Shown here: piece by piece, positions 1-64,000 of the stretch | How the letters are laid out: each line of letters starts with the position of its first letter | Numbering within the stretch: the first letter of the stretch is position 1 | From: Streptomyces sp. ISL-10 | Lineage (GTDB): Bacteria; Actinomycetota; Actinomycetes; Streptomycetales; Streptomycetaceae | Length of the DNA: 64,000 bases | Direction: 5' to 3' | Assembly: GCF_018614575.1 (NCBI RefSeq) | Contig: NZ_JAGGOJ010000013.1 | Location: 124,001-188,000 of the forward strand | Notes under the pieces: model-generated | Databases searched by the model: none | What the model saw: only the letters and a program-made list of their open reading frames with translations | What the model was told of the DNA's origin: nothing | Translations under genes and position numbers: made by a program

Positions 1-334
1 GCTTCTTCTCGCCGAACGCGCCGTACGCCTGAAGGACCTCCTTGGAGGGGTCGCCGACCAGCGTGACCTTGAGGGCCTCCTTCTCGCGGAACTTTGCGAG
101 CTTCTCCGGCTTGTCGGGCGACACGCCGATCACGTCGTAGCCCGCGCCCGCCAGCACCTCCAGGTTGTCGGTGAAGTCGCAGGCCTGCTTGGTGCAGCCG
201 GGCGTGAGCGCCGCCGGGTAGAAGTACACGATCACCTTGCGGCCCTTGTGGTCGGCGAGCGACACCTCGTTGCCGTCGGCGTCGGGCAGGGTGAAGGCGG
301 GGGCGGTGTCGCCGGGCTGCAGTCGCTCGCTCAT
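1..334 (-). CDS. bcp: Thioredoxin-dependent peroxiredoxin, Bcp/PrxQ type (partial)
   Basis: The visible N-terminal ~110 residues read MSERLQPGDTAPAFTLPDAD and then contain TPGCTKQACDF, the Bcp signature with the peroxidatic Cys and a second Cys five residues later that can act as resolving Cys. Peroxiredoxins of this family reduce hydrogen peroxide and organic hydroperoxides in the cytoplasm using thioredoxin. The start at 334 follows GGAGG at a normal distance. The C-terminal third lies beyond the window edge, so this is a cut, not a truncation. The neighbour (DUF3618) is divergent, so the gene probably has its own promoter. Confidence 0.93.
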   Translation of the reverse strand, partial: MSERLQPGDTAPAFTLPDADGNEVSLADHKGRKVIVYFYPAALTPGCTKQACDFTDNLEVLAGAGYDVIGVSPDKPEKLAKFREKEALKVTLVGDPSKEVLQAYGAFGEKK

Positions 335-459
335 GGTTCTCCTCCAAGGCACGTGGGTGTACGCCGTCGAGCGTAATAGGGGTGCCGTGGGGTGCGGGCG
401 CGGCCGAGCTGACAGACTGTCGATGAAGGATTACCGGACACGACGACGGAGGCGGCGCG

Positions 460-780
460 GTGTCGGACACCAGGACCCCAGCGCAGATCGAGGCGGACAT
501 CGTCCGCCGACGCGAGATGCTCGCCGAGATGCTCGACGAGATCGGTGTGCGTATGCACCCCAAGACGGTCATCGGCGACGCGAAGGCGAAAGTGGCCTCC
601 AGCGTGGACCAGACGGTGGGCCGTGCCTTCGTCGCCGTGAACCGCACGGTCTCGGACGTGAAGGCACAGTTCGTGTCGGAAGACGGCGCGCCACGGCTGG
701 AGCGGGTCGTTCCGGTGGCGTTGGTGGCCGTGGGGCTGGTGGGGCTGTTGGCCGTCTCGGCACGCAGGCGACGGGCGTGA
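460..780 (+). CDS. DUF3618 family small membrane protein
   Basis: This 106-residue protein begins with a GTG start preceded by GGAGGCG. The N-terminal part (TPAQIEADIVRRREMLAEML) is the helical segment typical of DUF3618, followed by a short amphipathic middle region and a single membrane segment near the C-terminus (about residues 84-101) ending in basic RRRRA. DUF3618 proteins are common in actinobacteria and their function is not established; a membrane-anchored cytoplasmic helix is what can be seen. The next gene starts 43 bases downstream on the same strand, so co-transcription is possible. Confidence 0.8.
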   Translation: MSDTRTPAQIEADIVRRREMLAEMLDEIGVRMHPKTVIGDAKAKVASSVDQTVGRAFVAVNRTVSDVKAQFVSEDGAPRLERVVPVALVAVGLVGLLAVSARRRRA

Positions 781-823
781 CCCGGCGGCGCGGGCAGGGC
801 TGAGGGGCAGGTAGGTTCGTCGC

Positions 824-1180
824 GTGAGCACCAGAAGTCATCAGCACAGCACCCAGCACGACAAGCTACCGATCCGGATGCTGCACGACCGCGTGCTGGT
901 CAGGACGGACATCCCGGAGGGCGAGCGGCGCTCCAGCGGCGGCATCGTGATTCCGGCGACCGCTGCGGTGGGCCGGCGGCTGGCCTGGGCCGAAGTTGTC
1001 GCGGTGGGACAGAACGTGCGCACGGTGGAGCCGGGCGACCGGGTCCTGTACGACCCCGAGGACCGGGCCGAGGTCGAGGTGCGGGGCGTGGCGTACGTAC
1101 TGATGCGCGAGCGCGATCTGCACGCGGTTGCGGCGGACCGGTTCCAGGGGTCCGAGGACTCCACGGGCCTGTACCTGTAG
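824..1180 (+). CDS. GroES-like co-chaperonin family protein
   Basis: The 118-residue product carries a GroES (Cpn10) fold signature: LHDRVLVRTDIPEGERRSSGGIVIPATA near residues 20-48, then a GDRVLYDPEDRAEVEVRG turn typical of the beta-barrel. It is a divergent paralogue and not the main GroES: the N-terminus is extended by about 18 polar residues and the C-terminus carries an extra tail, and there is no groEL beside it. GroES proteins cap the chaperonin cavity; whether this paralogue still does so cannot be told from sequence. The start is a GTG. Confidence 0.82.
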   Translation: MSTRSHQHSTQHDKLPIRMLHDRVLVRTDIPEGERRSSGGIVIPATAAVGRRLAWAEVVAVGQNVRTVEPGDRVLYDPEDRAEVEVRGVAYVLMRERDLHAVAADRFQGSEDSTGLYL

Positions 1181-1265
1181 GCGTCGCCTGGAGGAGTTCG
1201 CAGCGGCCCTGGACGGGCTGCAGGGCTGGTGGCAGAAGTCACCGGCCCTTTTGCGTGCTGTTTGC

Positions 1266-1271
1266 TACGTT
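1266..1271 (+). promoter_or_regulatory. Candidate -10 element for the guanidine riboswitch transcript
   Basis: TACGTT fits an actinobacterial -10 (TANNNT) and would place transcription start at about 1277-1279, exactly at the first riboswitch helix. No convincing -35 is visible; TTTTGC around 1249 is the nearest match. Confidence 0.4.
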
Positions 1272-1277
1272 GGAGAC

Positions 1278-1320
1278 ACCCGACGAGACGCGCCGTACCG
1301 GGATACGCAAAGACGACGCA
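1278..1320 (+). ncRNA. Guanidine-III riboswitch (ykkC-III class)
   Basis: The leader contains CCCGACGAG followed by GCGCCGTACCGGG and, after a short A-rich linker, AAGACGACGC. This reproduces the order and conserved bases of the guanidine-III pseudoknot (GACGAG, GCGCCGUAC, AAGACGGCGC). The first helix is CCCG with CGGG, a compensated variant of the usual CCGG/CCGG; the second helix GCGCCGT with ACGACGC has one C-A mismatch. It lies 33 bases upstream of the start codon of a SugE/Gdx-type exporter and ends before its GGAGG. The class is known to switch on guanidinium exporters when guanidine is present. Identification is from memory of the consensus. Confidence 0.85.
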
Positions 1321-1352
1321 CCCGTGTTGTTCCGCGTCTCGGAGGTGCCGTC

Positions 1353-1673
1353 ATGGCCTGGGTTCTGCTTGTTGTCGCCGGTCTGCTCGAGGTCGGCTGG
1401 TCGATCGGGATGAAGTTCACCGACGGGTTCACCAGGCTCTGGTCGAGCGTGTTCACCGGTCTCGGGATCGTCGCCAGCATGATGCTGCTGTCGCATGCCG
1501 CGAAGACGCTGCCCATCGGCACGGCGTACGGCGTCTGGGTGGGCATCGGTGCCGCGGGCGCGGCGGTGGTGGGCATGCTGGTGCTGAACGAGCCGGTCAC
1601 GGCGGCCCGGATCTTCTTCGTGTGTCTGCTGCTGGTGGCCGTGGTGGGCCTGAAGGCGACGTCGGGTCACTGA
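1353..1673 (+). CDS. gdx: Small multidrug resistance family guanidinium exporter (Gdx/SugE)
   Basis: This 106-residue, four-helix membrane protein begins MAWVLLVVAGLLEVGWSIGM and contains the invariant membrane Glu (about E13, in LLEVGWS) and the GTAYGVWVGIGAAGA segment characteristic of the SugE/Gdx branch of the SMR family. Gdx proteins exchange guanidinium for protons as antiparallel dimers. The ATG at 1353 has GGAGG eight bases upstream, and the upstream guanidine-III riboswitch supports the guanidinium assignment over general drug export. Length matches the family. The gene is convergent with the penicillin-binding protein gene. Confidence 0.93.
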   Translation: MAWVLLVVAGLLEVGWSIGMKFTDGFTRLWSSVFTGLGIVASMMLLSHAAKTLPIGTAYGVWVGIGAAGAAVVGMLVLNEPVTAARIFFVCLLLVAVVGLKATSGH

Positions 1674-1716
1674 GTCACTGAAATCACCTGAGTCACTGAG
1701 GTCACTGAGGTCACTG
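1667..1716. repeat. Short tandem repeat, unit about GTCACTGAG
   Basis: About five copies of TCACTGAG/TCACCTGAG sit between the stop codons of the convergent exporter and penicillin-binding protein genes and run into the latter's stop codon. The array is too short and imperfect for a CRISPR. No clear hairpin with a T-run is visible. Confidence 0.75.
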
Positions 1717-4221
1717 AGGAACGCCGGCGGCCGATGCCGACGCGGGCGGCGTGGCGGCGGGACCGGGCGTACCGCTCGGCGCCCCGCCGGGGCCGCCCGT
1801 GGTGCCCGTGGTGCCGCCTGTCGTCCCCTGCACCGTCCCTGCGGTACCCGCCCCGCCAACCGTTCCGCCCGTTCCGCCCGTTCCTCCGGTTCCACCCGTT
1901 CCACCCGTTCCTCCGCTGTGCGTGGCGGTGGGCGACGTGGTGACGGGTCCGCCCGTGCCGGGGCCGCCCACCGAGGGTGCGGGTCCGGGGCCTTGCGGCC
2001 CGCCCGGCCCGCCCTGTCCTCCCGGTCCTTGCGGTTCTCCGGTGCCGCCCTGGCTCCGGCCGCCCGTGCGGCCGGGGTCGCCGCGGTCCTGGGGCCCCGT
2101 CGGGTCCCCGAACTCCCGCGGGTCGAACGGGAACCGGCTCTCGTCGATGTCCTCCACCACCGAGAGGTCGAAGTCCTTCACCGGGCTGCCCTTCAGCGCA
2201 GCCGCCGTGTACCGGGCCCAGACCTCGGCGGGCGCGCCGCCGCCGTTGATCCGGGCCTGCCCCATCGCCCCGTACAGCGGGGTCTGCGCGCCGGTGCCCG
2301 GGTTCTGGCCCATGACGGCGACGACGGTCACCAGGTCGGGCGTGTAGCCCGCGAACCAGGCGGCCCGGTCCTCCTCGGCCGTGCCGGTCTTGCCGGCCGC
2401 GGGCCGGCCGGCCGCACTCGCGGCGGCCCCCGTGCCGCCGTCGACCACGCTGCGCAGAACGGCGGTCGTGGTGTCGGCGGCCTCGCGGGAGACGACACGG
2501 CGCATCCGCTGCGCGGGCAGCGCGATCTCCGTGCCGTTCCTGGTGACCTGTTCGACCAGCGTGTACGTGCCGTGCCGACCGTGGTTGGCGAGGGTGGCGT
2601 ATGCCTGCGCCATGTCGAGGACGCTGGCGGTGGCCGTGCCGAGCGCGATGGACGGCGAGGCCGTGAGGTCCGGGGTCTTCTCGGGCAGGCCGAGGGCGAC
2701 CGCGGTCTGCCGCACCTTGCCCGGACCGACGTCCACGGCCATCTGCGCGTAGACGGCGTTGACGGACTCGTCGGTGGCCCGGCTGACGCTGATGGGACCG
2801 TAGGAGACGTCGTCCTCGTTCGCGGGCGCGTACGGCGCGCCGCTCCAGCCCTCGACGCGACGCTCGCTGGTGCCGTCGTAGACGGTGTTCGGGGTGATGG
2901 GGCTCCCGTCCTGGGTGGTGGAGCCGTGCTCGACGGCCGCGGTGAAGACGAACGGCTTGAAGGACGAACCGACCTGGTAGTCGCGCCGGGTGGCGTTGTT
3001 GACGTACTGCCGGGTGTAGTCGACGCCGCCGTACATGGCGAGGACCTTGCCCGTGGCCGGATCGATGGAGACGCCGCCGACACGGACGTTGCGGTCGACC
3101 TTGCGGGTGGCGTCGAGCCGTGAGGTGACCTGCTCGTCGACGGCTTCGGTCAACGCGTCCTGCTTTCCAGGCTCCAGGGTGGTGGTGATCCGGTAACCGC
3201 CGGCGGCGAGGGTGTCCTCGTCGACGATCCCGTTGGCGGCGAGGTACTCCTCGACCGCCTGGACGATGTAGCCGCGCTGGCCGGACAGGCCACCCGCGGC
3301 CCTGGCGGGCTGCGGCGCGGGGAACTCCATGGCGGCGCGCTCGGCCGGGGTCAGCCACCTCTCCTTGACCATGCCGTCGAGCACGTAGGTGAACCGGCCC
3401 TGCGCCGCGTCCCGGTTGTCCGGGTGACCGGCGACGTCGTACGCGCCGGGGGCCTTGAGCAGCGAGGCGAGGTACGCGCCCTCGGCGGTGTCGAGATCGG
3501 TGACGTCCTTGCCGTAGTACGCCTGCGCCGCGGCCTGGATGCCGTATGCGTTGCGGCCGAAGTAGCTGGTGTTGAGATAGCCCTCGAGGATCCGGCTCTT
3601 GCTCACCTCGCGGCCGAGCTTCACCGCGATGAAGAACTCCTTCACCTTGCGGGTGAGTGTCTGTTCCTGGCCCAGGTAGTAGTTCTTGACGTACTGCTGG
3701 GTGATGGTGGAGCCGGACTGCTTGCCCTTGCCGGTGACGGTGTTCCAGGCGCCGCGGAGCATCGCCTGGGGGTCGATCGCGGGCTTGGAGTAGAAGTCGC
3801 GGTCCTCGGCGGCGAGGACCGCGCGCTGCACGCCGAGCGGGATCCGGGAGAGGGAGACGTTCTCCCGGTTGATTTCGCCGTCGCGGGCGATCGGCGTGCC
3901 GTCCTTGTAGAGGTAGACGTTGCTCTGGGCGATCGCGGAGGCGTTGGCCGGGGGGATGTCGACGAGCAGATAGCCCGTGAGAAACCCGCCGATGAGGACG
4001 AGCGCGCCGATCAGTGCGGCACCCAGCGTCATGCGCCACGTGGGGATGACGCGGCGCCAGCCGGTGCGCCTGCGGCGGCCCTTGCCGTCCTTCCTCCCCT
4101 CTTCGGCGGGTGCCGCCGACGCCGGAACCGCGGTCGTGGCCGACGCCGGAACCGCGCTCGTGGCCGGCGTCGGAACTGTCGCGTCGCGGGGTGTCCAGCC
4201 CTGCTGCGAATCGTCGCTCAT
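1711..4221 (-). CDS. Bifunctional class A penicillin-binding protein (glycosyltransferase/transpeptidase)
   Basis: The 836-residue product has a low-complexity cytoplasmic N-terminus, one membrane segment (around residues 58-80), a GT51 glycosyltransferase domain (AAEDRDFYSKPAIDP, GGSTITQQ-like GSTITQQYVKNYYLG, and LEGYLNTSYFG), then a transpeptidase domain with SSFKPF (nucleophile Ser, near 418), SVN (near 487) and KTGTAEE (near 610). The last ~120 residues are Gly/Pro/Thr-rich with GGT repeats. Such proteins polymerise and cross-link peptidoglycan outside the membrane. I chose ATG 4221, with GGGG just upstream, over a GTG 15 bases earlier. It is monocistronic by position. Confidence 0.94.
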   Translation of the reverse strand: MSDDSQQGWTPRDATVPTPATSAVPASATTAVPASAAPAEEGRKDGKGRRRRTGWRRVIPTWRMTLGAALIGALVLIGGFLTGYLLVDIPPANASAIAQSNVYLYKDGTPIARDGEINRENVSLSRIPLGVQRAVLAAEDRDFYSKPAIDPQAMLRGAWNTVTGKGKQSGSTITQQYVKNYYLGQEQTLTRKVKEFFIAVKLGREVSKSRILEGYLNTSYFGRNAYGIQAAAQAYYGKDVTDLDTAEGAYLASLLKAPGAYDVAGHPDNRDAAQGRFTYVLDGMVKERWLTPAERAAMEFPAPQPARAAGGLSGQRGYIVQAVEEYLAANGIVDEDTLAAGGYRITTTLEPGKQDALTEAVDEQVTSRLDATRKVDRNVRVGGVSIDPATGKVLAMYGGVDYTRQYVNNATRRDYQVGSSFKPFVFTAAVEHGSTTQDGSPITPNTVYDGTSERRVEGWSGAPYAPANEDDVSYGPISVSRATDESVNAVYAQMAVDVGPGKVRQTAVALGLPEKTPDLTASPSIALGTATASVLDMAQAYATLANHGRHGTYTLVEQVTRNGTEIALPAQRMRRVVSREAADTTTAVLRSVVDGGTGAAASAAGRPAAGKTGTAEEDRAAWFAGYTPDLVTVVAVMGQNPGTGAQTPLYGAMGQARINGGGAPAEVWARYTAAALKGSPVKDFDLSVVEDIDESRFPFDPREFGDPTGPQDRGDPGRTGGRSQGGTGEPQGPGGQGGPGGPQGPGPAPSVGGPGTGGPVTTSPTATHSGGTGGTGGTGGTGGTGGTVGGAGTAGTVQGTTGGTTGTTGGPGGAPSGTPGPAATPPASASAAGVPQ

Positions 4222-4374
4222 GTCCCCATAGTGCACTTTGCGACCTCATAACCCTTGCATCCCGATACCTCCGTCCGGAAATACGCTCGCGACCCGGCAT
4301 CGCGGTCCGCTAGGGTCGGGCGCTTTGGTCCCCGGTCCCGGCCGGAGTCAACGTCCGCGTGGGAAGGAGCTGTT

Positions 4375-5175
4375 GTGCGGCTGTACGCGGTCGTCGCGGC
4401 GGGTGGGTTCCGGCGCTATGCGACGTACCGGGTGGCGACGGCGGCCGGGGTGTTCACCAACACCGTCTTCGGCTTCATCGTGGCGTACACCTATATCGCC
4501 CTGTGGGACGAGCGTCCGCAGCTCGGCGGATACGACCTCTCCCAGGCCCTCACCTATGTGTGGCTCGGCCAGGCGCTGATGATGACGTGCGCCATGATGG
4601 GCGGCGGTTTCGAGGACGAACTGATCGAACGCATCCGCACCGGCGACATCGCCATCGACCTCTACCGCCCCGTCGACCTGCAACTGTGGTGGCTGGCGGG
4701 CGATGTGGGCCGGGCCGCCTTCCACCTGCTCGGGCGGGGCATCGTGCCGATGGTGCTCGGCTCGCTCGCCTTCGACCTGGCGATGCCCGCATCCCCGCTC
4801 ACCTGGCTCGCCTTTCTCCTCGCGGTCACGCTCGGCGTGATCGTCAGCTTCGCGGTGCGCTTTCTCGTGGCACTGTCCGCGTTCTGGCTGATGGACGGCG
4901 CCGGAGTCATGCAGATCTGCTGGCTGGCGACGCTGTTCTTCTCCGGGATGATGCTGCCGCTCAACCTCTTCCCGGGCGTCCTCGGTGAAGTGGCGCGGGC
5001 CCTGCCCTGGTCGTCGCTCCTCCAGGTCCCCGCCGACATCCTCCTCGGCAAACACGCCGGCTGGGACCTGCTGGGCGTCTACGCCTTCCAGGGCGGCTGG
5101 GCGCTCGCGCTGCTCGCCGTCGGCCGCCTGCTGCAGTCGGTCGCGACCCGGCGGGTGGTGGTCCAGGGTGGCTGA
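4375..5175 (+). CDS. ABC-2 type exporter permease, subunit 1
   Basis: This 266-residue protein has about six hydrophobic segments and the amphipathic pattern of ABC2_membrane_6-type permeases (DUF990), including an N-terminal RLYAVVAAGGFRRYATYR and a RIRTGDIAIDLYRPVDLQ cytoplasmic stretch of the kind expected to contact the ATPase. GTG 4375 is chosen because AAGGAG lies five bases upstream. Its stop overlaps the next permease start by eight bases, and the ATPase follows, so the three form an operon for an exporter whose substrate is not evident. Confidence 0.85.
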   Translation: MRLYAVVAAGGFRRYATYRVATAAGVFTNTVFGFIVAYTYIALWDERPQLGGYDLSQALTYVWLGQALMMTCAMMGGGFEDELIERIRTGDIAIDLYRPVDLQLWWLAGDVGRAAFHLLGRGIVPMVLGSLAFDLAMPASPLTWLAFLLAVTLGVIVSFAVRFLVALSAFWLMDGAGVMQICWLATLFFSGMMLPLNLFPGVLGEVARALPWSSLLQVPADILLGKHAGWDLLGVYAFQGGWALALLAVGRLLQSVATRRVVVQGG

Positions 5176-5971
5176 CGCTCTGCGGGCGTACGGGCTGATC
5201 GTCGCGATGTGGATCCGCTCCACCATGACCTACCGGGCGTCGTTCGCCATGACGGCGTTCGGCAACTTCGCCGCCACCGGCTTCGACTTCGTGACGATCC
5301 TGCTGATGTTCTCGCACATCGACGCGCTGGGCGGCTACTCGCTGCCCGAGGTCGCGTTCCTGTACGGGACCACCAGCACGGCCTTCGGCCTCGCCGACCT
5401 CGTCATGGGGTCCATGGACCGGCTCGGGCGGCGGGTGCGCGACGGCACGCTGGACACCCTGCTCGTACGGCCCGTCCCCGTGCTCGCCCAGGTCGCCGCG
5501 GACCGGTTCGCGCTGCGCCGGCTCGGCCGCGTCACCCAGGGGCTGCTGGTGCTGAGCTACGGGCTCGCCGCCCTGGACGTCGAATGGACGGCCGTGAAGG
5601 TGGTGATGGTGCCGCTGATGGTGCTCAGCGGCGGGGCCATCTTCGCGTCCGTGTTCGTGGCGGGCGGGGCGTTCCAGTTCTTCGCACAGGACGCCTCCGA
5701 GGTGCAGAACTCCTTCACGTACGGCGGGAACACCCTGCTCCAGTACCCGCCGTCGATCTTCGCGAAGGACCTGGTGCGCGGGGTGACGTTCGTCGTGCCG
5801 CTGGCCTTCGTCAACTGGGTTCCTTCGCTGTACGTGCTGGGCCGTGAGGATCCCCTCGGGCTGCCGGGCTGGCTGGCGTTCCTGCCGCCCGTGGTGGCCG
5901 CGGGGTGTTGTGCCCTCGCGGGACTGGCGTGGCGGGTCGGCCTTCGTTCGTACCGCAGCACGGGAAACTGA
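5168..5971 (+). CDS. ABC-2 type exporter permease, subunit 2
   Basis: This 267-residue membrane protein is of the same family as its upstream neighbour and shares the layout of six membrane segments and the motif RRVRDGTLDTLLVRPVPVL, equivalent to RIRTGDIAIDLYRPVDLQ in subunit 1. The two are probably heterodimer partners. The GTG start lies inside the end of subunit 1, so translational coupling is likely. PSIFAKDLVRGVTFVVPLAF near residue 195 is conserved in this permease family. Confidence 0.85.
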   Translation: MADALRAYGLIVAMWIRSTMTYRASFAMTAFGNFAATGFDFVTILLMFSHIDALGGYSLPEVAFLYGTTSTAFGLADLVMGSMDRLGRRVRDGTLDTLLVRPVPVLAQVAADRFALRRLGRVTQGLLVLSYGLAALDVEWTAVKVVMVPLMVLSGGAIFASVFVAGGAFQFFAQDASEVQNSFTYGGNTLLQYPPSIFAKDLVRGVTFVVPLAFVNWVPSLYVLGREDPLGLPGWLAFLPPVVAAGCCALAGLAWRVGLRSYRSTGN

Positions 5972-5986
5972 GGGGCTGGTCAGGAC

Positions 5987-6943
5987 ATGGATTTCATCGA
6001 ACTCGACGGGGTCGAGAAAGTCTTCGACGTACGCCGCAGGACCGGGCGGCTGCGCCGTGAGCGGCATCAGGTACGGGCCGTGGACGGCATCAGCTTCACC
6101 GTGCCGCGCGGCGAGATGGTCGGCTACATCGGCCCGAACGGCGCGGGGAAGTCCACCACGATCAAGATGCTGACCGGGATCCTCACCCCGAGCGGCGGCC
6201 GGCTGCGGGTCGCGGGCATCGACCCGTCGCGCGAGCGGACCCGGCTTGCGCAGCGCATCGGTGTGGTCTTCGGGCAGCGCACGACCTTGTGGTGGGACCT
6301 CCCGCTGCGCGACTCCTACCGGCTGATGCACCGTATGTACCGCGTACCGGACCCCGTCTTCCGGGAGAACCTGGAGCGCTGCGTCGAACTGCTCGACCTG
6401 GCCGAGCTGCTGGACGTGCCGGTACGCCAACTGTCCCTCGGACAGCGGATGCGCGGCGACATCGCGGCGGCCCTGCTGCACGACCCCGAGGTCCTCTACC
6501 TCGACGAGCCGACCATCGGGCTGGACGTGATCTCCAAGGCGAAGGTGCGCGAGTTCCTGCGCGATCTGAACGCCGAGCGCGGCACGACGGTGCTGCTGAC
6601 CACGCACGACCTCACCGACATCGAGCAGCTGTGCAAGCGCGTCATGGTCATCGACCACGGGAAGCTGATGTACGACGGCGCGCTCGCCGGACTGCACGAG
6701 GTGGGGGAGAGCGAGCGGACGCTGATCGTCGACCTGGAGCGGGAGATCCCGCCCATCGCCCTGGACGCAGCCCGGACGGTGAAGGTCGAAGGCCCCAGGC
6801 AGTGGCTGGCGTTCCCCGCCGCCATGTCGGCGGCTCCGCTGGTCGCGGCGCTGGCGGATAGGTATCCGCTGGTCGACCTGTCGGTACGGGAGCCGGACAT
6901 CGAGGCCGTGATCGCAAAGATGTACGCGGACCGGTCGGCCTGA
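5987..6943 (+). CDS. ABC exporter ATP-binding protein
   Basis: The 318-residue ATPase has a Walker A GPNGAGKSTT, Q-loop FGQRTTLWWD, an ABC signature variant LSLGQRMRGD, Walker B VLYLDEPTIGLD and the switch His in TTHDL. The C-terminal ~80 residues form the extension found in natA/DUF990-partner ATPases. It starts 15 bases after the second permease and completes the exporter operon. The signature LSLGQ, in place of LSGGQ, is normal for this subgroup. Confidence 0.93.
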   Translation: MDFIELDGVEKVFDVRRRTGRLRRERHQVRAVDGISFTVPRGEMVGYIGPNGAGKSTTIKMLTGILTPSGGRLRVAGIDPSRERTRLAQRIGVVFGQRTTLWWDLPLRDSYRLMHRMYRVPDPVFRENLERCVELLDLAELLDVPVRQLSLGQRMRGDIAAALLHDPEVLYLDEPTIGLDVISKAKVREFLRDLNAERGTTVLLTTHDLTDIEQLCKRVMVIDHGKLMYDGALAGLHEVGESERTLIVDLEREIPPIALDAARTVKVEGPRQWLAFPAAMSAAPLVAALADRYPLVDLSVREPDIEAVIAKMYADRSA

Positions 6944-6944
6944 C

Positions 6945-6950
6945 TACGCT
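6945..6950 (+). promoter_or_regulatory. Candidate leaderless -10 element
   Basis: TACGCT ends six bases before the ATG at 6957, and no ribosome binding site is present between them. This is the arrangement of actinobacterial leaderless promoters. No good -35 is visible and read-through from the ABC operon is also possible. Confidence 0.35.
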
Positions 6951-6956
6951 GGCGGT

Positions 6957-7679
6957 ATGACCGACGAGCTCCCCGAGATGCGAGCGTCCGACTCCGAACG
7001 GGAGCGCGTGGCCGAGCGGCTGCGCGAAGCCGTGGCCGAGGGGCGGCTGGACATGGAGGAGTTCGAGCAGCGCCTGGAGGCCGCGTACACCGCGCGCACG
7101 CACGGCGAACTGGCACCGCTGGTGCGTGACCTGCCGCCGAGCGGGACGATCGCGCCGGTCGGTGCCCCCGCTCCCGCCCCGGCCTCGGGCCGCTGGGCGG
7201 AACGCATCGGCAGGCCGGCGACGTCGAAGGGGGCGTTCGCCTTCTGGGGCGGGTTCGGGCGCAAAGGGACCTGGACTATCGGCCGCCGGTTCACCGCCTT
7301 CACCCTGATGGGCGGCGGGGAGATCGATCTCCGCGAGGCGCGCTTCGAGGACCGCGAGACGGTGATCACCTGCGTCGCCGTCATGGGCGGCGTGCAGGTC
7401 GTCGTACCGCCCGACCTGAACGTCGAGGTCAGGGGCATCGGCCTGATGGGCGGCTTCGGCGAGCACGGCAGTGTCGACGGCGAACCGGACCCCTCTGCAC
7501 CGCGCGTGATCGTCAACGGCGTGGCCCTGATGGGCGGCGTCGGGGTGGAGCGCAAGCGCACGAGGGCCGAGAGGCAGCGCCTGAAGGCCGAGAAGGCGGA
7601 GAATGCGGAGCGGGCGCGGCTGGAGAAGCGGGAGCGCTCGGGGAGGAACGACGGCGACGGCCGCAAGGAGCTGGGCTGA
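6957..7679 (+). CDS. DUF1707 and LiaF-like cell-envelope stress domain protein
   Basis: The 240-residue protein begins with a DUF1707 domain (ASDSERERVAERLREAVAEGR, then LDMEEFEQRLEAAYTARTHGEL), followed by an Ala/Pro linker and a C-terminal domain with two LMGG turns (FTLMGGGEIDLREARF and GIGLMGGFGEHG) like the C-terminal part of LiaF/YvqF. The end is a charged Lys/Arg/Glu-rich tail. LiaF-like domains sense or modulate envelope stress in firmicutes; no membrane anchor is visible here, so the role is uncertain. It lies 13 bases behind the ABC ATPase. Confidence 0.85.
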   Translation: MTDELPEMRASDSERERVAERLREAVAEGRLDMEEFEQRLEAAYTARTHGELAPLVRDLPPSGTIAPVGAPAPAPASGRWAERIGRPATSKGAFAFWGGFGRKGTWTIGRRFTAFTLMGGGEIDLREARFEDRETVITCVAVMGGVQVVVPPDLNVEVRGIGLMGGFGEHGSVDGEPDPSAPRVIVNGVALMGGVGVERKRTRAERQRLKAEKAENAERARLEKRERSGRNDGDGRKELG

Positions 7680-7956
7680 GGGACCGGGGGCCAGGCCGCG
7701 GGCGGTTGGCGAGCCGGGTTGGCGGGGTTGTTGTCGGGCTCCCGGGGCAGGTTGCGCCGTCGGCCGGCTGGGACGGGTCCGGGTTGGCGGCCAGGCCGGT
7801 TGGGGCGATGGCAGGCCGCCGGGCAGGGGGCGGGAGGTGCCGGGTGGCGGGGCCGGGACATGGAGCGGTGGCGGCCTGGGCTGCGTGCTGCTGCGAGGCG
7901 CGGACGGGACGGTGCGGTGCGCCAACCTCGCGCGGGCGGCACGGCCGCCCGCGCGC

Positions 7957-9201
7957 TCAGAGCGCCTTTGTGTCGACCGACGCGCCCATCCGGGCGTAGC
8001 CCGCGTCGCTCGGGTGCAGATGGTCCCCGGAGTCGTACACCGTACGCAGCCGCTGGGGTGCGTACGGGTCGCGCAGCGCCCGGTCGAAGTCGACGACCGC
8101 GTCGAAGATCCCGCCCGAGCGGATCGCCTCGTTCACCTCGATGCGCTCCGCCTCCACGGCCGGAGTGCAGCGCAGATGCCCGCCGCACGGCAGGAGCGTC
8201 GCGCCGACCACGCGCAGTCCGTGCGCACGGGCCCGGCGGCTCAGTTCCGTCAGGCCGGTGACGACGCTTTCGCCGGTGGTGGCGTACGGCGCGCGCAGCA
8301 GGTCGTTGATGCCGATGGCGACGATCACGGTTCTGGCGCCGGAGCGCCCGAGCACGTCGCGGTCGATGCGATCCAGCGTGCTGGGGCCGCGGTCGTGGCT
8401 GAGGAGCCGGTTGCCGCTGATGCCCTCGTTGAGCACGCCGTAACGGCCGGCGAGCCGGTCGGCGAGGACGTCGGGCCAGCGGCGGTTGGCGTCCGGGGTG
8501 GAGGAGATCCCGTCGGTGATCGAGTCCCCGACGGCGACGACCGCGCCGCGCGCCTCCGAGGTGAGCACGTCGACGGCGGTGACGTGGTGCCAGGAGCGGA
8601 TCTGCGCGGTGTACGCGTCCCCCGCCTCGTCGCGCGTGCGGTCGCCGTCGGCGAGGTAGGAGGTCTGGCGGGCCTGGGTGTGCGTGGTCACGGCGCCGCC
8701 GGAAGCGGGCGTGTGGACGGTGACGAGCAGATCGCCGTCGTACGGGATGCGGAGCACGACCGGGTCGCTGACCAACTGCCCGCCGGGGGCGACGGTGGCG
8801 CCCGGCGCCCTGCCGAAGGTGACCTGGCGCAGCGTTCCCCGCACGGCCTCCGGGCCGTCTCCCGCGCGCACGGCGAGGGAGACGGCGGATATGCGCAGCG
8901 GCAGGGTTCCGTAGAGGTTGGAGACGGTGACGCGGGCGGCTGTGCCCCCGATGCTGGTGTGCACGACGTTGCGTACGGAACGGCCGTCCCGGCCACCGTG
9001 CGCCCTGTTGGCGGTGGCCGGCGGCACGACGCCGACGGGGCTCGCCGACCAGGTGCCGATCCACACGGGGGCGGCTGCCGGGGGTGTGCGAAGGGCCGGC
9101 TTGTCCTTGACGGCGCCGACACCGAGATAGATACCGCCGCAGATCAGAACGACCGCGGCCATGAGGGCAGCGAGACCTGCATACCCCTGACGCTTGCTCA
9201 T
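7957..9201 (-). CDS. Secreted SGNH/GDSL-type esterase
   Basis: The 414-residue protein starts MSKRQGYAGLAALMAAVVLI, a signal peptide or anchor. The C-terminal half is an SGNH hydrolase: GDSITDG (Ser block I), NEGISGN (block II), GINDLLR (Asn block III) and SGDHLHPSD (Asp/His block V). The N-terminal ~170 residues form a beta-rich domain with the conserved WIGTWSASP start seen in GDSL proteins of this type. The substrate is probably an ester or acylated polysaccharide outside the cell. An alternative start at 9219 adds six residues; neither has a strong ribosome binding site. Confidence 0.9.
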   Translation of the reverse strand: MSKRQGYAGLAALMAAVVLICGGIYLGVGAVKDKPALRTPPAAAPVWIGTWSASPVGVVPPATANRAHGGRDGRSVRNVVHTSIGGTAARVTVSNLYGTLPLRISAVSLAVRAGDGPEAVRGTLRQVTFGRAPGATVAPGGQLVSDPVVLRIPYDGDLLVTVHTPASGGAVTTHTQARQTSYLADGDRTRDEAGDAYTAQIRSWHHVTAVDVLTSEARGAVVAVGDSITDGISSTPDANRRWPDVLADRLAGRYGVLNEGISGNRLLSHDRGPSTLDRIDRDVLGRSGARTVIVAIGINDLLRAPYATTGESVVTGLTELSRRARAHGLRVVGATLLPCGGHLRCTPAVEAERIEVNEAIRSGGIFDAVVDFDRALRDPYAPQRLRTVYDSGDHLHPSDAGYARMGASVDTKAL

Positions 9202-9266
9202 GGACACATCATCGGGCATGCCGCGGGAACTCGACGTGCCGCCCAGGAGTACACGAGGTAGGGACA

Positions 9267-9283
9267 ATGCGTACGGTACGCAT
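9267..9283. promoter_or_regulatory. Perfect 17-bp palindrome in a divergent promoter
   Basis: ATGCGTAC-G-GTACGCAT is a perfect inverted repeat lying between the divergent GDSL esterase (start 9201) and DUF445 gene (start 9304). Its length and symmetry fit a dimeric repressor such as a TetR or GntR protein, but no such regulator gene is adjacent. Confidence 0.5.
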
Positions 9284-9303
9284 GCGCGGACGGGTGGAGC
9301 GGG

Positions 9304-10791
9304 ATGGAACGCACAGAACCGGATGAGCCGGACCTGCCCTCGGGGACGGCGTCCGGCACCGCGGGCACCGGCGGCCGCGCGGACACCGGCGAGGTCGGCG
9401 GCACCGGCGGGGGCAGGGCCGTCGGCGGGAGCACCGGAGCGGCGGTCACGGCGGGCGGGGCGGCCCCGGGGCGCGCCCTCCCCGGTGCCGCGCTGCCCGG
9501 TGCCGCGCTGCCCGGTGCCGCGCTGCCCGGGTTCGCGTACACCGAGGCCGACGAGGAGAAGCGCCAGGGCGTACGGCGCATGAAGACCACCGCCACCGGC
9601 CTGCTCCTGCTGGTCGCGGTGATCTTCGTCCTCGCCACCTGGGCGAAGAACGCGGGCCTGGGTGCCTGGTCCGGATACGTCGCCGCCGCGGCCGAGGCCG
9701 GCATGGTCGGCGCGCTCGCCGACTGGTTCGCCGTCACCGCGCTCTTCCGCCACCCCCTCGGCCTGCCCATCCCGCACACCGCGATCATCCCGAACAAGAA
9801 GGACCAGCTCGGCACCTCACTCGGCTCCTTCGTCGGCGAGAACTTCCTCTCCCAGGGCGTCGTACGCGCACGCCTGCACGCCCTCGGTATCGGCGGCCGC
9901 CTCGGCGCCTGGCTCGCCGAGCCCGCCCACGCCGACCGCGTCACCGCCGAACTGTCCACCGCCCTGCGCGGCGCGCTGACCGTGCTGCGCGACTCCGACG
10001 TCCAGGCGGTCGTCGGTGAGGCCATCACGCGCCGCGCGGACGCCGCCGAGATCGCGCCCGGTGTGGGCAAGACGCTGCAGAAGATCGTCGCGGACGGCGC
10101 ACACCACCGGGCTGTCGACCTGATCTGCGCCCGCGCCCACGACTGGCTGATCCTGCACTCGGACTCGGTCATGGACGCGATCGAGGGCGGTGCGCCCGGC
10201 TGGACGCCGCGGTTCGTGGACCGCAAGGTCGGCGACCGCGTCTATCGCGAGCTGCTGCGCTTCGTCACCGAAATGCGCGACATGCCCGGCCACCCGGCGC
10301 GCAGCGCGATCGACCGCTTTCTGGGGGACTTCGCGGCCGACCTGCAGTCGGACAGCCAGACGCGCGAGCGCGTCGAGCGGATGAAGTCGGAGTGGCTCTC
10401 GCGCTCGGAGGTGCAGGACGTCATCGCGTCGGCCTGGTCCTCCGTACGCGGCATGATCATCTCGGCCGCGGAGGACGACCGCAGCGAGCTGCGACTGCGC
10501 GCCCGGGCCTCGCTGCTGTCGCTGGGCGCCCGGCTGGCGACGGACAGCAGGCTGCAGGCGAAGGTGGAGGGTTGGGTCGAGGACGCGGCGGTGTACGTGG
10601 TCACCACGTACCGCACCGAGATCACCTCGCTGATCTCGGACACGGTCGCGAGCTGGGACGCGGAGCACACCTCGCGCAAGATCGAGGCGCACATCGGCCG
10701 TGACCTGCAGTTCATCAGGATCAACGGCACGGTCGTCGGCGCTCTGGCCGGTCTGCTGATCTACACCGTCGCGCATGCGCTGGGGGCGTGA
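9304..10791 (+). CDS. DUF445 family membrane protein with repetitive N-terminus
   Basis: The 495-residue protein has a Gly/Ala/Thr-rich N-terminal region of about 85 residues with the repeat PGAAL, then a DUF445 domain: a membrane segment (TTATGLLLLVAVIFVLATWA), the motif GALADWFAVTALFRHPLGLP, a long helical middle, and a C-terminal membrane anchor (GTVVGALAGLLIYTVAHAL). DUF445 includes YheB-like proteins of unknown function. GTAIIPNKKDQLG-like IPNKKDQLGTSLG is well conserved in the family. Helices with charged heptads between the two membrane segments suggest an elongated structure. Confidence 0.88.
   Translation: MERTEPDEPDLPSGTASGTAGTGGRADTGEVGGTGGGRAVGGSTGAAVTAGGAAPGRALPGAALPGAALPGAALPGFAYTEADEEKRQGVRRMKTTATGLLLLVAVIFVLATWAKNAGLGAWSGYVAAAAEAGMVGALADWFAVTALFRHPLGLPIPHTAIIPNKKDQLGTSLGSFVGENFLSQGVVRARLHALGIGGRLGAWLAEPAHADRVTAELSTALRGALTVLRDSDVQAVVGEAITRRADAAEIAPGVGKTLQKIVADGAHHRAVDLICARAHDWLILHSDSVMDAIEGGAPGWTPRFVDRKVGDRVYRELLRFVTEMRDMPGHPARSAIDRFLGDFAADLQSDSQTRERVERMKSEWLSRSEVQDVIASAWSSVRGMIISAAEDDRSELRLRARASLLSLGARLATDSRLQAKVEGWVEDAAVYVVTTYRTEITSLISDTVASWDAEHTSRKIEAHIGRDLQFIRINGTVVGALAGLLIYTVAHALGA
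9481..9528 (+). repeat. In-frame 15-bp tandem repeat (GTGCCGCGCTGCCCG)
   Basis: Three to four perfect copies encode a repeated PGAAL peptide in the disordered N-terminus of the DUF445 protein. Copy number is a multiple of three bases, so expansion would keep the frame. Confidence 0.85.
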
Positions 10792-10849
10792 AAGGCCCCG
10801 CCGGCCAGGGTGTACGCCGGGCGTGACGGCGGCGGCCGAGGCGGGACGT

Positions 10850-10896
10850 GCGCTGGGCGCGTAACCGGTCCCTGCCGACGGTCACGCGCCCAGCGC
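10850..10896. terminator. Long hairpin between convergent genes
   Basis: GCGCTGGGCGCGT and ACGCGCCCAGCGC pair perfectly (13 bp) and an inner ACCG/CGGT extends the stem. There is no T-run, as is common in Streptomyces. It follows the DUF445 gene and precedes the end of the convergent small membrane protein gene, so it can serve both. Confidence 0.65.
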
Positions 10897-10995
10897 CTCT
10901 AGGGGAGGTGTCATGGAATACGTACGGCGGACCCGGAGTGTTCAGCGCCCACCGGAGGATGCCCGAGGCGGTTACCCGCCACTGAGCGGACGAGC

Positions 10996-11298
10996 TCAGC
11001 GGCTCCGGCGGGTGACCGCGACGGACGCCAGGGCGACGCCGGCCGCCACCGTGAGGACGGCCGGCCACGCGCCCACCTTCCTGGCCAGGGGATGGGACCC
11101 GGCGAAGGCGGCGACGTACGCGGCGCTCAGCCCGGCGGCGGCCTTCGGCCCGGCGTCCCGGTGCCACTGACGTGCGGCGACGGCGCCGGCCGCGGCGAGG
11201 GCGATCCCGCCGAGGGGGCGCTTCTTGGTGAAGCGGGCGACGGAGTACCCGCCCACGAGTCCGCCTGCCGCCACCGCTGCCGCGGGAACCTTGGCCAT
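10996..11298 (-). CDS. Small Ala-rich membrane protein, unknown function
   Basis: The 100-residue product has about four short hydrophobic stretches separated by basic turns (FTKKRPLGG, QWHRDAGPK, and RRSR at the end). The ATG at 11298 is preceded by GGCGG. I do not recognise a named family. The spacing of hydrophobic segments fits a small integral membrane protein. Confidence 0.6.
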   Translation of the reverse strand: MAKVPAAAVAAGGLVGGYSVARFTKKRPLGGIALAAAGAVAARQWHRDAGPKAAAGLSAAYVAAFAGSHPLARKVGAWPAVLTVAAGVALASVAVTRRSR

Positions 11299-11335
11299 GG
11301 TGCTGCCGCCTTTCACTGTCGAACGTCGACCTGGT

Positions 11336-11486
11336 GAGCCGTAATGAGCCGTAACGCCCGTAACGAGCCCCGTAACGAGCCTAGAGCGCCGGTGAGCTGC
11401 CTCAGCCCGCGCCCCACGCTCCCGTCCCTCAGCGCTCTCAGTGCTCTCGGTTCCCTCAGTGCCCTCAGTGCCCTCGGCGCGCTCAG
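11336..11486. repeat. Two short degenerate repeat tracts
   Basis: The first tract repeats GAGCCGTAAC-like units (about 11336-11385). The second (about 11421-11486) repeats CCCTCAGTG and CTCTCAGTG. They fill the region between two minus-strand genes and stop at the CHRD gene's stop codon. The unit CTCAGTG is the reverse complement of CACTGAG in the array at 1667-1716. Confidence 0.65.
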
Positions 11487-12472
11487 TGGAAGAGCTGACC
11501 GCGCACCGCGCCGTCGGGGAACTTCTTGGTGTGGATGTTCGAGTAGAACCCCCACGGGTTGTGTTGGATCTCCTCCAGCAGCCCCTTGTGCTGGTGCTCC
11601 AACCGCCCCGAAACGGCGAAGAGACCCTCCGGTACGGGCTTGTTGAGAAGCCCCAGCACAACGTCGCCGTTCTTTCCGAACCCGCCCTTGTGGATGTGGG
11701 CGGCCTGGGGGGCCTGGATGTTGACCCAGGCGAGCGAGAAGTCGACGTTGCGGCCGGCGGGGTGCAGGAAGGTCACCGCGTACCCGTCGTCGTCCCCCAC
11801 CTTGTGCGCGTCGGTGACCGGGACTTCCTGCGCGCCGCTCGACAACGCCCGCAGCTTGCCGCCCTTGATGATGTGCAGCGGGTTGATGTTCTTCTTCAGA
11901 CGTTTCAGTTGCCCGCGTACGGCGCCGCCCGGGAACTCCTTGCTGTGCAGGTTCAGATAGAAACCGGACGGATGCTCGCGGATGCTGTCGGCGAGCTTGG
12001 CATCGGTGAGTTCCGTGTGCCCGGCCGCCGAGTGGATGGTGTCGGGCATCTCGGTGCCGAACAGCGGGACCTTCACGTCGCCGTTCTGTCCCGCGGCACC
12101 CTGGTGGATGTGTCCCTGGCTCGGCACGAACCCCTTCCACTGCATCGCGAAGACGACCCGGTCGCCCTTCACCTTGACGAGGGCCACGGCCTTGCCGTCG
12201 GGGTCGTTGACGGCGGGCCCGCCTTCCTCGGCGACCTCGTGCGCGCCGGTGAGGACGGCGGCGAAGGTGACGGCGTGGCCGTGGGCCGGTTTGGTGAACG
12301 TCGTCGCGCCGCCGCTCGCCGCCGTGGTGTGGCCCCCTCCGTGGCTGTCGTTCGCGGACGCGGGAACCGCGCCCGCCGTGGCGGCGAGCACGATGGCGGC
12401 CGACACGGAGACGTGACGCACGGAGACGTGGCGACGCACGGAGACGTGACGCGAGACGTGGCGCTTGTGCAT
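11483..12472 (-). CDS. Secreted protein with two CHRD domains
   Basis: The 329-residue protein has a signal peptide with an odd repetitive n-region (HVSVRRHVSVRHVSVS), then two CHRD (chordin-like) domains: the first ends FYLNLHSKEFPGGAVRGQL, the second ends FYSNIHTKKFPDGAVRGQL. Both contain the HIH motif (QGHIHQG and AAHIHKG), candidates for metal binding. CHRD proteins are secreted and of unknown role in bacteria. ATG 12472 is chosen because GGGAGG lies about ten bases upstream; an in-frame ATG at 12490 is possible. Confidence 0.88.
   Translation of the reverse strand: MHKRHVSRHVSVRRHVSVRHVSVSAAIVLAATAGAVPASANDSHGGGHTTAASGGATTFTKPAHGHAVTFAAVLTGAHEVAEEGGPAVNDPDGKAVALVKVKGDRVVFAMQWKGFVPSQGHIHQGAAGQNGDVKVPLFGTEMPDTIHSAAGHTELTDAKLADSIREHPSGFYLNLHSKEFPGGAVRGQLKRLKKNINPLHIIKGGKLRALSSGAQEVPVTDAHKVGDDDGYAVTFLHPAGRNVDFSLAWVNIQAPQAAHIHKGGFGKNGDVVLGLLNKPVPEGLFAVSGRLEHQHKGLLEEIQHNPWGFYSNIHTKKFPDGAVRGQLFH
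12404..12462 (-). repeat. Tandem repeat in signal-peptide coding region (ACGGAGACGTG unit)
   Basis: Three to four imperfect copies of CACGGAGACGTG (plus-strand view) encode the HVSVR repeats at the start of the CHRD protein. The signal peptide n-region appears to have grown by slippage. Confidence 0.7.
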
Positions 12473-12653
12473 GGCGGATGAACCTCCCATTGGGGGCCGA
12501 CCCGGTCGTGGCCGGTCGGCGTCAAGTACGGGCCCTCCCGTCGCCCCGTTCAAAGGAGATTTCCGCGAATCCAGTTGAACGACCGGTCAGTCGGACCCGT
12601 ACATCCCGCCGTACGTTGCTTCCCGCCAGACCGGAATCCGAGGGGATCTCACC

Positions 12654-13298
12654 ATGCGCGGCACCCGCACCGCAGCGACCACAGCGACCACGGCGACCAC
12701 AGCCCGGACCAGAAGCCTCCTCGCGGCCCCGCTGATCGCGCTGGCGCTGCTCACGGTGACGTCGTGCGCGGACTCCGGCGGTTCCGGCTCCGGATACGGC
12801 GCGGGGGCGGCCTCCCCGAGCGCCGAGCAACCCGCAGCGGGGCAACCGAAGCAGCCGGAGGCTGAGCCCCCCGCCGATGCGGATGCGCCGGTCGGGGACG
12901 CCGACCCGGAGCCCGCTGCCACGCCCGCGACCGTCACCGTCGCGACGGCGGAGTCCGAGCTCGGCACGATCCTCGTCGACGGCAAGGGCCGTACGCTCTA
13001 CGGCTTCACCAAGGACAAGCCGGGCCAGGCCAACTGCGACGCCGACTGCATCGCCGTCTGGCCGGCCCTCACCACCGTGAACGACGTGAAGGCGGGGCCG
13101 GGCGCGCAGGCCGGGCTGCTGAAGGAGGCGAAGTTCGGCGCGGGCGCGGAGCAGGCGGTCTACGGGGACTGGCCGCTGTACTACTACGTGGGCGATGTGG
13201 TGCCCGGGGACGTCAACGGCCAGGGTTTGGACGGCGAGTGGTTCGTGATCGCAGCGGACGGCAAGCTGATCAAGAAGGAGGCGGAGACGGTGGTCTGA
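12654..13298 (+). CDS. Secreted-repeat lipoprotein (COG4315 type)
   Basis: The 214-residue product has a lipoprotein signal with lipobox LTVTSCAD (lipidated Cys near residue 38), a Pro/Glu/Ala-rich linker, and a domain with two units of the lipoprotein repeat of PF03640 type: LGTILVDGKGRTLYGFTKD followed by a C-x-A-x-C-x-A-W block (NCDADCIAVWPAL), and then YGDWPLYYYVGD. The family is exported and of unknown function, possibly linked to membrane-associated redox or peptide. It is divergent from the CHRD gene. Confidence 0.87.
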   Translation: MRGTRTAATTATTATTARTRSLLAAPLIALALLTVTSCADSGGSGSGYGAGAASPSAEQPAAGQPKQPEAEPPADADAPVGDADPEPAATPATVTVATAESELGTILVDGKGRTLYGFTKDKPGQANCDADCIAVWPALTTVNDVKAGPGAQAGLLKEAKFGAGAEQAVYGDWPLYYYVGDVVPGDVNGQGLDGEWFVIAADGKLIKKEAETVV

Positions 13299-13333
13299 GG
13301 CTCCTGCGCTGCCTCAACCTCCTCGTTCGTCCG

Positions 13334-14152
13334 TCACTCGCAGGCGACGCCGTCGCCGTCCCGGTCCAGGTGGCGCCCGTATCCGGGGTCACCGGCGTGG
13401 ATGGGAGCGGCACCGGCGGCGCGTACCGCGGAGCAGTTGGCGTAGTACGTGCTACCTCCGGAAGTGCCCCCAGAGCTGCCTCCATTGCCCCCACTGCCAC
13501 CGCTGCCCCCGCTGTACGGCTCGCAGCCGACGCCGTCGCCGTCCCGGTCCAGGTGGCGTGCGTAGCCGGGGTCACCTTCGTGAACCGGTGCGGCTCCCGC
13601 CGCTCGCGCGGCATCGCAGTTCGCGTACGACACCTTCGGCGCGGCAGGCACCTCGGTCGGCTTCGGCGTCGGCGTGGGCTTGGCAACGGTGATCCGTACG
13701 ACGGCGGTGCCACTGAGCGAGGCGTCGCCCTTCACCTCCACGCGGTACGTGAACTCGTCCTCGCCTGCGTAGCCGGGCGTGGACGTGTAGACGATGTCGG
13801 TGCCGTCGACCGTCGCCGTGCCGTGTGACGGAGCGGTGTCCACGGTCACGGTGAACCCATCGGTCCCGAGGGCGCTTTCGAGGCCTTCGGCGATGGCACC
13901 TTCCTGCGTGAGGGTGTCGTTCTCCAGGACTGCCACGACGATCTCCTCGCCCGCGTCCGCGCTCTCCTCGTCGTCGACGAGGTCGAGGACGGGTGGGGGA
14001 GTCGGGGAGGGAGCGGGCGTTTCCTGCGTTGCGGCGCTGGACGTGGCTGCGACGGGCTTCGCGTCGTCGCTGCCCCCGCCGCACCCCGCGAGAACCGCAC
14101 CCAGGACCGCGACAGTGGCCACGACCCGACCGCGCGCTCTTCGTATGGACAT
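13334..14152 (-). CDS. Lipoprotein with Ig-like domain and two Excalibur calcium-binding domains
   Basis: The 272-residue protein has a lipobox (VLAGCGGG, Cys near residue 22), a Thr/Pro linker, a cadherin/Big-like domain (residues ~50-150, ending FTYRVEVKGDASLSGTAVVRI), and two Excalibur repeats, each with YANCxAxRAAGAAP and the calcium loop HLDRDGDGVGCE / HLDRDGDGVACE. The repeats are separated by a Gly/Ser linker. Calcium binding through DRDGDG is well supported; the role of the protein at the cell surface is unknown. ATG 14152 has a GGGGGG tract upstream. Confidence 0.9.
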   Translation of the reverse strand: MSIRRARGRVVATVAVLGAVLAGCGGGSDDAKPVAATSSAATQETPAPSPTPPPVLDLVDDEESADAGEEIVVAVLENDTLTQEGAIAEGLESALGTDGFTVTVDTAPSHGTATVDGTDIVYTSTPGYAGEDEFTYRVEVKGDASLSGTAVVRITVAKPTPTPKPTEVPAAPKVSYANCDAARAAGAAPVHEGDPGYARHLDRDGDGVGCEPYSGGSGGSGGNGGSSGGTSGGSTYYANCSAVRAAGAAPIHAGDPGYGRHLDRDGDGVACE

Positions 14153-14345
14153 ATGTGCCCCCCAAGACCGATGAAGCGGAACCGCAGGTACCGAGCATGG
14201 CACCGAGGTGAAGGAAATGTGAGGGGATCGCGCAACAGTGATGAGTGCGTGCGTGGAGGCACGCGCCTGCCGACCGGGTGGGTCCGGGCCGTGCTCGTCC
14301 CGGAATCGACCCCCGTAGGATCAGATCCTGGACTCAGGGGGAGTT

Positions 14346-15500
14346 GTGCGCAGGCACGGGAACGCACCGGCTCGGCCGCCTCGGCTGCTGCGTGCCGTGA
14401 CGGTGACCGCGGCCTTCGCTGTGGCGCTCGCTCTGCTCGCCGCGATCGTGTGGTTCCTGCCGGGCGTGGTCGTGGACCACGACCTCGCGGGGGCGAACGT
14501 GGAGCCGAAGGAGCGGCTGAGCGCGGTCAACAACGTCCGTGCCACGCTGTTGCAGGCCGTGGGCGGACTCGCCATCTTCGCCGGTGCGTACGTCGCCTGG
14601 CGCCAGATGCGGGTCGGGCAGGAGGGTCTGCACGCCACGCGCGAGGGGCAGATCACCGACCGCTTCGGCCAGGCGGTCGACCAGACCGGGAGCGACAAGC
14701 TCGACGTTCGGATCGGCGGCCTCTACTCCCTGTGGCGGGTGGCGGAACACTCCCACCGGGACCGGGAGGCGGTCATCGCCATCATGGCGGCGTTCCTACG
14801 GATCCACCTGCCGTGGCCGCCCTCGTCGCCGGACGCGCCTGCCGCCGACGCGCCCATCAACTCCGTACCACCCCTGGAGACCAGGGCCCCCGACGCCCAG
14901 GTCGCGTTGACCTGCCTCGGCGTCCTGGGTGAGGGCCGCCGCCCGGAATGGCTCAACCTCATCGCCACCGACCTCCGGCGGGCCGACTGCGACGGCCTTC
15001 ACCTACAAGGAGTCATCCTCGACCGCGCCTGTATGGCGGCGGCAAGCGTCTTCCGCGTCGACCTGACCCGCGCCTCCCTGGCGGGAGCGATCCTGCGCCA
15101 GGCCGAGCTGGCGACATCGATCCTCCGCGCCGCCCGCTGCGTGGACGCGGATCTGCGCGGCGCCCGGCTCGTCGAAACCGACCTGGCGGAGGCCGACTTC
15201 ACGGACGCTGACCTGCGGGAGGCAGACCTGTCCGGGGCCTGGGCGGCCGGCACGGTCTTCCGCCGTGCGGATCTGCGCATGACGAACCTGCGGAACGCGG
15301 ACCTGAGCACCGCGGACCTGTTCGAGACCCTGTTGGAGGGGGCTCACGCGAATGCGGCGACGCGCTGGCCGGCGGGTTTCGACCCCACGGCCCGGGGAGT
15401 GACGTCGCGGGAGGGCCCGGAGGAGGACGGGCCCACCTCCGCGACCGTCTCGGGCTTCACGCTCCGTACGGACCTGCCGGAGCTGCGGTCGTATCCCTGA
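14346..15500 (+). CDS. Membrane-anchored pentapeptide-repeat protein
   Basis: The 384-residue protein has two N-terminal membrane segments (residues ~16-40 and ~62-80), a helical cytoplasmic region (ITDRFGQAVDQTGSDKLDVRIGGLYSLWRVAEHS), and a C-terminal run of A(D/N)LxxA pentapeptide repeats from about residue 210 to 330 (for example ADLREADLSGAW). The GQAxxQLGS-like D.RIGGIYALER motif is common to this actinobacterial group. The beta-helix probably mediates protein contacts; target unknown. Confidence 0.88.
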   Translation: MRRHGNAPARPPRLLRAVTVTAAFAVALALLAAIVWFLPGVVVDHDLAGANVEPKERLSAVNNVRATLLQAVGGLAIFAGAYVAWRQMRVGQEGLHATREGQITDRFGQAVDQTGSDKLDVRIGGLYSLWRVAEHSHRDREAVIAIMAAFLRIHLPWPPSSPDAPAADAPINSVPPLETRAPDAQVALTCLGVLGEGRRPEWLNLIATDLRRADCDGLHLQGVILDRACMAAASVFRVDLTRASLAGAILRQAELATSILRAARCVDADLRGARLVETDLAEADFTDADLREADLSGAWAAGTVFRRADLRMTNLRNADLSTADLFETLLEGAHANAATRWPAGFDPTARGVTSREGPEEDGPTSATVSGFTLRTDLPELRSYP

Positions 15501-15518
15501 GCCACGCACACGGCCGCT

Positions 15519-16742
15519 TCATGGCCCCACGGACTGCAGGAACTCCCGTACTACCGCGCTGAACCCCGCCGGGTCCGACTCGTGCACCGTGTGCCCGGTC
15601 GGGAGCCGGGCGAGCCTGGTTCCGGGGCGTCGGGCCACGATGTCCGCGGCGTGTCCCTCGCTGAGGACATCGCTGCGGGTGCCATGGACCAGCAGCGCCG
15701 GGCAATCGCTCGCCAGCCAGTCCTCCCAGTGGTCTCCGTTGAGACACTGCTGTGAGACCACCATGTCCTTCGGGTCGAACACCGGCCCCCAGCCGTCGCT
15801 GTGCTCGCGTATCGCGTCCCCGAGATGGCGCGCCGACTCGCCCAGCCCCTCGATCAGCGCCGCGCGCGTCGGGGCCCGCCGTGGCCACGACAGGCAGAAC
15901 GACAGGTCGTCGTCGACCTCGGCGCCGATGTCCTCGACCACGAGGGCGCTCACCAACTCGGGGCGGCGCGCGGCGAGCTGGTAGGCGTTGACACCGCCGA
16001 GCGAGTGCCCGAGGACCACGACGCCGCTGAGCTCGAGGTGGTCGAGCAGTGCTGCCGCGTCCCGTATGTACCCCTCGCGCGAGAAGTCCCCGGGGCGGTC
16101 GGAACGCCCATGGCCGCGCTGGTCGAGGGCGATCACCCGCCACTCGGGGGCGAGGTCACGAGCCGTCGCCGCGAACGTACGTCCCTCGCCGAAGTGCCCG
16201 TGCAACGCGAGCAGGGGCCGCCCCGGCCCGCCGAAGTCCAGGTACGACAGCCGGTGCCCGCCCGCGTCGAACGCGCTGCGCGTCGGTTCCTCGCCGGCGG
16301 GCTCTCCGGCCGGCAGACCAGCGACCGACGACCCACCGACGCGCGACGCGGGCAGCGTGCCGAGCCGCGCCTCGACCCGGCCGCGCAGCAGCCCGTACTC
16401 CTCCGCCCGCCGCAGCGGGCGTCCGACCGGACGTGGAACGATCCGCCGTCCGGTCACCACCTCCCCGACGCGGAACTGCTCACGGGTGAGGTCTATCTCG
16501 ACGCCGCTCGGCAGGACGTTCCACCAGTGGTAGCCGCGCTGCTCAGCCCCGAGCCGCACCTCCCCGACGGCAAGGTCGCCACCGAGCACGTCGTGCACGA
16601 CCAGCGCGGTGATGTCGCAGTGCCCCCAGGCCGGGTTATCCCCGGACCAGGCGGCACGCGCCACGTCATCGGGCGAACACGTGTCGGCGGCCCAACTGGC
16701 GCGCAGGGCGCCCTCGAGGTCGGTCAGCGTATGCGGAGTCAT
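15519..16742 (-). CDS. YunG-like domain fused to alpha/beta hydrolase
   Basis: The N-terminal ~130 residues match the YunG-like family (WAADTCSPDDVARAAWS, GHCDITALVVHDVLGG, WNVLPSGVEIDLTREQF). A linker of ~50 residues follows and then a complete alpha/beta hydrolase: LLALHGHFG oxyanion region, GHSLGG nucleophile elbow, LLVHGTRSD with the acid, and TGHTVHES with the catalytic His. Total 407 residues from ATG 16742; in-frame starts at 16754 and 16766 exist. YunG has no known function, and a fusion to a hydrolase suggests they act on the same compound. It is convergent with the pentapeptide gene, 18 bases apart. Confidence 0.88.
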   Translation of the reverse strand: MTPHTLTDLEGALRASWAADTCSPDDVARAAWSGDNPAWGHCDITALVVHDVLGGDLAVGEVRLGAEQRGYHWWNVLPSGVEIDLTREQFRVGEVVTGRRIVPRPVGRPLRRAEEYGLLRGRVEARLGTLPASRVGGSSVAGLPAGEPAGEEPTRSAFDAGGHRLSYLDFGGPGRPLLALHGHFGEGRTFAATARDLAPEWRVIALDQRGHGRSDRPGDFSREGYIRDAAALLDHLELSGVVVLGHSLGGVNAYQLAARRPELVSALVVEDIGAEVDDDLSFCLSWPRRAPTRAALIEGLGESARHLGDAIREHSDGWGPVFDPKDMVVSQQCLNGDHWEDWLASDCPALLVHGTRSDVLSEGHAADIVARRPGTRLARLPTGHTVHESDPAGFSAVVREFLQSVGP

Positions 16743-16829
16743 GCTCTTCAGCATGCCGCAGCCCACTGACAGCGAACCGGCCCGGATCGACCGCCGACCG
16801 GGCCGCGCGACGACGCCCCGGGCGGGCGG

Positions 16830-17057
16830 TCACGACGAGCCCTCGGCCGTCATGCCGCGTCCCGACGACTGCCTCTGGAGGCCCGCAGACGCCGTGCGTC
16901 CCGCACGAGAGCGAGGCACGCGGCGAGGCAGACCCAGCCCCCGGCCCACCGCCCACAGGACGGACGAGCCCGCCTGGTACTCACGGACGGCGCTGATGAG
17001 CAGCACCGAGCCGGCGAGAACGCCGAAGGCCGAAATGAGCACGCTGATGCGGTCCAT
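16830..17057 (-). CDS. Hypothetical small membrane protein
   Basis: A 75-residue frame starts MDRISVLISAFGVLAGSVLLI, one clear membrane segment followed by a basic Ser/Arg-rich tail. A weak AGGATG ribosome binding site precedes it. I do not recognise a family and the C-terminal tail looks unstructured, so coding is plausible but not secure. Confidence 0.45.
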   Translation of the reverse strand: MDRISVLISAFGVLAGSVLLISAVREYQAGSSVLWAVGRGLGLPRRVPRSRAGRTASAGLQRQSSGRGMTAEGSS

Positions 17058-17125
17058 CACAAGAGCATCCTGGAGCACAGCCGGATCGGTGCCCCGACCG
17101 GATGGTCCTTACGGCGCGTGAAACG

Positions 17126-17503
17126 TTATTCGATCGCCAGGGTGCCGGTGCGGAGGATGTCGTGATTGGCGAACAGCCCGTCGAGATGCATGGTGTGGGT
17201 CAGTTCCGCAGTCCATTTCGCTTCCGGGAGGTCGCGGTAGGAGGGGGCGCGGCACATGCGGGCGCGGGTGCACTGGGTGAGGATCCAGCGGGCCTGGGTC
17301 TGGCCGGTGGGTGTGTTGGAGTACATGCTCGCTGCGAGGCGCCACAACCGGTCTCCGGACGCGCCGTCTGCGCTGACGACGCAGACGATGGCGATGTCGC
17401 CCACGCCGCGCTGGTCGCTGGACTGGGTGGTGTATGCGATCAGCAGGCCGTGCAGCGGAAAGACGGTGAGCCGACTGACAGCGGTGACCTGGACGGCGGG
17501 CAT
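17126..17503 (-). CDS. Hypothetical protein in accessory cluster
   Basis: This 125-residue protein has no family I recognise. It begins MPAVQVTAVSRLTVFPLHGL with beta-strand-like alternation, has two Cys close together (LTQCTRARMCR), and ends with an acidic LRTGTLAIE. It lies 63 bases downstream of the GRDP-like gene on the same strand and is likely its operon partner. Confidence 0.6.
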   Translation of the reverse strand: MPAVQVTAVSRLTVFPLHGLLIAYTTQSSDQRGVGDIAIVCVVSADGASGDRLWRLAASMYSNTPTGQTQARWILTQCTRARMCRAPSYRDLPEAKWTAELTHTMHLDGLFANHDILRTGTLAIE

Positions 17504-17566
17504 GGCGGCTCCGATCCGAGAGCACGCGCGACCACCGGACCGGCGGCCGCGCGTTGAGCGGGACGG

Positions 17567-18010
17567 TTACTTGCCGCTGCAGCCGCCTCCGTCGCCGCAG
17601 CAGGCCGGCGGGTTGCACTCGGCGGCCGTGCCCCACAGCTCGTGGTCGACGACGAACCCGGCCTCCTCGATTGCGGCCACCGTGGCCCGCATCTGAGCGC
17701 CGTCGAAGAGCTGCGGTGCGGGGAACGGGTTGTGGTGGATGAACCGGCCGAACTGCTCCTGGCACCAGGCGGCGTACTCGCGGGTGTGGAGCATGAAGGC
17801 GTGCCAGCCGGGGTCGACCGACTGGGACGGGGACAGGCCCTCGTTGTGGTGGGCGGACATGTGGAGGAACGCGAGCGCCTGATCCATCACGCGCTCGGCG
17901 CGTTCACGGGTGACCTTCTCCTCCTGGACGACGAAGCGGACGAGCCGGTCGAAAAGCTCCGGCTCGACGAGGCCTCGGCCACGGGCCAGTTCTGTTGCGA
18001 GAGCGGTCAT
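17567..18010 (-). CDS. Glycine-rich domain protein-like (GRDP) with Cys-rich tail
   Basis: The 147-residue protein carries the GRDP-like signature: SVDPGWHAFMLHTREYAAWC followed by GRFIHHNPFP (residues ~68-100), known from plant glycine-rich domain proteins and many actinobacterial small proteins of unknown function. The His residues of WHAFMLH and FIHHNP may bind metal. The C-terminus is a compact Cys cluster, ECNPPACCGDGGGCSGK, four Cys within 13 residues, which is unusual and could bind metal or be modified. ATG 18010 is preceded by AGGAGC. It sits in a run of small minus-strand genes. Confidence 0.75.
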   Translation of the reverse strand: MTALATELARGRGLVEPELFDRLVRFVVQEEKVTRERAERVMDQALAFLHMSAHHNEGLSPSQSVDPGWHAFMLHTREYAAWCQEQFGRFIHHNPFPAPQLFDGAQMRATVAAIEEAGFVVDHELWGTAAECNPPACCGDGGGCSGK

Positions 18011-18174
18011 GCGATGCTCCTTCGGTACATGCTCGGCGCGCGGCCTACCCGGGCGCCGTGGTGCGAGTCGGGCTTCTTCGGGGAGCCGGTATCCGTCCCG
18101 GACCGGTCCTGCCAGGGCATTCGGTCCGGGGCGGGGCTGGGGACCGCGAGTGATCGGCGGTACTCGCGTACGTC

Positions 18175-18372
18175 TCATGGGCAGGCGTAGACGTCGGTGT
18201 CCAGGACGTGGGCTCCTTGTTGCCCGGCGGCGCGGCCGACAAGGACGGCACCTCGGGTGAGCTGTCTGCCGCAGGCATAACAGGCGCGGCCCGCGTAGGC
18301 CTCCCAGGACAGCGCAGCAGCCGACGGGATCGGAACCTCGCCGCAGCGGGGTGGCGCGGAAACGGTGTTCAC
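18175..18372 (-). CDS. Small Cys-rich protein (zinc-ribbon-like), third gene of overlap operon
   Basis: The 65-residue product has RACYACGRQLTRGAV and ends DVYACP, a C-x2-C plus distal Cys pattern like a minimal zinc ribbon. Its GTG start overlaps the stop of the preceding gene as GTGA, so the two are translationally coupled. Function unknown. Confidence 0.6.
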   Translation of the reverse strand: MNTVSAPPRCGEVPIPSAAALSWEAYAGRACYACGRQLTRGAVLVGRAAGQQGAHVLDTDVYACP

Positions 18373-18551
18373 TTCCGTCCCTGTCGCCAGGACGCACCCG
18401 AGTACTCGTGGAAGTGGTGGCCGGCATGGTGGGGCGGAAGGGTGGAGCAGCGGCCCGGTGCGTCAGGCTTCGGGGACCAGCACAGGGCGACGCCGATTGG
18501 ACGCATGGCGTGGGAGGTGAGTACCGGATCCTCGTGGTGGATCGGGCTCAT
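18369..18551 (-). CDS. Small His/Cys-rich protein, second gene of overlap operon
   Basis: The 60-residue product contains PIGVALCWSPKPDAPGRCS and PPHHAGHHFHEYS. The C...C...HH..HH.H spacing suggests a metal-binding site and resembles small actinobacterial and actinophage proteins I have seen with the C-x-LPPHH-x-GHHxH pattern, without a known role. ATG 18551 overlaps the upstream stop codon as ATGA. Confidence 0.6.
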   Translation of the reverse strand: MSPIHHEDPVLTSHAMRPIGVALCWSPKPDAPGRCSTLPPHHAGHHFHEYSGASWRQGRK

Positions 18552-18748
18552 ACCTCCACCCGCCCGGGCGCGGGGGTGAGGTCGCGCTGCTCGCGGCAAG
18601 GGGCGCACGCGTACAGCGGTAGCGGCGGATCGGACTGGCGCTCAGCAGAGCGCACATAGGCGGCGGTAGACAACGGGCCGTCGTGCCAGCGGCACCAGCC
18701 GGACCGTCCCTTGTCGGCAATCCCCGCAGGGCGGGCGTGTGCGTCCAT
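18548..18748 (-). CDS. Small Cys/His-rich protein, first gene of overlap operon
   Basis: The 66-residue product contains SGWCRWHDGPLS and LYACAPCREQRDL, that is C-x2-H plus C-x2-C, a zinc-finger-like layout. It leads a three-gene operon in which stops and starts overlap by four bases. The operon is preceded by three GTTTCTC elements and by an XRE regulator gene on the same strand. Confidence 0.6.
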   Translation of the reverse strand: MDAHARPAGIADKGRSGWCRWHDGPLSTAAYVRSAERQSDPPLPLYACAPCREQRDLTPAPGRVEV

Positions 18749-18770
18749 GACCAGCACCGTAAGCGCCGGG

Positions 18771-18806
18771 GTTTCTCAGGATCGGCCATGTTTCTCGTTG
18801 TTTCTC
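18771..18806. promoter_or_regulatory. Three GTTTCTC direct repeats upstream of Cys-rich operon
   Basis: GTTTCTC occurs at 18771, 18790 and 18800, with a degenerate GTTTCC at 18821. The spacings are 19 and 10 bases, near two and one helical turns, so bound proteins would line up on one face. They lie between the Cys-rich operon (start 18748) and the end of the XRE gene. A likely reader is the XRE protein. Confidence 0.5.
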
Positions 18807-18835
18807 ACAGGGCCCGGCTCGTTTCCGGATGTTGC

Positions 18836-19678
18836 TCAAGAGGGCAGGAGAGCGCTCCGCGCCCGTGTTATCAGGCGGTGCGCGGCCCGGCCGGTGACGG
18901 CGCCGTCGGCGAGCGCATCCCATACCTTCCCGTACAGAGCGACGTCCTCGGCCGAGTCCAACCACATCTCGGCATGCCACGACTCGGCGATGACCAGCCG
19001 GTCGTCGTGAATCCAGAAGTCGTCACCGGCCGCCACCCGCACATCGGCAGCCAGGGGGATGATGCCGAGCTCCACCGTGGAGAGGCCGTTCACGGACATC
19101 AGCCGGTCGAGCTGGTCGGCGAGCACAGCGGGAGAGCAGATCCGGGTGTGGAGCGCAGCCTCACCGATCAGGACCCGGTACCGCTTGCCCGGCCGGTACA
19201 AGCCCTCCTGCCGCCGCAGCCGGGACGCGACACCCGCCTCTATGTCCCGGTCGACGCCGTGCAGCATTGCATACCGACCGAGGACAGCACGTGCGTACTC
19301 CGGCGTCTGGAACACTCCTGGCACCACGGATGCGCTGAACCCACGGAACGTAGCGGTCCTCTCGTGCTGCGCCCCGAGCGCGTCCTGCACCGCTCGGTGC
19401 CCGCCCGCAAGCTGCCGGCGCCAGGACCTGTACGTGGACTCCAGTCCTGCTAGCCGGCCGCGCAACTCCGCGGCCGCGTGCGGCTGCCCGACACCCACGG
19501 CCCACGTATCGAGGTCGGCGCCGGTCGCTGTCTGCTTCCCGTTCTCCAGTTTGGACACCTTCGATGGTGCCCACTCGCACGCTGCGGCCAGACCTCGCAC
19601 GGTCAGGCCGGCCTCGGTGCGCAGCTCGCGCAGCCGCGCACCGAGGGCAACCCTGGCCTGCTGATAGTCCGTGCTCAC
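18836..19678 (-). CDS. XRE-family regulator with DUF5753 domain
   Basis: The 280-residue protein begins with a helix-turn-helix (LGARLRELRTEAGLTVRGLA, then EWAPSKVSKLENGKQTATGADL) and continues into DUF5753 (YRSWRRQLAGGHRAVQ, PGVFQTPEYARAVL, and CSPAVLADQLDRL). This architecture is the typical Streptomyces regulator found with DUF397 or DUF6879 partners. The GTG at 19678 starts 10 bases after the stop of the DUF6879 gene, so they are one operon. In the family the small partner proteins often modulate the regulator; that is inference here. Confidence 0.9.
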   Translation of the reverse strand: MSTDYQQARVALGARLRELRTEAGLTVRGLAAACEWAPSKVSKLENGKQTATGADLDTWAVGVGQPHAAAELRGRLAGLESTYRSWRRQLAGGHRAVQDALGAQHERTATFRGFSASVVPGVFQTPEYARAVLGRYAMLHGVDRDIEAGVASRLRRQEGLYRPGKRYRVLIGEAALHTRICSPAVLADQLDRLMSVNGLSTVELGIIPLAADVRVAAGDDFWIHDDRLVIAESWHAEMWLDSAEDVALYGKVWDALADGAVTGRAAHRLITRARSALLPS

Positions 19679-19688
19679 ACCGGGGACG

Positions 19689-20210
19689 CTACCCGGTGAA
19701 ATCCTCGTACGTGAGGGCGTGGTGCCATGCGGCATCGCGGGCCTGGCAGACAGCGACGATCGCGGCTGGGTCGGTCGTCAGCTCCATGCGACGGGCCGGA
19801 TCAGTCCAGTTGAAGCGGGCCAGGACCCGCGAGTCGAACAGCCAGAAGTCGAAGTCCGGCAGGCCGAGGCGTTCGGCGTCGGCACGTAGCAGGAATCGGA
19901 TGTCCTCGCCTGCGGCGAGATTGTCCGGCGTCGTCGCCAGCAGGTACCGCTGTCCGGTGCTGGGCGGCTCGTCGACGAGGCGCACCCGCTCGATCCGCTT
20001 CCCTCGCGCGGTCTGCTCGCGGGCGTTCACGAACCACGGGCCCCCCTCGTCACGTAGCGGCGCGACGCCTCGGACAAAGTCTTGATACTCCTCGGTGGCC
20101 TGGTCCGCCGCGTACTCCCGGCGGGTCTCCAGTCGCCAAGCCGTGTGCTCGAAGCCCCCCTTGAAGAAGTCGAGGATTCGGTGCGCGGGCACGACGTCCA
20201 TCAACGTCAC
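19689..20210 (-). CDS. DUF6879 family protein
   Basis: The 173-residue protein has the DUF6879 pattern: FFKGGFEHTAWRLETRREYA near the N-terminus, RIERVRLVDEPPSTGQRYLL, and DFWLFDSRVLARFNW. The family is linked to XRE/DUF5753 regulators in streptomycetes and has no known activity. GTG 20210 is chosen because it overlaps the upstream stop as GTGA; an ATG lies three codons inside. Confidence 0.85.
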   Translation of the reverse strand: MTLMDVVPAHRILDFFKGGFEHTAWRLETRREYAADQATEEYQDFVRGVAPLRDEGGPWFVNAREQTARGKRIERVRLVDEPPSTGQRYLLATTPDNLAAGEDIRFLLRADAERLGLPDFDFWLFDSRVLARFNWTDPARRMELTTDPAAIVAVCQARDAAWHHALTYEDFTG

Positions 20211-20416
20211 TCCTTCGGGGCGAAGTTGATAAGCAGCGCGCGGTCGACGACGACCAGCGACTCACCGTCGAGGACGTTCTGCATCTGGGCCAGCACCTCG
20301 GGGTCCGTCACGGTGCAGCCCTGCACCAGGATCTCCCCACTGTCGACGTCCTCGTACAGCGTCGGGCACTCGCCGGTCTTGCTGTTCGTGCCGAGCATGC
20401 GCAGCTTGCGAGGCAT
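20207..20416 (-). CDS. Small conserved protein of the DUF6879/XRE operon
   Basis: The 69-residue product begins MPRKLRMLGTNSKTGECPTL and continues with the acidic YEDVDSGEILVQGCTV. Proteins of this type regularly precede DUF6879-XRE pairs. GAGAGGGG lies at a good distance upstream of the ATG and the stop overlaps the next start, so it heads a three-gene operon. Function unknown. Confidence 0.75.
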   Translation of the reverse strand: MPRKLRMLGTNSKTGECPTLYEDVDSGEILVQGCTVTDPEVLAQMQNVLDGESLVVVDRALLINFAPKE

Positions 20417-20728
20417 GGGTGTCCCCTCTCGTGGCCGGCGGAATGCCGGGAGGTGCACGGTAGTGCGGTGATCTAGAAACACGAAAGGTGGTCCCGTCCC
20501 GGCCATAGGGGCACAGGGGGCGTGATCGCACAGGGACTGGTGGCGAGGCGAGTCCAGCACCACCCGGTGGCACACGAGCGCGTCGAAGGCATCGTCCGAG
20601 GGCTGGAGACCCTCGGCCGGTCCCTACTTGCCGCGGTGGCCTTGGCGCGTAGCCGCGAAGGATCGGACGGTCATGGTCGGCAGCGAACAACCGACCATGA
20701 CGCGCGCCCGAGGCAAGGCGGCACGAGC
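20417..20728. other. Intergenic region between two XRE modules
   Basis: No convincing gene is seen in these ~310 bases. The left part must hold the minus-strand promoter of the small protein/DUF6879/XRE operon; it contains TCTAGAAACACGAAAG (20472-20487), whose AGAAAC matches one copy of the GTTTCT element found at 18771-18806. Confidence 0.4.
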
Positions 20729-20935
20729 TCAAAGCCGGAGAGTGACTCCTTCAACGAAGGTTTGCCAGGCATCGGTCGCCACGGCGACCACCGGCCCCGT
20801 CGGCCGCTTCGAGTCGCGTATCAAGATGCCAGTGCCAGCGTGCGCACACTCCACGCACTCACCGCCTGACCCATTGCTGCGGGAGGACTTGAACCACTGA
20901 GGGTCCCTGGAAGAGATCGGATTTGGGTTGGTCAT
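20729..20935 (-). CDS. DUF397 protein
   Basis: The 68-residue protein is a textbook DUF397: QWFKSSRSNGSGGECVECA, then ILIRDSKRPTGPVVAV and WQTFVEGV. These small proteins are encoded next to XRE/DUF5753 regulators in actinobacteria and are thought to act with them. The ATG overlaps the stop of the upstream regulator gene as ATGA. Confidence 0.93.
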   Translation of the reverse strand: MTNPNPISSRDPQWFKSSRSNGSGGECVECAHAGTGILIRDSKRPTGPVVAVATDAWQTFVEGVTLRL

Positions 20936-21780
20936 CGTACGTAGTCCTTCAGCAACGACTTGATCAGTTGGACCGAGCGATGAGGGCTCGCGGCCGCGGC
21001 CCTCAGATTGTCGAAGGCTCGCGTGTACTCACGCACATCGTCCGCCCCCTCCAAGTAGATGGCGTCGGTGATGCCATCCCGGTACACGATGTCCGGGTCC
21101 TCGAGGTCAGGGAAGCCCATCAGTGTGAACGAGCCCGTCGCAGGGTAAGGACCGGCATCGAACGGCAGCACCTGCAGCGTGACAGCGGGAAGTTCAACCG
21201 CGTCCAGGATGCGTTCGAGCTGCTCACGCATCAATGCCCGATCACCGATAACGTTTCGCAGGGTGCTCTCATGTACGACGAACCAGGCGTCTGGAGCGTC
21301 CTCTCGGGTGAGCATTGCCTGACGTTCCATCCGTACATGGACTGCCTGCGCAACGTCCTCAGCGGTCATCTGGTTGGTGGCGCGGTGCAGGGCGGTGGCG
21401 TAAGCAGGCGTCTGCATCAGCCCTGGTAGGAACTCGCACTGGTACTGCTGGAAGGTTGAGATGTCCTGCTCCAGCCCGATGTAGATCGAGAACCAAGACG
21501 GAACCCCACTGCCGTGTGCCTGCCACCAACCTCGTGTCTTAGCCTGCCGTGCCAGCGACTTGAGGAACTCCCGGAGCTCGTCGTCTGTCCCGTAGAAGCG
21601 GCACAGCGCCTCAACATCTGAGGGTTGTACGCGTCCGGTGCCAGTCTCCATGCGATTGACCTTGGACCCACTCCAGTCCAGTGCCTCTCCCACCTGCGCG
21701 CAGGTGAAGCCGTTTGTCTCGCGCAGCCTTTTCAGCTCGATCGACAAACGTCGACGTCGCGCCGTTGGTGAGCCGGCCAT
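20932..21780 (-). CDS. XRE-family regulator with DUF5753 domain (DUF397 partner)
   Basis: The 282-residue protein has an N-terminal helix-turn-helix (LSIELKRLRETNGFTCAQVG, EALDWSGSKVNRMETGTGRV) and a DUF5753 domain (FSIYIGLEQDISTFQQYQ, LPGLMQTPAYATAL, VIGDRALMREQLERI). GAGGG precedes the ATG. It is translationally coupled to DUF397 and divergent from the HATPase gene, an arrangement repeated across Streptomyces genomes and associated with developmental control. Confidence 0.92.
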   Translation of the reverse strand: MAGSPTARRRRLSIELKRLRETNGFTCAQVGEALDWSGSKVNRMETGTGRVQPSDVEALCRFYGTDDELREFLKSLARQAKTRGWWQAHGSGVPSWFSIYIGLEQDISTFQQYQCEFLPGLMQTPAYATALHRATNQMTAEDVAQAVHVRMERQAMLTREDAPDAWFVVHESTLRNVIGDRALMREQLERILDAVELPAVTLQVLPFDAGPYPATGSFTLMGFPDLEDPDIVYRDGITDAIYLEGADDVREYTRAFDNLRAAAASPHRSVQLIKSLLKDYVR

Positions 21781-21864
21781 TCCAACCCTCTTTTCCGTAG
21801 CGGGTGTTCAGTCTCCGCACCAGTGAGCGTGCTTGCCAATCACTCGATGGTGGGAATCCCTTGG

Positions 21865-21897
21865 TGCATATTGCATGAAGGGATGCGCAACGCAATG
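21865..21897. promoter_or_regulatory. Candidate operator in XRE/HATPase divergent region
   Basis: TGCATATTGCA (21865-21875) is a short symmetric element, followed by ATGCGCAACGCAATGC, which repeats parts of it. The region is the shared upstream of the XRE gene and the HATPase gene. Evidence is the symmetry only. Confidence 0.3.
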
Positions 21898-21956
21898 CTG
21901 GTGAGTCGTAGCGTCCGCCATGAGGTGAGTGGGTTGGCATGAATGAGGACGGGTGC

Positions 21957-22580
21957 ATGATTCGGAAGTCGTGGGAGCTTCCCTTCCTGGCTGAGCCGAA
22001 GGAAGTGGCCGTACTTCGACGCATCCTGAGGCTCCACTTGAAGGCGTGGGGCTTGCCACGGCAGACGGAAGTAGCTCAGCTCTGTGTCAGTGAAATCGTC
22101 GCCAACGTCATCCGGCACGTGGGCGCGGGGACGCCGACAGCCCTCCGTCTCTCCATGAGCGGCACGTACCTGCGCGTTGAAGTGCGCGATCCCGACTCCC
22201 GGGCGCTGCCGACATTGGTCGCGGTTGGCCCTGACTCTGAGTCGGGACGTGGCATGGCGCTGGTGGACGCGATGGCTGACCGCTGGGGTGTTCTGCTCGG
22301 TTCTGATCACAAGGTGACCTGGTGCGAGATCGCGACCGATCTGTCCACGCCGAACGGACACGCCGGAGGCGTCCGCGTCACACGGGCGGAGGCGATGATC
22401 TCCATTTACGGTGCGGTGGCATCCCCTCGCGCGGTGAACGCGAGTCGGCTGAGCGTGGCCGTGGCCAAGGACACCGCGATCGATGTGATCGTGGATTTGC
22501 TCCACTGGATGGTTGTCCACGGCTTCGACGCTGATGATGTGCTGGACATGGCTCAGGCGCGATTTGAGTCCGGCTTGTGA
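21957..22580 (+). CDS. HATPase_c ATP-binding protein (anti-sigma-like)
   Basis: The 207-residue protein has an N-terminal GHKL ATPase fold of the RsbW/SpoIIAB type: VAQLCVSEIVANVIRHVG (N-box), LRVEVRDPDSRALP (G1), and SESGRGMALVDAMADRWG (G2). The C-terminal ~80 residues are additional. Streptomyces orphan HATPase proteins of this group are often next to XRE/DUF397 pairs. I prefer ATG 21957 because GAGGA is well placed before it; an in-frame ATG at 21939 is possible. Confidence 0.88.
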   Translation: MIRKSWELPFLAEPKEVAVLRRILRLHLKAWGLPRQTEVAQLCVSEIVANVIRHVGAGTPTALRLSMSGTYLRVEVRDPDSRALPTLVAVGPDSESGRGMALVDAMADRWGVLLGSDHKVTWCEIATDLSTPNGHAGGVRVTRAEAMISIYGAVASPRAVNASRLSVAVAKDTAIDVIVDLLHWMVVHGFDADDVLDMAQARFESGL

Positions 22581-22640
22581 TGCGCACGGGTGACTTGACC
22601 GGGGTGAGGTGAGACCAGTGTGCGGTGCGCTTACCTGATC

Positions 22641-22646
22641 TAGATT
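22641..22646 (+). promoter_or_regulatory. Candidate leaderless -10 element before nuclease gene
   Basis: TAGATT ends six bases before the ATG at 22653 and no ribosome binding site lies between, so the mRNA probably starts at or next to the start codon. A -35 is not obvious. Confidence 0.45.
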
Positions 22647-22652
22647 CTCCGC

Positions 22653-23756
22653 ATGGGGATTCGAGACATGCTCATCGAAGTCGCGAGCACATACGACCGC
22701 ACCGCCGGTTCGACGCGCGACGTGAAGGGACAGCAGGTACTGCGTGCGGTCGCAAGCCGTACCGATCTCGCCCTTCCGCCAGGCTTCAGCGCCAAAGGGC
22801 ATGGGGGACAGACGACTCCGGCGGCAACCCCCTGGATCGGCATCTTCGATGAGCGTCGCGAGAGCGATCCGAAGAAGGGTCTGTACCTCGCATATATCTT
22901 CAGCGCCGATCTGAAGAACGTGACTCTAACCTTGCAGCAAGGGATTACCTGGCTGGAAGAGCGATTGGGCAGGGGCATCGCGCGCGAGGCGCATCTTCGC
23001 CGTCACGCGGCCCGGCTCCGCCGGGCCGTGAAGCGGCAGGGGTGGGTAGACGAGCCGGAGCTTCGCGACAAGGCGGCGCGACCCCGGGCCTACCAGGCAG
23101 CCAGTGTCATCGCCAAGTCCTACGACACGGCCGTCCTGCCGAGTGATGTCACGTTGATGGAGGACCTCCTGGTCGCCATCGAGTCACTACGGCGAGCGGA
23201 AGAGGCGGACCGTGTCTGGTGGATGAGCGACGACGCAGACGCCCTTGAGATGTCTTACGAGCCTGGCGGCCACGCCCACCCGGTCGCCGACCCGCTCGCC
23301 GGCTTCCAGCCGAAGAGCAGCAGCGAGTATGTGGCGCAGATCACGGCCCGGCAGCAGGTCAAGCAACGAAGCCACGAGAAGCTGATCGAGGACTTTGGCA
23401 TCTATGTCGCGGAGTGCGGATACGCCCCCATCACGCGAGGGCAGCACCCCAAGGACTTGGTGCTGCGGCGTCCCGGCGCCGAGGCGGAGATTGGCGAAGA
23501 GTGGTTGATTGAAGCGAAGGTCGTTCGTAACGGAAACCCGACCACGGCGGTCCGTGAGGCAGTCGGACAGCTCTACGAGTACCGCCACTTCCTTTACCAG
23601 CAGCAGTGTGAGCCCTTCCTCATAGGGCTGTTCTCCGAGGAGATCGGCGTCTACGCCCCATACCTGGAGGAGCGAGGAATCGCCTCGATCTGGCAGCACG
23701 GGGCCGGATGGGGCGGCTCATCCATGGCACAGGAGTGGGGCATGACCTTGGCGTAG
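22653..23756 (+). CDS. MrcB-like N-terminal domain fused to a PD-(D/E)XK nuclease
   Basis: The N-terminal ~190 residues resemble the MrcB N-terminal domain (DUF3578): ATPWIGIFDERRESDPKKGL, YLAYIFSADLKNVTLTLQQG and WLEERLG. DUF3578 is found in modification-dependent restriction proteins. From residue 240 the protein shows a PD-(D/E)XK-type fold: HEKLIEDFG, KDLVLRRP (D268), EEWLIEAKVV (E287-x-K289) and GQLYEYR (Q306-x3-Y310, as in RecB-like nucleases). It has no helicase or methylase partner. Base composition appears less GC-rich than the flanks. A single-gene, modification-dependent restriction enzyme is the most economical reading; activity is inferred. Confidence 0.8.
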   Translation: MGIRDMLIEVASTYDRTAGSTRDVKGQQVLRAVASRTDLALPPGFSAKGHGGQTTPAATPWIGIFDERRESDPKKGLYLAYIFSADLKNVTLTLQQGITWLEERLGRGIAREAHLRRHAARLRRAVKRQGWVDEPELRDKAARPRAYQAASVIAKSYDTAVLPSDVTLMEDLLVAIESLRRAEEADRVWWMSDDADALEMSYEPGGHAHPVADPLAGFQPKSSSEYVAQITARQQVKQRSHEKLIEDFGIYVAECGYAPITRGQHPKDLVLRRPGAEAEIGEEWLIEAKVVRNGNPTTAVREAVGQLYEYRHFLYQQQCEPFLIGLFSEEIGVYAPYLEERGIASIWQHGAGWGGSSMAQEWGMTLA

Positions 23757-23843
23757 CCCCAACCTCAGAGTGGTGGTAAATGTGACGCTACGCCAAGGCA
23801 GTCGCGGAGGTCCGGAGGTTCCAGGGAACTCACTGATGCGCAT

Positions 23844-24860
23844 CTATGAGGTTGCCGAGGCCCCGTGACACTCCCTGTACACCCGCCCCGACCCGCACCA
23901 GCACGCCGCCCCCCGCGCCGGCGGCCACGCCGCCGCCCGGCCCCGGGCCGCCAGGGTTGTCGCGTACTGGGGGAGCAGGTTCGCGTTCGACGGGGAGGAC
24001 GCTTCCGAGGCTGCGAAGGCCTCGTAGGACGGGACCGTCGCCGTCACGATGCCCAGGTTCTCCGTGCCCGTCGCCGCCAGGTCGCGCAGCGACGACTCGA
24101 TGGACGCCAGGTGCTCCTTGTGGCCCGGGTACTCGGCGGCCAGCTCGGGGTAGGCCTCCAGGAGTTCGGCGAGCTCCCGTTCCGGCCAGTGCAGGACTGC
24201 CACCGGGAACGGGCGCGACAGGGCCGAGCGGAACGAGCCCAGTTCCGAGCGGAGGCGGGTGATCTCGGCCCTGAGTTCCGCCGGGTTGTCCGAGCCCAGC
24301 GCCCACAGGCGGTTCGGGTTGTGGAGCTCGTCGAGGCTCACGTCCGGCGTGTGGGCCGCGTGGACCCGGTCGGCGAGGGCGTCGCGGTCGTCATGGGAAA
24401 GGCCCAGCAGGCGGCGTACGCGGTGGCGGCCCGTGAGGAGGGACCGGGTCGCGTACGGGACGTCGTCGTCCTCCGGCAGCAGCAGGTCCAGCGCCTCGGT
24501 GAAGCACTCGAGGGAAGCCTCCAGCTCGTCGTGGGCCTCCAGCGTCTCGGCGATGATCTCCCACGGCGCGGCCTGTGCCGGGGCCGCGATGCGGATGCCC
24601 GCGATCAGGGCGCGTGCCTCCGCCTCGTGGCCGTACTCCCACAGGTTGGCCGCCTGCAGCGCCTTGATCAGCTGCGGGTGGTCCGGCTCGGCTGCCAGCA
24701 GGCGGTCGTAGAGCCCGGACGCGCGGCCGCGGTCGCCGGCCAGTTCCAGATGGGCCGCTGCCTGCAGCAGCAGCTGTTCGTCGTCCTCCGGATACTGCGC
24801 TGCGGTGCGCAGCAGGCGCTCGGCTTCGGCGGTGTGGTCGGCAGGCGTGTCGGGGCGCAT
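23844..24860 (-). CDS. TPR-like protein with C-terminal SEC-C motif
   Basis: The 338-residue protein has TPR-like helices in the first ~150 residues (EAERLLRTAAQYPEDDEQLL, GLYDRLLAAEPDHPQLIKAL), a middle domain, and a final SEC-C zinc motif CWCGSGRVYRECHG. SEC-C motifs bind zinc and often mediate contacts with SecB or ribosomes. It is a cytoplasmic protein of unknown role and is divergent from the sortase gene. Confidence 0.87.
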   Translation of the reverse strand: MRPDTPADHTAEAERLLRTAAQYPEDDEQLLLQAAAHLELAGDRGRASGLYDRLLAAEPDHPQLIKALQAANLWEYGHEAEARALIAGIRIAAPAQAAPWEIIAETLEAHDELEASLECFTEALDLLLPEDDDVPYATRSLLTGRHRVRRLLGLSHDDRDALADRVHAAHTPDVSLDELHNPNRLWALGSDNPAELRAEITRLRSELGSFRSALSRPFPVAVLHWPERELAELLEAYPELAAEYPGHKEHLASIESSLRDLAATGTENLGIVTATVPSYEAFAASEASSPSNANLLPQYATTLAARGRAAAWPPARGAACWCGSGRVYRECHGASATS

Positions 24861-24960
24861 GCACCACACCGTACTGCGGCAGGGGGTACGTGCGGGCAGG
24901 CCGTATCCCGGCAACCGTACGGAGTCGCTTCCGGTACTGGTGAGTTGAGGCGCCGGGTCC

Positions 24961-24966
24961 TACCCT
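24961..24966 (+). promoter_or_regulatory. Candidate leaderless -10 element before sortase gene
   Basis: TACCCT is followed after six bases by the GTG start at 24973, with no ribosome binding site in between, as in leaderless actinobacterial genes. Confidence 0.4.
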
Positions 24967-24972
24967 GCGCCC

Positions 24973-25731
24973 GTGCGCAGCGGGCAGCGGAACGGGCACC
25001 GGACACGGCGCGGGCGGGCGCGGGCGGCGCTCGCCCGTGGGCTGTGGGCCGCCGCCGAGGTCACCGTCACCCTCGGGGTGATCGTCCTCCTTCTCGTCGT
25101 CCACCAGCTGTGGTGGACGAACCGGCAGGCGAGGGAAGGCGCCGAGCGCACGGTCCACGCCCTGGAGCGGACATGGGGGACGGAGCGTATGGCAGCGGAT
25201 GACGTGACACCGGGCATACCGGATGAAAGGGGCGAACGGACAGTGGCGCCCGCCGCGCCCCGGCCCGTGCCGCCCCGCTGGGACCAGGCCTACGCGGTCC
25301 TCCGTATCCCCCGCCTCGGCGTCGTCGCCCCCGTCGCGCAGGGCATCGGTAGGCGCGGCGTACTCGACAAGGGGTACATCGGGCACTACCCGGGGACGGC
25401 ACAGCCCGGGCAGGCCGGGAACTTCCCTGTCGCCGGGCACCGCAACACCCGCGGCGAGCCGTTCCGGTACATCAACCGCCTGCGCTCCGGCGACACCGTC
25501 CGGATCGAGACCCGTGAGGAGATCTTCGTCTACGCGGTGGACAAGACGCTGACGCAGACGACTCCCCGCGACACCGGGGTCATCGCGCCGGTGCCGCGCA
25601 GCCTGGTGTGGCCCACCGCCGGGTACGGCGAGCCCGGCCGGTACCTGACCATGACGACCTGCACCCCCGAGTTCAGCTCCCGTTACCGGCTGGTGGTCTG
25701 GGCGAGGCTGGCGTCGGTGCAGCCCCGCTGA
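24973..25731 (+). CDS. Class E sortase
   Basis: The 252-residue protein has a basic N-terminus, one membrane anchor (VTVTLGVIVLLLVVHQLWW), a variable spacer and a sortase domain with VLRIPRLGVVAPV, catalytic His in PVAGHRNTRG, catalytic Cys in MTTCTPEF and Arg in SSRYRLVVWARL. Class E sortases of actinobacteria attach proteins with LAXTG-type signals to peptidoglycan. A candidate substrate with LATTG lies at 32611-33960. No substrate gene is directly adjacent. Confidence 0.93.
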   Translation: MRSGQRNGHRTRRGRARAALARGLWAAAEVTVTLGVIVLLLVVHQLWWTNRQAREGAERTVHALERTWGTERMAADDVTPGIPDERGERTVAPAAPRPVPPRWDQAYAVLRIPRLGVVAPVAQGIGRRGVLDKGYIGHYPGTAQPGQAGNFPVAGHRNTRGEPFRYINRLRSGDTVRIETREEIFVYAVDKTLTQTTPRDTGVIAPVPRSLVWPTAGYGEPGRYLTMTTCTPEFSSRYRLVVWARLASVQPR

Positions 25732-25808
25732 GGGGCGGGTCGGGACGGGGGCTGGTCGACGACCGTACGGCCGGCGGAGTCGTCAAGCGATCGTAGAGCG
25801 ACCGTTCG

Positions 25809-25895
25809 GGACCGGTCCGTTCGTGCTGCCGGTTGGTTCGGACCGACCCGTTCGCGCTGCCGGTTGGTTCGGACCGACCCGTTCGCGCTGCCGGG
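25809..25895. repeat. 31-bp tandem repeat, about 2.8 copies, with hairpin potential
   Basis: The unit starts GGACCGACCCGTTCGCGCTG and ends CCGGTTGGTTC. Across the unit junction GGTTGGT-TCGG-ACCGACC can form a hairpin. Copies two and three are identical; copy one has a few changes. It lies between the convergent sortase and sugar-binding lipoprotein genes, so an array of terminators is possible. Confidence 0.8.
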
Positions 25896-25921
25896 CCGGC
25901 CCTGCGCCAGGACCCGTCGCG

Positions 25922-27010
25922 TCAGGTGAGGCCGATCTTCGCGCACGCCGCCGCGTACTTCGGGGTGCAGATCTCCGCGACCGTGAAGATGCCGTCGTTG
26001 ACGACCGTCTCCTTGATGTTGCCCTTGGTCAGCGGGATGACCGGGACCAGGACCGCCGGGATGTCCTTGGCCGTCGGACTGTCGACGGCCGTCTGGGCCA
26101 CGGTGTGGAGCGACATCCCCTTGGCGAGCTGGACCGCCATCTCCGCCGCGGCGGCGGCCTCCGGCGCGTACGGCTTGTAGACGCTCATGTACTGCTCGCC
26201 CGCGACGATGCGCTGCACGGCGTCGAGCTCGGCGTCCTGACCGGTCACCGGCGGCAGCGGTGTGACGCCCGCGGCCTTGAGCGCGGCGATGACTCCGCCC
26301 GCCATGCCGTCGTTCGCGGAGTAGACGCCCGCGATCCTGTCCGAGTTGAGGGCGGTGATCGCGGCCTGCATGTTGGCCTTGGCGTTCTCCGGCTTCCAGT
26401 CCTCGGTGTCGTACTCCTTGGCGATGTCCACCTTGCCGTCGAGCTCGGCGTGCGCGCCCCGCTTGAACATCGCCGCGTTCGGGTCCGTGATGGCGCCGTT
26501 CATCATGACGATCCGGCTGTCCCCGGCCTGGTCGCCCAGCGCCTTCAGCAGGGCCTTGCCCTGTACGCGGCCGACCTCCTCGTTGTCGAACGAGGTGTAG
26601 GCGTCGATCGGGCCCTCGGCGAGGCGGTCGAAGGCGACCACGGGTATGTCCGCCTCCTTCGCCTTCTCGATGCTGCTCGCGATGGCCTTGGAGTCGACCG
26701 CGTCCACGATCAGGACGTCGACCTCGTCCTCGATCATGTTCTCGAGCTGCCGGGCCTGCAGCGCGGCGTCCTGGTTGGCGTTGGCGTACACGACCCTGCC
26801 CTCGCCGATGGTCAGGCGGTCGACCTTGTCCACGATGACGGGCCGGTCGAACTTCTCGTAGCGGGCTGCCTGCCTCTCCGGGAGCAGCAGACCGACGACG
26901 ATCTCGTTGCTGATCACCCCTGAGTTCTCCTCGCCGCCGCAGCCGGTCAGCGAGATGCTCAGTACACAGGCGGAAGCGGCACCGGTCGCGCTACGCAGAA
27001 GTGTGTTCAT
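25922..27010 (-). CDS. Sugar ABC transporter substrate-binding lipoprotein (XylF-like, orphan)
   Basis: The 362-residue protein has a lipobox (SLTGCGGEE, Cys near residue 24) and a periplasmic-binding-protein type I fold: GLLLPERQAARYEKFDRP, VDVLIVDAVDSKAI, IPVVAFDRL, GVYSANDGMAGGVIAAL and VTGQDAELDAVQRI. This pattern matches D-xylose or related pentose binders. No permease or ATPase gene is near, so it may serve a transporter encoded elsewhere. An inverted repeat shared with the ROK divergon lies upstream. Confidence 0.87.
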   Translation of the reverse strand: MNTLLRSATGAASACVLSISLTGCGGEENSGVISNEIVVGLLLPERQAARYEKFDRPVIVDKVDRLTIGEGRVVYANANQDAALQARQLENMIEDEVDVLIVDAVDSKAIASSIEKAKEADIPVVAFDRLAEGPIDAYTSFDNEEVGRVQGKALLKALGDQAGDSRIVMMNGAITDPNAAMFKRGAHAELDGKVDIAKEYDTEDWKPENAKANMQAAITALNSDRIAGVYSANDGMAGGVIAALKAAGVTPLPPVTGQDAELDAVQRIVAGEQYMSVYKPYAPEAAAAAEMAVQLAKGMSLHTVAQTAVDSPTAKDIPAVLVPVIPLTKGNIKETVVNDGIFTVAEICTPKYAAACAKIGLT

Positions 27011-27064
27011 TTGTGGAACTCAACCTCCCTGGGGGCCGCATCATTTTCGGCCGAGGTGGCGCAA

Positions 27065-27093
27065 ATCCAACTCTGCTGTGAGCGGAGCGTCAA
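27065..27093 (-). promoter_or_regulatory. Candidate promoter of sugar-binding lipoprotein gene
   Basis: On the minus strand TTGACG and TTGGAT are 17 bases apart, about 55 bases upstream of the start codon. The -35 is good and the -10 weak. Confidence 0.4.
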
Positions 27094-27114
27094 GACCTTG
27101 CCTCTTAACGTGAT

Positions 27115-27129
27115 GGCAACGGTGTTGCC
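27115..27129. promoter_or_regulatory. Inverted repeat operator GGCAAC-GGT-GTTGCC
   Basis: A perfect 6+6 inverted repeat sits about 20 bases upstream of the putative -35 of the sugar-binding lipoprotein gene. Its core GCAAC-N3-GTTGC is identical in form to the element at 31197-31209 beside the ROK regulator gene. Confidence 0.6.
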
Positions 27130-27300
27130 CATTGAACAAATGGTGAAAGCGCTGTCCACGGCCCGAGTGTCGGCCCGAGTGCCCGCGGGGGAACCGGTCC
27201 GCCGGCCGGGGAACCTTTGGACTCCGCCGCTCGTGTACGAGAACGAAGCGCCGGACGCAGATGCGCAGAAGCGCAGATACGCAGGAGAGGGGAGGGGCAT

Positions 27301-27633
27301 GTGCCCGGTCGAGTGAGTCGCCTGCTCCGTCCCGCCGTGCTCCTGCTCGTCCTCCTCGTCGAGGTCCTGCTCATCGAGGCCGTCCTCGTCGACGGCGCCG
27401 GTCTGACCGCCGCCGTGGCCCTCGCCGCGACCGCCACCGCCGCCGCCGGTTCCGCGCTCGTCGTGTGCGCTGTGATCAGCGCGCGCTGTGCGCCGGTCGT
27501 GCCGCGGACGCGTGTGCGGACCGCGATGCGCGACCGTGAGAAGCGAACCGCTTTCCTCCCGCAGCGCGACCCCGACGCCCGGGGCCGCACGCGCCCCCGA
27601 GCCCCCGGCCGTCCCCTTCCGACGGCCACGTAG
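27301..27633 (+). CDS. DUF6412 small membrane protein
   Basis: The 110-residue protein has two hydrophobic segments (LLRPAVLLLVLLVEVLLIEAV and AALAATATAAAGSALVV-like) and a basic tail. DUF6412 genes commonly precede a second yidC-like gene in actinobacteria, as here. The GTG at 27301 follows GGAGAGGGGAGG. Confidence 0.75.
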   Translation: MPGRVSRLLRPAVLLLVLLVEVLLIEAVLVDGAGLTAAVALAATATAAAGSALVVCAVISARCAPVVPRTRVRTAMRDREKRTAFLPQRDPDARGRTRPRAPGRPLPTAT

Positions 27634-27716
27634 GGACCCCGCCGGTCCCTCCTGAAGGGCCGTCATGCCGCCATGTCCTTGATTCCGGCACGACGAGACC
27701 CCTGAAGGGCTCACCC

Positions 27717-28475
27717 ATGTCCGTCTTCGCTGATCTGGTCGCGCAGCTGGCCGACCTGCTCCAGCCGCTGTTCGCCGCCTCGGCCACCGCCGCCGCCATC
27801 GTGGTCTTCACCGCGCTCGTACGCCTCGCCGTCCATCCCCTCTCCCGCGCGGCCGCCGGCGGTCAGCGGGCCCGCGCCCGGCTCGCGCCGCAGCTCGCCG
27901 AGCTGCGCGAGAAGCACGGCGAGGACCGGGAACGGCTGCAGAAGGCCACGATGGAGCTGTACGCGCAGCAGAAGGTGTCGCCGTTGTCCGGCTGCCTGCC
28001 GTCCCTGCTCCAGCTGCCCGCGTTCTTCCTCATGTACCACCTGTTCTCCAGCGCGCGGATCGGCGGCGAGCCCAACGGACTGCTCGACCACGCTCTCTTC
28101 GGCGCGCCGCTCGGCGGGCGCTGGACCGACGCCCTGTCCGACGGCGGCGTGCTCGGCGGTGCCGGGCTCGTCTATCTGGCCCTCTTCGCGGTCGTCGCCG
28201 CCGTGGCGACGTTCACCTACCGGCGCACCAAGCAGCAGATGGCGGCCGTGCCCACGGTGGGCGAGCAGGTGCCGGGCATGGGCGCCGTGCTCAAGGTCAT
28301 GCCGCTGATGTCGTTCGCGACGCTGGTCACCGTTGCCGTCGTGCCGCTCGCGGCCGCGCTGTACGTCGTCACGAGCACCACCTGGTCCGCGGTCGAGCGC
28401 GTGCTCCTCCACCGGGACCTGCCGGTCGAGCCCCGTGGCAATCCAGCGCGGGGAGCAACCACAGACGCCCCCTGA
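27717..28475 (+). CDS. YidC/Oxa1 family membrane insertase paralogue
   Basis: The 252-residue protein has the YidC core: LVRLAVHPLSRAAAGGQRAR, LREKHGEDRERLQKATMELY in the cytoplasmic loop, LSGCLPSLLQLPAFFLMYHL, and two later membrane segments. The positively charged residue expected in the hydrophilic groove is probably within LVRLAVHPL. It lacks the large periplasmic domain of proteobacterial YidC, as usual for gram-positives. It follows DUF6412 and is likely a specialised paralogue and not the essential copy. Confidence 0.88.
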   Translation: MSVFADLVAQLADLLQPLFAASATAAAIVVFTALVRLAVHPLSRAAAGGQRARARLAPQLAELREKHGEDRERLQKATMELYAQQKVSPLSGCLPSLLQLPAFFLMYHLFSSARIGGEPNGLLDHALFGAPLGGRWTDALSDGGVLGGAGLVYLALFAVVAAVATFTYRRTKQQMAAVPTVGEQVPGMGAVLKVMPLMSFATLVTVAVVPLAAALYVVTSTTWSAVERVLLHRDLPVEPRGNPARGATTDAP

Positions 28476-28665
28476 CCCGGTCGGCCACGACTCCGGTGAG
28501 GCCGGCCGCGGGGCGCTTGCTACCGCCACGTAAAGGTCCAGGTGGTGAACAGGGTCTTGCAGGGTGGTCGGCCGTCTTGGAGGATCAGCCAACCCTCCGA
28601 TCCTCCGACGGCCGCACCTGTCGGGCCGGGTCCGCACTCGAGCCACTCGACCAGGGGAGAGAAAC

Positions 28666-29526
28666 ATGAAGCTGCTGCGTGTCGGTACGACAGGGGCCGA
28701 GCGCCCCGCTCTGCTCGACGGAGACGGGGTGACCCTGCGTGACCTGTCCGGTCTCGTCGGGGACATCGATGGCCCGCTGCTCGCGGACGCCACCGCCCTC
28801 GGCCGGATCCGCGCCGCGGTCGACGCCGGTGACCTGCCTGTCCTGGACGCCGCCGGGCTCCGCATCGGGCCGCCGCTCGCCCGGGTCGGCAAGGTCGTGT
28901 GCATCGGGCTGAACTACCACGACCACGCCGCCGAGACCGGTGCCGAGCCTCCGGCCGAGCCCGTCGTCTTCCTCAAGGCTTCGGACACGGTCGTCGGCCC
29001 GGACGACACCGTGCTCGTGCCGCGCGGCAGCCGCAAGACCGACTGGGAGGTCGAGCTCGCGGTGGTGATCGGACGCACGGCGCGCTACATCGCCGAGGAC
29101 GAGGACCCGCTGTCGTACGTCGCCGGGTACGCGGTCGCCCACGACGTCTCCGAGCGCGAATTCCAGATCGAGCGTGGCGGCACCTGGGACAAGGGCAAGA
29201 ACTGCGAGACGTTCAACCCGCTCGGCCCCTGGCTCGTGACCGCCGACGAGGTGGCCGATCCGCAGGCGCTGCGGCTGCGGCTGTGGGTCAACGGCGATCT
29301 CAAGCAGGACGGCAGCACGGCCGACCAGATCTTCCCGGTGGCCCACGTCGTCCGCTACCTCAGCCGGTTCATGACCTTGTACCCGGGCGACGTCATCAAC
29401 ACCGGTACGCCGGCGGGCGTCGCGATGGGCCGGCCGGAACCGAAGCCGTTCCTGCGCGCCGGGGACGTGGTCGAGCTGGAGATCGAGGGCCTCGGGCGGC
29501 AGCGCCAGGAGCTCAAGGACGCGTAG
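28666..29526 (+). CDS. Fumarylacetoacetate hydrolase family protein
   Basis: The 286-residue protein shows the FAH fold: GKVVCIGLNYHDHAAETG, PVVFLKASDTVVGPDD, DWEVELAVVIGR (metal-binding Glu/Glu), AHDVSEREFQ, GKNCETFNPLGPW and TGTPAGVAMG. Such enzymes hydrolyse or decarboxylate beta-diketone acids, for example 2-keto-3-deoxy sugar acids or acylpyruvates, using Mg2+ or Mn2+. GGGGAGAG precedes the ATG. Its proximity to a sugar oxidoreductase and ROK regulator fits sugar-acid catabolism, but the substrate cannot be named. Confidence 0.92.
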   Translation: MKLLRVGTTGAERPALLDGDGVTLRDLSGLVGDIDGPLLADATALGRIRAAVDAGDLPVLDAAGLRIGPPLARVGKVVCIGLNYHDHAAETGAEPPAEPVVFLKASDTVVGPDDTVLVPRGSRKTDWEVELAVVIGRTARYIAEDEDPLSYVAGYAVAHDVSEREFQIERGGTWDKGKNCETFNPLGPWLVTADEVADPQALRLRLWVNGDLKQDGSTADQIFPVAHVVRYLSRFMTLYPGDVINTGTPAGVAMGRPEPKPFLRAGDVVELEIEGLGRQRQELKDA

Positions 29527-29580
29527 CGGCGGGGGCCGGCGACCGCGGCAGACTGCACGACGCTTTGGGGGTACGGCGGG

Positions 29581-30099
29581 TCAGGAAGGCGGCCCGGCCG
29601 TACCGCTCGAACCGTCCGCGTGCGCGGCGAACCGCTCCAGCGCCTCGACCACCATCGCGTGGTCCTCGGCCTGCGGCAGGCCCGAGACCGTCACGGAGCC
29701 GACCACACCGACTCCCTCGATGATGATCGGGAAGGAGCCGCCGTGGGCCGCGTAGACGTCCGGGTCCAGCCGCGAGGACTCCTCGAACGTCGTGCCCTTG
29801 GCGCGGTGCCGCGCGCCGACGAGGTACGAGCTCTCGCCGTACCGCTCGACGACCCGTCGCTTGCGGTCGATCCACGCGTCGTTGTCGGCGCTGGAGCCCG
29901 GCAGGGCGCAGTGGAACAGCTGCTGGGCACCGCGGCGGATGTCGATCGCGACGGGCGCGTCGCGCAGATGCGCCATCTCGACGAGCAGGCTGCCCAGCTT
30001 CCATGCGTCGTCGTGCGAGAAGCGGTGCAGGGTCAGCCGCCGCTCCTGCTCGACGATCTCGTCGACGGTGAGGTGCTTGGGGGTGGTGCGCTCGCTCAT
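29581..30099 (-). CDS. UPF0303 / heme-degrading-domain-like protein
   Basis: The 172-residue product matches UPF0303: EQERRLTLHRFSHDDAWKLG, PVAIDIRRGAQQLFHCALPG, DNDAWIDRKRRVVERYGESS and AHGGSFPIIIEG. The family is structurally related to HbpS/GlcG-like proteins. Its ATG overlaps the stop of the oxidoreductase gene (ATGA), so the two are coupled, which points to a joint role with a small metabolite. Confidence 0.87.
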   Translation of the reverse strand: MSERTTPKHLTVDEIVEQERRLTLHRFSHDDAWKLGSLLVEMAHLRDAPVAIDIRRGAQQLFHCALPGSSADNDAWIDRKRRVVERYGESSYLVGARHRAKGTTFEESSRLDPDVYAAHGGSFPIIIEGVGVVGSVTVSGLPQAEDHAMVVEALERFAAHADGSSGTAGPPS

Positions 30100-31184
30100 G
30101 CGGTGATCTCCACGGTGACGCCGTCGCGGGCGGAGCGGCGGGCGGCTTCCAGGACGTCCAGGGCGGCGGCCGCCTCCAGCGCGGTCACCGGCGGGCTGCT
30201 CTTGCCGCGGACGGCCGCGGCCACCGCCGCGTAGTACGCGGGGTAGTCGCCCGGCAGGGTCTCGACCGGGGTGCCCCCGCCGGTGGCCGGGGACTCTCCG
30301 GAGCCGATACGACCCCACAGCGCCTCGGGCTCCACGCCCCACGGCTCGCCCACTGCCGGGCGCCGGCCGTCGCGCAGGTCCGCCTCCTGCGGGTCCAGCC
30401 CGTACTTCACGTACCCGGCCTTCGAGCCGAGAACCCGGAAACGGGGGCCGAGCTGGGCGGTGGTCGCGCTCATGTACAGGTGCGAGCGGACACCGCTCGC
30501 GTGCGTGAGGGCGATGAACGTGTCGTCGTCGGCCGCGGCGCCGGGGCGGCGTACGTCGGACTCCGCGTACACCCGCACGGCGGGGCCGAACACGGTCAGC
30601 GCCTGGTCGACGACATGGCTGCCGAGGTCGTACAGCAGGCCGCCGAACTCCGCAGGGTCGCCCGATTCGCGCCAGCCGCCCTTGAGCTGGGGACGCCAGC
30701 GCTCGAAGCGGGACTCGAACCGCTGCACGTCTCCCAGCTCGCCGTCCGCGACGAGCCGGCGGAGGGTGAGGAAGTCGTTGTCCCAGCGGCGGTTCTGGAA
30801 GACGGAGAGCATCAGGCCGCGCTCGTCGGCGAGGGCCGCGAGGGCGCGCGCCTCGGCGGCGGTGCCGGCGACCGGCTTGTCCACGACCACGGCGAGACCG
30901 GCTTCGAGGGCTGCGGTGGCGATCGGGACGTGCGTCCTGTTCGGCGAGGCGACGACGATCAGGTCGAGCTCGTCCGCCCGCTGCCACAGCTCCTCCGGGG
31001 CCGCCGCGAAGCGCACGCCGTCGCCGAGGTCGGCCCGCGCCTGGGCCCGGCGCTCCTCGCTCGAGGTGACGACCGTGTCGATGACGAGGCCCTCGGTCGT
31101 GGCGATCAGCGGGGCGTGGAAGACGGAGCCCGCCAGGCCGTAGCCGACGAGTCCGACGCGGAGGGGGGAGCCGGAACCAGTCAT
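30096..31184 (-). CDS. Gfo/Idh/MocA family oxidoreductase
   Basis: The 362-residue protein has an N-terminal Rossmann motif (GLVGYGLAGSVFHAPLI), the conserved VDKPVAGTAAEA with the catalytic-site Lys, and a C-terminal substrate domain (GGLLYDLGSHVVDQAL with the conserved His). Enzymes of the family oxidise or reduce sugars and cyclitols with NAD(P). The gene is divergent from a ROK regulator; the shared region has three half-sites that probably bind it. Confidence 0.94.
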   Translation of the reverse strand: MTGSGSPLRVGLVGYGLAGSVFHAPLIATTEGLVIDTVVTSSEERRAQARADLGDGVRFAAAPEELWQRADELDLIVVASPNRTHVPIATAALEAGLAVVVDKPVAGTAAEARALAALADERGLMLSVFQNRRWDNDFLTLRRLVADGELGDVQRFESRFERWRPQLKGGWRESGDPAEFGGLLYDLGSHVVDQALTVFGPAVRVYAESDVRRPGAAADDDTFIALTHASGVRSHLYMSATTAQLGPRFRVLGSKAGYVKYGLDPQEADLRDGRRPAVGEPWGVEPEALWGRIGSGESPATGGGTPVETLPGDYPAYYAAVAAAVRGKSSPPVTALEAAAALDVLEAARRSARDGVTVEITA

Positions 31185-31196
31185 GGCTCCACTTAA

Positions 31197-31220
31197 GCAA
31201 CGCTGTTGCCAAAGTGCAAC
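31197..31220. promoter_or_regulatory. Triple half-site operator in ROK/oxidoreductase divergent promoter
   Basis: GCAAC (31197), GTTGC (31205) and GCAAC (31216) alternate, forming two overlapping inverted repeats GCAAC-GCT-GTTGC and GTTGC-CAAAGT-GCAAC. The position, between oxidoreductase start 31184 and ROK start 31240, fits autoregulation by the ROK protein. Confidence 0.6.
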
Positions 31221-31239
31221 CGCTGCGGAGAATGGGAGG

Positions 31240-32466
31240 GTGACGACAGTGAGGGCGGGCATGAACCAGGGCGGCGCGGGTACGGGCGGGACCGGAGTCG
31301 GGGGCGGCCTCTCGACCGGCGCCGGGGCCGGGGTCGGTTCCGCCGCCGGTGCCGCGACCGGCACCGGTGCCGCGGCCGGTGCGAACCTCCCCGCCCTGCG
31401 CAGCCACAACGCGGCGCTGGTCCTCGACCTGCTGCGTACGGCGGGGGAAGCCGGCATCAGCCGTATCGAGCTCGCCGAGGGCACTGGCCTGACACCGCAG
31501 GCCGTCAGCAAGATCGTCGGACGGCTGCGCGAGGAGGGCCTCGCGGCGGAGGCCGGCCGGCGAGCCTCCACGGGCGGCAAGCCGCGCACCGTGCTGCGGA
31601 TCCTGTCGTCGGCGGGCCACGCGGTGGGCCTGCACCTGGACCGCGACGAGCTGACAGCGGTCCTGCTCGATCTGTCGGGCGCGCGCATCGCGACCCGTAC
31701 CGCCCCGCTGGACCTCGGCGCAGGCGCTGACGCGGTGCTCGCGGGGGCGGCGGGGGAGGTGCAGGAACTCGTGGCCGTGGCCGGGGCCGACGGCGCGGGA
31801 CCCCGGGTACTGGGCGTCGGCGTGGCCATGCCCGGGCCACTCGACCACGTCACCGGTGTGCCGCACCGCGTCACCGGATTCCCCGAATGGGACGGCTACC
31901 CGCTGCGCGATGCGCTCGCCGCGCGGCTGCGGCTTCCCGTGGTCCTCGACAAGGACACCAACGCCGCCGCACTGGGCCTGGCGCTGCGCGGACCCGGCGA
32001 CTCCTTCGCCTACCTCCACCTCGGTACGGGACTCGGCGCCGGACTCGTCCTCGGCGGCGAGCTCTACCGCGGCGCGCGCACGGGGGCGGGGGAGTTCGGG
32101 CACCAGGTCGTCCAGCTCGACGGGCCCGTGTGCGGCTGCGGGAACCGCGGCTGCATCGAGGCGCTGTGCCTGGCCGCCGTCGCCCGCGGCGACATCGCGG
32201 GCGCGGCCCGGGTGCTCGGCGTCGGCGCAGCCAACCTGGTCGAGCTGCTCGACATCGACCGCGTCCTGCTCGGGGGGCGGGTGGTGGCTGCGGCGGAGGA
32301 GGACTTCGTACGCGGAGTGGTGGCGGTGCTCGCGGCGCGCAGCCGGGTGCCGGTGGCGACGGCCGGGGGCGGGGCGCACGCGGTCGCCGAGGGGGCGGCG
32401 CAGTTGGTGCTGGCTCCGCTGTTCGGCCGTGCGCGGGCGGCCTTCGCCGCCGACCGGGGTGAATGA
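31240..32466 (+). CDS. ROK family transcriptional regulator
   Basis: The 408-residue protein has a disordered Gly/Ala-rich N-terminus, a winged helix-turn-helix (GISRIELAEGTGLTPQAVSK, IVGRLREEGLAAEAG), then the ROK sugar-kinase-like domain with DTNAAALGLAL, HLGTGLGAGLVL, the zinc motif CGCGNRGCIEALC, and a C-terminal region. The GTG 31240 has GGGAGG five bases upstream. ROK regulators with DNA-binding domains, such as XylR and NagC, respond to sugars; the effector here may be a pentose given the XylF-like protein with the same operator. Confidence 0.93.
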   Translation: MTTVRAGMNQGGAGTGGTGVGGGLSTGAGAGVGSAAGAATGTGAAAGANLPALRSHNAALVLDLLRTAGEAGISRIELAEGTGLTPQAVSKIVGRLREEGLAAEAGRRASTGGKPRTVLRILSSAGHAVGLHLDRDELTAVLLDLSGARIATRTAPLDLGAGADAVLAGAAGEVQELVAVAGADGAGPRVLGVGVAMPGPLDHVTGVPHRVTGFPEWDGYPLRDALAARLRLPVVLDKDTNAAALGLALRGPGDSFAYLHLGTGLGAGLVLGGELYRGARTGAGEFGHQVVQLDGPVCGCGNRGCIEALCLAAVARGDIAGAARVLGVGAANLVELLDIDRVLLGGRVVAAAEEDFVRGVVAVLAARSRVPVATAGGGAHAVAEGAAQLVLAPLFGRARAAFAADRGE

Positions 32467-32610
32467 GAACGCGCTGACGGGAGGGGTGGTGCGCCGCTGT
32501 TCGGCGGTACGCGACCGTACGCCGTCGGGCGTCGTGGGAAACGATGACAGGATCCCGCGGCCACGGCCCGGGCGTCCCTCCGGCGGTACGCGAGCAAGCA
32601 AAGGCCACTC

Positions 32611-33960
32611 ATGCGACTGCGCAATGCCCTCGCCCTGACAGCCACGACGGCGGCACTGACGACCGCGCCTGCCATGACCCCGGCGGCGCTCGCCGCGCCG
32701 GACTTCGCGGCGGCGGCGGCCGTGGCCGCGCCGGATTTCGCCGCGCAGGTCTCTGCCGCGCGGCCCCGTGCCGCGGCGGCCGTTGCTCCTGCCGCACCTG
32801 CCGCACATGCCGCACTTGCCGCTCCGGGCCTCGCGGAACCGGCGGCTTTCGCCGCACCAGCCTTTGCCGCGCGGCCGCTTGGACCGGATGCACTGGGCGC
32901 GCTGCCGCCCGGCGCGGCGGCCTTCGCCGAGTCGCCGCTCGCCGCGCCGGGCTCCGTCGCCCCGCTGCTCGCGGCGCATGGTCCGTCCGCCGCGTCCGCG
33001 GGCGGCGTCGCCGGCGGTGACGCCGTGCGGTCCGCGGCGCCGTGGGCCCTGGACGGCCCCCCTTCCCTCGCCCAGGCGCATGGTCCGTCCGCCCTGTCCG
33101 CGGGCGGCGTCCCCCGTGCGGGCGCCGTGCAGTCGGTCGCGCCGGGGGCCGCGGCCGGGAACCCGCCCATCGCCGGAGCGCGCGGCGGTCCCGGCGCGGT
33201 CGACCGGTCCGCGCATGGTGGTCCCGGCGTTGCAGGTCAGTCCGTGCTCGGCGTCCCCGGCGACCCGTTCGCGCGCAGCACCCCCCGCGTGGACGATCGG
33301 CCCGAGGAGCGGGTCGAGGAGGTGCCGGCCGATCAGCAGCCGACCTGTGGCAACGCCGCCGATCCCGACTTTCCCATCCGTACCCGGATGCACGGCGGGC
33401 CGCGCACCGTTCATCCCGGGGCCGGCTTCCAGAGCGTCGGTCTCGATCTCACCAACACCACCGAGGAGTTGTGCCACCGCATCCACCCCGTGGTCATCCT
33501 CACCGGCCGCCCCGGGCTCGCCGCCGACAAGGTGACCGTCGAGTTCCGCGACGGGGACGCCGGACGCTGGCGGCCCGTCTCGCTGGAGCGGACCAGCGAG
33601 GACGAGATCGTCGGCGCCTTCGACGACGGCTTCCGCGGCTTCGTCGTACCGGCCGGCAAGACCGTCACCGTCAAGGTACGGCTCGCGCTCGCCGCCGGGA
33701 CCGCGCCCAACACCGTCACCGTCAACGCCGCCGTCGTCCAGCGCAAGGGCAACGACGGCGACTGGGTCGGCGCGTCCGGCGACTACCGCTTCGAGGTCAC
33801 CGAGGCACCTGAGGACTCGGTCATCGCCCGTTCCCTCGACCAACTCGCCACCACCGGCACCGGGACCGTGGCCCGCCTCGCCGCCGCGGGGGCAGTGATC
33901 GCGGTCGGGACCGGGCTGCTGGTGCTGATGTCCCGCCGTATTGGAGCCCGCAGACGCTGA
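32611..33960 (+). CDS. Secreted surface protein with LAXTG-like sorting signal
   Basis: The 449-residue protein has a signal peptide, a low-complexity Ala/Pro/Gly stretch of about 200 residues, an Ig-like or beta domain (residues ~250-400: HPGAGFQSVGLDLTNTTEEL, VTVEFRDGDAGRWRPVSLER) and a C-terminus QLATTGTGTVARLAAAG followed by a hydrophobic helix and RRIGARRR. LATTG plus hydrophobic segment plus basic tail is the signal read by class E sortases. The Ala-rich part is unlike neighbouring proteins and probably spans the cell wall. Confidence 0.8.
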   Translation: MRLRNALALTATTAALTTAPAMTPAALAAPDFAAAAAVAAPDFAAQVSAARPRAAAAVAPAAPAAHAALAAPGLAEPAAFAAPAFAARPLGPDALGALPPGAAAFAESPLAAPGSVAPLLAAHGPSAASAGGVAGGDAVRSAAPWALDGPPSLAQAHGPSALSAGGVPRAGAVQSVAPGAAAGNPPIAGARGGPGAVDRSAHGGPGVAGQSVLGVPGDPFARSTPRVDDRPEERVEEVPADQQPTCGNAADPDFPIRTRMHGGPRTVHPGAGFQSVGLDLTNTTEELCHRIHPVVILTGRPGLAADKVTVEFRDGDAGRWRPVSLERTSEDEIVGAFDDGFRGFVVPAGKTVTVKVRLALAAGTAPNTVTVNAAVVQRKGNDGDWVGASGDYRFEVTEAPEDSVIARSLDQLATTGTGTVARLAAAGAVIAVGTGLLVLMSRRIGARRR

Positions 33961-34028
33961 CGTTCACCCACGTCCGCAATCAACCTCCGGCGGACTACCC
34001 GAACGACCAGGCCCGGCGCCCCGCACGC

Positions 34029-34287
34029 TCCGGCATCCCGGAGCACGGCCGCATCCACGGCCGCATCCCAAGCACCGCGCCGTCAAGGCCCGCATCTCGC
34101 AGGCGACGGACGAGTTGGGCGAGGGCGGGCTGCTGCCCGGTGAACGCGATCTCGCCGTGCGCCACGAGGTCTCAACGACACGCTCCGGTCCTCGCTTTCG
34201 CAGAGGGTCGACGAGACCGGCATCCCTGCCGGAGTCCGCTGCAACTGGTACTGGGGCATCGACGGGGTCGAGATCCAGGCTTCCTGA
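34029..34287 (+). pseudogene. Remnant of a GntR-family regulator gene
   Basis: Read across frames, the segment gives SGIPEHGRI-HGRI-PKHRAVK, then ARISQATDELGEGGLLPGER, DLAVRHEVS, TLRSSLSQR and VDETGIPAG: the DNA-binding domain of a GntR regulator. It is broken by a one-base loss near 34070 (CCCAAGCACC where CCCAAAGCACC is expected), by another shift near 34175, and by a short duplication of ACGGCCGCATCC. After the helix-turn-helix the rest is missing and only ~20 unrelated-looking residues remain before a stop. No functional product is possible. Confidence 0.65.
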
Positions 34288-34360
34288 TTAGTCTTGGAGC
34301 GTCGCCACAGTGCTGTCGCGGCGCCCCAGCACGCACGTATGCATGGCAGGAGTCCGCCAC

Positions 34361-35140
34361 ATGGCAGAGCGCAAGCCGATCGAATCCTGGCTCACCGACA
34401 TGGACGGTGTCCTCATCCACGAGGGAGTGCCGATCCCCGGCGCGGACGCCTTCATCAAGAAGCTGCGGGAGACCGGGCGGCCGTTCCTGGTGCTCACCAA
34501 CAATTCCATCTACACGGCCCGCGACCTGCACGCCCGTCTCGCCCGTATGGGGCTCGACGTGCCGGTGGAGAACATCTGGACCTCGGCGCTGGCGACCGCG
34601 CAGTTCCTCGACGACCAGCGGCCTGGCGGCACCGCGTACGTCATCGGCGAGGCCGGTCTGACGACGGCGCTGCACGACATCGGCTATGTGCTCACCGACC
34701 ACGCCCCGGACTACGTCGTGCTCGGCGAGACGCGCACCTACAGCTTCGAGGCGCTGACCAAGGCGATCCGGCTGATCAACGCGGGCGCCCGGTTCATCTG
34801 CACCAATCCGGACGAGACCGGCCCCTCCGCCGAGGGCCCGCTGCCCGCGACCGGCTCCGTCGCCGCGCTGATCACCAAGGCGACCGGCAAGGACCCGTAC
34901 TTCGCGGGCAAGCCCAACCCGCTGATGATGCGCACCGGGCTGAACGCGATCGGCGCCCACTCCGAGACCAGCGCCATGATCGGCGACCGCATGGACACGG
35001 ACGTGCTCGCGGGGCTGGAGGCCGGTATGGAGACCTTCTTGGTGCTCACCGGTCTCACCACGCCGCCCGACGTCGACCGCTACCCGTTCCGGCCGTCCAC
35101 GGTCGTCGACTCGATCGCCGATCTCGTGGAACGCATTTGA
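34361..35140 (+). CDS. HAD-IIA family phosphatase (NagD-like)
   Basis: The 259-residue protein has LTDMDGVLIHEG (HAD motif I, nucleophile Asp), VLTNNSIYTARDL (motif II), GKPNPLMM (motif III Lys) and IGDRMDTDVLAGLEAGM (motif IV). The IIA cap lies between motifs II and III. NagD-like enzymes dephosphorylate small sugar phosphates or nucleotides in the cytoplasm. AGGAG lies eight bases before the ATG. Confidence 0.92.
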   Translation: MAERKPIESWLTDMDGVLIHEGVPIPGADAFIKKLRETGRPFLVLTNNSIYTARDLHARLARMGLDVPVENIWTSALATAQFLDDQRPGGTAYVIGEAGLTTALHDIGYVLTDHAPDYVVLGETRTYSFEALTKAIRLINAGARFICTNPDETGPSAEGPLPATGSVAALITKATGKDPYFAGKPNPLMMRTGLNAIGAHSETSAMIGDRMDTDVLAGLEAGMETFLVLTGLTTPPDVDRYPFRPSTVVDSIADLVERI

Positions 35141-35414
35141 GATCTCTCGTTCGGATCCGGCCGAACTCGCGTGCCCTGGCACGCTTCCCCACAGCGTCCG
35201 GTGTGGGGCCCACCCCGTAGTCCTGACGGGCACGGGCGGGGCCCCTGTCACCAGACCCCTTGACGTCCTGCGGGCGTGGGGGACTCACTGATCCGGCCTG
35301 ATTCCCGACGAAAGGTTCCGGGCAGCTCAGCGGCCCCTTCGAGGCCTTGGCGGGCACCTCTGCGGATGCGGAATCGGCCTACGCGCGTGACTCTGGCGTA
35401 TCAGGAGGTTCACG

Positions 35415-35990
35415 ATGCGTGCAGGTTCGATTGCTTTCCGTTCCGCAGGAGTGGCCGCCGTACTGATCCTGGCTCCCGCCACGGCAGCTGCCGCGGACGA
35501 CTCCGCCAAAGCGGTCCTCGCCCCCTCCACTGCCGCACCCGGCGACGATGTCGGGATCAGCGCCACCGGCTGCATGGCCTCGATCGCCACCGCGAGATCC
35601 GACGCCTTCCTGGCCGACGCCGAGCTGACGGCACGGCGCGGTTCCCGCGGTCTGACCGGTGAGGCGAGCGTGCGGTCCGACGTCCTGCCCGGCACGTACG
35701 ACGTACGCGTCCGGTGCGACGGCCGGGAACACTCCCGCTCCGGCCACCTCGAGGTGGTGCGCGAGCCGAATCAGCTCCGGCTCACCGGCCCGGCACTCGA
35801 GCCCCCCTTGGCGCCCGTCCGCGCGGGCGGCGGCGGAACGGTGGCGATCGCCGCCCCCGTCGCGGCCGTCGACCCCGCGGACGCCGGTCCCAGCACCACC
35901 CAGACCGTCGTCGGTCTGGTGCTCGCCGGGGCCGCGGCCGTCGCGGTCGCCGTCCGCAGCGCACGCCGCCGCCGAGCCGGCTCCGACTGA
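35415..35990 (+). CDS. Secreted Ig-like protein with C-terminal anchor
   Basis: The 191-residue protein has a signal peptide (cleaved near ATAAAADDS), an Ig-like fold with two Cys that could form a disulfide (SATGCMAS and VRVRCDGRE), a Pro/Ala linker and a C-terminal membrane segment with basic tail (RRRRAGSD). It is directly followed by a class F sortase gene, but no sorting motif is obvious. GGAGG precedes the ATG. Confidence 0.75.
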   Translation: MRAGSIAFRSAGVAAVLILAPATAAAADDSAKAVLAPSTAAPGDDVGISATGCMASIATARSDAFLADAELTARRGSRGLTGEASVRSDVLPGTYDVRVRCDGREHSRSGHLEVVREPNQLRLTGPALEPPLAPVRAGGGGTVAIAAPVAAVDPADAGPSTTQTVVGLVLAGAAAVAVAVRSARRRRAGSD

Positions 35991-35991
35991 G

Positions 35992-36723
35992 ATGCCCGGC
36001 ATACGACAGCGCGTCCGGCAGCGCACACGACCCGTCACGCCCGTCCCCGGCACCGGCCGTGCGGTCGTCGGCGTGCTGTGGGCGTTCCTCGTCATCGTCC
36101 TGTGGCTGTGGGGTGGCGGCGCTCCCGGCGGAGCGGCCGGCAGGTCGGCGCTCACCACCGGCGACATGGCGGCGGTCGGCCGTCCGCCCGGCGTCCCGAT
36201 GCCCGCCGCGCACGCCCCGTTCGACGCCTCTGAACCGCGCCGTGTCGAGATGGCCGGCCTGGGCCTGGCCGCTCCCGTCGTCGTGCGCGGGCTCGACGAG
36301 CGGGGCGCCGTCGCCCCGCCCCCCTTCGAGACGCCGGACGCCGTCGGCTGGTACGGCGGGGGCGCCCGGCCCGGCGAGCCGGGCGTTGCGCTGCTCGTCG
36401 GCCATGCGGACACCGAGACGCGGCCCGCCGTCTTCCACGACCTGAGCACCGCCAGGCCCGGCCGGCGGATCACGGTGACCGGGGCGGACGGCAGGGTCGC
36501 CGAGTTCACCGTGGACGACGTGCGTGTCTTCGGCCGCGAGCGGTTCGACGCGCGCGATGTCTACGGGCCCCGCGAGGATGGGCGTGCCGAGCTGCGCCTG
36601 ATCACCTGCGGCGGAGCCTTCGACCGGGCGAGCGGAAGCCACACGGCGAACGTCGTCGTCTCCGCGTATCTGACGGGCATGCACCAGGGGGCGCCCGGCG
36701 GATCGAAGCCGGTCACTCCCTGA
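35992..36723 (+). CDS. Class F sortase
   Basis: The 243-residue protein has one N-terminal membrane helix (VVGVLWAFLVIVLWLWGGG), a spacer, and a class F sortase domain: LVGHADT with catalytic His, LRLITCGG with catalytic Cys and a downstream Arg in DRASGSHTANVVV. It lies one base after the stop of the secreted protein gene, so the two are co-transcribed; a terminator follows. Class F sortases in actinobacteria are of largely unknown substrate. Confidence 0.9.
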   Translation: MPGIRQRVRQRTRPVTPVPGTGRAVVGVLWAFLVIVLWLWGGGAPGGAAGRSALTTGDMAAVGRPPGVPMPAAHAPFDASEPRRVEMAGLGLAAPVVVRGLDERGAVAPPPFETPDAVGWYGGGARPGEPGVALLVGHADTETRPAVFHDLSTARPGRRITVTGADGRVAEFTVDDVRVFGRERFDARDVYGPREDGRAELRLITCGGAFDRASGSHTANVVVSAYLTGMHQGAPGGSKPVTP

Positions 36724-36730
36724 GCGCGAC

Positions 36731-36759
36731 AGGCCCCCGGCGGCACACGCCGGGGGCCT
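36731..36759. terminator. 12-bp perfect hairpin after sortase F
   Basis: AGGCCCCCGGCG, loop GCACA, CGCCGGGGGCCT. It ends the two-gene operon 35415-36723 and can also act on the convergent gene. Confidence 0.75.
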
Positions 36760-36806
36760 GCGGTCATGCGGTCACTCGGTCACGCGTTCACGCGGTCATG
36801 CGGTCA
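36760..36806. repeat. Short repeat tract, unit about CGGTCA(T/C)G
   Basis: Six imperfect copies of CGGTCAYGC/CGGTCACT run from the terminator to the stop codon of the next minus-strand gene. Confidence 0.6.
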
Positions 36807-37349
36807 CGCCGTGCGGACGGTGAAGTCGCACCATGCCGTCCACTCCGAGACCGCGGCACCGTCCTGGACCCGTACCCGCCAGCGGTAGTCACCGTCGGCG
36901 AGCTGGTTCTCGGGCAGCTGGAGGGCGGCGTTCTGGCTGGTCTCGCTGACGGTCTGCTTGCGCAGCACCTGCTTTCCGCCTGCCTCCTCGACCTCGAAGA
37001 CGACCTTCCGGCCGGGGGCCGACTGGCCGGGCTTCTCGACGGTCCCCGGCGGCGACACCGACTCCAGCGTCGCGGCGAGCGTCGCGGAGCCAGAGGCGAC
37101 GAGCGGCGGCTGCGGCGCGCCGCAGAACTGGAAGCCCGCGTACGGGCCGTCGGATATGCGCGGGTTGTCGGGAGTGCCCAGCAGGGTGTCGGGCGTACCG
37201 GCCTCGGCGGCCGCGGTGGTGGCCCGCGGCTCCGGGTTCGGGTCGGCCATCGACAGGGGCGCCGCGACCGCGGCGGCGGCCAGCGCCGCCACGACCGCCG
37301 TGACGAGCCGGGTGGGCCGCAGACCGGACCCTGTGTTGAACAGACGCAT
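36804..37349 (-). CDS. Secreted beta-rich protein, unknown function
   Basis: The 181-residue protein has a signal peptide (LVTAVVAALAAAAVAAPLSM) and a beta-rich domain ending with WRVRVQDGAAVSEWTAWCDF, which recalls a fibronectin-III or carbohydrate-binding fold; two Cys (FQFCGAPQ and WCDF) could pair. The next gene upstream is a secreted haloperoxidase-like protein, and the gap is only 20 bases, so they are probably an operon. Confidence 0.7.
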   Translation of the reverse strand: MRLFNTGSGLRPTRLVTAVVAALAAAAVAAPLSMADPNPEPRATTAAAEAGTPDTLLGTPDNPRISDGPYAGFQFCGAPQPPLVASGSATLAATLESVSPPGTVEKPGQSAPGRKVVFEVEEAGGKQVLRKQTVSETSQNAALQLPENQLADGDYRWRVRVQDGAAVSEWTAWCDFTVRTA

Positions 37350-37369
37350 CGCTTCCGTCTCCTCCTCGG

Positions 37370-40252
37370 CTACTTGACGTAGAGCACGTGGTCGGGGCTG
37401 GTGGCGGGCGAGACCGCCACACACTGGTACGCGTTCCAGCGGTGCTCGGCCACGAGCCGCTTGCCGACCGCGTCACAGCCGCCGAGGTTGTGCAGCTCCT
37501 CGAACTTCACCCAGTCCCCGGCCGAGTTGGGCTTGAGCTTCGTCGCCGCGACGTGCTCGCCGACCTGCCGGCCGGCACTGACGCCGTCCGTGCCGTCCCA
37601 CCGGTAGTGGACACCGAGCCAGACACGGCCGACCGCGTTCTCCTCGGCGGCTGCGGAGAAGCTGGTGAAGGTACGCGTCACACCGAGGGCGTGCGGGTCC
37701 TCCGTCGTCGCGGTGAAGGTCATGCTGTCCGTGCCGAACCACTTCTCCATGGCCTTCGCCCAGGCGGCGCCGAACGTGGCGTGACCGGAGACGTAGGCCG
37801 GGAAGTTGGGGGAGAAGTGGGTGCCGGTGCGGTCCTGGGAGAGGGGCTGCCAGTTGGGGTCGGCCGTCGTCGCCGCGTTGCCGTCCCCGTCGACCCTGAC
37901 CGCGGACTCGGGCCGCCACAGGTCGATGTCGGTCCGGTACTTGGCGTCCCAGGCGGTGACACCGGCATCGGACATCGCGAAGGCGCTGAGCGCGAACAGC
38001 TTGGCGTTGCCCCCCACGGTCAGACGCTGGTCCCGCGAGAGGATCTGGGTCAGTTCGAAGAGCTGGCCCGGCGGCTTGTAGGTGCCGTCGAGGTCGTTGG
38101 CCCAGAACAGCGCCGCCTCGCGCTGGTCGGTGGTGCGGACCGTGGAGTCGCTCTTGCCGAGGTCCTTCACGTCCTTGACCTGCGTGGCGTACGCCGAGCT
38201 CTTCAGCAGGCTGTCCATGACGGTGTGCCCGGCAGGCCCGGCCGGGCGGAACTGCGTACCCGAGGTCAGGGCGAACGGCTTCACCAGGCCCCAGTCGGGC
38301 GTGGCCCCGGGCTTGCCGTCCGTCGGACGCCAGTAGCCGGGCGTCTGGCTGCCGGTGTACTGGGTTGTCGACGCCGCCCCGTCACCCTGCCGGGCGCTGA
38401 TCATGGCGGCGGCGGCCTGCTGTCCGACAGACGTGCCGGCCGCGCGCTGCTCCGCGGTCACCGCGGCGGGGATGGTGGAGCGTGCCGTGGCGATCTCGTC
38501 GTCGAAGTTCGCCCCGGGGAAGACGTTGCGCAGCACGTCGAAGGCCGCGTGGTCGATGGCGCTGTTGACGTCGGGTACGGCGCCGTTGCTCGCGGTCGCC
38601 TTGACCAGGTACGGGGCGCCGAGGCACTTGACCGCACCCTCGGCGCACTTGGCGGAGTTGGCCGCGTCGTAGATCGCGCCGTGCATCATGGCACCGGCCC
38701 GGGCCAGCGGACCGGGGGCGCCGCCGACCTCCCGGAAGGTCTGTTGGAGGACGTCGTTCCAGTACACGACGTGGTCCTTGACCGGGTCGGCCGGGGTCTC
38801 GTACGTGACCAGGATCGACGGTGCGTGGGCGGAGTCGTCGGCCGAGGCGAAGATCTTGAACGCCTTGTAGTCGGCCTCGTCCGTGGCGCGCAGGCCGACG
38901 GTGTCCACCGCCCTGTCCACCTGGGCCCACTGCTTGACGATCGAGGTGATGTCCTGCGAGATCCAGCGCGGCCCGCAGTCGGTGTGGCCGTGCGTCGCCG
39001 TCGAGGTCGCCGCCCTGGTGCGCCAGGCGGGCTGGCTGCTCCAGCGGGTCGCCGCGGAGACGGTCCCGGTGTCCCAGACCTCCCAGGCGCGGGGCTCACA
39101 GGAGTCGGACCAGGTGGCGTAGAGGTTCAGTTCCGCGTTGAGGACGTCCTGGCCGGTGACCGCTGCGTCGAGCGGGAACTGGATGAACGAGCGCGCCTCG
39201 TTCTTCTGCCATTCACGGCCGACGCGCAGCCCGACGTCGCCCGACAGGTCGGCCGTTCCGCCGTTGACGACGGTCGTGTCGAAGTTCGTGCCGAAGTAGA
39301 TCGCGGGGTCGATGGTGACCGGGTACTTCGTGTCCTTGTCGGCCAGGAAGCCGCGGTCGGCGGAGACGTCGAGCGTGTACCCGCCCTTGTCCGCGGTGAC
39401 GTCGAGGCCGACCGGCGCCCGGTTGGTGCCGGCCAGGCCGCGCGGGTCGCGCGAGGCGTCCCACATCACGGGCGTCGGCAGCTTGCCCACGGTCCGGTTC
39501 GTGGCCGTGTCCGTGAAGGTGACCGTCGTGTCGGCGCCCTTCACCGCCTTCAGGCCCTCGGCCCTAAGCGGCATGCTGACGTCCGCGGCGCGCTGGGCCG
39601 CCGCTCGGGTCTTGACCACCAGGAACTGCTCGAACCCGGTCCTCGTGGCCTCGACCACGAGGTCGGTGCCGGGCAGTGCGTCGACATAGGTGGCCTTGTT
39701 GCCCTTGAGCACCGGGCGGGGGAGAGCGCCCTGCCACCCGAGGGCGACGGAGCGGTCCGAGCCGCCGAGGGTGATCAGGGTGCCGCCCTTCGCGCCCGCG
39801 CCGCCCGCGAGCCGGAGCCCGCGCGGGTGGGCCTTCGGGCCGACCGAGCCGTCGGCGTTCCTGACGAGTGTGGTGTCCACCGCGACCCAGGCGCCTTCCT
39901 TGCGGAAGCGGACGGGTCCGGAGTGGGTCTCCAGCGACATGGTGCCGTCGGGGTTGGCCCACAGCGTGGTGTTCTCGGTGCGGGCGCCGATCACCTCCGT
40001 CCGGCGGTCCTGGGCCGCCGCGGTGAGCCGTGCCGCGGCCTCTTCGGTGATCCGTGCGCTCTTCTCCGCGGCTGTGGCGGCCGCGGACGGTGTCCGGGGT
40101 GCGGCGGCCCCGGCAGGAGAGACGGTCGTGGCGATCAGCCCCGCCTCGGCGACCAGGAGCAGGGACAGCGGGACGGCGAACCGTCCGCGTCGCGAGGGCG
40201 AGCCCGCTCGCCGGCCTGATCTGCCGTGGGGCAGGTGGGTCGATCTGTGCAC
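37370..40252 (-). CDS. Large secreted protein: DNRLRE-like domain plus vanadium haloperoxidase-type domain
   Basis: The 960-residue protein has a signal peptide, an N-terminal beta-rich part (residues ~60-550) with NLYATWSDSCEPRAWEVWDT and WISQDITSIVKQW, typical of DNRLRE modules, and a C-terminal domain of ~400 residues with the vanadate-binding set of vanadium haloperoxidases: KYRTDIDLWRPE (Lys, Arg), NFPAYVSGHATF (Ser-Gly-His), and GRVWLGVHYRWDG (Arg, His). The fold is shared with acid phosphatases, so phosphatase activity is possible. GTG 40252 has GGAGG nine bases upstream. The combination is unusual. Confidence 0.86.
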   Translation of the reverse strand: MHRSTHLPHGRSGRRAGSPSRRGRFAVPLSLLLVAEAGLIATTVSPAGAAAPRTPSAAATAAEKSARITEEAAARLTAAAQDRRTEVIGARTENTTLWANPDGTMSLETHSGPVRFRKEGAWVAVDTTLVRNADGSVGPKAHPRGLRLAGGAGAKGGTLITLGGSDRSVALGWQGALPRPVLKGNKATYVDALPGTDLVVEATRTGFEQFLVVKTRAAAQRAADVSMPLRAEGLKAVKGADTTVTFTDTATNRTVGKLPTPVMWDASRDPRGLAGTNRAPVGLDVTADKGGYTLDVSADRGFLADKDTKYPVTIDPAIYFGTNFDTTVVNGGTADLSGDVGLRVGREWQKNEARSFIQFPLDAAVTGQDVLNAELNLYATWSDSCEPRAWEVWDTGTVSAATRWSSQPAWRTRAATSTATHGHTDCGPRWISQDITSIVKQWAQVDRAVDTVGLRATDEADYKAFKIFASADDSAHAPSILVTYETPADPVKDHVVYWNDVLQQTFREVGGAPGPLARAGAMMHGAIYDAANSAKCAEGAVKCLGAPYLVKATASNGAVPDVNSAIDHAAFDVLRNVFPGANFDDEIATARSTIPAAVTAEQRAAGTSVGQQAAAAMISARQGDGAASTTQYTGSQTPGYWRPTDGKPGATPDWGLVKPFALTSGTQFRPAGPAGHTVMDSLLKSSAYATQVKDVKDLGKSDSTVRTTDQREAALFWANDLDGTYKPPGQLFELTQILSRDQRLTVGGNAKLFALSAFAMSDAGVTAWDAKYRTDIDLWRPESAVRVDGDGNAATTADPNWQPLSQDRTGTHFSPNFPAYVSGHATFGAAWAKAMEKWFGTDSMTFTATTEDPHALGVTRTFTSFSAAAEENAVGRVWLGVHYRWDGTDGVSAGRQVGEHVAATKLKPNSAGDWVKFEELHNLGGCDAVGKRLVAEHRWNAYQCVAVSPATSPDHVLYVK

Positions 40253-40507
40253 GTGGTTCAGCCTCCAGAACAGTTGCTGCGTGAGAACTGCCTTAGAACT
40301 GGCATGCGAATCGTGACAGTCGACAACGCACCGCGTCCAAGATCTTTCACGAGTTGGGCACGTGATGGTGATCATGGACAGAATGTGGAACTCCGGAGGG
40401 GAGTGCGGCAGTTGAGAGTGGATCGCACTTGTCGGCGATGGTGTGCCGGAGCCGGGCTGCGCCCCGGGGTCGCGGGCCCGTGCCGCGCGCCCGGAAGGGT
40501 GTAATGC

Positions 40508-40542
40508 GCGAGGCCCCTCGTCCGTCGGACGAGGGGCCTCGC
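40508..40542. terminator. 16-bp hairpin downstream of tRNA-Lys copy 1
   Basis: GCGAGGCCCCTCGTCC, loop GTC, GGACGAGGGGCCTCGC. It lies just downstream of the minus-strand tRNA gene. The remaining ~250 bases to the haloperoxidase start hold only its promoter region; no gene is seen. Confidence 0.75.
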
Positions 40543-40551
40543 GTGTGTCTG

Positions 40552-40625
40552 TGCGCCGCCAGGGACTCGAACCCCGGACCCGCTGATTAAGAGTCAGCTG
40601 CTCTAACCAACTGAGCTAGCGGCGC
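40552..40625 (-). tRNA. tRNA-Lys (CTT), copy 1
   Basis: The 74-nt sequence folds into a cloverleaf with acceptor GCGCCGC/GCGGCGC, T-loop GGTTCGAGTCC and anticodon loop CTCTTAA (anticodon CTT). The 3' CCA is not encoded. Upstream TAAAGT may be the -10. Confidence 0.97.
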
Positions 40626-40767
40626 CTGCTGACCTGGAGAACTTTACCGGATCCGGGAGGGTGCTCCGTGCCGGGCCTGTGTTCGTCCGCCGCCGCGCCA
40701 GGGTCACCAGATCATCGTTTTTGCCTGCAGATCGGTCAAAATGCGCAATGTGCCGACAGTTGAGAAA

Positions 40768-40791
40768 CTGACGCCCGTGAAACAGCGTCAG
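40768..40791. promoter_or_regulatory. Inverted repeat CTGACGC-N10-GCGTCAG upstream of NlpC/P60-like gene
   Basis: Two perfect 7-base arms lie about 35 bases before the start codon. TTGAGA just upstream could be a -35. It may be an operator or a 5' leader hairpin. Confidence 0.4.
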
Positions 40792-40827
40792 AAGATCTTC
40801 CCGAGTGGTCCTGCGGAGGGGACGCGT

Positions 40828-42120
40828 ATGGACGTGCCGGTCTTCGAGGAGTACGAGCCCGCCGGTGACTGCGACTGCGCCGGATGCGCGCAGCAGCGCC
40901 GAGGGCTCGCCGCCCGACCTCACCCGTCCGCACACGGCTGCCGCCGGGCGCTGGTGCTGGTCACCGCCGCCGGCGTGATGTTCGGCGGCGGCGGAGCGGG
41001 AACGGCGGCGGCTGCCGGCTCCGTGCCCGGGACCGAACGGGCCGCGCCGGTCCTGGATCCCGAGCCGTCGACCGAGCAGGGTGCCGCCGGTCCGCTCCAC
41101 GGCCCCTCGGGGCAACCCGACATCGACCAGTCCGCCCTGCGGAGGTCGACCCGGGCGCAGATCATCAAGCGCGCGAAGAAGTGGGTCCGCGCGGAGGTGC
41201 CGTACAGCATGTCGAAGTACTGGACCGACGGCTACCGGCAGGACTGCTCCGGCTATGTGTCGATGGCGTGGAACCTGGCGACCAACGAGTGGACCGGCAG
41301 CCTCGCCGAGTTCGGCGACCGGATCCCCCGCGAGGACCTGCGGCCCGGCGACATCCTGCTCTTCCACAACCCCGCCGACCCCACCAAGGGCTCGCACGTC
41401 ACGATCTTCGGCGGCTGGACCGACTACACCCACACCTCCTACGTCGCGTACGAGCAGACCAAGCCGCACACCCGCATGCAGGCCACGCCCATGGCCTACT
41501 GGAACCACTCCGCGCGCTATGTCGCCTACCGCTACAAGGGCGTCGTCACCTCGGCAGGCAGACGCGGCGAGAGCAGCGTCACGCGCTACCCGGGGACCGC
41601 GTTGTTCGGGCCGGGAGCCGCCAACAAGCACGTCACCCGGCTAGGCGAGCTGCTGATGGCGCGCGGCGGCAAACGCTTCTACGCCAAGGGCGCCGGACCG
41701 CGCTGGTCCGACGCCGACCGGCGCGCCACCAGGGCTTTCCAGCTGGCTCAGGGCTGGCGCAGCGCGGAGGCCGACGGGCTGCCCGGGCCCGACACCTGGC
41801 AGCTGCTGGTGAAGGGCAAGGGCAAGGACATCCCGGCCGCGGTGACCGGCGGTTCCACGGCGCAGCCGCCCGGCTTCCCCGGGCGCGACCATTTCCGCCC
41901 CGGCCGGGCCGGCGACCACATCACCCGGCTCGGCAGGCAGCTGGTCGAGCGCGGCTACGGCAGGTACTACACCTCGGCCCGCTCGGCCCTTTCGGCGCGC
42001 TGGAGCGAGGAGGACCGGCTGGCCGTCCAGGCGTTCCAGCGCGCACAGGGCTGGCGGGGCCGCGCGGCGGACGGCTACCCGGGCCCCGAGACCTGGCGGC
42101 GGCTCTTCGCCGCCCGCTGA
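40828..42120 (+). CDS. NlpC/P60-like cell-wall protein with two peptidoglycan-binding domains
   Basis: The 430-residue protein has an N-terminal polar segment with DCDCAGC before a membrane/signal segment (ALVLVTAAGVMFGGGG), then an NlpC/P60-like domain with the catalytic Cys in YRQDCSGYVSMAW and His in KGSHVTIFGGW, and two C-terminal repeats of the peptidoglycan-binding type (HVTRLGELLMARGGKRFYAK and HITRLGRQLVERGYGRYYTS, each followed by W(S)(D/E)xxRxAxxAFQxAQGWR). ATG 40828 has GGAGGGG six bases upstream. It probably cleaves or remodels peptidoglycan outside the cell. Confidence 0.88.
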   Translation: MDVPVFEEYEPAGDCDCAGCAQQRRGLAARPHPSAHGCRRALVLVTAAGVMFGGGGAGTAAAAGSVPGTERAAPVLDPEPSTEQGAAGPLHGPSGQPDIDQSALRRSTRAQIIKRAKKWVRAEVPYSMSKYWTDGYRQDCSGYVSMAWNLATNEWTGSLAEFGDRIPREDLRPGDILLFHNPADPTKGSHVTIFGGWTDYTHTSYVAYEQTKPHTRMQATPMAYWNHSARYVAYRYKGVVTSAGRRGESSVTRYPGTALFGPGAANKHVTRLGELLMARGGKRFYAKGAGPRWSDADRRATRAFQLAQGWRSAEADGLPGPDTWQLLVKGKGKDIPAAVTGGSTAQPPGFPGRDHFRPGRAGDHITRLGRQLVERGYGRYYTSARSALSARWSEEDRLAVQAFQRAQGWRGRAADGYPGPETWRRLFAAR

Positions 42121-42122
42121 CC

Positions 42123-42143
42123 GGGCGGGCCGGCGGCCCGCCC
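42123..42143. terminator. 9-bp GC hairpin after NlpC/P60-like gene
   Basis: GGGCGGGCC, loop GGC, GGCCCGCCC, starting three bases after the stop codon. Confidence 0.6.
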
Positions 42144-42198
42144 CGCATCGCGTCACGAGTACGAGCCGACACGAGCAACGAGCGAAAGACGAGGCGGC

Positions 42199-43401
42199 AT
42201 GAACACCACGATGTCGGAGCCGGAGGGCAGCGGGCCCTCCGACACCCAGCGGCGCAACGCCGTGATCGCGAGCGAGACGACGGCCGAGATCCCGGTGCAC
42301 CTGCTCTTCCGGGACGACAACGGGCCGCTCGCGCCGCCCCCGGCCCTGCGGCCCACCGTCGTCTCCCGGCGGCAGGGCACGGGGGAGCAGCCGAGGATCG
42401 GCCCCTCCGCCGCGCCGCCGGCGCCCGCCGCCTCCGCGCGGCCGGCGTCGCCCGTCGACCCCGATCTGTTCGAACGTCCGGCGCCCGTGCTCCCCGGCTG
42501 GACCGGGCTCGTCGCCGGGTCCTGCTCGCTGGCCGGGATCGGTGCCCTGGTGTGGGGGACGGGGGCCGTTCCGGACATGGTCGCGGCCCTGTTCCGGGTG
42601 ACCCCGCCGCCGTACCACGGCATCGGCATCGGACTGTGGTGTCTGCTCGCGCTGGGCGTCCTGCTCGCCCTGTTCGGACTCGGCGGACTCGGCCGCGGAA
42701 CCGTCGGCCACGCCTGGGTCCTCACCCTGTGCGGCGACTACCACGGCAGCGTGCGGCGTACGGGACTGGTGTGGATGAGCCCGCTGGTGCTGCGCCGCCG
42801 GGTGGACGTACGCCTGCGGCACTGGCGCAGCAAGCCGATGCCCGTCCACGACGCCGAGGGGACGGCGCTGCGGGTGGTCGTGCTCGTGGTGTGGCGGGTC
42901 AGGGACACCGCGCGGGCCGTGCTCGGTGTCGAGGACCACGAGGCGTACCTGGGCGAGCAGGTCGAGGCGGCCACGGCCCGGGTGTTCTCTCAACTGCCCG
43001 CCGACGCTCCCTCCGTCGTCGACGGTGGGATCCCCGTCGGGGAGTCGCTCCCCACGCTGCGCGACACCGAGACGGTCGGCGCCATGCTGACGAAGACGCT
43101 GGCCGCCGAGTGCGCCGCGGCGGGCATCGAGATCTTCACCGCCCAGCCGACGGCACTGGACTACGCGCCCGAGGTGGCGGAGGCCATGCAGCTTCGGCGG
43201 ATCGCGGCCATCGACGCGCGCCATCGCGACAGCGTCCTCACCTCCGTGGTCGACGCGGTGGACGACACGGTGAGCCGGCTGACGGACCGTGGGCTGATCG
43301 AGCCGGACGACTACGAGCGCAAGGCGCTGGTGAAGGATCTGACGGTTGCGTTCTACACGGGCCGTGCCGGCGGCGTGGACACGGGGAACCGCTCCTCGTG
43401 A
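42199..43401 (+). CDS. SPFH/Band 7 domain membrane protein
   Basis: The 400-residue protein has a disordered Pro-rich N-terminus, two membrane segments (residues ~95-155), and an SPFH/Band 7 domain (VLTLCGDYHGSVRRTGLVWM, DAEGTALRVVVLVVWRVRDT, LAAECAAAGIEIFTAQPTAL). It matches the actinobacterial group in which Band 7 proteins sit near the membrane and probably oligomerise; the exact role is unknown. Confidence 0.87.
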   Translation: MNTTMSEPEGSGPSDTQRRNAVIASETTAEIPVHLLFRDDNGPLAPPPALRPTVVSRRQGTGEQPRIGPSAAPPAPAASARPASPVDPDLFERPAPVLPGWTGLVAGSCSLAGIGALVWGTGAVPDMVAALFRVTPPPYHGIGIGLWCLLALGVLLALFGLGGLGRGTVGHAWVLTLCGDYHGSVRRTGLVWMSPLVLRRRVDVRLRHWRSKPMPVHDAEGTALRVVVLVVWRVRDTARAVLGVEDHEAYLGEQVEAATARVFSQLPADAPSVVDGGIPVGESLPTLRDTETVGAMLTKTLAAECAAAGIEIFTAQPTALDYAPEVAEAMQLRRIAAIDARHRDSVLTSVVDAVDDTVSRLTDRGLIEPDDYERKALVKDLTVAFYTGRAGGVDTGNRSS

Positions 43402-43414
43402 TTGGTCTGGACAT
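43401..43414. promoter_or_regulatory. Upstream dre-like site of LPMO promoter
   Basis: ATTGGTCTGGACAT resembles the DasR responsive element. Its TTGGTCT is exactly 40 bases from the TTGGTCT of the second site, near four helical turns. It overlaps the stop codon region of the SPFH gene. Confidence 0.5.
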
Positions 43415-43434
43415 GATGAACTCGCGTCAATACA

Positions 43435-43463
43435 TTGGAACTTGGTCTAGACCGGAATAGGCA
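43435..43463 (+). promoter_or_regulatory. LPMO promoter with dre site between -35 and -10
   Basis: TTGGAA (43435) and TAGGCA (43458) are 17 bases apart. The spacer holds TTGGTCTAGACCGG (43442-43455), close to the DasR consensus ACTGGTCTAGACCAGT. A bound repressor would block polymerase. DasR control by N-acetylglucosamine or its phosphate is known from Streptomyces. Confidence 0.7.
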
Positions 43464-43521
43464 CTACCGCACGCGTGCAGCACATCCCACGGAACTCCCC
43501 CACGTTCTTCCTGGAGCCAGC

Positions 43522-44109
43522 ATGCGAAAGAAGATAGGTGCGGCCGTGGTCGGCCTCGCCGTGACGGGCGCCACCCTGCTCGCCACCGGCAGCGCCAGCA
43601 GCCACGGCTACACCGACTCGCCCATCAGCCGCCAGAAGCTCTGCGCCAACGGCACCGTGAGCAACTGCGGCCCCATCCAGTGGGAACCGCAGAGCGTCGA
43701 GGGCCCCAAGGGCTTCCCCGCCGCCGGTCCCGCGGACGGCAGGATCTGCTCGGCAGGACTGTCGCAGTTCGCCCAGCTCGACGACCCGCGAGGCGGCGCC
43801 TGGCCCACGACCAGGGTCGGCTCCGGCCAGAACTACACCTTCCGGTGGCAGTTCACCGCCCGGCACCGCACCACCGACTTCAAGTACTTCATCACCAGAG
43901 CTGGTTGGAACCCAAGCCAGCCGCTGACCAGGGCCGCGCTGGAGTCGCAGCCCTTCCTGACCGTCCCGTACGGCGGCCAGCAGCCGCCTGCGACTCTCTC
44001 GCACTCCGGCAACCTGCCGCAGCGGTCCGGACGCCATCTGATCCTGGCGGTGTGGACCGTCCACGACACGGCCAACGCGTTCTACGCCTGCTCCGACGTC
44101 CAGTTCTGA
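43522..44109 (+). CDS. Lytic polysaccharide monooxygenase, AA10 (chitin-active type)
   Basis: The 195-residue protein has a signal peptide ending ...SASS, so that His28 (HGYTDSP) becomes the mature N-terminus and first copper ligand. The second ligand is probably the His in FTARHRTTDF. Other AA10 features are SRQKLCANG, CSAGLSQFAQLDD and FYACSDVQF. Copper enzymes of this type cleave chitin or cellulose oxidatively. No extra carbohydrate-binding module is present. The dre sites in its promoter support chitin as substrate. Confidence 0.95.
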   Translation: MRKKIGAAVVGLAVTGATLLATGSASSHGYTDSPISRQKLCANGTVSNCGPIQWEPQSVEGPKGFPAAGPADGRICSAGLSQFAQLDDPRGGAWPTTRVGSGQNYTFRWQFTARHRTTDFKYFITRAGWNPSQPLTRAALESQPFLTVPYGGQQPPATLSHSGNLPQRSGRHLILAVWTVHDTANAFYACSDVQF

Positions 44110-44182
44110 CGTTCGCGGATCCCCCAGGCGCGGTTCTCTCCGGCTCGTCCGCCGCGGGCCGGGACCACAACGGCGGTCGTTC

Positions 44183-44210
44183 ACGGGGGTAGGGCCCGCC
44201 CTGCCCCCGT
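44183..44210. terminator. Hairpin after LPMO gene
   Basis: ACGGGGG pairs with CCCCCGT and AGGGC with GCCCT around a short loop, with one mismatch. It lies 73 bases after the LPMO stop. Confidence 0.6.
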
Positions 44211-44603
44211 ACACCCGTGGGCACATGGCCGGTGCCGCGCCTGCCGTGTGCGCCATGGAGGGCGTGCGAAACCCCTGGCAGGCCCTCGCCCGGCCGGGCT
44301 TCCGGGGAAGCGGACGGCCCCGGCGGGCCGCCTCTCGGCAACATCCTCGCTCAGCTCGACCTGCCTTCGGCCGAGGACACCCACCGCCGGGTGCCCGCCG
44401 CGCTCGCGCATCTCCGCCGAGACCTTGGCCCAGTCGGCACGCATCCGTCGAACAGTCCTCGAACGACGGGCCGTCGGGGAAAGTTCACCCTCCGATCGGC
44501 GCGCAAACGCTCTGCGGGACGCGCGTCGAGCGGGATTCTGGAGCCGCCGTGGACAGGCCCACGTGCGTGCACCAACTCCCCGCTCGAAGCCTGGAGGTTC
44601 TGC
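44211..44603. other. Intergenic region upstream of phospholipase gene
   Basis: No frame in these ~390 bases has both a ribosome binding site and protein-like sequence. It should carry the phospholipase promoter, but I see no clear hexamers. Confidence 0.4.
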
Positions 44604-45086
44604 ATGCGTCGCCGACTTGCCCCCTCTCTCGCGGCCGCCACTCTCGCGGTGCCCGCCGTCCTGGTGTTCGCCGGCGTCGCGTCGGCCGCGCCCGCCGACA
44701 AGCCCCAGGTCCTCAGCTCCTGGACGCAGACCGGCGCCACCAGTCACCATGCCTGGGCGACCGCCCGCACCAACCGGAGTGCCTGGAGTGCGTACGGATT
44801 CGACTGGTCCACGGACTACTGCTCCTCGTCCCCGGACAATCCGTTCGGCTTCCCGTTCAAGATGCCCTGCGCCCGGCACGACTTCGGCTACCGCAATTAC
44901 AAGGCGGCCGGCACGTTCGCCGCCAACAAGTCGCGGTTGGACTCGGCGTTCCACGAGGACATGAAACGGGTGTGCGCCCGGTACTCGCGCGGGATGCGCA
45001 CTTCGTGCAACTACACGGCCTGGACGTACTACCGGGCCGTGGTGGTCTTCGGGGTGAGCGCCCCGGCCGGCACAGCCGTGGCCTGA
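44604..45086 (+). CDS. Secreted prokaryotic phospholipase A2
   Basis: The 160-residue protein has a signal peptide (cut near ASA-APAD) and the prokaryotic PLA2 domain: WSAYGFDWSTDYCSSSPDNP and MPCARHDFGYRNYKAAG with the catalytic His-Asp pair, plus further Cys for disulfides (RVCARYSRGMRTSCNY). Streptomyces PLA2 enzymes hydrolyse the sn-2 ester of phospholipids with calcium. GGAGG is near the ATG. Confidence 0.94.
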   Translation: MRRRLAPSLAAATLAVPAVLVFAGVASAAPADKPQVLSSWTQTGATSHHAWATARTNRSAWSAYGFDWSTDYCSSSPDNPFGFPFKMPCARHDFGYRNYKAAGTFAANKSRLDSAFHEDMKRVCARYSRGMRTSCNYTAWTYYRAVVVFGVSAPAGTAVA

Positions 45087-45094
45087 GCATGACG

Positions 45095-45124
45095 AAGACC
45101 CTCTCGCCGAGGCGAGAGGGTCTT
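45095..45124. terminator. Hairpin downstream of tRNA-Lys copy 2
   Basis: AAGACCCTCTCGC and GCGAGAGGGTCTT form a 13-bp stem. It serves the minus-strand tRNA gene and the convergent phospholipase gene. Confidence 0.75.
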
Positions 45125-45133
45125 CCCTGCGCG

Positions 45134-45207
45134 TGCGCCGCCAGGGACTCGAACCCCGGACCCGCTGATTAAGAGTCAGCTGCTCTAACCAACTGAGCTA
45201 GCGGCGC
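45134..45207 (-). tRNA. tRNA-Lys (CTT), copy 2
   Basis: The 74-nt gene is identical to copies 1 and 3. TACTAT upstream on the minus strand is a good -10. CCA is not encoded. Confidence 0.97.
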
Positions 45208-45555
45208 CTCTTTGTCTGCCGCTCGGCGGCTGACCCATTAATAGTACCTAGTCCCGGGGGGTGCTCCTGACCACCCGGGCCGGAGGGCCGACAGGGTCTG
45301 CGGGGGTGTCCGGCCGACCGCGGCCGGGCCCCCGACGCCCCCCGGGCCGTCGCCTGGGGTGCCCCCAGGCGACGGCACTCCCCGTAGCCCTTCGGCCACG
45401 GGAGGGTCCCATGCACGCTGAAGAAATGTCCGAATGGCTCCGCTATGGGCGCACTCCGGCGCCTCGGGCTGCTTCCTTCAGGCCCGACGGCCTGGGGAGG
45501 CTTCATGCGGCAGGCGGCCGCGCGGGCCTGTCCGGCCCTGACCCGCCGGACCTTT
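45208..45555. other. Intergenic region between tRNA-Lys copy 2 and IclR gene
   Basis: The right part must contain the end of the IclR transcript and the left part the tRNA promoter (TACTAT with TATTAATGG). A plus-strand frame from 45412 (MHAEEMSEWLRYG) has a GGAGGG before it but runs into the IclR gene antisense and lacks other support. Confidence 0.4.
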
Positions 45556-46314
45556 CTAGATCGCCAGTGAGAGCACCACCGGAGCGGCCTTGCGGTTCAG
45601 CGTGTCCGCCGCCGAGCGCAGCCGGTGGGCGTGCTCGATCGGCAGGGACAGCGCCAGGCAGCCCACGGCCGAGCCCGCCGTCAGCGGCACCGCGGCGCAG
45701 ACCGTGCCCACCGCGTACTCCTGCAGGTCCAGGACGGGGACCGTCGGCGGCTGGGCGTCCAGCTTGGAGAACAGCAGCCGCTCGCTGGTGATCGTCCGCG
45801 AGGTCAGGCGCGCGATCTTGTGGCGCGAGAGGTGGTCGCGGCGGCCGTTCACATCGAGCTGGGTCAGCAGGCATTTGCCGACCGCGCTGGCGTGGGCGGC
45901 CGAGCGGAAGTCCACCCACTCGTTCACCTTCGGGGCGCGCGGGCCGTCGGCGAACTGGGTGATCTTGACCTCGCCGTCGATGTACCGGCTGATGTAGACG
46001 GCGGCGCCCACCGAGTCGCGCAGCTCGGTCAGGGTGTCCTGGAGCTTGGCCTCCAGGGCCTCCTTGCGGGTGGCGCCCGAGCCGAGCAGGACCAGGGAGT
46101 CGCCTATCACATAGGCGCCGTCGGCGACCTGTTCCACGTATCCCTCGCGGCGGAGCATGGCGAGCATGGGGGCGAGATGGCCGGTCGGCAGGCCGGTCTC
46201 GCGTGCGATCTGGACGTCGGTGACACCGCCACCGTGCTTGGAGACCGTCTCCAGTACGCGCAAGACGTATTGCACCGAGTGGAACGGCGCGGTCGGCTCG
46301 GGCTTCAGCGCCAC
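45556..46314 (-). CDS. IclR-family transcriptional regulator
   Basis: The 252-residue protein has a helix-turn-helix (VTDVQIARETGLPTGHLAPM, LAMLRREGYVEQ) and an IclR effector domain (VGAAVYISRYIDGEVKITQF, SAVGKCLLTQL, CAAVPLTAGSAVGCLALSLP). GTG 46314 is preceded by AGGGGG. It lies downstream of the ehu transporter operon on the same strand, separated by a terminator; its likely role is control of that operon and the amidase/isomerase genes. Confidence 0.9.
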   Translation of the reverse strand: MALKPEPTAPFHSVQYVLRVLETVSKHGGGVTDVQIARETGLPTGHLAPMLAMLRREGYVEQVADGAYVIGDSLVLLGSGATRKEALEAKLQDTLTELRDSVGAAVYISRYIDGEVKITQFADGPRAPKVNEWVDFRSAAHASAVGKCLLTQLDVNGRRDHLSRHKIARLTSRTITSERLLFSKLDAQPPTVPVLDLQEYAVGTVCAAVPLTAGSAVGCLALSLPIEHAHRLRSAADTLNRKAAPVVLSLAI

Positions 46315-46405
46315 GGTTTCCCCCTAGCAGGTTGTGACCGCAAGCTTCCGTACCACGATAGCGGCCAAGAGCCGTTTGGGGACGGGCTGTTGGCGTAAAT
46401 GACGT

Positions 46406-46434
46406 GGCGCCCCAGCTGCCTGTGCTGGGGCGCC
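46406..46434. terminator. 11-bp hairpin after ehuA
   Basis: GGCGCCCCAGC, loop TGCCTGT, GCTGGGGCGCC. It separates the ehuBCDA operon from the IclR gene. Confidence 0.65.
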
Positions 46435-46436
46435 TG

Positions 46437-46456
46437 ACTTTGGCATATGCCAAGGT
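46437..46456. promoter_or_regulatory. Palindrome ACTTTGGCATATGCCAAGGT upstream of IclR gene
   Basis: TTGGCATATGCCAA (46440-46453) is a perfect 14-bp palindrome, extended to about 20 bases with one mismatch. It lies between the ehu operon end and the IclR start and may be the IclR binding site. Confidence 0.5.
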
Positions 46457-46481
46457 CATGCCTGCTCGGCGGAGTGAATGG

Positions 46482-47246
46482 TCAGAGCACCGCGCCGAGG
46501 AACTCGCGCGTGCGTTCGTGCTCCGGGTCGGAGAAGATTTTCTCCGGCGGACCCGACTCGATGACCTTGCCGGAATCGAACATCAGGACATCGTCCGAGA
46601 TGTCGCGGGCGAAGTTCATCTCGTGCGTGACGCACACCATCGTGATGTCCGTGGTGCGGGCGATGTCCCGCAGCAGGTCCAGCACGCCGGCCACGAGCTC
46701 GGGGTCGAGGGCCGAGGTCACCTCGTCCAGAAGCAGCACCTGCGGCCGCATCGCCAGCGCGCGGGCGATCGCCACCCGCTGCTGCTGGCCGCCCGACAGC
46801 TGCGTCGGCTTCGCGTCGGCGCGGTCGCCGAGTCCCACCAGGTCCAGCAGCTCCCTGGCCCGGGCGTCGGCCTCGTCCTTGGACAGGCCGAGCACCCGCA
46901 CCGGCGCCTCGGTGATGTTGCGCAGCACGGTCATGTTGGGGAACAGGTTGAACTGCTGGAAGACCATGCCGATCTTCTTGCGCGCCTCCCGGCGCTCCTT
47001 CTCGGCGGCCGGGAACAGCCGGTTGCCGTTCACCCGGATCGAGCCCTCGTCGGGTGACTCCAACGTCATCAGCAGCCGCAGGATCGTCGTCTTGCCCGAG
47101 CCGGACGGGCCGATCAGGGTGACGTGCTTGCCGGGCTTCACCGAGAAGCAGAGGTTGTCGAGGACCGTGTTGTCGCCGAATCTCTTGGTGACGTTGTCGA
47201 ACCGGATCAGGTCCTCGGTCGTGGTGTCGTTGATGTCAGCGGACAA
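46482..47246 (-). CDS. ehuA: EhuA-type ABC transporter ATPase (ectoine/hydroxyectoine uptake family)
   Basis: The 254-residue ATPase has GPSGSGKTTILRLLMTLE (Walker A plus a sequence peculiar to EhuA), FQQFNLFPNMTVL, LSGGQQQRVAIARAL, LLLDEVTSALDPE (Walker B) and THEM (switch His). It belongs to the polar amino acid transporter ATPases. The start overlaps the end of ehuD by 11 bases, so all four subunits are one operon. Ectoine specificity is assumed from family similarity only. Confidence 0.9.
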   Translation of the reverse strand: MSADINDTTTEDLIRFDNVTKRFGDNTVLDNLCFSVKPGKHVTLIGPSGSGKTTILRLLMTLESPDEGSIRVNGNRLFPAAEKERREARKKIGMVFQQFNLFPNMTVLRNITEAPVRVLGLSKDEADARARELLDLVGLGDRADAKPTQLSGGQQQRVAIARALAMRPQVLLLDEVTSALDPELVAGVLDLLRDIARTTDITMVCVTHEMNFARDISDDVLMFDSGKVIESGPPEKIFSDPEHERTREFLGAVL

Positions 47247-47886
47247 GGCGGCGCTCCAGGGCTCGTACGAGAAGAGAAGCCGGGTAGGCGATGAGGATGA
47301 AGGCGAGGCCGATCACGGTCAGCGGCTCGGTGTACTGGAACGTCGACGCGCTCTCCAGCCGCGACTGCTGCAGCATCTCCAGCACGCCGATCGCGGCGAG
47401 CAGCGGCGTGTCCTTGAGCATGGCGATCACGTAGTTGCCGAGCGCCGGGGTGATCCGGCGGATCGCCTGCGGCAGGATCACGGCGGACCAGGTGCGGTGG
47501 GCGGGCAGGCTCAGGGCCGTCGCCGCCTCCCACTGGCCGGGCGGTACGGCCTCGATGCCGGCCCGGTAGACCTGCGCGGTGTACGTCGAGTAGTGCAGCC
47601 CGATCGCGATCGTGCCGGTGGTCAGGGCGGAGAACTGGATGCCCCACTCCGGCAGCACGAAGTACAGGAAGAACAGCTGTACCAGCAGGGGGGTGGTGCG
47701 GATGAACTCGGTGACGACGTTCACCGGCCACCGTACGAAACGGCTCTGCGAGCGGAAGGCGATGGCCCACACGAGGCCGAGCGTGAAGGAGATCAGCGAA
47801 CCGAGCACCAGCACCTGAAGGGTGATCAGCACACCGTCCCAGAAGCGCGGCATGAAATCCGCGACCGCGGACCAGTCCCAGGTCAC
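47236..47886 (-). CDS. ehuD: EhuD-type permease
   Basis: The 216-residue membrane protein has five hydrophobic segments and the permease EAA loop, seen as AGIEAVPPGQWEAATALSL and AVILPQAIRRITPALGNYV. It is one of two transmembrane subunits of a polar amino acid type importer. Its start overlaps the upstream ehuC stop as ATGA. Confidence 0.9.
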   Translation of the reverse strand: MTWDWSAVADFMPRFWDGVLITLQVLVLGSLISFTLGLVWAIAFRSQSRFVRWPVNVVTEFIRTTPLLVQLFFLYFVLPEWGIQFSALTTGTIAIGLHYSTYTAQVYRAGIEAVPPGQWEAATALSLPAHRTWSAVILPQAIRRITPALGNYVIAMLKDTPLLAAIGVLEMLQQSRLESASTFQYTEPLTVIGLAFILIAYPASLLVRALERRLVR

Positions 47887-48626
47887 TTCGACGCACCCCC
47901 CGTCACGGTGGTGCCGGCGATCTCGATCGCGGCGCGTCGCCGGGAGCCCATGCCCGCGAACAGCCCTGGCTCCGTCTCGATGCCGACGTTCCGCTTGGTC
48001 CTGCGTTCGAGCACCTTCATGGACCGGGTCACGGCGAGCGCGAGCAGGAAGTAAATCACCAGGCTGATCGTGTAGATCTGTGCGCTCTCCTGGGTGGCGA
48101 GCCGCACCAGATAGGCGGCGAAGGACACATCGCCCACGCCCAGCAGAGACACCAGCGCGGTGCCCTTGAGCAGCTCGATCAGCAGGTTGCAGAACGGCGG
48201 GATCATCTCGGGTACCGCCTGCGGCAGCAGGATCATCCGCATCCGCTGCCAGGGCGTGAAGCTGAGGGCGACACCCGCCTCACGCTGGGCCCTGGGGACC
48301 GAGTTCAGCGCGCCGCGCACGATTTCGGCGCCGTACGCGCCGTAGGACAGGCCGAGCGCCAGCACCGCGGCCCACATGGGCACGAGCTGCCAGCCCATGA
48401 GTGGGGGCACCACGAAGAACAGCCAGAACATCAGCACCAGCGCCGACGTGCCACGGAAGATCTCGGTGTAGGCGCCCGCCAGGAAACGGACGGCGCGCGA
48501 GCGGTGGGTGCGGGCGATGCCGATGCCGAAGGCGACGGCCGCGGCGAGGGCGGCGCTGTAGACCAACAGCTGCACGGTGATCCAGATGCCGGGGAGCACC
48601 CAGTTCTGCCAGAGTCCGGCTGTCAT
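47883..48626 (-). CDS. ehuC: EhuC-type permease
   Basis: The 247-residue permease has an EAA loop (ALNSVPRAQREAGVALSFTP, MILLPQAVPEMIPPFCNLLI) and about five membrane segments, plus a cytoplasmic C-terminal tail of ~30 residues. It starts at ATG 48626, overlapping the ehuB stop as ATGA. Confidence 0.9.
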   Translation of the reverse strand: MTAGLWQNWVLPGIWITVQLLVYSAALAAAVAFGIGIARTHRSRAVRFLAGAYTEIFRGTSALVLMFWLFFVVPPLMGWQLVPMWAAVLALGLSYGAYGAEIVRGALNSVPRAQREAGVALSFTPWQRMRMILLPQAVPEMIPPFCNLLIELLKGTALVSLLGVGDVSFAAYLVRLATQESAQIYTISLVIYFLLALAVTRSMKVLERRTKRNVGIETEPGLFAGMGSRRRAAIEIAGTTVTGGASK

Positions 48627-49477
48627 CGGCACAGCTCCTCGGCAGTGAGTGTGGTCATCTCGTTCTCCGTGAAGCCGAAGGGCTTCAGGATGCGGAAGAG
48701 CTCGCCGCTCTTCTTCATCTTGTGGATCTCGGCGTTGAAGGCGTCGCGCAGTTCGGTGTCGGTGGGGCGGAAGGCGAAACCGCCCCCGTCTATCTGCTTC
48801 TCTCCGTCGACGACGGCGGCGAAGGGCTCGGTCGCCTCGGCCAGCCTGCTCTTGCGCACCACCTCGCGGGCGGTGAGCGCGGTGCCGGCGAAGACGTCGA
48901 CGCGGCCGGACTCGACGGCGTTCAGCCCGGCCACCTGGTCCTGGAGGATCACGATCTCCTTCTCCGGGATGCCGGCGGCGACCGCGTATCCGATCTCCGC
49001 GTAGCCCGTGCCGGTCGCGAGCCTCGCCCTGGCCTTCACCACGTCCTCGTAGCTGCGCAGGTTCTTGGGATTGCCCTTGCGCACGATGAACGAGTCGAGC
49101 ATCTGGTACTCGGGGTCGGCGAAGATGACCTGGGCGCACCGCTCCTTGTTGATGTACATCCCGGCCGAGACCACGTCGAACTGCTGGGAGTTCAGTCCGG
49201 GTATGAGGGAGGCGAAGTCGGTGGCCACCGGCTGGACCCGGTCGATGCCCAGCCGCCGGAAGATCACCCGGGCCAGCTCGGGAGCCTCGCCGGTGAACTC
49301 GCCCTGGTCGTCGACATAGCCGTACGGCACCTCTCCCGCGATGCCGAGGCGTACCGTGCCCTGGGACTTCAGCCGGGCCAGTGCATCGCCGGACGGTACC
49401 CTGCCGCATCCCGCGGCGCCGACGGCGGTGAGGGCGCCGACGGCTGCGGTGCCGAGCAGAAGGGAGCGTCTGCTCAT
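48623..49477 (-). CDS. ehuB: EhuB-type substrate-binding lipoprotein
   Basis: The 284-residue protein has a Tat-like or lipoprotein signal (MSRRSLLLGTAAVGALTAVG, lipobox GAAGCGR) and a type II periplasmic binding fold: GTVRLGIAGEVPYGYVDDQG, FDVVSAGMYINKERC, FADPEYQMLDSFIVRKG, RVDVFAGTALTAREV. The MYINKERC stretch is typical of EhuB. It leads the operon and is divergent from a DUF3830 gene. Confidence 0.9.
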   Translation of the reverse strand: MSRRSLLLGTAAVGALTAVGAAGCGRVPSGDALARLKSQGTVRLGIAGEVPYGYVDDQGEFTGEAPELARVIFRRLGIDRVQPVATDFASLIPGLNSQQFDVVSAGMYINKERCAQVIFADPEYQMLDSFIVRKGNPKNLRSYEDVVKARARLATGTGYAEIGYAVAAGIPEKEIVILQDQVAGLNAVESGRVDVFAGTALTAREVVRKSRLAEATEPFAAVVDGEKQIDGGGFAFRPTDTELRDAFNAEIHKMKKSGELFRILKPFGFTENEMTTLTAEELCR

Positions 49478-49546
49478 CGATCGTGGTTCTCTTCTACGAG
49501 CCATGGGCGCGCGGCTACCCGGGTCCGTCGCGGGTATGCGTACGAA

Positions 49547-50047
49547 ATGGCCGACCGATACCTGACCGTTGCCCTGGACCGGCGCGGGGTGCAGTGCACC
49601 GCCCGGCTCCTCACCGACAAGGCGCCGCTGACCTGCGCGGCGGTGTGGGACGCGCTGCCGCTGTCCGCGGACGTGTACCACGCGAAGTATGCGCGTAATG
49701 AGATCTATGCCCTGTTCCCGGCTTTCGCGCCGCAGGAGCCGCCGTTGGAGAATCCGACGGTGACGCCGATTCCGGGTGACCTGTGTTATTTCACCTTCAG
49801 TGATGTGCAGCTCGGCACATCGTCGTACGGCTACGAGGACCGGGCCGCGGTCGCGGCCCGGTCCGTGACGGTGGATCTGGCGCTGTTCTACGAACGCAAC
49901 AACCTGCTGCTGAACGGCGATACGGGATGGGTGCCGGGCATCGTGTGGGGGACGGTGGTGGAGGGCCTGGCGGAGATGGCCGAGGCATGCCAGGACTTGT
50001 GGCGGTCGGGCGCGTCGGGGGAGACGCTGAGCTTCCGACGGGCGTGA
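49547..50047 (+). CDS. DUF3830 family protein
   Basis: The 166-residue protein matches DUF3830, a cyclophilin-like beta-barrel: APLTCAAVWDALPLSADVYH, YARNEIYALFPAFAP, PIPGDLCYFTFSDVQLG and FYERNNLLLNGDTGWVPGI. The family has no proven activity and tends to be near hydantoinase, amidase and Asp/Glu racemase genes. It is transcribed opposite to ehuB from a shared 70-base region, which suggests it belongs to the same regulon. Confidence 0.85.
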   Translation: MADRYLTVALDRRGVQCTARLLTDKAPLTCAAVWDALPLSADVYHAKYARNEIYALFPAFAPQEPPLENPTVTPIPGDLCYFTFSDVQLGTSSYGYEDRAAVAARSVTVDLALFYERNNLLLNGDTGWVPGIVWGTVVEGLAEMAEACQDLWRSGASGETLSFRRA

Positions 50048-50199
50048 TTCTCAGCCCGTCCGGCGGTGCGGAGTCGGGCACGAAGCCGGGTTGCTCCCCT
50101 GGCTTCGCCGGGGGGATCCCACCCACGGCCCGTCAGGCCCCGTAGGAGGAGGGCGGACAGGGGAACAGCCCGCGCGGCCGCCGCTCCCTGCCGCGCTCC

Positions 50200-51606
50200 T
50201 TACCCCAGCGCCCCCGGCCCCGGGATCCTCGCCGCCCCCGCCTCGTACAGCGCGTGCGCCACCCGCAGCACCAGCCCGTCCGCGTAGCGCGGGCCCACCA
50301 GTTGCACACCGATCGGCAGCCCGTCCGGGTCCGTCCCGCAGGGGACCGTCGCCGCCGGCTGCTGCGTCATGTTGAAGGGGTACGTGAACGGGGTCCACCC
50401 CGTCCAGCGCCGGTGGCCCGAGCCCGCCGGAACCTCCACGCCCGCCTCGAACGCGGTGAGCGGCAAGGTCGGGGTGACCAGCAAGTCGTACGTCGTGTGG
50501 AACCGTGCCATCCGCCGGCCCAACTCCGCCCGCACGTCCACCGCCGCCAGGTACTCCAGCGCGCTGCGCCGTGCGCCGATGCCGCAGATCTCCCGCAGGC
50601 CCGGGTCCAGTTGCTCCCGCTGCCGCGGGCCAAGGGGCTCCACCAGCCGGGCAGCGCCCGTGAACCACAGGGTGTGGAACGCCTCGACCGGCTCCGTGAG
50701 GTCGGGGTCGGTCTCCTCGACGTACGCGCCGAGGTCCGCCAGCGCCCCCACCGCCCGCCGCACCGCCGAGGCGACCGCGGGACGGACCGCGACCTGGCCG
50801 CCGAGCGTCGGCGAGTACGCGATCCGCAGGCCCTTCACGCCCTCGCCGAGCCGCTGCCGCACCTCTTGCGCCGGCCCCAGATGGGACCAGTCCCGCCAGT
50901 CCTCGCCGCTCATCACGTCCAGCATCAGCGCCGCGTCCGCCGCATCCCTCGCCATCGGCCCGACATGGGACAGGCTGCCGAAGGGGCTCGACGGATACAG
51001 TGCCACCCGACCGTACGTCGGCTTCAGCCCGAAGATCCCGCAGAACGAGGCCGGGATGCGGACCGACCCGCCCCCGTCCGTGCCGACCGACAGGGCGCCC
51101 GCGCCGAGTGCCACGGCCGCCGCGCTGCCTCCGCTGGAGCCGCCCGCCGTGCGCGAGGGGTCGTACGGGTTGCGGGTCACGCCGTGCCGCGGCGAGTCCG
51201 TGACCCCCTTCCAGCCGAACTCGGGCGTCGTCGTCCTGGCGAGGAACACCGCCCCGTGCTCGCGCAGCCGTGCGACCGACGGCGCGTCCTCGTCCCAGGC
51301 GCGGTCCGCCCGCACGGTCCAGGAGCCGCGCAGCGTGGGCACTCCACGCTGGAGGATGAGGTCCTTCACGGTGACGGGCACGCCGTCGAGCAGCCCCCGC
51401 GGCTCGCCCCGGCGCCAGCGTTCCGCCGAGGCGGCGGCCTCGGCGAGGGCCGGCTCGGCATCGATCCGGACGAAGGCGTTCACCAGCGGCTGCACGCTCT
51501 CGGCCCGGTCCAGCGCCGCGCGGGTCGCGTCGACGGGGGAGAAGTCGCCCTGTGCGTAGCCGGCCAGCAGTTGACGTGCGGTGAGGTCAGTCAGGCGAGT
51601 GGTCAT
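50200..51606 (-). CDS. Amidase signature family enzyme
   Basis: The 468-residue protein has the amidase core: GLLDGVPVTVKDLI with the catalytic Lys, PYDPSRTAGGSSGGSAAAVA with the cis-Ser, GTDGGGSVRIPASFCGIFGLKPTYG with the nucleophilic Ser. Enzymes of this family hydrolyse amides to acid plus ammonia. The start at ATG 51606 overlaps the dehydrogenase gene by 20 bases, so the two are coupled. Substrate not evident; a monoamide such as maleamate or a malonamate would fit the neighbours. Confidence 0.93.
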   Translation of the reverse strand: MTTRLTDLTARQLLAGYAQGDFSPVDATRAALDRAESVQPLVNAFVRIDAEPALAEAAASAERWRRGEPRGLLDGVPVTVKDLILQRGVPTLRGSWTVRADRAWDEDAPSVARLREHGAVFLARTTTPEFGWKGVTDSPRHGVTRNPYDPSRTAGGSSGGSAAAVALGAGALSVGTDGGGSVRIPASFCGIFGLKPTYGRVALYPSSPFGSLSHVGPMARDAADAALMLDVMSGEDWRDWSHLGPAQEVRQRLGEGVKGLRIAYSPTLGGQVAVRPAVASAVRRAVGALADLGAYVEETDPDLTEPVEAFHTLWFTGAARLVEPLGPRQREQLDPGLREICGIGARRSALEYLAAVDVRAELGRRMARFHTTYDLLVTPTLPLTAFEAGVEVPAGSGHRRWTGWTPFTYPFNMTQQPAATVPCGTDPDGLPIGVQLVGPRYADGLVLRVAHALYEAGAARIPGPGALG

Positions 51607-52549
51607 GCATGGGGACGTACCCACGTTTCTTGTCCACCACGTTCGGCAGCGGCTCTCCGGCCGCCCACAGGTCATACATCTCGACGAACTGCTCACCCAG
51701 CCGGTCGCGCCAGCCGACGGTGTCACCACTCATGTGCGGGGAGACGATGAGCCCCGGAACATCCCACACCGGGCTCTCCGGCGGGAGCGGCTCGGACTCG
51801 AAGACGTCGAGGGCCGCGCCCGCGATCCACCGCTTGCGCAGGGCGTCGACGAGGTCGGCCTCGACGACCAGCGGTCCGCGGCCGACGTTCACGAACCGGG
51901 CCGACGGCTGCATCAGCCCGAAGCGGTGCGCGTCGAACATCCCGAGCGTCGCCGTGGTCAGCGGCGCCGCGCACACCACCCAGTCGGCGCGCGCGAGCAG
52001 CGGGTCGAGATCCTGGTCGCCGTGGATGCCGGGCCGGGCCCGACGGCCGACGACCGCTGTGGTGACGCCCAGCGCCCGCAGGGCGCCGGCGACGGCGCGC
52101 CCGATGGGGCCGGCGCCCACCACGACACCGCGGCTGCCCGCGACCGGGAGGCTCTCGCGGTGCCGCCATTCGTGCCGGCGCTGCAAGTCCAGCGTCTGAG
52201 GCAGGTCCTTCGCCATCGCGAGCACGAGCGCCGCCACGTATTCGGCGATCGGCTGTTCGAAGATTCCGCGTGCGTTGGTCACGACGGTGTCGGAGGCGGC
52301 GAGTTCCGGACAGAGCACGCGGTCGACGCCGGCGCTCGCGGTGTGCACCCACCGCGGCCTCGGGCCCTCGCCGGGCCAGGCCCGACGGACGGCGTCGGAG
52401 GTGAAGTCCCACACCAGCAGCACGTCGGCACCGGGCAGTCGGTCCGCGAGAGTCACCTCATCGGCGTAATCCACCCGGGCTCTTCCGGTCAGGTGGCCGA
52501 GGCGTGGCAGGGGGTCCGCGGCCAGCACGAGCACCGTGGGTTCGGACAT
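51587..52549 (-). CDS. D-2-hydroxyacid dehydrogenase
   Basis: The 320-residue protein has the NAD motif VVVGAGPIGRAVAGAL, NVGRGPLVVEADLV with catalytic Arg, ALDVFESEPLP with Glu, and SPHMSGDTVGW with catalytic His. It interconverts a 2-hydroxy acid and a 2-oxo acid. It heads the operon with the amidase and is divergent from the isomerase pair. Confidence 0.92.
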   Translation of the reverse strand: MSEPTVLVLAADPLPRLGHLTGRARVDYADEVTLADRLPGADVLLVWDFTSDAVRRAWPGEGPRPRWVHTASAGVDRVLCPELAASDTVVTNARGIFEQPIAEYVAALVLAMAKDLPQTLDLQRRHEWRHRESLPVAGSRGVVVGAGPIGRAVAGALRALGVTTAVVGRRARPGIHGDQDLDPLLARADWVVCAAPLTTATLGMFDAHRFGLMQPSARFVNVGRGPLVVEADLVDALRKRWIAGAALDVFESEPLPPESPVWDVPGLIVSPHMSGDTVGWRDRLGEQFVEMYDLWAAGEPLPNVVDKKRGYVPMHDHSPD

Positions 52550-52586
52550 CGGTCGGAAGCCACCTCGTCACGTCGCAATGTACGGA

Positions 52587-52616
52587 TTGACCCACGCTCG
52601 CACTGGAACCTACCGT
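52587..52616 (+). promoter_or_regulatory. Promoter of the isomerase pair
   Basis: TTGACC and TACCGT are 18 bases apart, giving a start about 25 bases before the ATG at 52647. Confidence 0.55.
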
Positions 52617-52646
52617 CGTCAACAAGACGCCAAGGGGGCTGAGTGC

Positions 52647-53426
52647 ATGGACGTTGTCTCCTTTCTCGGCGGGCCGGACCCGGAGCACGGCATCGGTGTG
52701 GTGGCCCCCTTCGATTTCGCTCTGGACCGGGAGCTGTGGCGCTGGGTCCCGGACGACGTCTCCCTGCGGCTGACGCGCACTCCGTTCGTGCCCGTGGGCG
52801 TCTCCCTCGATCTCGCGCGGCTGGTGAGCGAGCACGAGACACTGCGGGAGGGGGTGCGGGCGCTCATCGCGTCCGAACCGGAGGTCGTCGCCTACGCGTG
52901 TGCGTCGGGCAGTTTTGTCGGCGGCCTCGCGGGGGAACGCGACCTGTGCGAGGTGATGCGCACGGCCGGTGACGTGCCGGCCCTGACCACGTCCGGCGCC
53001 CTCCTCGATGCGCTCGGCGAGCTGGGAGCCCAGCGGATCGCGCTGCTGACGCCCTACACGGAATCGGTCACCCGATCGTTGGAGGACTTTCTGGCGGAAG
53101 CGGGAGTGACGGTGGTCGGCCGGGCCTTCCTGGGACTGACCCGGCACATCTGGAAGGTGCCGTACCGCGCGGTGGTGGACATGGCGCGGCAGGTGGCGGT
53201 GGAGGGAGCCGACGCGCTGTTCATCAGCTGTACGAATCTGCCGACGTACGACGTGATCCCGCAGTTGGAGGCCGAGCTGAGGGTGCCGGTGGTCTCCGCC
53301 AACCAGGTCACGATGTGGTCGGCCCTGCGCGCCATCGGCACCCGTGCGGTCGGCCCCTATCAGGCTCTGCTGATGGACGCCGCGGCGGCGACGGCCGAGC
53401 CGGAAGGACAGGAGGGCGTGACATGA
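52647..53426 (+). CDS. Asp/Glu racemase superfamily protein (maleate isomerase/EutA-like), copy with both Cys
   Basis: The 259-residue protein matches the maleate cis-trans isomerase/arylmalonate decarboxylase group: PEVVAYACASGSFVGG with the first catalytic Cys and ALFISCTNLPTYDVIPQLEA with the second. Two Cys that act from opposite faces are used by racemases and isomerases of this family. EutA of ectoine catabolism belongs here too. AAGGGGG precedes the ATG. Its stop overlaps the next start, so the two proteins are made together and could form a heteromer. Confidence 0.88.
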   Translation: MDVVSFLGGPDPEHGIGVVAPFDFALDRELWRWVPDDVSLRLTRTPFVPVGVSLDLARLVSEHETLREGVRALIASEPEVVAYACASGSFVGGLAGERDLCEVMRTAGDVPALTTSGALLDALGELGAQRIALLTPYTESVTRSLEDFLAEAGVTVVGRAFLGLTRHIWKVPYRAVVDMARQVAVEGADALFISCTNLPTYDVIPQLEAELRVPVVSANQVTMWSALRAIGTRAVGPYQALLMDAAAATAEPEGQEGVT

Positions 53427-54142
53427 CGACGGTGGGCTTGCTGTATCCCGGGCATTCGGCCGAGGACGACTATCCCCGGATCGAGACGCTGCTGACCGGA
53501 GTCAATGTGCCGATCGTCCACACCGACATCGGTGAGGACGCGCACCGTGTGGACGCGCTGCGGGAGATGGGATCGGCCGAGCGGCTCGCGGTCGGCGTGG
53601 AGCAGCTGCGCCTGTCGGGCGCCGAGTCGGTGGTGTGGGCCTGCACCAGCGGTTCGTTCGTGTACGGGTGGGAGGGCGCCCATGAGCAGACCCGGGCCCT
53701 GGCCCTCGCGGCCGGGCTCCCGGCGTCGAGCACGTCGTTCGCGTTCGTCCATGCCGCGCGGGAAGTGGGGGCCACGCGGGTGGCGGTTGCCGCGACGTAC
53801 CCCGAGGACGTGACGGACCTGTTCGCCGACTTCCTTCAGGCGGCCGGGATCGAGGTGGTGGCCACGCGGTCCGGCGGGATCGTGACGGCGGCCGAGGTGG
53901 CGACCTGGGAGCGCGAGCAGGTGCTGGACCTGCTGCGGAAGGCGGACGACCCGCGGGCCGACGCGGTCCTGCTCCCCGACACCGCGCTGCACACGGTGGC
54001 CCACCTGCAGGAGCTCGAGGAGGCCGCGGGCAAGCCGGTGCTCACGGCCAACCAGGTGACCGTGTGGGAGGGCCTGCGGCTGGCGGAGCGCAGGGGCGCC
54101 TGGTCGGAGGAGCTGGGCACGCTGTTCGCCCGCAAGGACTGA
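53423..54142 (+). CDS. Asp/Glu racemase superfamily protein, copy lacking the second Cys
   Basis: The 239-residue paralogue of its neighbour keeps the first Cys ([16 protein letters not shown]) but has [10 protein letters not shown] where the second catalytic Cys (ISCTNLPT) is expected. It may be a decarboxylase, a one-base isomerase, or a non-catalytic partner. The ATG overlaps the upstream stop as ATGA. Confidence 0.87.
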
Positions 54143-54245
54143 CGTACCGGGGCGGGACGACAGCCGTGGGCGGCCGGGAATAAAACGGAGATTGCCTCCT
54201 GTTGTGGCTCGGCGTACGCACGACTCACCCAGGAGGACCCCACCC

Positions 54246-55334
<1,089 letters not shown>

Positions 55335-55384
55335 GTGGTTCGCTTGTGAACTTCTCGTCCGTGGCGCATTAACGAGGGCTTAAG

Positions 55385-55416
55385 CCGCTCGTCACCCGTG
55401 GTGACGAGCGGTTTTT
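55385..55416 (+). terminator. Intrinsic terminator after LLM monooxygenase
   Basis: CCGCTCGTCACC, loop CGT, GGTGACGAGCGG followed by TTTTT. Confidence 0.9.
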
Positions 55417-55458
55417 CGCAACATGCGGGGGTCGCCGACGAGTCGATTCAAGCCTGAA

Positions 55459-55488
55459 TTGGTCTAGTCCTCATTTGGTGCAGACCAT
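55459..55488. promoter_or_regulatory. Two dre-like sites upstream of chitinase
   Basis: TTGGTCTAGTCC (55459-55470) and TTGGTGCAGACCAT (55475-55488) both resemble the DasR element ACTGGTCTAGACCAGT, 16 bases apart. The second touches the -35 hexamer. Confidence 0.65.
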
Positions 55489-55517
55489 TGACGCGGCCTT
55501 CGGGGGGCGGCTATCAC
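55488..55517 (+). promoter_or_regulatory. Chitinase promoter
   Basis: TTGACG (55488) and TATCAC (55512) are 18 bases apart, about 40 bases before the GTG start. Confidence 0.6.
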
Positions 55518-55559
55518 TGCTCCGACTCCCGTACCACGCACCCCCCTCGGAGGCCGCAC

Positions 55560-57257
<1,698 letters not shown>

Positions 57258-57311
57258 CCCCCTGGGGCGGGGTGCCTTCCCCACCCACCCCGCCTCCCCG
57301 GGGAACGGGGA

Positions 57312-57346
57312 CCCTCCCCCCTACGCCCGGCGGCGTGGGGGGAGGG
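57312..57346 (+). terminator. Hairpin after chitinase gene
   Basis: CCCTCCCCCC pairs with GGGGGGAGGG and inside it ACGCC with GGCGT around loop CGGC, with one bulged T. Confidence 0.7.
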
Positions 57347-57544
57347 CCGTCGGCCGCCTCAACCTCCCATAACGCGGCCGGGTTTCGCTGCGCGGCATCA
57401 GCCGGCCGGGGCGTCCCCGGGCGAAGCCGGCGGGCTCCCAGGCGGTGCGGGCCCGGGGCTCGTCCCGGTCTCGGGTCGGGGCCTCCCGGGCCGGCGAGCG
57501 GCGGGGGCGCGGCAGGGGCGAGCAGCCCGCAGGCGCCACGCCCC

Positions 57545-59374
57545 TCAGCCCGACGCCCCCGCGGGCTGTGTACGCGGTCCGGCGCCGAGCATCTCCGCGA
57601 TGCGCTCCGGGGCCACGGCCCGCGAGTAAAGCCAACCCTGGCCCGTGTCGCAGCCGATGTGCCGCAGCCGTGACGCCTGTCCCGAGGTCTCGACGCACTC
57701 GGCCGTGACCGTGAGCCCCAGCCGGTGCGCGAGTTCGACCAGCGCCTCGACGATCGTCTCGTCGGCGGGGTTGGCGTGCGCCTCGTCCTGGAAACCGCGG
57801 ACAAACGTTCCGTCGAGCTTCAGTGCGGACACCGGCAGCCGGCTCAGGTACGCGAGGTTCGAATACCCGGTGCCGAAGTCGTCGATCGCGATCTGCACAC
57901 CCATCTCGCTGAGCGCCTTCAGCGCCTGGAGCGGCCGACCCGCCGAGCCCATCACCGCCGACTCCGTGAGCTCCAACTGCAACAGATGAGGGGGCAGTCC
58001 CGTCTCGGCCAGGATGTCGGCGACATCCGCCACCAGGTCGGAGTCCCACACCTGGCGTACGGCGACATTGACGCTCACGAACAGCGGCTCCACGCCCGGG
58101 TGGTCGAGCTGCCAGCGGCGCGCTTGGCGGCACGCGGTGCGCAGCACCCACCGCCCGAGCTGCACGATCGAGCCGTCCTCCTCGGCGATGGCGACGAACC
58201 GATTCGGCGTCAGCGTGCCGAACTGCGGGTGATTCCAGCGCACCAGCGCCTCCACACCGCGTGTCACCCCGTCCGCGAGCCCCACGAGCGGCTGGTACTC
58301 CAGAGTGAACTCGCCGCGCTCCACGGCCGGGCGGAGCGTGGAGGAGAGCGCCTGGCGCGTCATCCGGTGCGCGTTGCGCTCGGGGTCGAAGAGCGTCCAG
58401 CGGGCGCGGCCGTCCTCCTTGGCCCAGTACAGCGTGGTGTCCGCGGCCTGCATCAGCCCGGTCGCGCTCGTCCCGGCCGCCGCTCGCTCGACCACGCCGA
58501 TGGACGCGGACACCGACAGTCGCTGGCCGGCCAGGTCGAACGGCTGCTGCAGCGCCGCCAGTACGGACCGCGCGAGGTCCGCCAGTTGCTCGGTGCCCGT
58601 CGATTCCTCGACCAGGATGGCGAACTCGTCCCCGCCGAGCCGGGCGACGAGATGACCGCAGCCGTGAGCCCCGCTGTTGTCGGCACACTCGGTCAGCCGG
58701 GTCGCGACGGCGGCGAGGAGCCGGTCGCCGATCCGGTGCCCCAGGGTGTCGTTGACGGCCTTGAACCCGTCGATGTCCAGGTAGCACAGACCGATCCGCC
58801 CGGTGGAACCGTCATCGTACGGTGAGGACTCCAGCGCGGCGGTGAGCCGTTCGAAGAACAGCGTCCGATTGGGCAGCCGGGTCACCGGGTCGTGCAACTG
58901 AAGATGGCGCAGCCGCGCATGGAGCTCGCGCCGGTCGCTGATGTCGGCCACGGACAGCAGTACGTCGCCGGTGCCCGGCACGGGCGCGACGGTGACCTCG
59001 GCCCACAGGGCGCGCCCGTCCGGGTGTTTGAGGCGGCGGGTGCAGCGGAAGCGGGAGCGGCGGCCGCGCAGCACCTCGCGGTAGGCGTGCCAGGTGCGGG
59101 CGTCCGAGGCGAGGTCGATGAGGTCGGCGGCGCAGTGCGCGCGCAGGTCGGCGGCCCCGGTGCCGAGCAGCGCGGCGAGGGCGTCGTTGGCGCTGACGAC
59201 GAGCCCTTCGTGGTCCACGACCGCCATGGCGAGCTGGGCGGCGTTGAACGCGGCGCGGTAGTCGCGCAGCTCGGCGGAGCTCGGGCCCATACCGTCACGC
59301 TCGGTGACGGGCTGTCGGACGTTTCCGGGGACTGCGACGCCCGCGGGCCCTTGTCCTTCGGAGGTTCCGCTCAC
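57545..59374 (-). CDS. PAS-GGDEF-EAL cyclic-di-GMP turnover protein
   Basis: The 609-residue cytoplasmic protein has a PAS domain (residues ~35-150: AQLAMAVVDHEGLVVSANDA), a GGDEF domain with intact RLGGDEFAIL, and an EAL domain with GVEALVRWNHP, ELTESAVM, AIDDFGTGYSNL and KLDGTFVRGF. Both active motifs are canonical, so it may synthesise and degrade c-di-GMP, a regulator of Streptomyces development through BldD. GTG 59374 follows GGGAG. No membrane segment is seen, unlike many homologues. Confidence 0.94.
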   Translation of the reverse strand: MSGTSEGQGPAGVAVPGNVRQPVTERDGMGPSSAELRDYRAAFNAAQLAMAVVDHEGLVVSANDALAALLGTGAADLRAHCAADLIDLASDARTWHAYREVLRGRRSRFRCTRRLKHPDGRALWAEVTVAPVPGTGDVLLSVADISDRRELHARLRHLQLHDPVTRLPNRTLFFERLTAALESSPYDDGSTGRIGLCYLDIDGFKAVNDTLGHRIGDRLLAAVATRLTECADNSGAHGCGHLVARLGGDEFAILVEESTGTEQLADLARSVLAALQQPFDLAGQRLSVSASIGVVERAAAGTSATGLMQAADTTLYWAKEDGRARWTLFDPERNAHRMTRQALSSTLRPAVERGEFTLEYQPLVGLADGVTRGVEALVRWNHPQFGTLTPNRFVAIAEEDGSIVQLGRWVLRTACRQARRWQLDHPGVEPLFVSVNVAVRQVWDSDLVADVADILAETGLPPHLLQLELTESAVMGSAGRPLQALKALSEMGVQIAIDDFGTGYSNLAYLSRLPVSALKLDGTFVRGFQDEAHANPADETIVEALVELAHRLGLTVTAECVETSGQASRLRHIGCDTGQGWLYSRAVAPERIAEMLGAGPRTQPAGASG

Positions 59375-59764
59375 CGCTCACTCCCGCATGCAGTGTGTCG
59401 TATCAGGGTCGTGCAAATGTGGTCGGGGGGTGGCCGCCCGAGGCATTCACCGAAGAAATCCCGCAAGAACTCGGGGAAAGTGTGCCGATCATAGAGGCAG
59501 GCGCGGCGGCCGTTCCAGCGTCACCGGCCCGGCGGGGGCCGCCGGTGCACCAAGGTCGATCGTTTCTGCGCGGGTGGCGTCCAGGGTCGCATCCAAGCTG
59601 ACCGGATGTGACGTTCCGTGATTCTTCGGAGTGTCGCCGCATCTCGGGTCGGTGTCGGGTCGGTGTCGACCCGGTCACCCGAGTGGGGCACCGGAACAGG
59701 GCAAACCTCCGCAAAGCATCACAGGGTGGGTGGGGCATCCAGCATTCCCGAGCCGGAGGTCCAC
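59375..59764. other. Intergenic region between GGDEF-EAL and M6 protease genes
   Basis: It must hold two divergent promoters. A short frame from 59395 (peptide FTEEIPQELGESVPIIEAG) has no ribosome binding site. GGGTCGGTGTC is duplicated at about 59648-59669. I see nothing else. Confidence 0.4.
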
Positions 59765-61060
59765 GTGGAGGGTCAGCAGTCGCCCGAGGGAACACCCGGG
59801 AGAGTGGAACGCGTGCGCCCGCGCAGCGCCGCCGCCGCGTTCACCTCCCTCATGGCGTTCGCGGCGACGTCCCTCGTGGCGGGGCCGGCCGTGGCCGACC
59901 CTCCCGGCGGACCGTGCGCCCTGCCGCGGACCGCGGCCCACCACTCGCTCGGCCTGGACTCCTGGAACTCCGCCTACCCCAGGCCCGGGAACCGGCTCGA
60001 CGCCGTGATGGTCTTCCTGTCGTTCCCGGACTCCGTCCCGATGAACAGCCCGCGGGAGCTCGCCGCCGACCACTTCCCCGCCACCAGTGACTTCTTCCGG
60101 CGCGCCTCCTACGGCGCGTTCGTGCTGCGCGCCCACCCGCAGACGGAGTGGGTGCGGATGCCCCGGGCCTCCGTCACCTACGACATAAGGCGTGACTGGG
60201 ACCCCGAACGGCGCCTGGTCTACCTCCGGGACGCGATCGACGCGGCCGACGACGACGTCGACTTCTCGCGCTACGACGTGGTCTATCTGGTCGCGGACCC
60301 GGACGCCCCCGGAGTCGACTCCGACGCCACCAAGGTCGTCAACTTCGACCGCCCGCTGACCGCCGACGGCGCGGAGATCCGCCGTGTCGTCACCGTTTTC
60401 GAACGCCATCCCCCGGACCGCAACGTCCTGGCCCACGAGACCGGCCATGTCTTCGACCTCCCGGACCTTTACCACCGGCCCGAGGACGGCAACGGCGACT
60501 GGGACACCCACGTCGGCGACTGGGACGTCATGGGCAGCCAGTTCGGCCTCGCGCCCGATCTGTTCGGCTGGCACAAGTGGAAGCTCGGCTGGCTCGGCCC
60601 CGCGGAGGTCCGGTGCGTGAACGGCGGCGGCCGGCCGACCGTCTCGGCCGGCCCGCCGGGCAGCGGGGAGCTCATCACCCTGGAACCGCTCGCCGCCGCG
60701 CCCGTCCGCGGCGGCAGCGTCGGTACGCGGCTGGCGGTGGTGCGCACCGGGCCCAACAGTGTGCTCGCGATCGAGGCGCGCGGTGCCACCGGCAACGACG
60801 CGTCCACCTGCACCGAGGGTGTGCTGCTCTACCGCGTCCAGGGGGAGGCTGCCTCGGGGGACGGGCCGATCGAGGTGGTGGACACGCATCCGGAGACAGA
60901 GGCGTGCGCGGACGAGTCGGTCTATCCGCCGCTCGCGGACGCGCCGCTGCAGGTGGGGGAGACGTTCACGGTGCCCGGCCCGCCAGGTGGGCGGACACGG
61001 GTGGAGGTGGCGGACCGTACGGCAACGGGGGCGTGGACGGTCAAGATCACGACGGCGTGA
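59765..61060 (+). CDS. Secreted M6-family metalloprotease
   Basis: The 431-residue protein has a signal peptide ending ...AVADPPGG, LDAVMVFLSFPDS, and the zinc motif NVLAHETGHVFDLPDLYHR (HExxH, with a third ligand probably in the downstream region GDWDVMGSQFG, where Met-turn-like WDVMGS lies). The arrangement matches M6 (immune inhibitor A-type) peptidases. The ~150-residue C-terminal domain is beta-rich. GTG 59765 is chosen with GGAGG upstream; a GTG at 59813 begins nearer the signal peptide but has no well-placed ribosome binding site. Confidence 0.9.
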   Translation: MEGQQSPEGTPGRVERVRPRSAAAAFTSLMAFAATSLVAGPAVADPPGGPCALPRTAAHHSLGLDSWNSAYPRPGNRLDAVMVFLSFPDSVPMNSPRELAADHFPATSDFFRRASYGAFVLRAHPQTEWVRMPRASVTYDIRRDWDPERRLVYLRDAIDAADDDVDFSRYDVVYLVADPDAPGVDSDATKVVNFDRPLTADGAEIRRVVTVFERHPPDRNVLAHETGHVFDLPDLYHRPEDGNGDWDTHVGDWDVMGSQFGLAPDLFGWHKWKLGWLGPAEVRCVNGGGRPTVSAGPPGSGELITLEPLAAAPVRGGSVGTRLAVVRTGPNSVLAIEARGATGNDASTCTEGVLLYRVQGEAASGDGPIEVVDTHPETEACADESVYPPLADAPLQVGETFTVPGPPGGRTRVEVADRTATGAWTVKITTA

Positions 61061-61100
61061 CAGCCCATCTCGGGCGGGCACGTCGCGGGTATCTGACGAT

Positions 61101-61137
61101 CACGTGGTGGGCACGTGGTGGGCACGTGGTGGGCACG
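61101..61137. repeat. 11-bp tandem repeat CACGTGGTGGG, 3.4 copies
   Basis: Three perfect units plus CACG lie between the M6 protease stop and the terminator hairpin of tRNA-Lys copy 3. Confidence 0.9.
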
Positions 61138-61169
61138 AAAAAGCCCCTCGCTGTCGCGAGGGGCTTTTT
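61138..61169. terminator. Bidirectional terminator between M6 protease and tRNA-Lys copy 3
   Basis: AAAAAGCCCCTCGC, loop TGTC, GCGAGGGGCTTTTT. Each strand carries a run of T, so it works both ways. Confidence 0.9.
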
Positions 61170-61176
61170 CCGTCTG

Positions 61177-61250
61177 TGCGCCGCCAGGGACTCGAACCCC
61201 GGACCCGCTGATTAAGAGTCAGCTGCTCTAACCAACTGAGCTAGCGGCGC
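61177..61250 (-). tRNA. tRNA-Lys (CTT), copy 3
   Basis: The 74-nt gene is identical to copies 1 and 2. The flanks next to the 5' end (GGCGCCTGCTGAC) and 3' end (GTCTGTGCGCC region) also match copy 1. TAAGGT upstream may be the -10. Confidence 0.97.
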
Positions 61251-61897
61251 CTGCTGACGTCGTAGACCTTAGCATCCTGATCCGGGGGAGGAAAAATCGA
61301 TATGCGGACACCCGGACGAGCCCGGTCGCGGGCGGCCCGCACGCAGGCCCACAGCAGCACCTCGGGCCCCGGCAGCCAGGGATGACGTGTGTCGGGGGCC
61401 ACAAGCCAGCGGGGCGCCGAGGGAGTGTTCGAGGGGGTCAGGGGCGGGACGGTCACGGCGTCGCCGGTGCCGTGGCAGATGAGCGGCGGGACGGCCTCGC
61501 CCCTCCCCCCAGGACCTCCTCCTGGGGGGACCCCCACCTCCCACTCGAGCAGCGACGGCAGGCGCTGGGCGGCGCCCCGGGCGGCGAAGAGCATCATGCG
61601 CCCGCGGTGCATGGCGACGGGCCCGGAGCCGGGCCCCTCGCTCCAGAGCCGGTCGAGCATCCGGCGCCCGAAGACGGTGGGCACGTTGACCACGTCGAAG
61701 ACGGTGCCGCAGGGGAGTACGGCGGAGGCGGTGGGCCGGTCCTCCCACTGGGACAACGCCGACCTCGAATGTGCCTGGGCGGAGGCGAGCCACTCGGCGC
61801 CGGGGGGAGTGACCTCGGCGACGTGATCGCGGCTCTCCTCGCGTGGGAGGGCGAAGATGTCCGCGGTGTGCTCTCGGTCTCGCAGCCATGCGCTCAT
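61241..61897 (-). CDS. Prim-Pol-like protein (bifunctional primase/polymerase N-terminal-like)
   Basis: The 218-residue product resembles the Streptomyces Prim-Pol-like family: ASAVLPCGTVFDVVNVPTVF, GPVAMHRGRMMLFAARGAAQ, and WLPGPEVLLWACVRAA near the C-terminus. Family members are assigned as bifunctional DNA primase/polymerase by similarity but most are untested, and the catalytic acidic residues are not clear here. The last 10 bases, including the stop TAG, lie within the 5' end of tRNA-Lys copy 3. ATG 61897 is chosen; longer in-frame starts exist. Confidence 0.55.
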   Translation of the reverse strand: MSAWLRDREHTADIFALPREESRDHVAEVTPPGAEWLASAQAHSRSALSQWEDRPTASAVLPCGTVFDVVNVPTVFGRRMLDRLWSEGPGSGPVAMHRGRMMLFAARGAAQRLPSLLEWEVGVPPGGGPGGRGEAVPPLICHGTGDAVTVPPLTPSNTPSAPRWLVAPDTRHPWLPGPEVLLWACVRAARDRARPGVRISIFPPPDQDAKVYDVSRRR

Positions 61898-62379
61898 GTA
61901 TCCAAGGTCTACCGGCAGTAACGATTCGGTTTCCCAGGGTTGGCGAAAATGAGGACGGGGCCGGCGGAGGGGAGTATCTTGCGCCTGGCCACGTGTGGCG
62001 GGCATATGCGGGCCCCTTGAGCGGGCCGTGGACCGGGTTACGTCCCGGGGCACCGCCGTCCCCCCGTGCGGTAATGCCCTCTCGTGCCGCGCCCCCTCGG
62101 GCCGGGCTTCCCGGGGCCGGGCTTCTTGAGCCGGGCCGGCCCGGCCCCGGCGCGTGGCAGCGGGCCGGGGCCGCGCGCGTGGCGCCGGGCCGCTCCGCGG
62201 CCGCGCGTGGCGCCGGGCCGCTCCGCGGGGCCCGTATACGGGACTGCTTCCTGGCCGCCGGACCGGTCCCCGAACACGACTCCCTGCGCGTCCCTGCCTG
62301 GGGTTGCCCCCTGCGCTGACGTGCGTGGGCACCTCACCCCGGCACCGACCGCTCCCACAGGGCCCGGTGACCGTGAGCG
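61898..62379. other. Extremely GC-rich intergenic region
   Basis: These ~480 bases hold the upstream part of the Prim-Pol-like gene (no ribosome binding site seen before its ATG) and a very GC-rich duplicated block at 62171-62228. No coding frame looks protein-like. The role is unclear. Confidence 0.45.
62171..62228. repeat. Direct duplication of about 28 bp (CCGCGCGTGGCGCCGGGCCG)
   Basis: Two nearly identical units end CCGCTCCGCGG; the first has one extra CG. GGGCCCGTATACGGG follows. The block is rich in palindromes. Confidence 0.75.
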
Positions 62380-62718
62380 TCAGCGAGTCCCGCGCAGGAG
62401 GTCGCGGCCGAAGTCGATCATCTTCTTCGCGTAGTCCTCGGTCCAGCCCGCCCGCTCGCCGATGTCGCCCGGCGTCAGCCGGTCGAAGCGGCGCGGGTCG
62501 GCCAGCTGGGCCGCCGCGATCGCCTGGAACTCCACCGCGCGGTCCGTCGCCGCCCGGAAGGCCAGGGTCAGCTCCGTCGCACGGCCCAGCAGCTCCTGAG
62601 GGTCCTCCATGGACTCCAGATCGAAGAAGTGCTCGGGATCGGCGGCAGCCTCCGACGGCTCGAAGAGCAGCGGGGCCGGCCGCATCCTGCGCTCGGTCGT
62701 CCGCTCCGGTTCTGCCAT
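62380..62718 (-). CDS. Hypothetical protein with C-terminal helix-turn-helix-like motif
   Basis: The 112-residue protein begins MAEPERTTERRMRPAPLLFE and has helices with RFDRLTPGDIGERAGWTEDY, which resembles a helix-turn-helix of the sigma region 4 type. GAGGAG precedes the ATG. It lies 73 bases downstream of the helicase gene on the same strand. I do not recognise a family. Confidence 0.6.
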   Translation of the reverse strand: MAEPERTTERRMRPAPLLFEPSEAAADPEHFFDLESMEDPQELLGRATELTLAFRAATDRAVEFQAIAAAQLADPRRFDRLTPGDIGERAGWTEDYAKKMIDFGRDLLRGTR

Positions 62719-62791
62719 GTCCGTTCTCCTCCTCGCACCCCGGTCCGGCTCCCAGACCGTCATCCATTGTCCCGCGCGCCGCAAGAGGGCC

Positions 62792-64000
62792 TCACGGACG
62801 CCAGCTCACCCGGTGCTCGGCCAGGTGGGCGAGGACCGCGTGGTTCGCCTCCCAGCCGTCCGGGAACTTCACCGTCACGCCGAGCTGCAACCGCTCCGTC
62901 GACGGGTGCTCGTCCAGCAGATCGCCCACGCCCGCGCGGCACACCACGATGCACGCGTGCCGGTGGCGCGACGCCAGGACGCACAGGCGGCCCGTCTCCA
63001 GGTGGAAGGCGGTCGCGTCCGGCCGGCCCGACAGCGGGTGCAGCACGACGGTCACGTCGTACTCACGGCCCTGCAGCCGGTTCGCCGTATCGACCGTGAC
63101 GCCCGTGACCCCCAGGTCAGCCAGCGCAGCCCGGACCGCCGCCGCCTGGTCGCGGTGGGCCGTGCCCACCGCGATCCGGTCGGCGGTCAGGGGCGCCGGC
63201 TCCGCCGAGCGCTCCGAGACCGTGGCCCCGCCCCGGTCCAGCAGCCGCCGCACCACCAGTGCCACCGCTCCGACCGCCTCCGGGTCCGTACGCGGCGTGC
63301 GCCGCGCGGGCAGCTCCAGCAGCCCCCACCCCGACTCGGCCGCCTCGTCCAGCACCCGGTCGGGGCCCGAGCCGTCGGACGCGACGCCGAACGTCAGCCG
63401 CCGGTCGCCCGCCCCCGTGCCGCTGCGGAAGGGGGTGTACGGGTAGAACGCGTCGGACACCAGCGGCGCCGCCGAGGCCGGGAGCCGCCACGAGACGGGC
63501 AGCCGGTGCTGCGGCAGATCCGGATTGTGGGCCAGCAGCGTCGAGACCGCGCTCGCCGACGGGTCGTACGAGAGCCCCGCCCACTGCTCCGCGCCGACGA
63601 TCGAGAACGGGTCGAGCTGCCCCGGATCCCCCACGAACAGCGCCCGCTCGAACAGCCCGGCGACGGCGAGCAGCGCGTCGGAACGCATCTGGTACGCCTC
63701 GTCGACGATCGCGTGCCGCCACGGCTCCACGTTCTGCACATGGGCCCACTTCGCCGCCGTCGAGACAACGACGTCCAGACCGGCGAGATCACCGGCCTTG
63801 GCCGACGTGCGCACGTTGTCCAGGGCGTCGAGCGCCTTGTCGTACGGGTCGGAGTCGTTGGAGTGCAGACGGCCGACGGGCAGCTCCGGCTCCTTCTCGG
63901 CGAGACGGAGCACGAGGTCGTCCACCTGCGCGTTGGTCTGCGCGACGACCATCAACGGGCGTCCCGCCGCGGCCAGTTCGCGTGCGGCGCGCACCACGAG
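62792..64000 (-). CDS. SF1-type DNA/RNA helicase, C-terminal part (N-terminus outside window)
   Basis: The visible ~400 residues contain the motor of an SF1 helicase: VVAQTNAQVDDLVLRLAEK (motif Ia), HAIVDEAYQM (Walker B/motif II), FVGDPGQLDPF (motif III), PVSWRLP (motif IV), TANRLQGREYDVTVV (motif V) and ASRHRHACIVV (motif VI). The Walker A motif is upstream of 64000 and not visible. The group is the AAA_11/AAA_12-type helicases, some with RNA roles. Substrate unknown. Confidence 0.88.
   Translation of the reverse strand, partial: LVVRAARELAAAGRPLMVVAQTNAQVDDLVLRLAEKEPELPVGRLHSNDSDPYDKALDALDNVRTSAKAGDLAGLDVVVSTAAKWAHVQNVEPWRHAIVDEAYQMRSDALLAVAGLFERALFVGDPGQLDPFSIVGAEQWAGLSYDPSASAVSTLLAHNPDLPQHRLPVSWRLPASAAPLVSDAFYPYTPFRSGTGAGDRRLTFGVASDGSGPDRVLDEAAESGWGLLELPARRTPRTDPEAVGAVALVVRRLLDRGGATVSERSAEPAPLTADRIAVGTAHRDQAAAVRAALADLGVTGVTVDTANRLQGREYDVTVVLHPLSGRPDATAFHLETGRLCVLASRHRHACIVVCRAGVGDLLDEHPSTERLQLGVTVKFPDGWEANHAVLAHLAEHRVSWRP

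Follow-up and report, generated by a model that had tools for sequence, protein, structure and literature searches.

An open reading frame at 22653..23756 (+) of the window, as we call the whole 64,000-nucleotide stretch of Streptomyces sp. ISL-10 DNA analysed here, encodes a 367 amino acid protein, named NUC, in which an MrcB_N domain is followed by a PD-(D/E)XK nuclease domain. We conclude that NUC is probably a type IV-like endonuclease that consists of one chain, depends on DNA modification and works independently of nucleotides, on the basis of its predicted two-domain fold, its conserved residues, the purifying selection acting on it and its location in a defence slot. Because a methyl-reader is joined to a nuclease at the spot where relatives carry defence genes, NUC is probably a one-protein restriction enzyme, and it likely reads a modified cytosine.

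The NUC gene

The frame starts with ATG, and its length alone does not prove that it is a gene, as stop-free runs reach up to 395 codons (mean 186) when the surrounding 3.5 kb is shuffled 200 times. The MrcB_N match, the full-length homologues and a dN/dS of 0.08–0.17 against seven relatives establish that it is real, as the first-pass annotation had taken it to be, and that it is under purifying selection. A TANNNT sequence lies at a fixed distance (within one base) before the start in 19 of 23 homologues, whereas 1000 rounds of shuffling gave 1.0 on average and never more than 5. In the window the -10-like hexamer picked out by this homologue comparison is TAGATT (22641..22646, +), which ends six bases 5′ of the ATG, and its position suggests that the transcript is leaderless. 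In database searches of the protein at E values up to 1, MrcB_N is the sole Pfam family reported, with no nuclease model, and there are no matches in PADLOC or NCBIfam; a sequence search of solved structures returned nothing beyond a synthetic helix (E 0.041).

The McrB-N-like reader domain

The N-terminal half had been proposed to be an MrcB N-terminal-like domain, and this is borne out by both profile and fold. PF12102 (MrcB_N) matches residues 42–180 with an E value of 5.5e-25 (88.5 bits; cut-off 25), and an AlphaFold2 model built from 23 sequences (pLDDT 80.4, pTM 0.54) contains two domains separated by a linker of low confidence. The first of these, residues 1–188 (22653..23216, +), superimposes on E. 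coli McrB-N (3ssc_B) with a Z score of 10.8 and an rmsd of 3.7 Å over 146 aligned residues, and McrB-N entries fill Foldseek ranks 1–20, the best having an E value of 8.3e-4 and being the one match at 0.001 or better. The linker, residues 189–237 (23217..23363, +), is mostly of low confidence, with pLDDT below 50 at 192–213 and 222–237.

We mapped E. coli McrB-N onto the NUC family with MAFFT, together with a weak collinear hhalign alignment that ends before Y117. The modified-base pocket columns W49, Y64 and L68 of E. coli correspond to W61, Y78 and I82 of NUC (residues 61–82; 22833..22898, +), and Y117 corresponds, by MAFFT only, to Y147 (23091-23093, +); E. coli McrB-N by itself gives a weak hhalign match to the NUC family, with a probability of 3.3%. 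W61, Y78 and Y147 are kept in all 50 NUC sequences compared, and column 82 is isoleucine in 48 and leucine in two. W49 and Y117 presumably line the E. coli pocket. In PMC3874153, Y64 and L68 are described as contacting the methyl group, the pocket as accepting C, 5mC, 5hmC and 4mC and refusing glucosylated bases, and the substitutions Y41A and Y41Q as lowering DNA binding. The equivalent of Y41 in the NUC family is Q, K, N, R or S, and hence unconserved. DUF3578 appears in the accessible literature as the McrB reader or as a marker of McrB proteins, and in PMC11090510 it is called ADAM.

The nuclease domain

Residues 238–367 (23364..23753, +) form the predicted PD-(D/E)XK nuclease domain, with H241, E242, D268, E287xK289 and Q306xxxY310; in the model, helices at 240–254 and 296–315 enclose strands at 258–260, 268–272 and 283–289, and a further strand follows at 322–327. 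The QxxxY motif is a mark of RecB-like nucleases, and by model and motif together NUC has the RecB-like arrangement D - (D/E)xK - QxxxY on an alpha-beta-beta-beta-alpha-beta core. The closest structural matches are XisH (2okf_A, Z 9.4, rmsd 2.9 over 111 residues) and EndoMS/NucS (5gkj_B, Z 8.0, rmsd 3.5 over 100 residues), followed by FokI (1fok_A, Z 7.2, rmsd 4.0 over 118 residues), McrC (6hz4_N, Z 6.6, rmsd 3.7 over 117 residues) and Hjc (1gef_A, Z 6.3, rmsd 3.7 over 97 residues), these last three lying below Z 8, where a match may reflect a common arrangement only. D268, E287, K289, Q306 and Y310, which the first-pass annotation had placed correctly within a nuclease fold, do not vary in any of 23 aligned sequences, the window included, or in any of the 50 of a partly overlapping set (the window and 49 named loci); H241, E242 and R301 are likewise invariant in the NUC alignments.

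Pfam models of nuclease type match the family weakly. Among the 23 members, XisH is matched by three, PDDEXK_9 by two, and PDDEXK_1, DUF4420 and RmuC by one each, the best E value in members other than NUC being 0.028. The PD-(D/E)XK assignment accordingly rests on fold and motif. The Mrr family has the same class of fold; no Mrr or Mrr_cat model gave a match in NUC at E values up to 1, and none is among the families listed for the 23 members. The comparison of profiles and structures that had been proposed as a check of the first-pass annotation gives MrcB_N by HMM and PD-(D/E)XK structural matches at Z 9.4–6.3.

Distribution and exchange of modules

Among 295 genomes of the genus, 30 have a match to NUC at an E value of 0.001, of which 23 (its own included) are full-length and seven extend over MrcB_N only; full-length homologues are therefore present in 22 of the 294 other genomes. 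A pattern-based scan of species genomes yielded 54 loci, 50 of them in Streptomyces, and the closest named homologue is that of Streptomyces sp. ISL-36, with 91% identity. Full-length relatives also occur further afield. One in another actinobacterial family (L223) shares 43% identity over 360 columns and has an MrcB_N match with an E value of 9.8e-31, and one in Nonomuraea, in an 11.85-Mb record of a plasmid collection, shares 34% identity with 98% covered. At the L223 locus the homologue (115-1272, -) is followed by a gene for an Mrr_cat protein (E 1.1e-9). Six plasmid-collection records match NUC, five of them mostly over the N-terminal half, and two IMG/VR loci match over the nuclease part only; the phage records searched with NUC gave no match. 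A further match in its own genome (L002, E 0.115, with internal stops) was dismissed as chance.

The nuclease domain is also found without a detected MrcB_N, in two Nocardia proteins (L165 and L166), a Corallococcus protein (L167) and an IMG/VR contig (L169, at a contig end). D268, E287, K289, Q306 and Y310 are invariant across a nine-row alignment of such swaps, which leaves out L168 (an ORF of only 116 aa) and L170 (the same protein as L167). Part of L166 aligns with residues 7-92 of the 'McrA' chain 5zmm (E 1.2e-11); we take 5zmm to be ScoMcrA and these residues to be its head region, not its sulphur-binding domain. This 624 aa protein (L166:6567-8438) consists of the McrA 5zmm-like stretch, a domain common to L165 and L167, and the nuclease domain. 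None of the remaining N-termini reaches the cut-off of a Pfam family. The L165 fold model is of too low a quality (pLDDT 50, three sequences) for its fold to be named, and YTH-domain chains recur in its Foldseek results at E values of 0.4–1.4; a search of viral structures gave no match at 0.001, and a search for further relatives of L169 found none. A second Streptomyces architecture joins MrcB_N to NOV_C (PF13020), as seen in all three proteins scanned (L025, L026 and L031) of the seven with MrcB_N only. These resemble NUC in plan, with MrcB_N joined to another C-terminal domain, but this domain is of a different family and the similarity is confined to the N-terminal half of NUC; one of the three has a weak PDDEXK_5 match (E 0.091).

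A defence slot beside a core gene

NUC was initially described as lying in an accessory segment with regulators and of lower GC content. The GC content is 62.7% over 20900-23800 compared to 71.1% for the whole window, and the regulators are present: Pfam identifies an HATPase_c_2 protein, two HTH_31/DUF5753 proteins, and DUF397 and DUF6879 proteins nearby. The segment is a recurrent defence slot, with the usual order in NUC relatives being regulator, HATPase gene, in some a SauUSI-like gene, NUC, and a SEC-C/TPR gene. The last of these (23844..24914, -) is a core gene, present in 119 of 150 genomes, that forms the edge of the slot. Among 50 named relatives, 31 have it no more than 5.5 kb from NUC, 29 have the anti-sigma-like HATPase_c_2 regulator (21939..22580, +) at such a distance, and 21 have a gene related to the HTH_31/DUF5753 regulator (20932..21780, -) there, all of these counts being approximate lower bounds because the gene caller, a crude one using GC at codon positions, missed NUC itself in L037 and L135; several of the named loci are also cut by contig ends. 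Elsewhere in the window are three tRNA-Lys(CTT) genes (40551-40625, 45133-45207 and 61176-61250, -) within 21 kb, which are possibly duplicated integration sites.

The contents of the slot can be followed from the SEC-C/TPR gene. Of 118 genomes examined with this gene, 36 have a SauUSI-like gene on the same contig, within 9 kb in 35 of them, and four more SEC-C genomes have one on a different contig; a representative (L049) contains PLDc_2, ResIII, Helicase_C and DUF3427 domains and is assigned to mREase_IV by PADLOC. NUC and SauUSI are both missing from 73 SEC-C genomes, and in 51 of these a C5-methylase match lies no more than 30 kb from the SEC-C gene. Of the 73, 40 were read, and 16 of those 40 contain Vsr-like genes. 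Representatives of the recurrent gene clusters in the slot, one for each, are a C5-methylase, a Z1 protein (MzaC-like), an HATPase (MzaB-like), a DUF4420 protein (MzaD-like), NaeI and a caspase-domain protein. Because SauUSI-like, C5-methylase, Vsr, NaeI and Mza-like genes recur there, we regard the SEC-C/TPR slot as a defence hotspot in Streptomyces. In one genome (G224) NUC and the SEC-C gene are separated by a Vsr gene (L034:7470-7898), and one of this genome's two C5-methylase matches is about 1.8 Mb away.

The proposed absence of an McrB GTPase or a methylase holds for the ten ORFs of the window that were scanned, NUC included, which lie between 17570 and 25728 and contain neither, and no McrC partner was found among the scanned neighbours. 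PF10117 (McrC) is absent from the NUC genome, and from 12 of the 14 in-sample genomes that have NUC without SauUSI (its own among the 14), although the reach of this model is limited, as it matches just one of 14 control genomes and misses E. coli.

Coexistence with cytosine methylases

From the ancestry of the reader and its pocket, methylcytosine is the first guess for the target. The NUC genome nonetheless contains two strong C5-methylase matches, one full-length (E 5.8e-38) and one covering half of the model (E 3.2e-31), along with seven weaker pieces; the matches are not on the contig of the window but on C56, C10, C3 and C22. The PF01555 search gave one match in this genome. If the C5-methylases are active, a NUC that cut at 5mC with little selectivity would kill its own cell. 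A 5mC-dependent NUC would probably be limited to a particular context.

If NUC cut 5mC, the genomes carrying it would be expected to avoid PF00145, and we examined this with SauUSI as a yardstick. C5-methylases are present in 21 of 89 genomes with a SauUSI-like gene and 171 of 206 others (p 1.6e-22, uncorrected for relatedness), although competition for the slot next to the SEC-C gene must account for part of this exclusion. The corresponding figures are 11/23 versus 181/272 for genomes with NUC (p 0.11), and 9/14 versus 162/192 (p 0.067) for those with NUC and without SauUSI. Adding 19 NUC-only genomes, which were reached via named loci and come from another collection, represented by contigs of at least 3 kb, gives 15/33 versus 162/192 (p 4.5e-6, again uncorrected for relatedness), with smaller p values at most stricter cut-offs. 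We have set this depletion aside as evidence for a 5mC target because 51 of the 73 comparison genomes carry a methylase in the slot itself; with the slot-resident methylases of the comparison genomes left out, the figures are 15/33 versus 31/73 (p 0.83), in a test that is conservative in that methylases of the NUC genomes are still counted anywhere. At cut-offs from 1e-15 to 1e-30 the off-slot p values are 0.83, 0.83, 0.66 and 0.26, and from 1e-35 to 1e-50 they are 0.025 (a nominal difference, 3/33 versus 22/73), 0.053, 0.14 and 0.06; for the 14 in-sample genomes alone p is at least 0.085 at all eight cut-offs, with 0.085 being in the opposite direction. Most of the apparent methylase depletion in NUC-only genomes comes from the slot.

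Mechanism and alternative explanations

For the steps of base flipping, chemistry, dimerisation, target choice and restriction we infer the following scheme. As the McrB-N-like domain probed DNA, it would take up a modified cytosine (5mC, 5hmC or 4mC) lying in a restricted sequence context by flipping it into the pocket of W61, Y78, I82 and Y147, and the flexible linker would then set the PD-(D/E)XK domain on nearby DNA, which would be cut with Mg2+ held by D268 and E287 and with K289 acting in catalysis. Cutting would probably require two copies of NUC to come together, one for each strand, and the outcome would be restriction of incoming modified phage or plasmid DNA. This reading is favoured by the McrB-N fold and pocket columns, the PD-(D/E)XK fold with its invariant D-ExK-QxxxY residues, the lack of a GTPase domain in NUC and of PF10117 in its genome, the defence slot with SauUSI-like genes so consistently close to the SEC-C gene, the Mrr_cat neighbour of the L223 homologue, the joining of the nuclease to other N-termini (one of them McrA 5zmm-like), and the patchy presence in 23 of 295 genomes. 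It is weakened by the high rmsd to McrB-N, the lone Foldseek match at 0.001 or better, the low hhalign probability, the replacement of a tyrosine important in E. coli binding, the lack of PADLOC or NCBIfam matches, the strong and weaker methylase matches in the same genome, and the loss of most of the methylase depletion off-slot.

That NUC is modification-dependent but reads something other than simple 5mC is quite possible, if short of an even chance; the mark could be confined to a narrow context, or be 5hmC, 4mC, phosphorothioate or some other base of phages. C5-methylase genes coexist with NUC in 11 of 23 genomes including its own, the Y41 position differs, and the same nuclease carries other N-termini, while W61, Y78 and I82 correspond to methylcytosine-pocket residues of E. 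coli McrB, whose Y64 and L68 contacts are given in PMC3874153. A NUC that is half of a pair with a SauUSI-like enzyme, cutting where the ATP-driven enzyme stalls or adding a second specificity, seems unlikely to us. A SauUSI-like gene lies directly upstream of NUC and divergent from it in 20 of 50 named relatives (with gaps of 0–181 bp by gene calls), which also speaks for a role in defence, and the two are adjacent in seven of the nine in-sample genomes with both. They co-occur, however, no more than by chance (9/23 versus 80/272, p 0.35), so that we view the pairs as sharing a slot, which explains their adjacency, and not as obligate partners. A tree of 50 NUC proteins requires five changes in pairing, and the window NUC belongs to a supported 19-row clade (96/95) without an adjacent SauUSI, whose solo state would be old. 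The suggestion in the first-pass annotation of single-gene modification-dependent defence is thus still the best reading, at the strength of the mechanism proposed above, but the system is not always a single gene, given these 20 relatives.

A role in DNA repair or housekeeping, in the manner of NucS/EndoMS or Hjc, would be in keeping with the matches of the nuclease domain to 5gkj_B and 1gef_A; the restricted occurrence of NUC (23/295), a slot often filled by restriction genes and the McrB-N-like reader make it very improbable. It is harder still to credit that NUC is a catalytically dead remnant retained as a DNA-binding regulator, for although it sits among regulators, the catalytic set is complete in 50 of 50 sequences and dN/dS is low.

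Relationship to known systems

One of the systems nearest to NUC is E. coli McrBC (EcoKMcrBC), with which it shares the N-terminal fold and base-pocket columns, and a PD-(D/E)XK cutting domain of the kind found in McrC. McrBC differs in having an AAA+ GTPase, which is absent from the 367 residues of NUC, both halves of which have other folds, and no translocation is therefore expected; it also differs in that no McrC partner was found for NUC, whose reader and nuclease are on one chain. Fusion of a reader to a nuclease with no motor is shared with the two-domain modification-dependent enzymes MspJI, TagI, ScoMcrA and Mrr, according to a restriction review (PMC12707154), which describes SRA, winged-helix, GmrSD and SauUSI types. 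The readers of those four enzymes are SRA, sulphur-binding or winged-helix domains, however, whereas that of NUC is McrB-N-like, and its nuclease is PD-ExK with QxxxY and not HNH. Relatives of SauUSI (PLDc-helicase-DUF3427) occupy the NUC slot, often head-to-head with it, and have the same predicted job, but their architecture is unrelated, with an ATP-dependent motor and a PLD nuclease; NUC has no PLDc, SF2 helicase or DUF3427 match in Pfam. The literature searched, to which most subscription papers did not belong, contains no motor-free MrcB_N-PD-(D/E)XK enzyme in its accessible parts.

We see an even chance that the McrB-N-like reader with a RecB-like PD-(D/E)XK nuclease represents an undescribed motor-free type IV class, with a nuclease module that is combined with other readers in actinobacteria and outside them, and that the Streptomyces slot alternates between two kinds of strategy, one that methylates cytosine (C5-methylase with Vsr, NaeI or Mza-like genes) and one that destroys methylated DNA (SauUSI-like, NUC). 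If NUC works as proposed, it would show that McrBC's methylcytosine reader can function in the absence of the GTP-driven motor, NUC would be a compact modification-dependent nuclease that might aid the mapping of modified bases, and it would form an extra barrier to transforming Streptomyces with E. coli-methylated DNA. The SEC-C/TPR slot is a place to seek more restriction genes, and a natural test of the conflict between methylases and methyl-directed nucleases.
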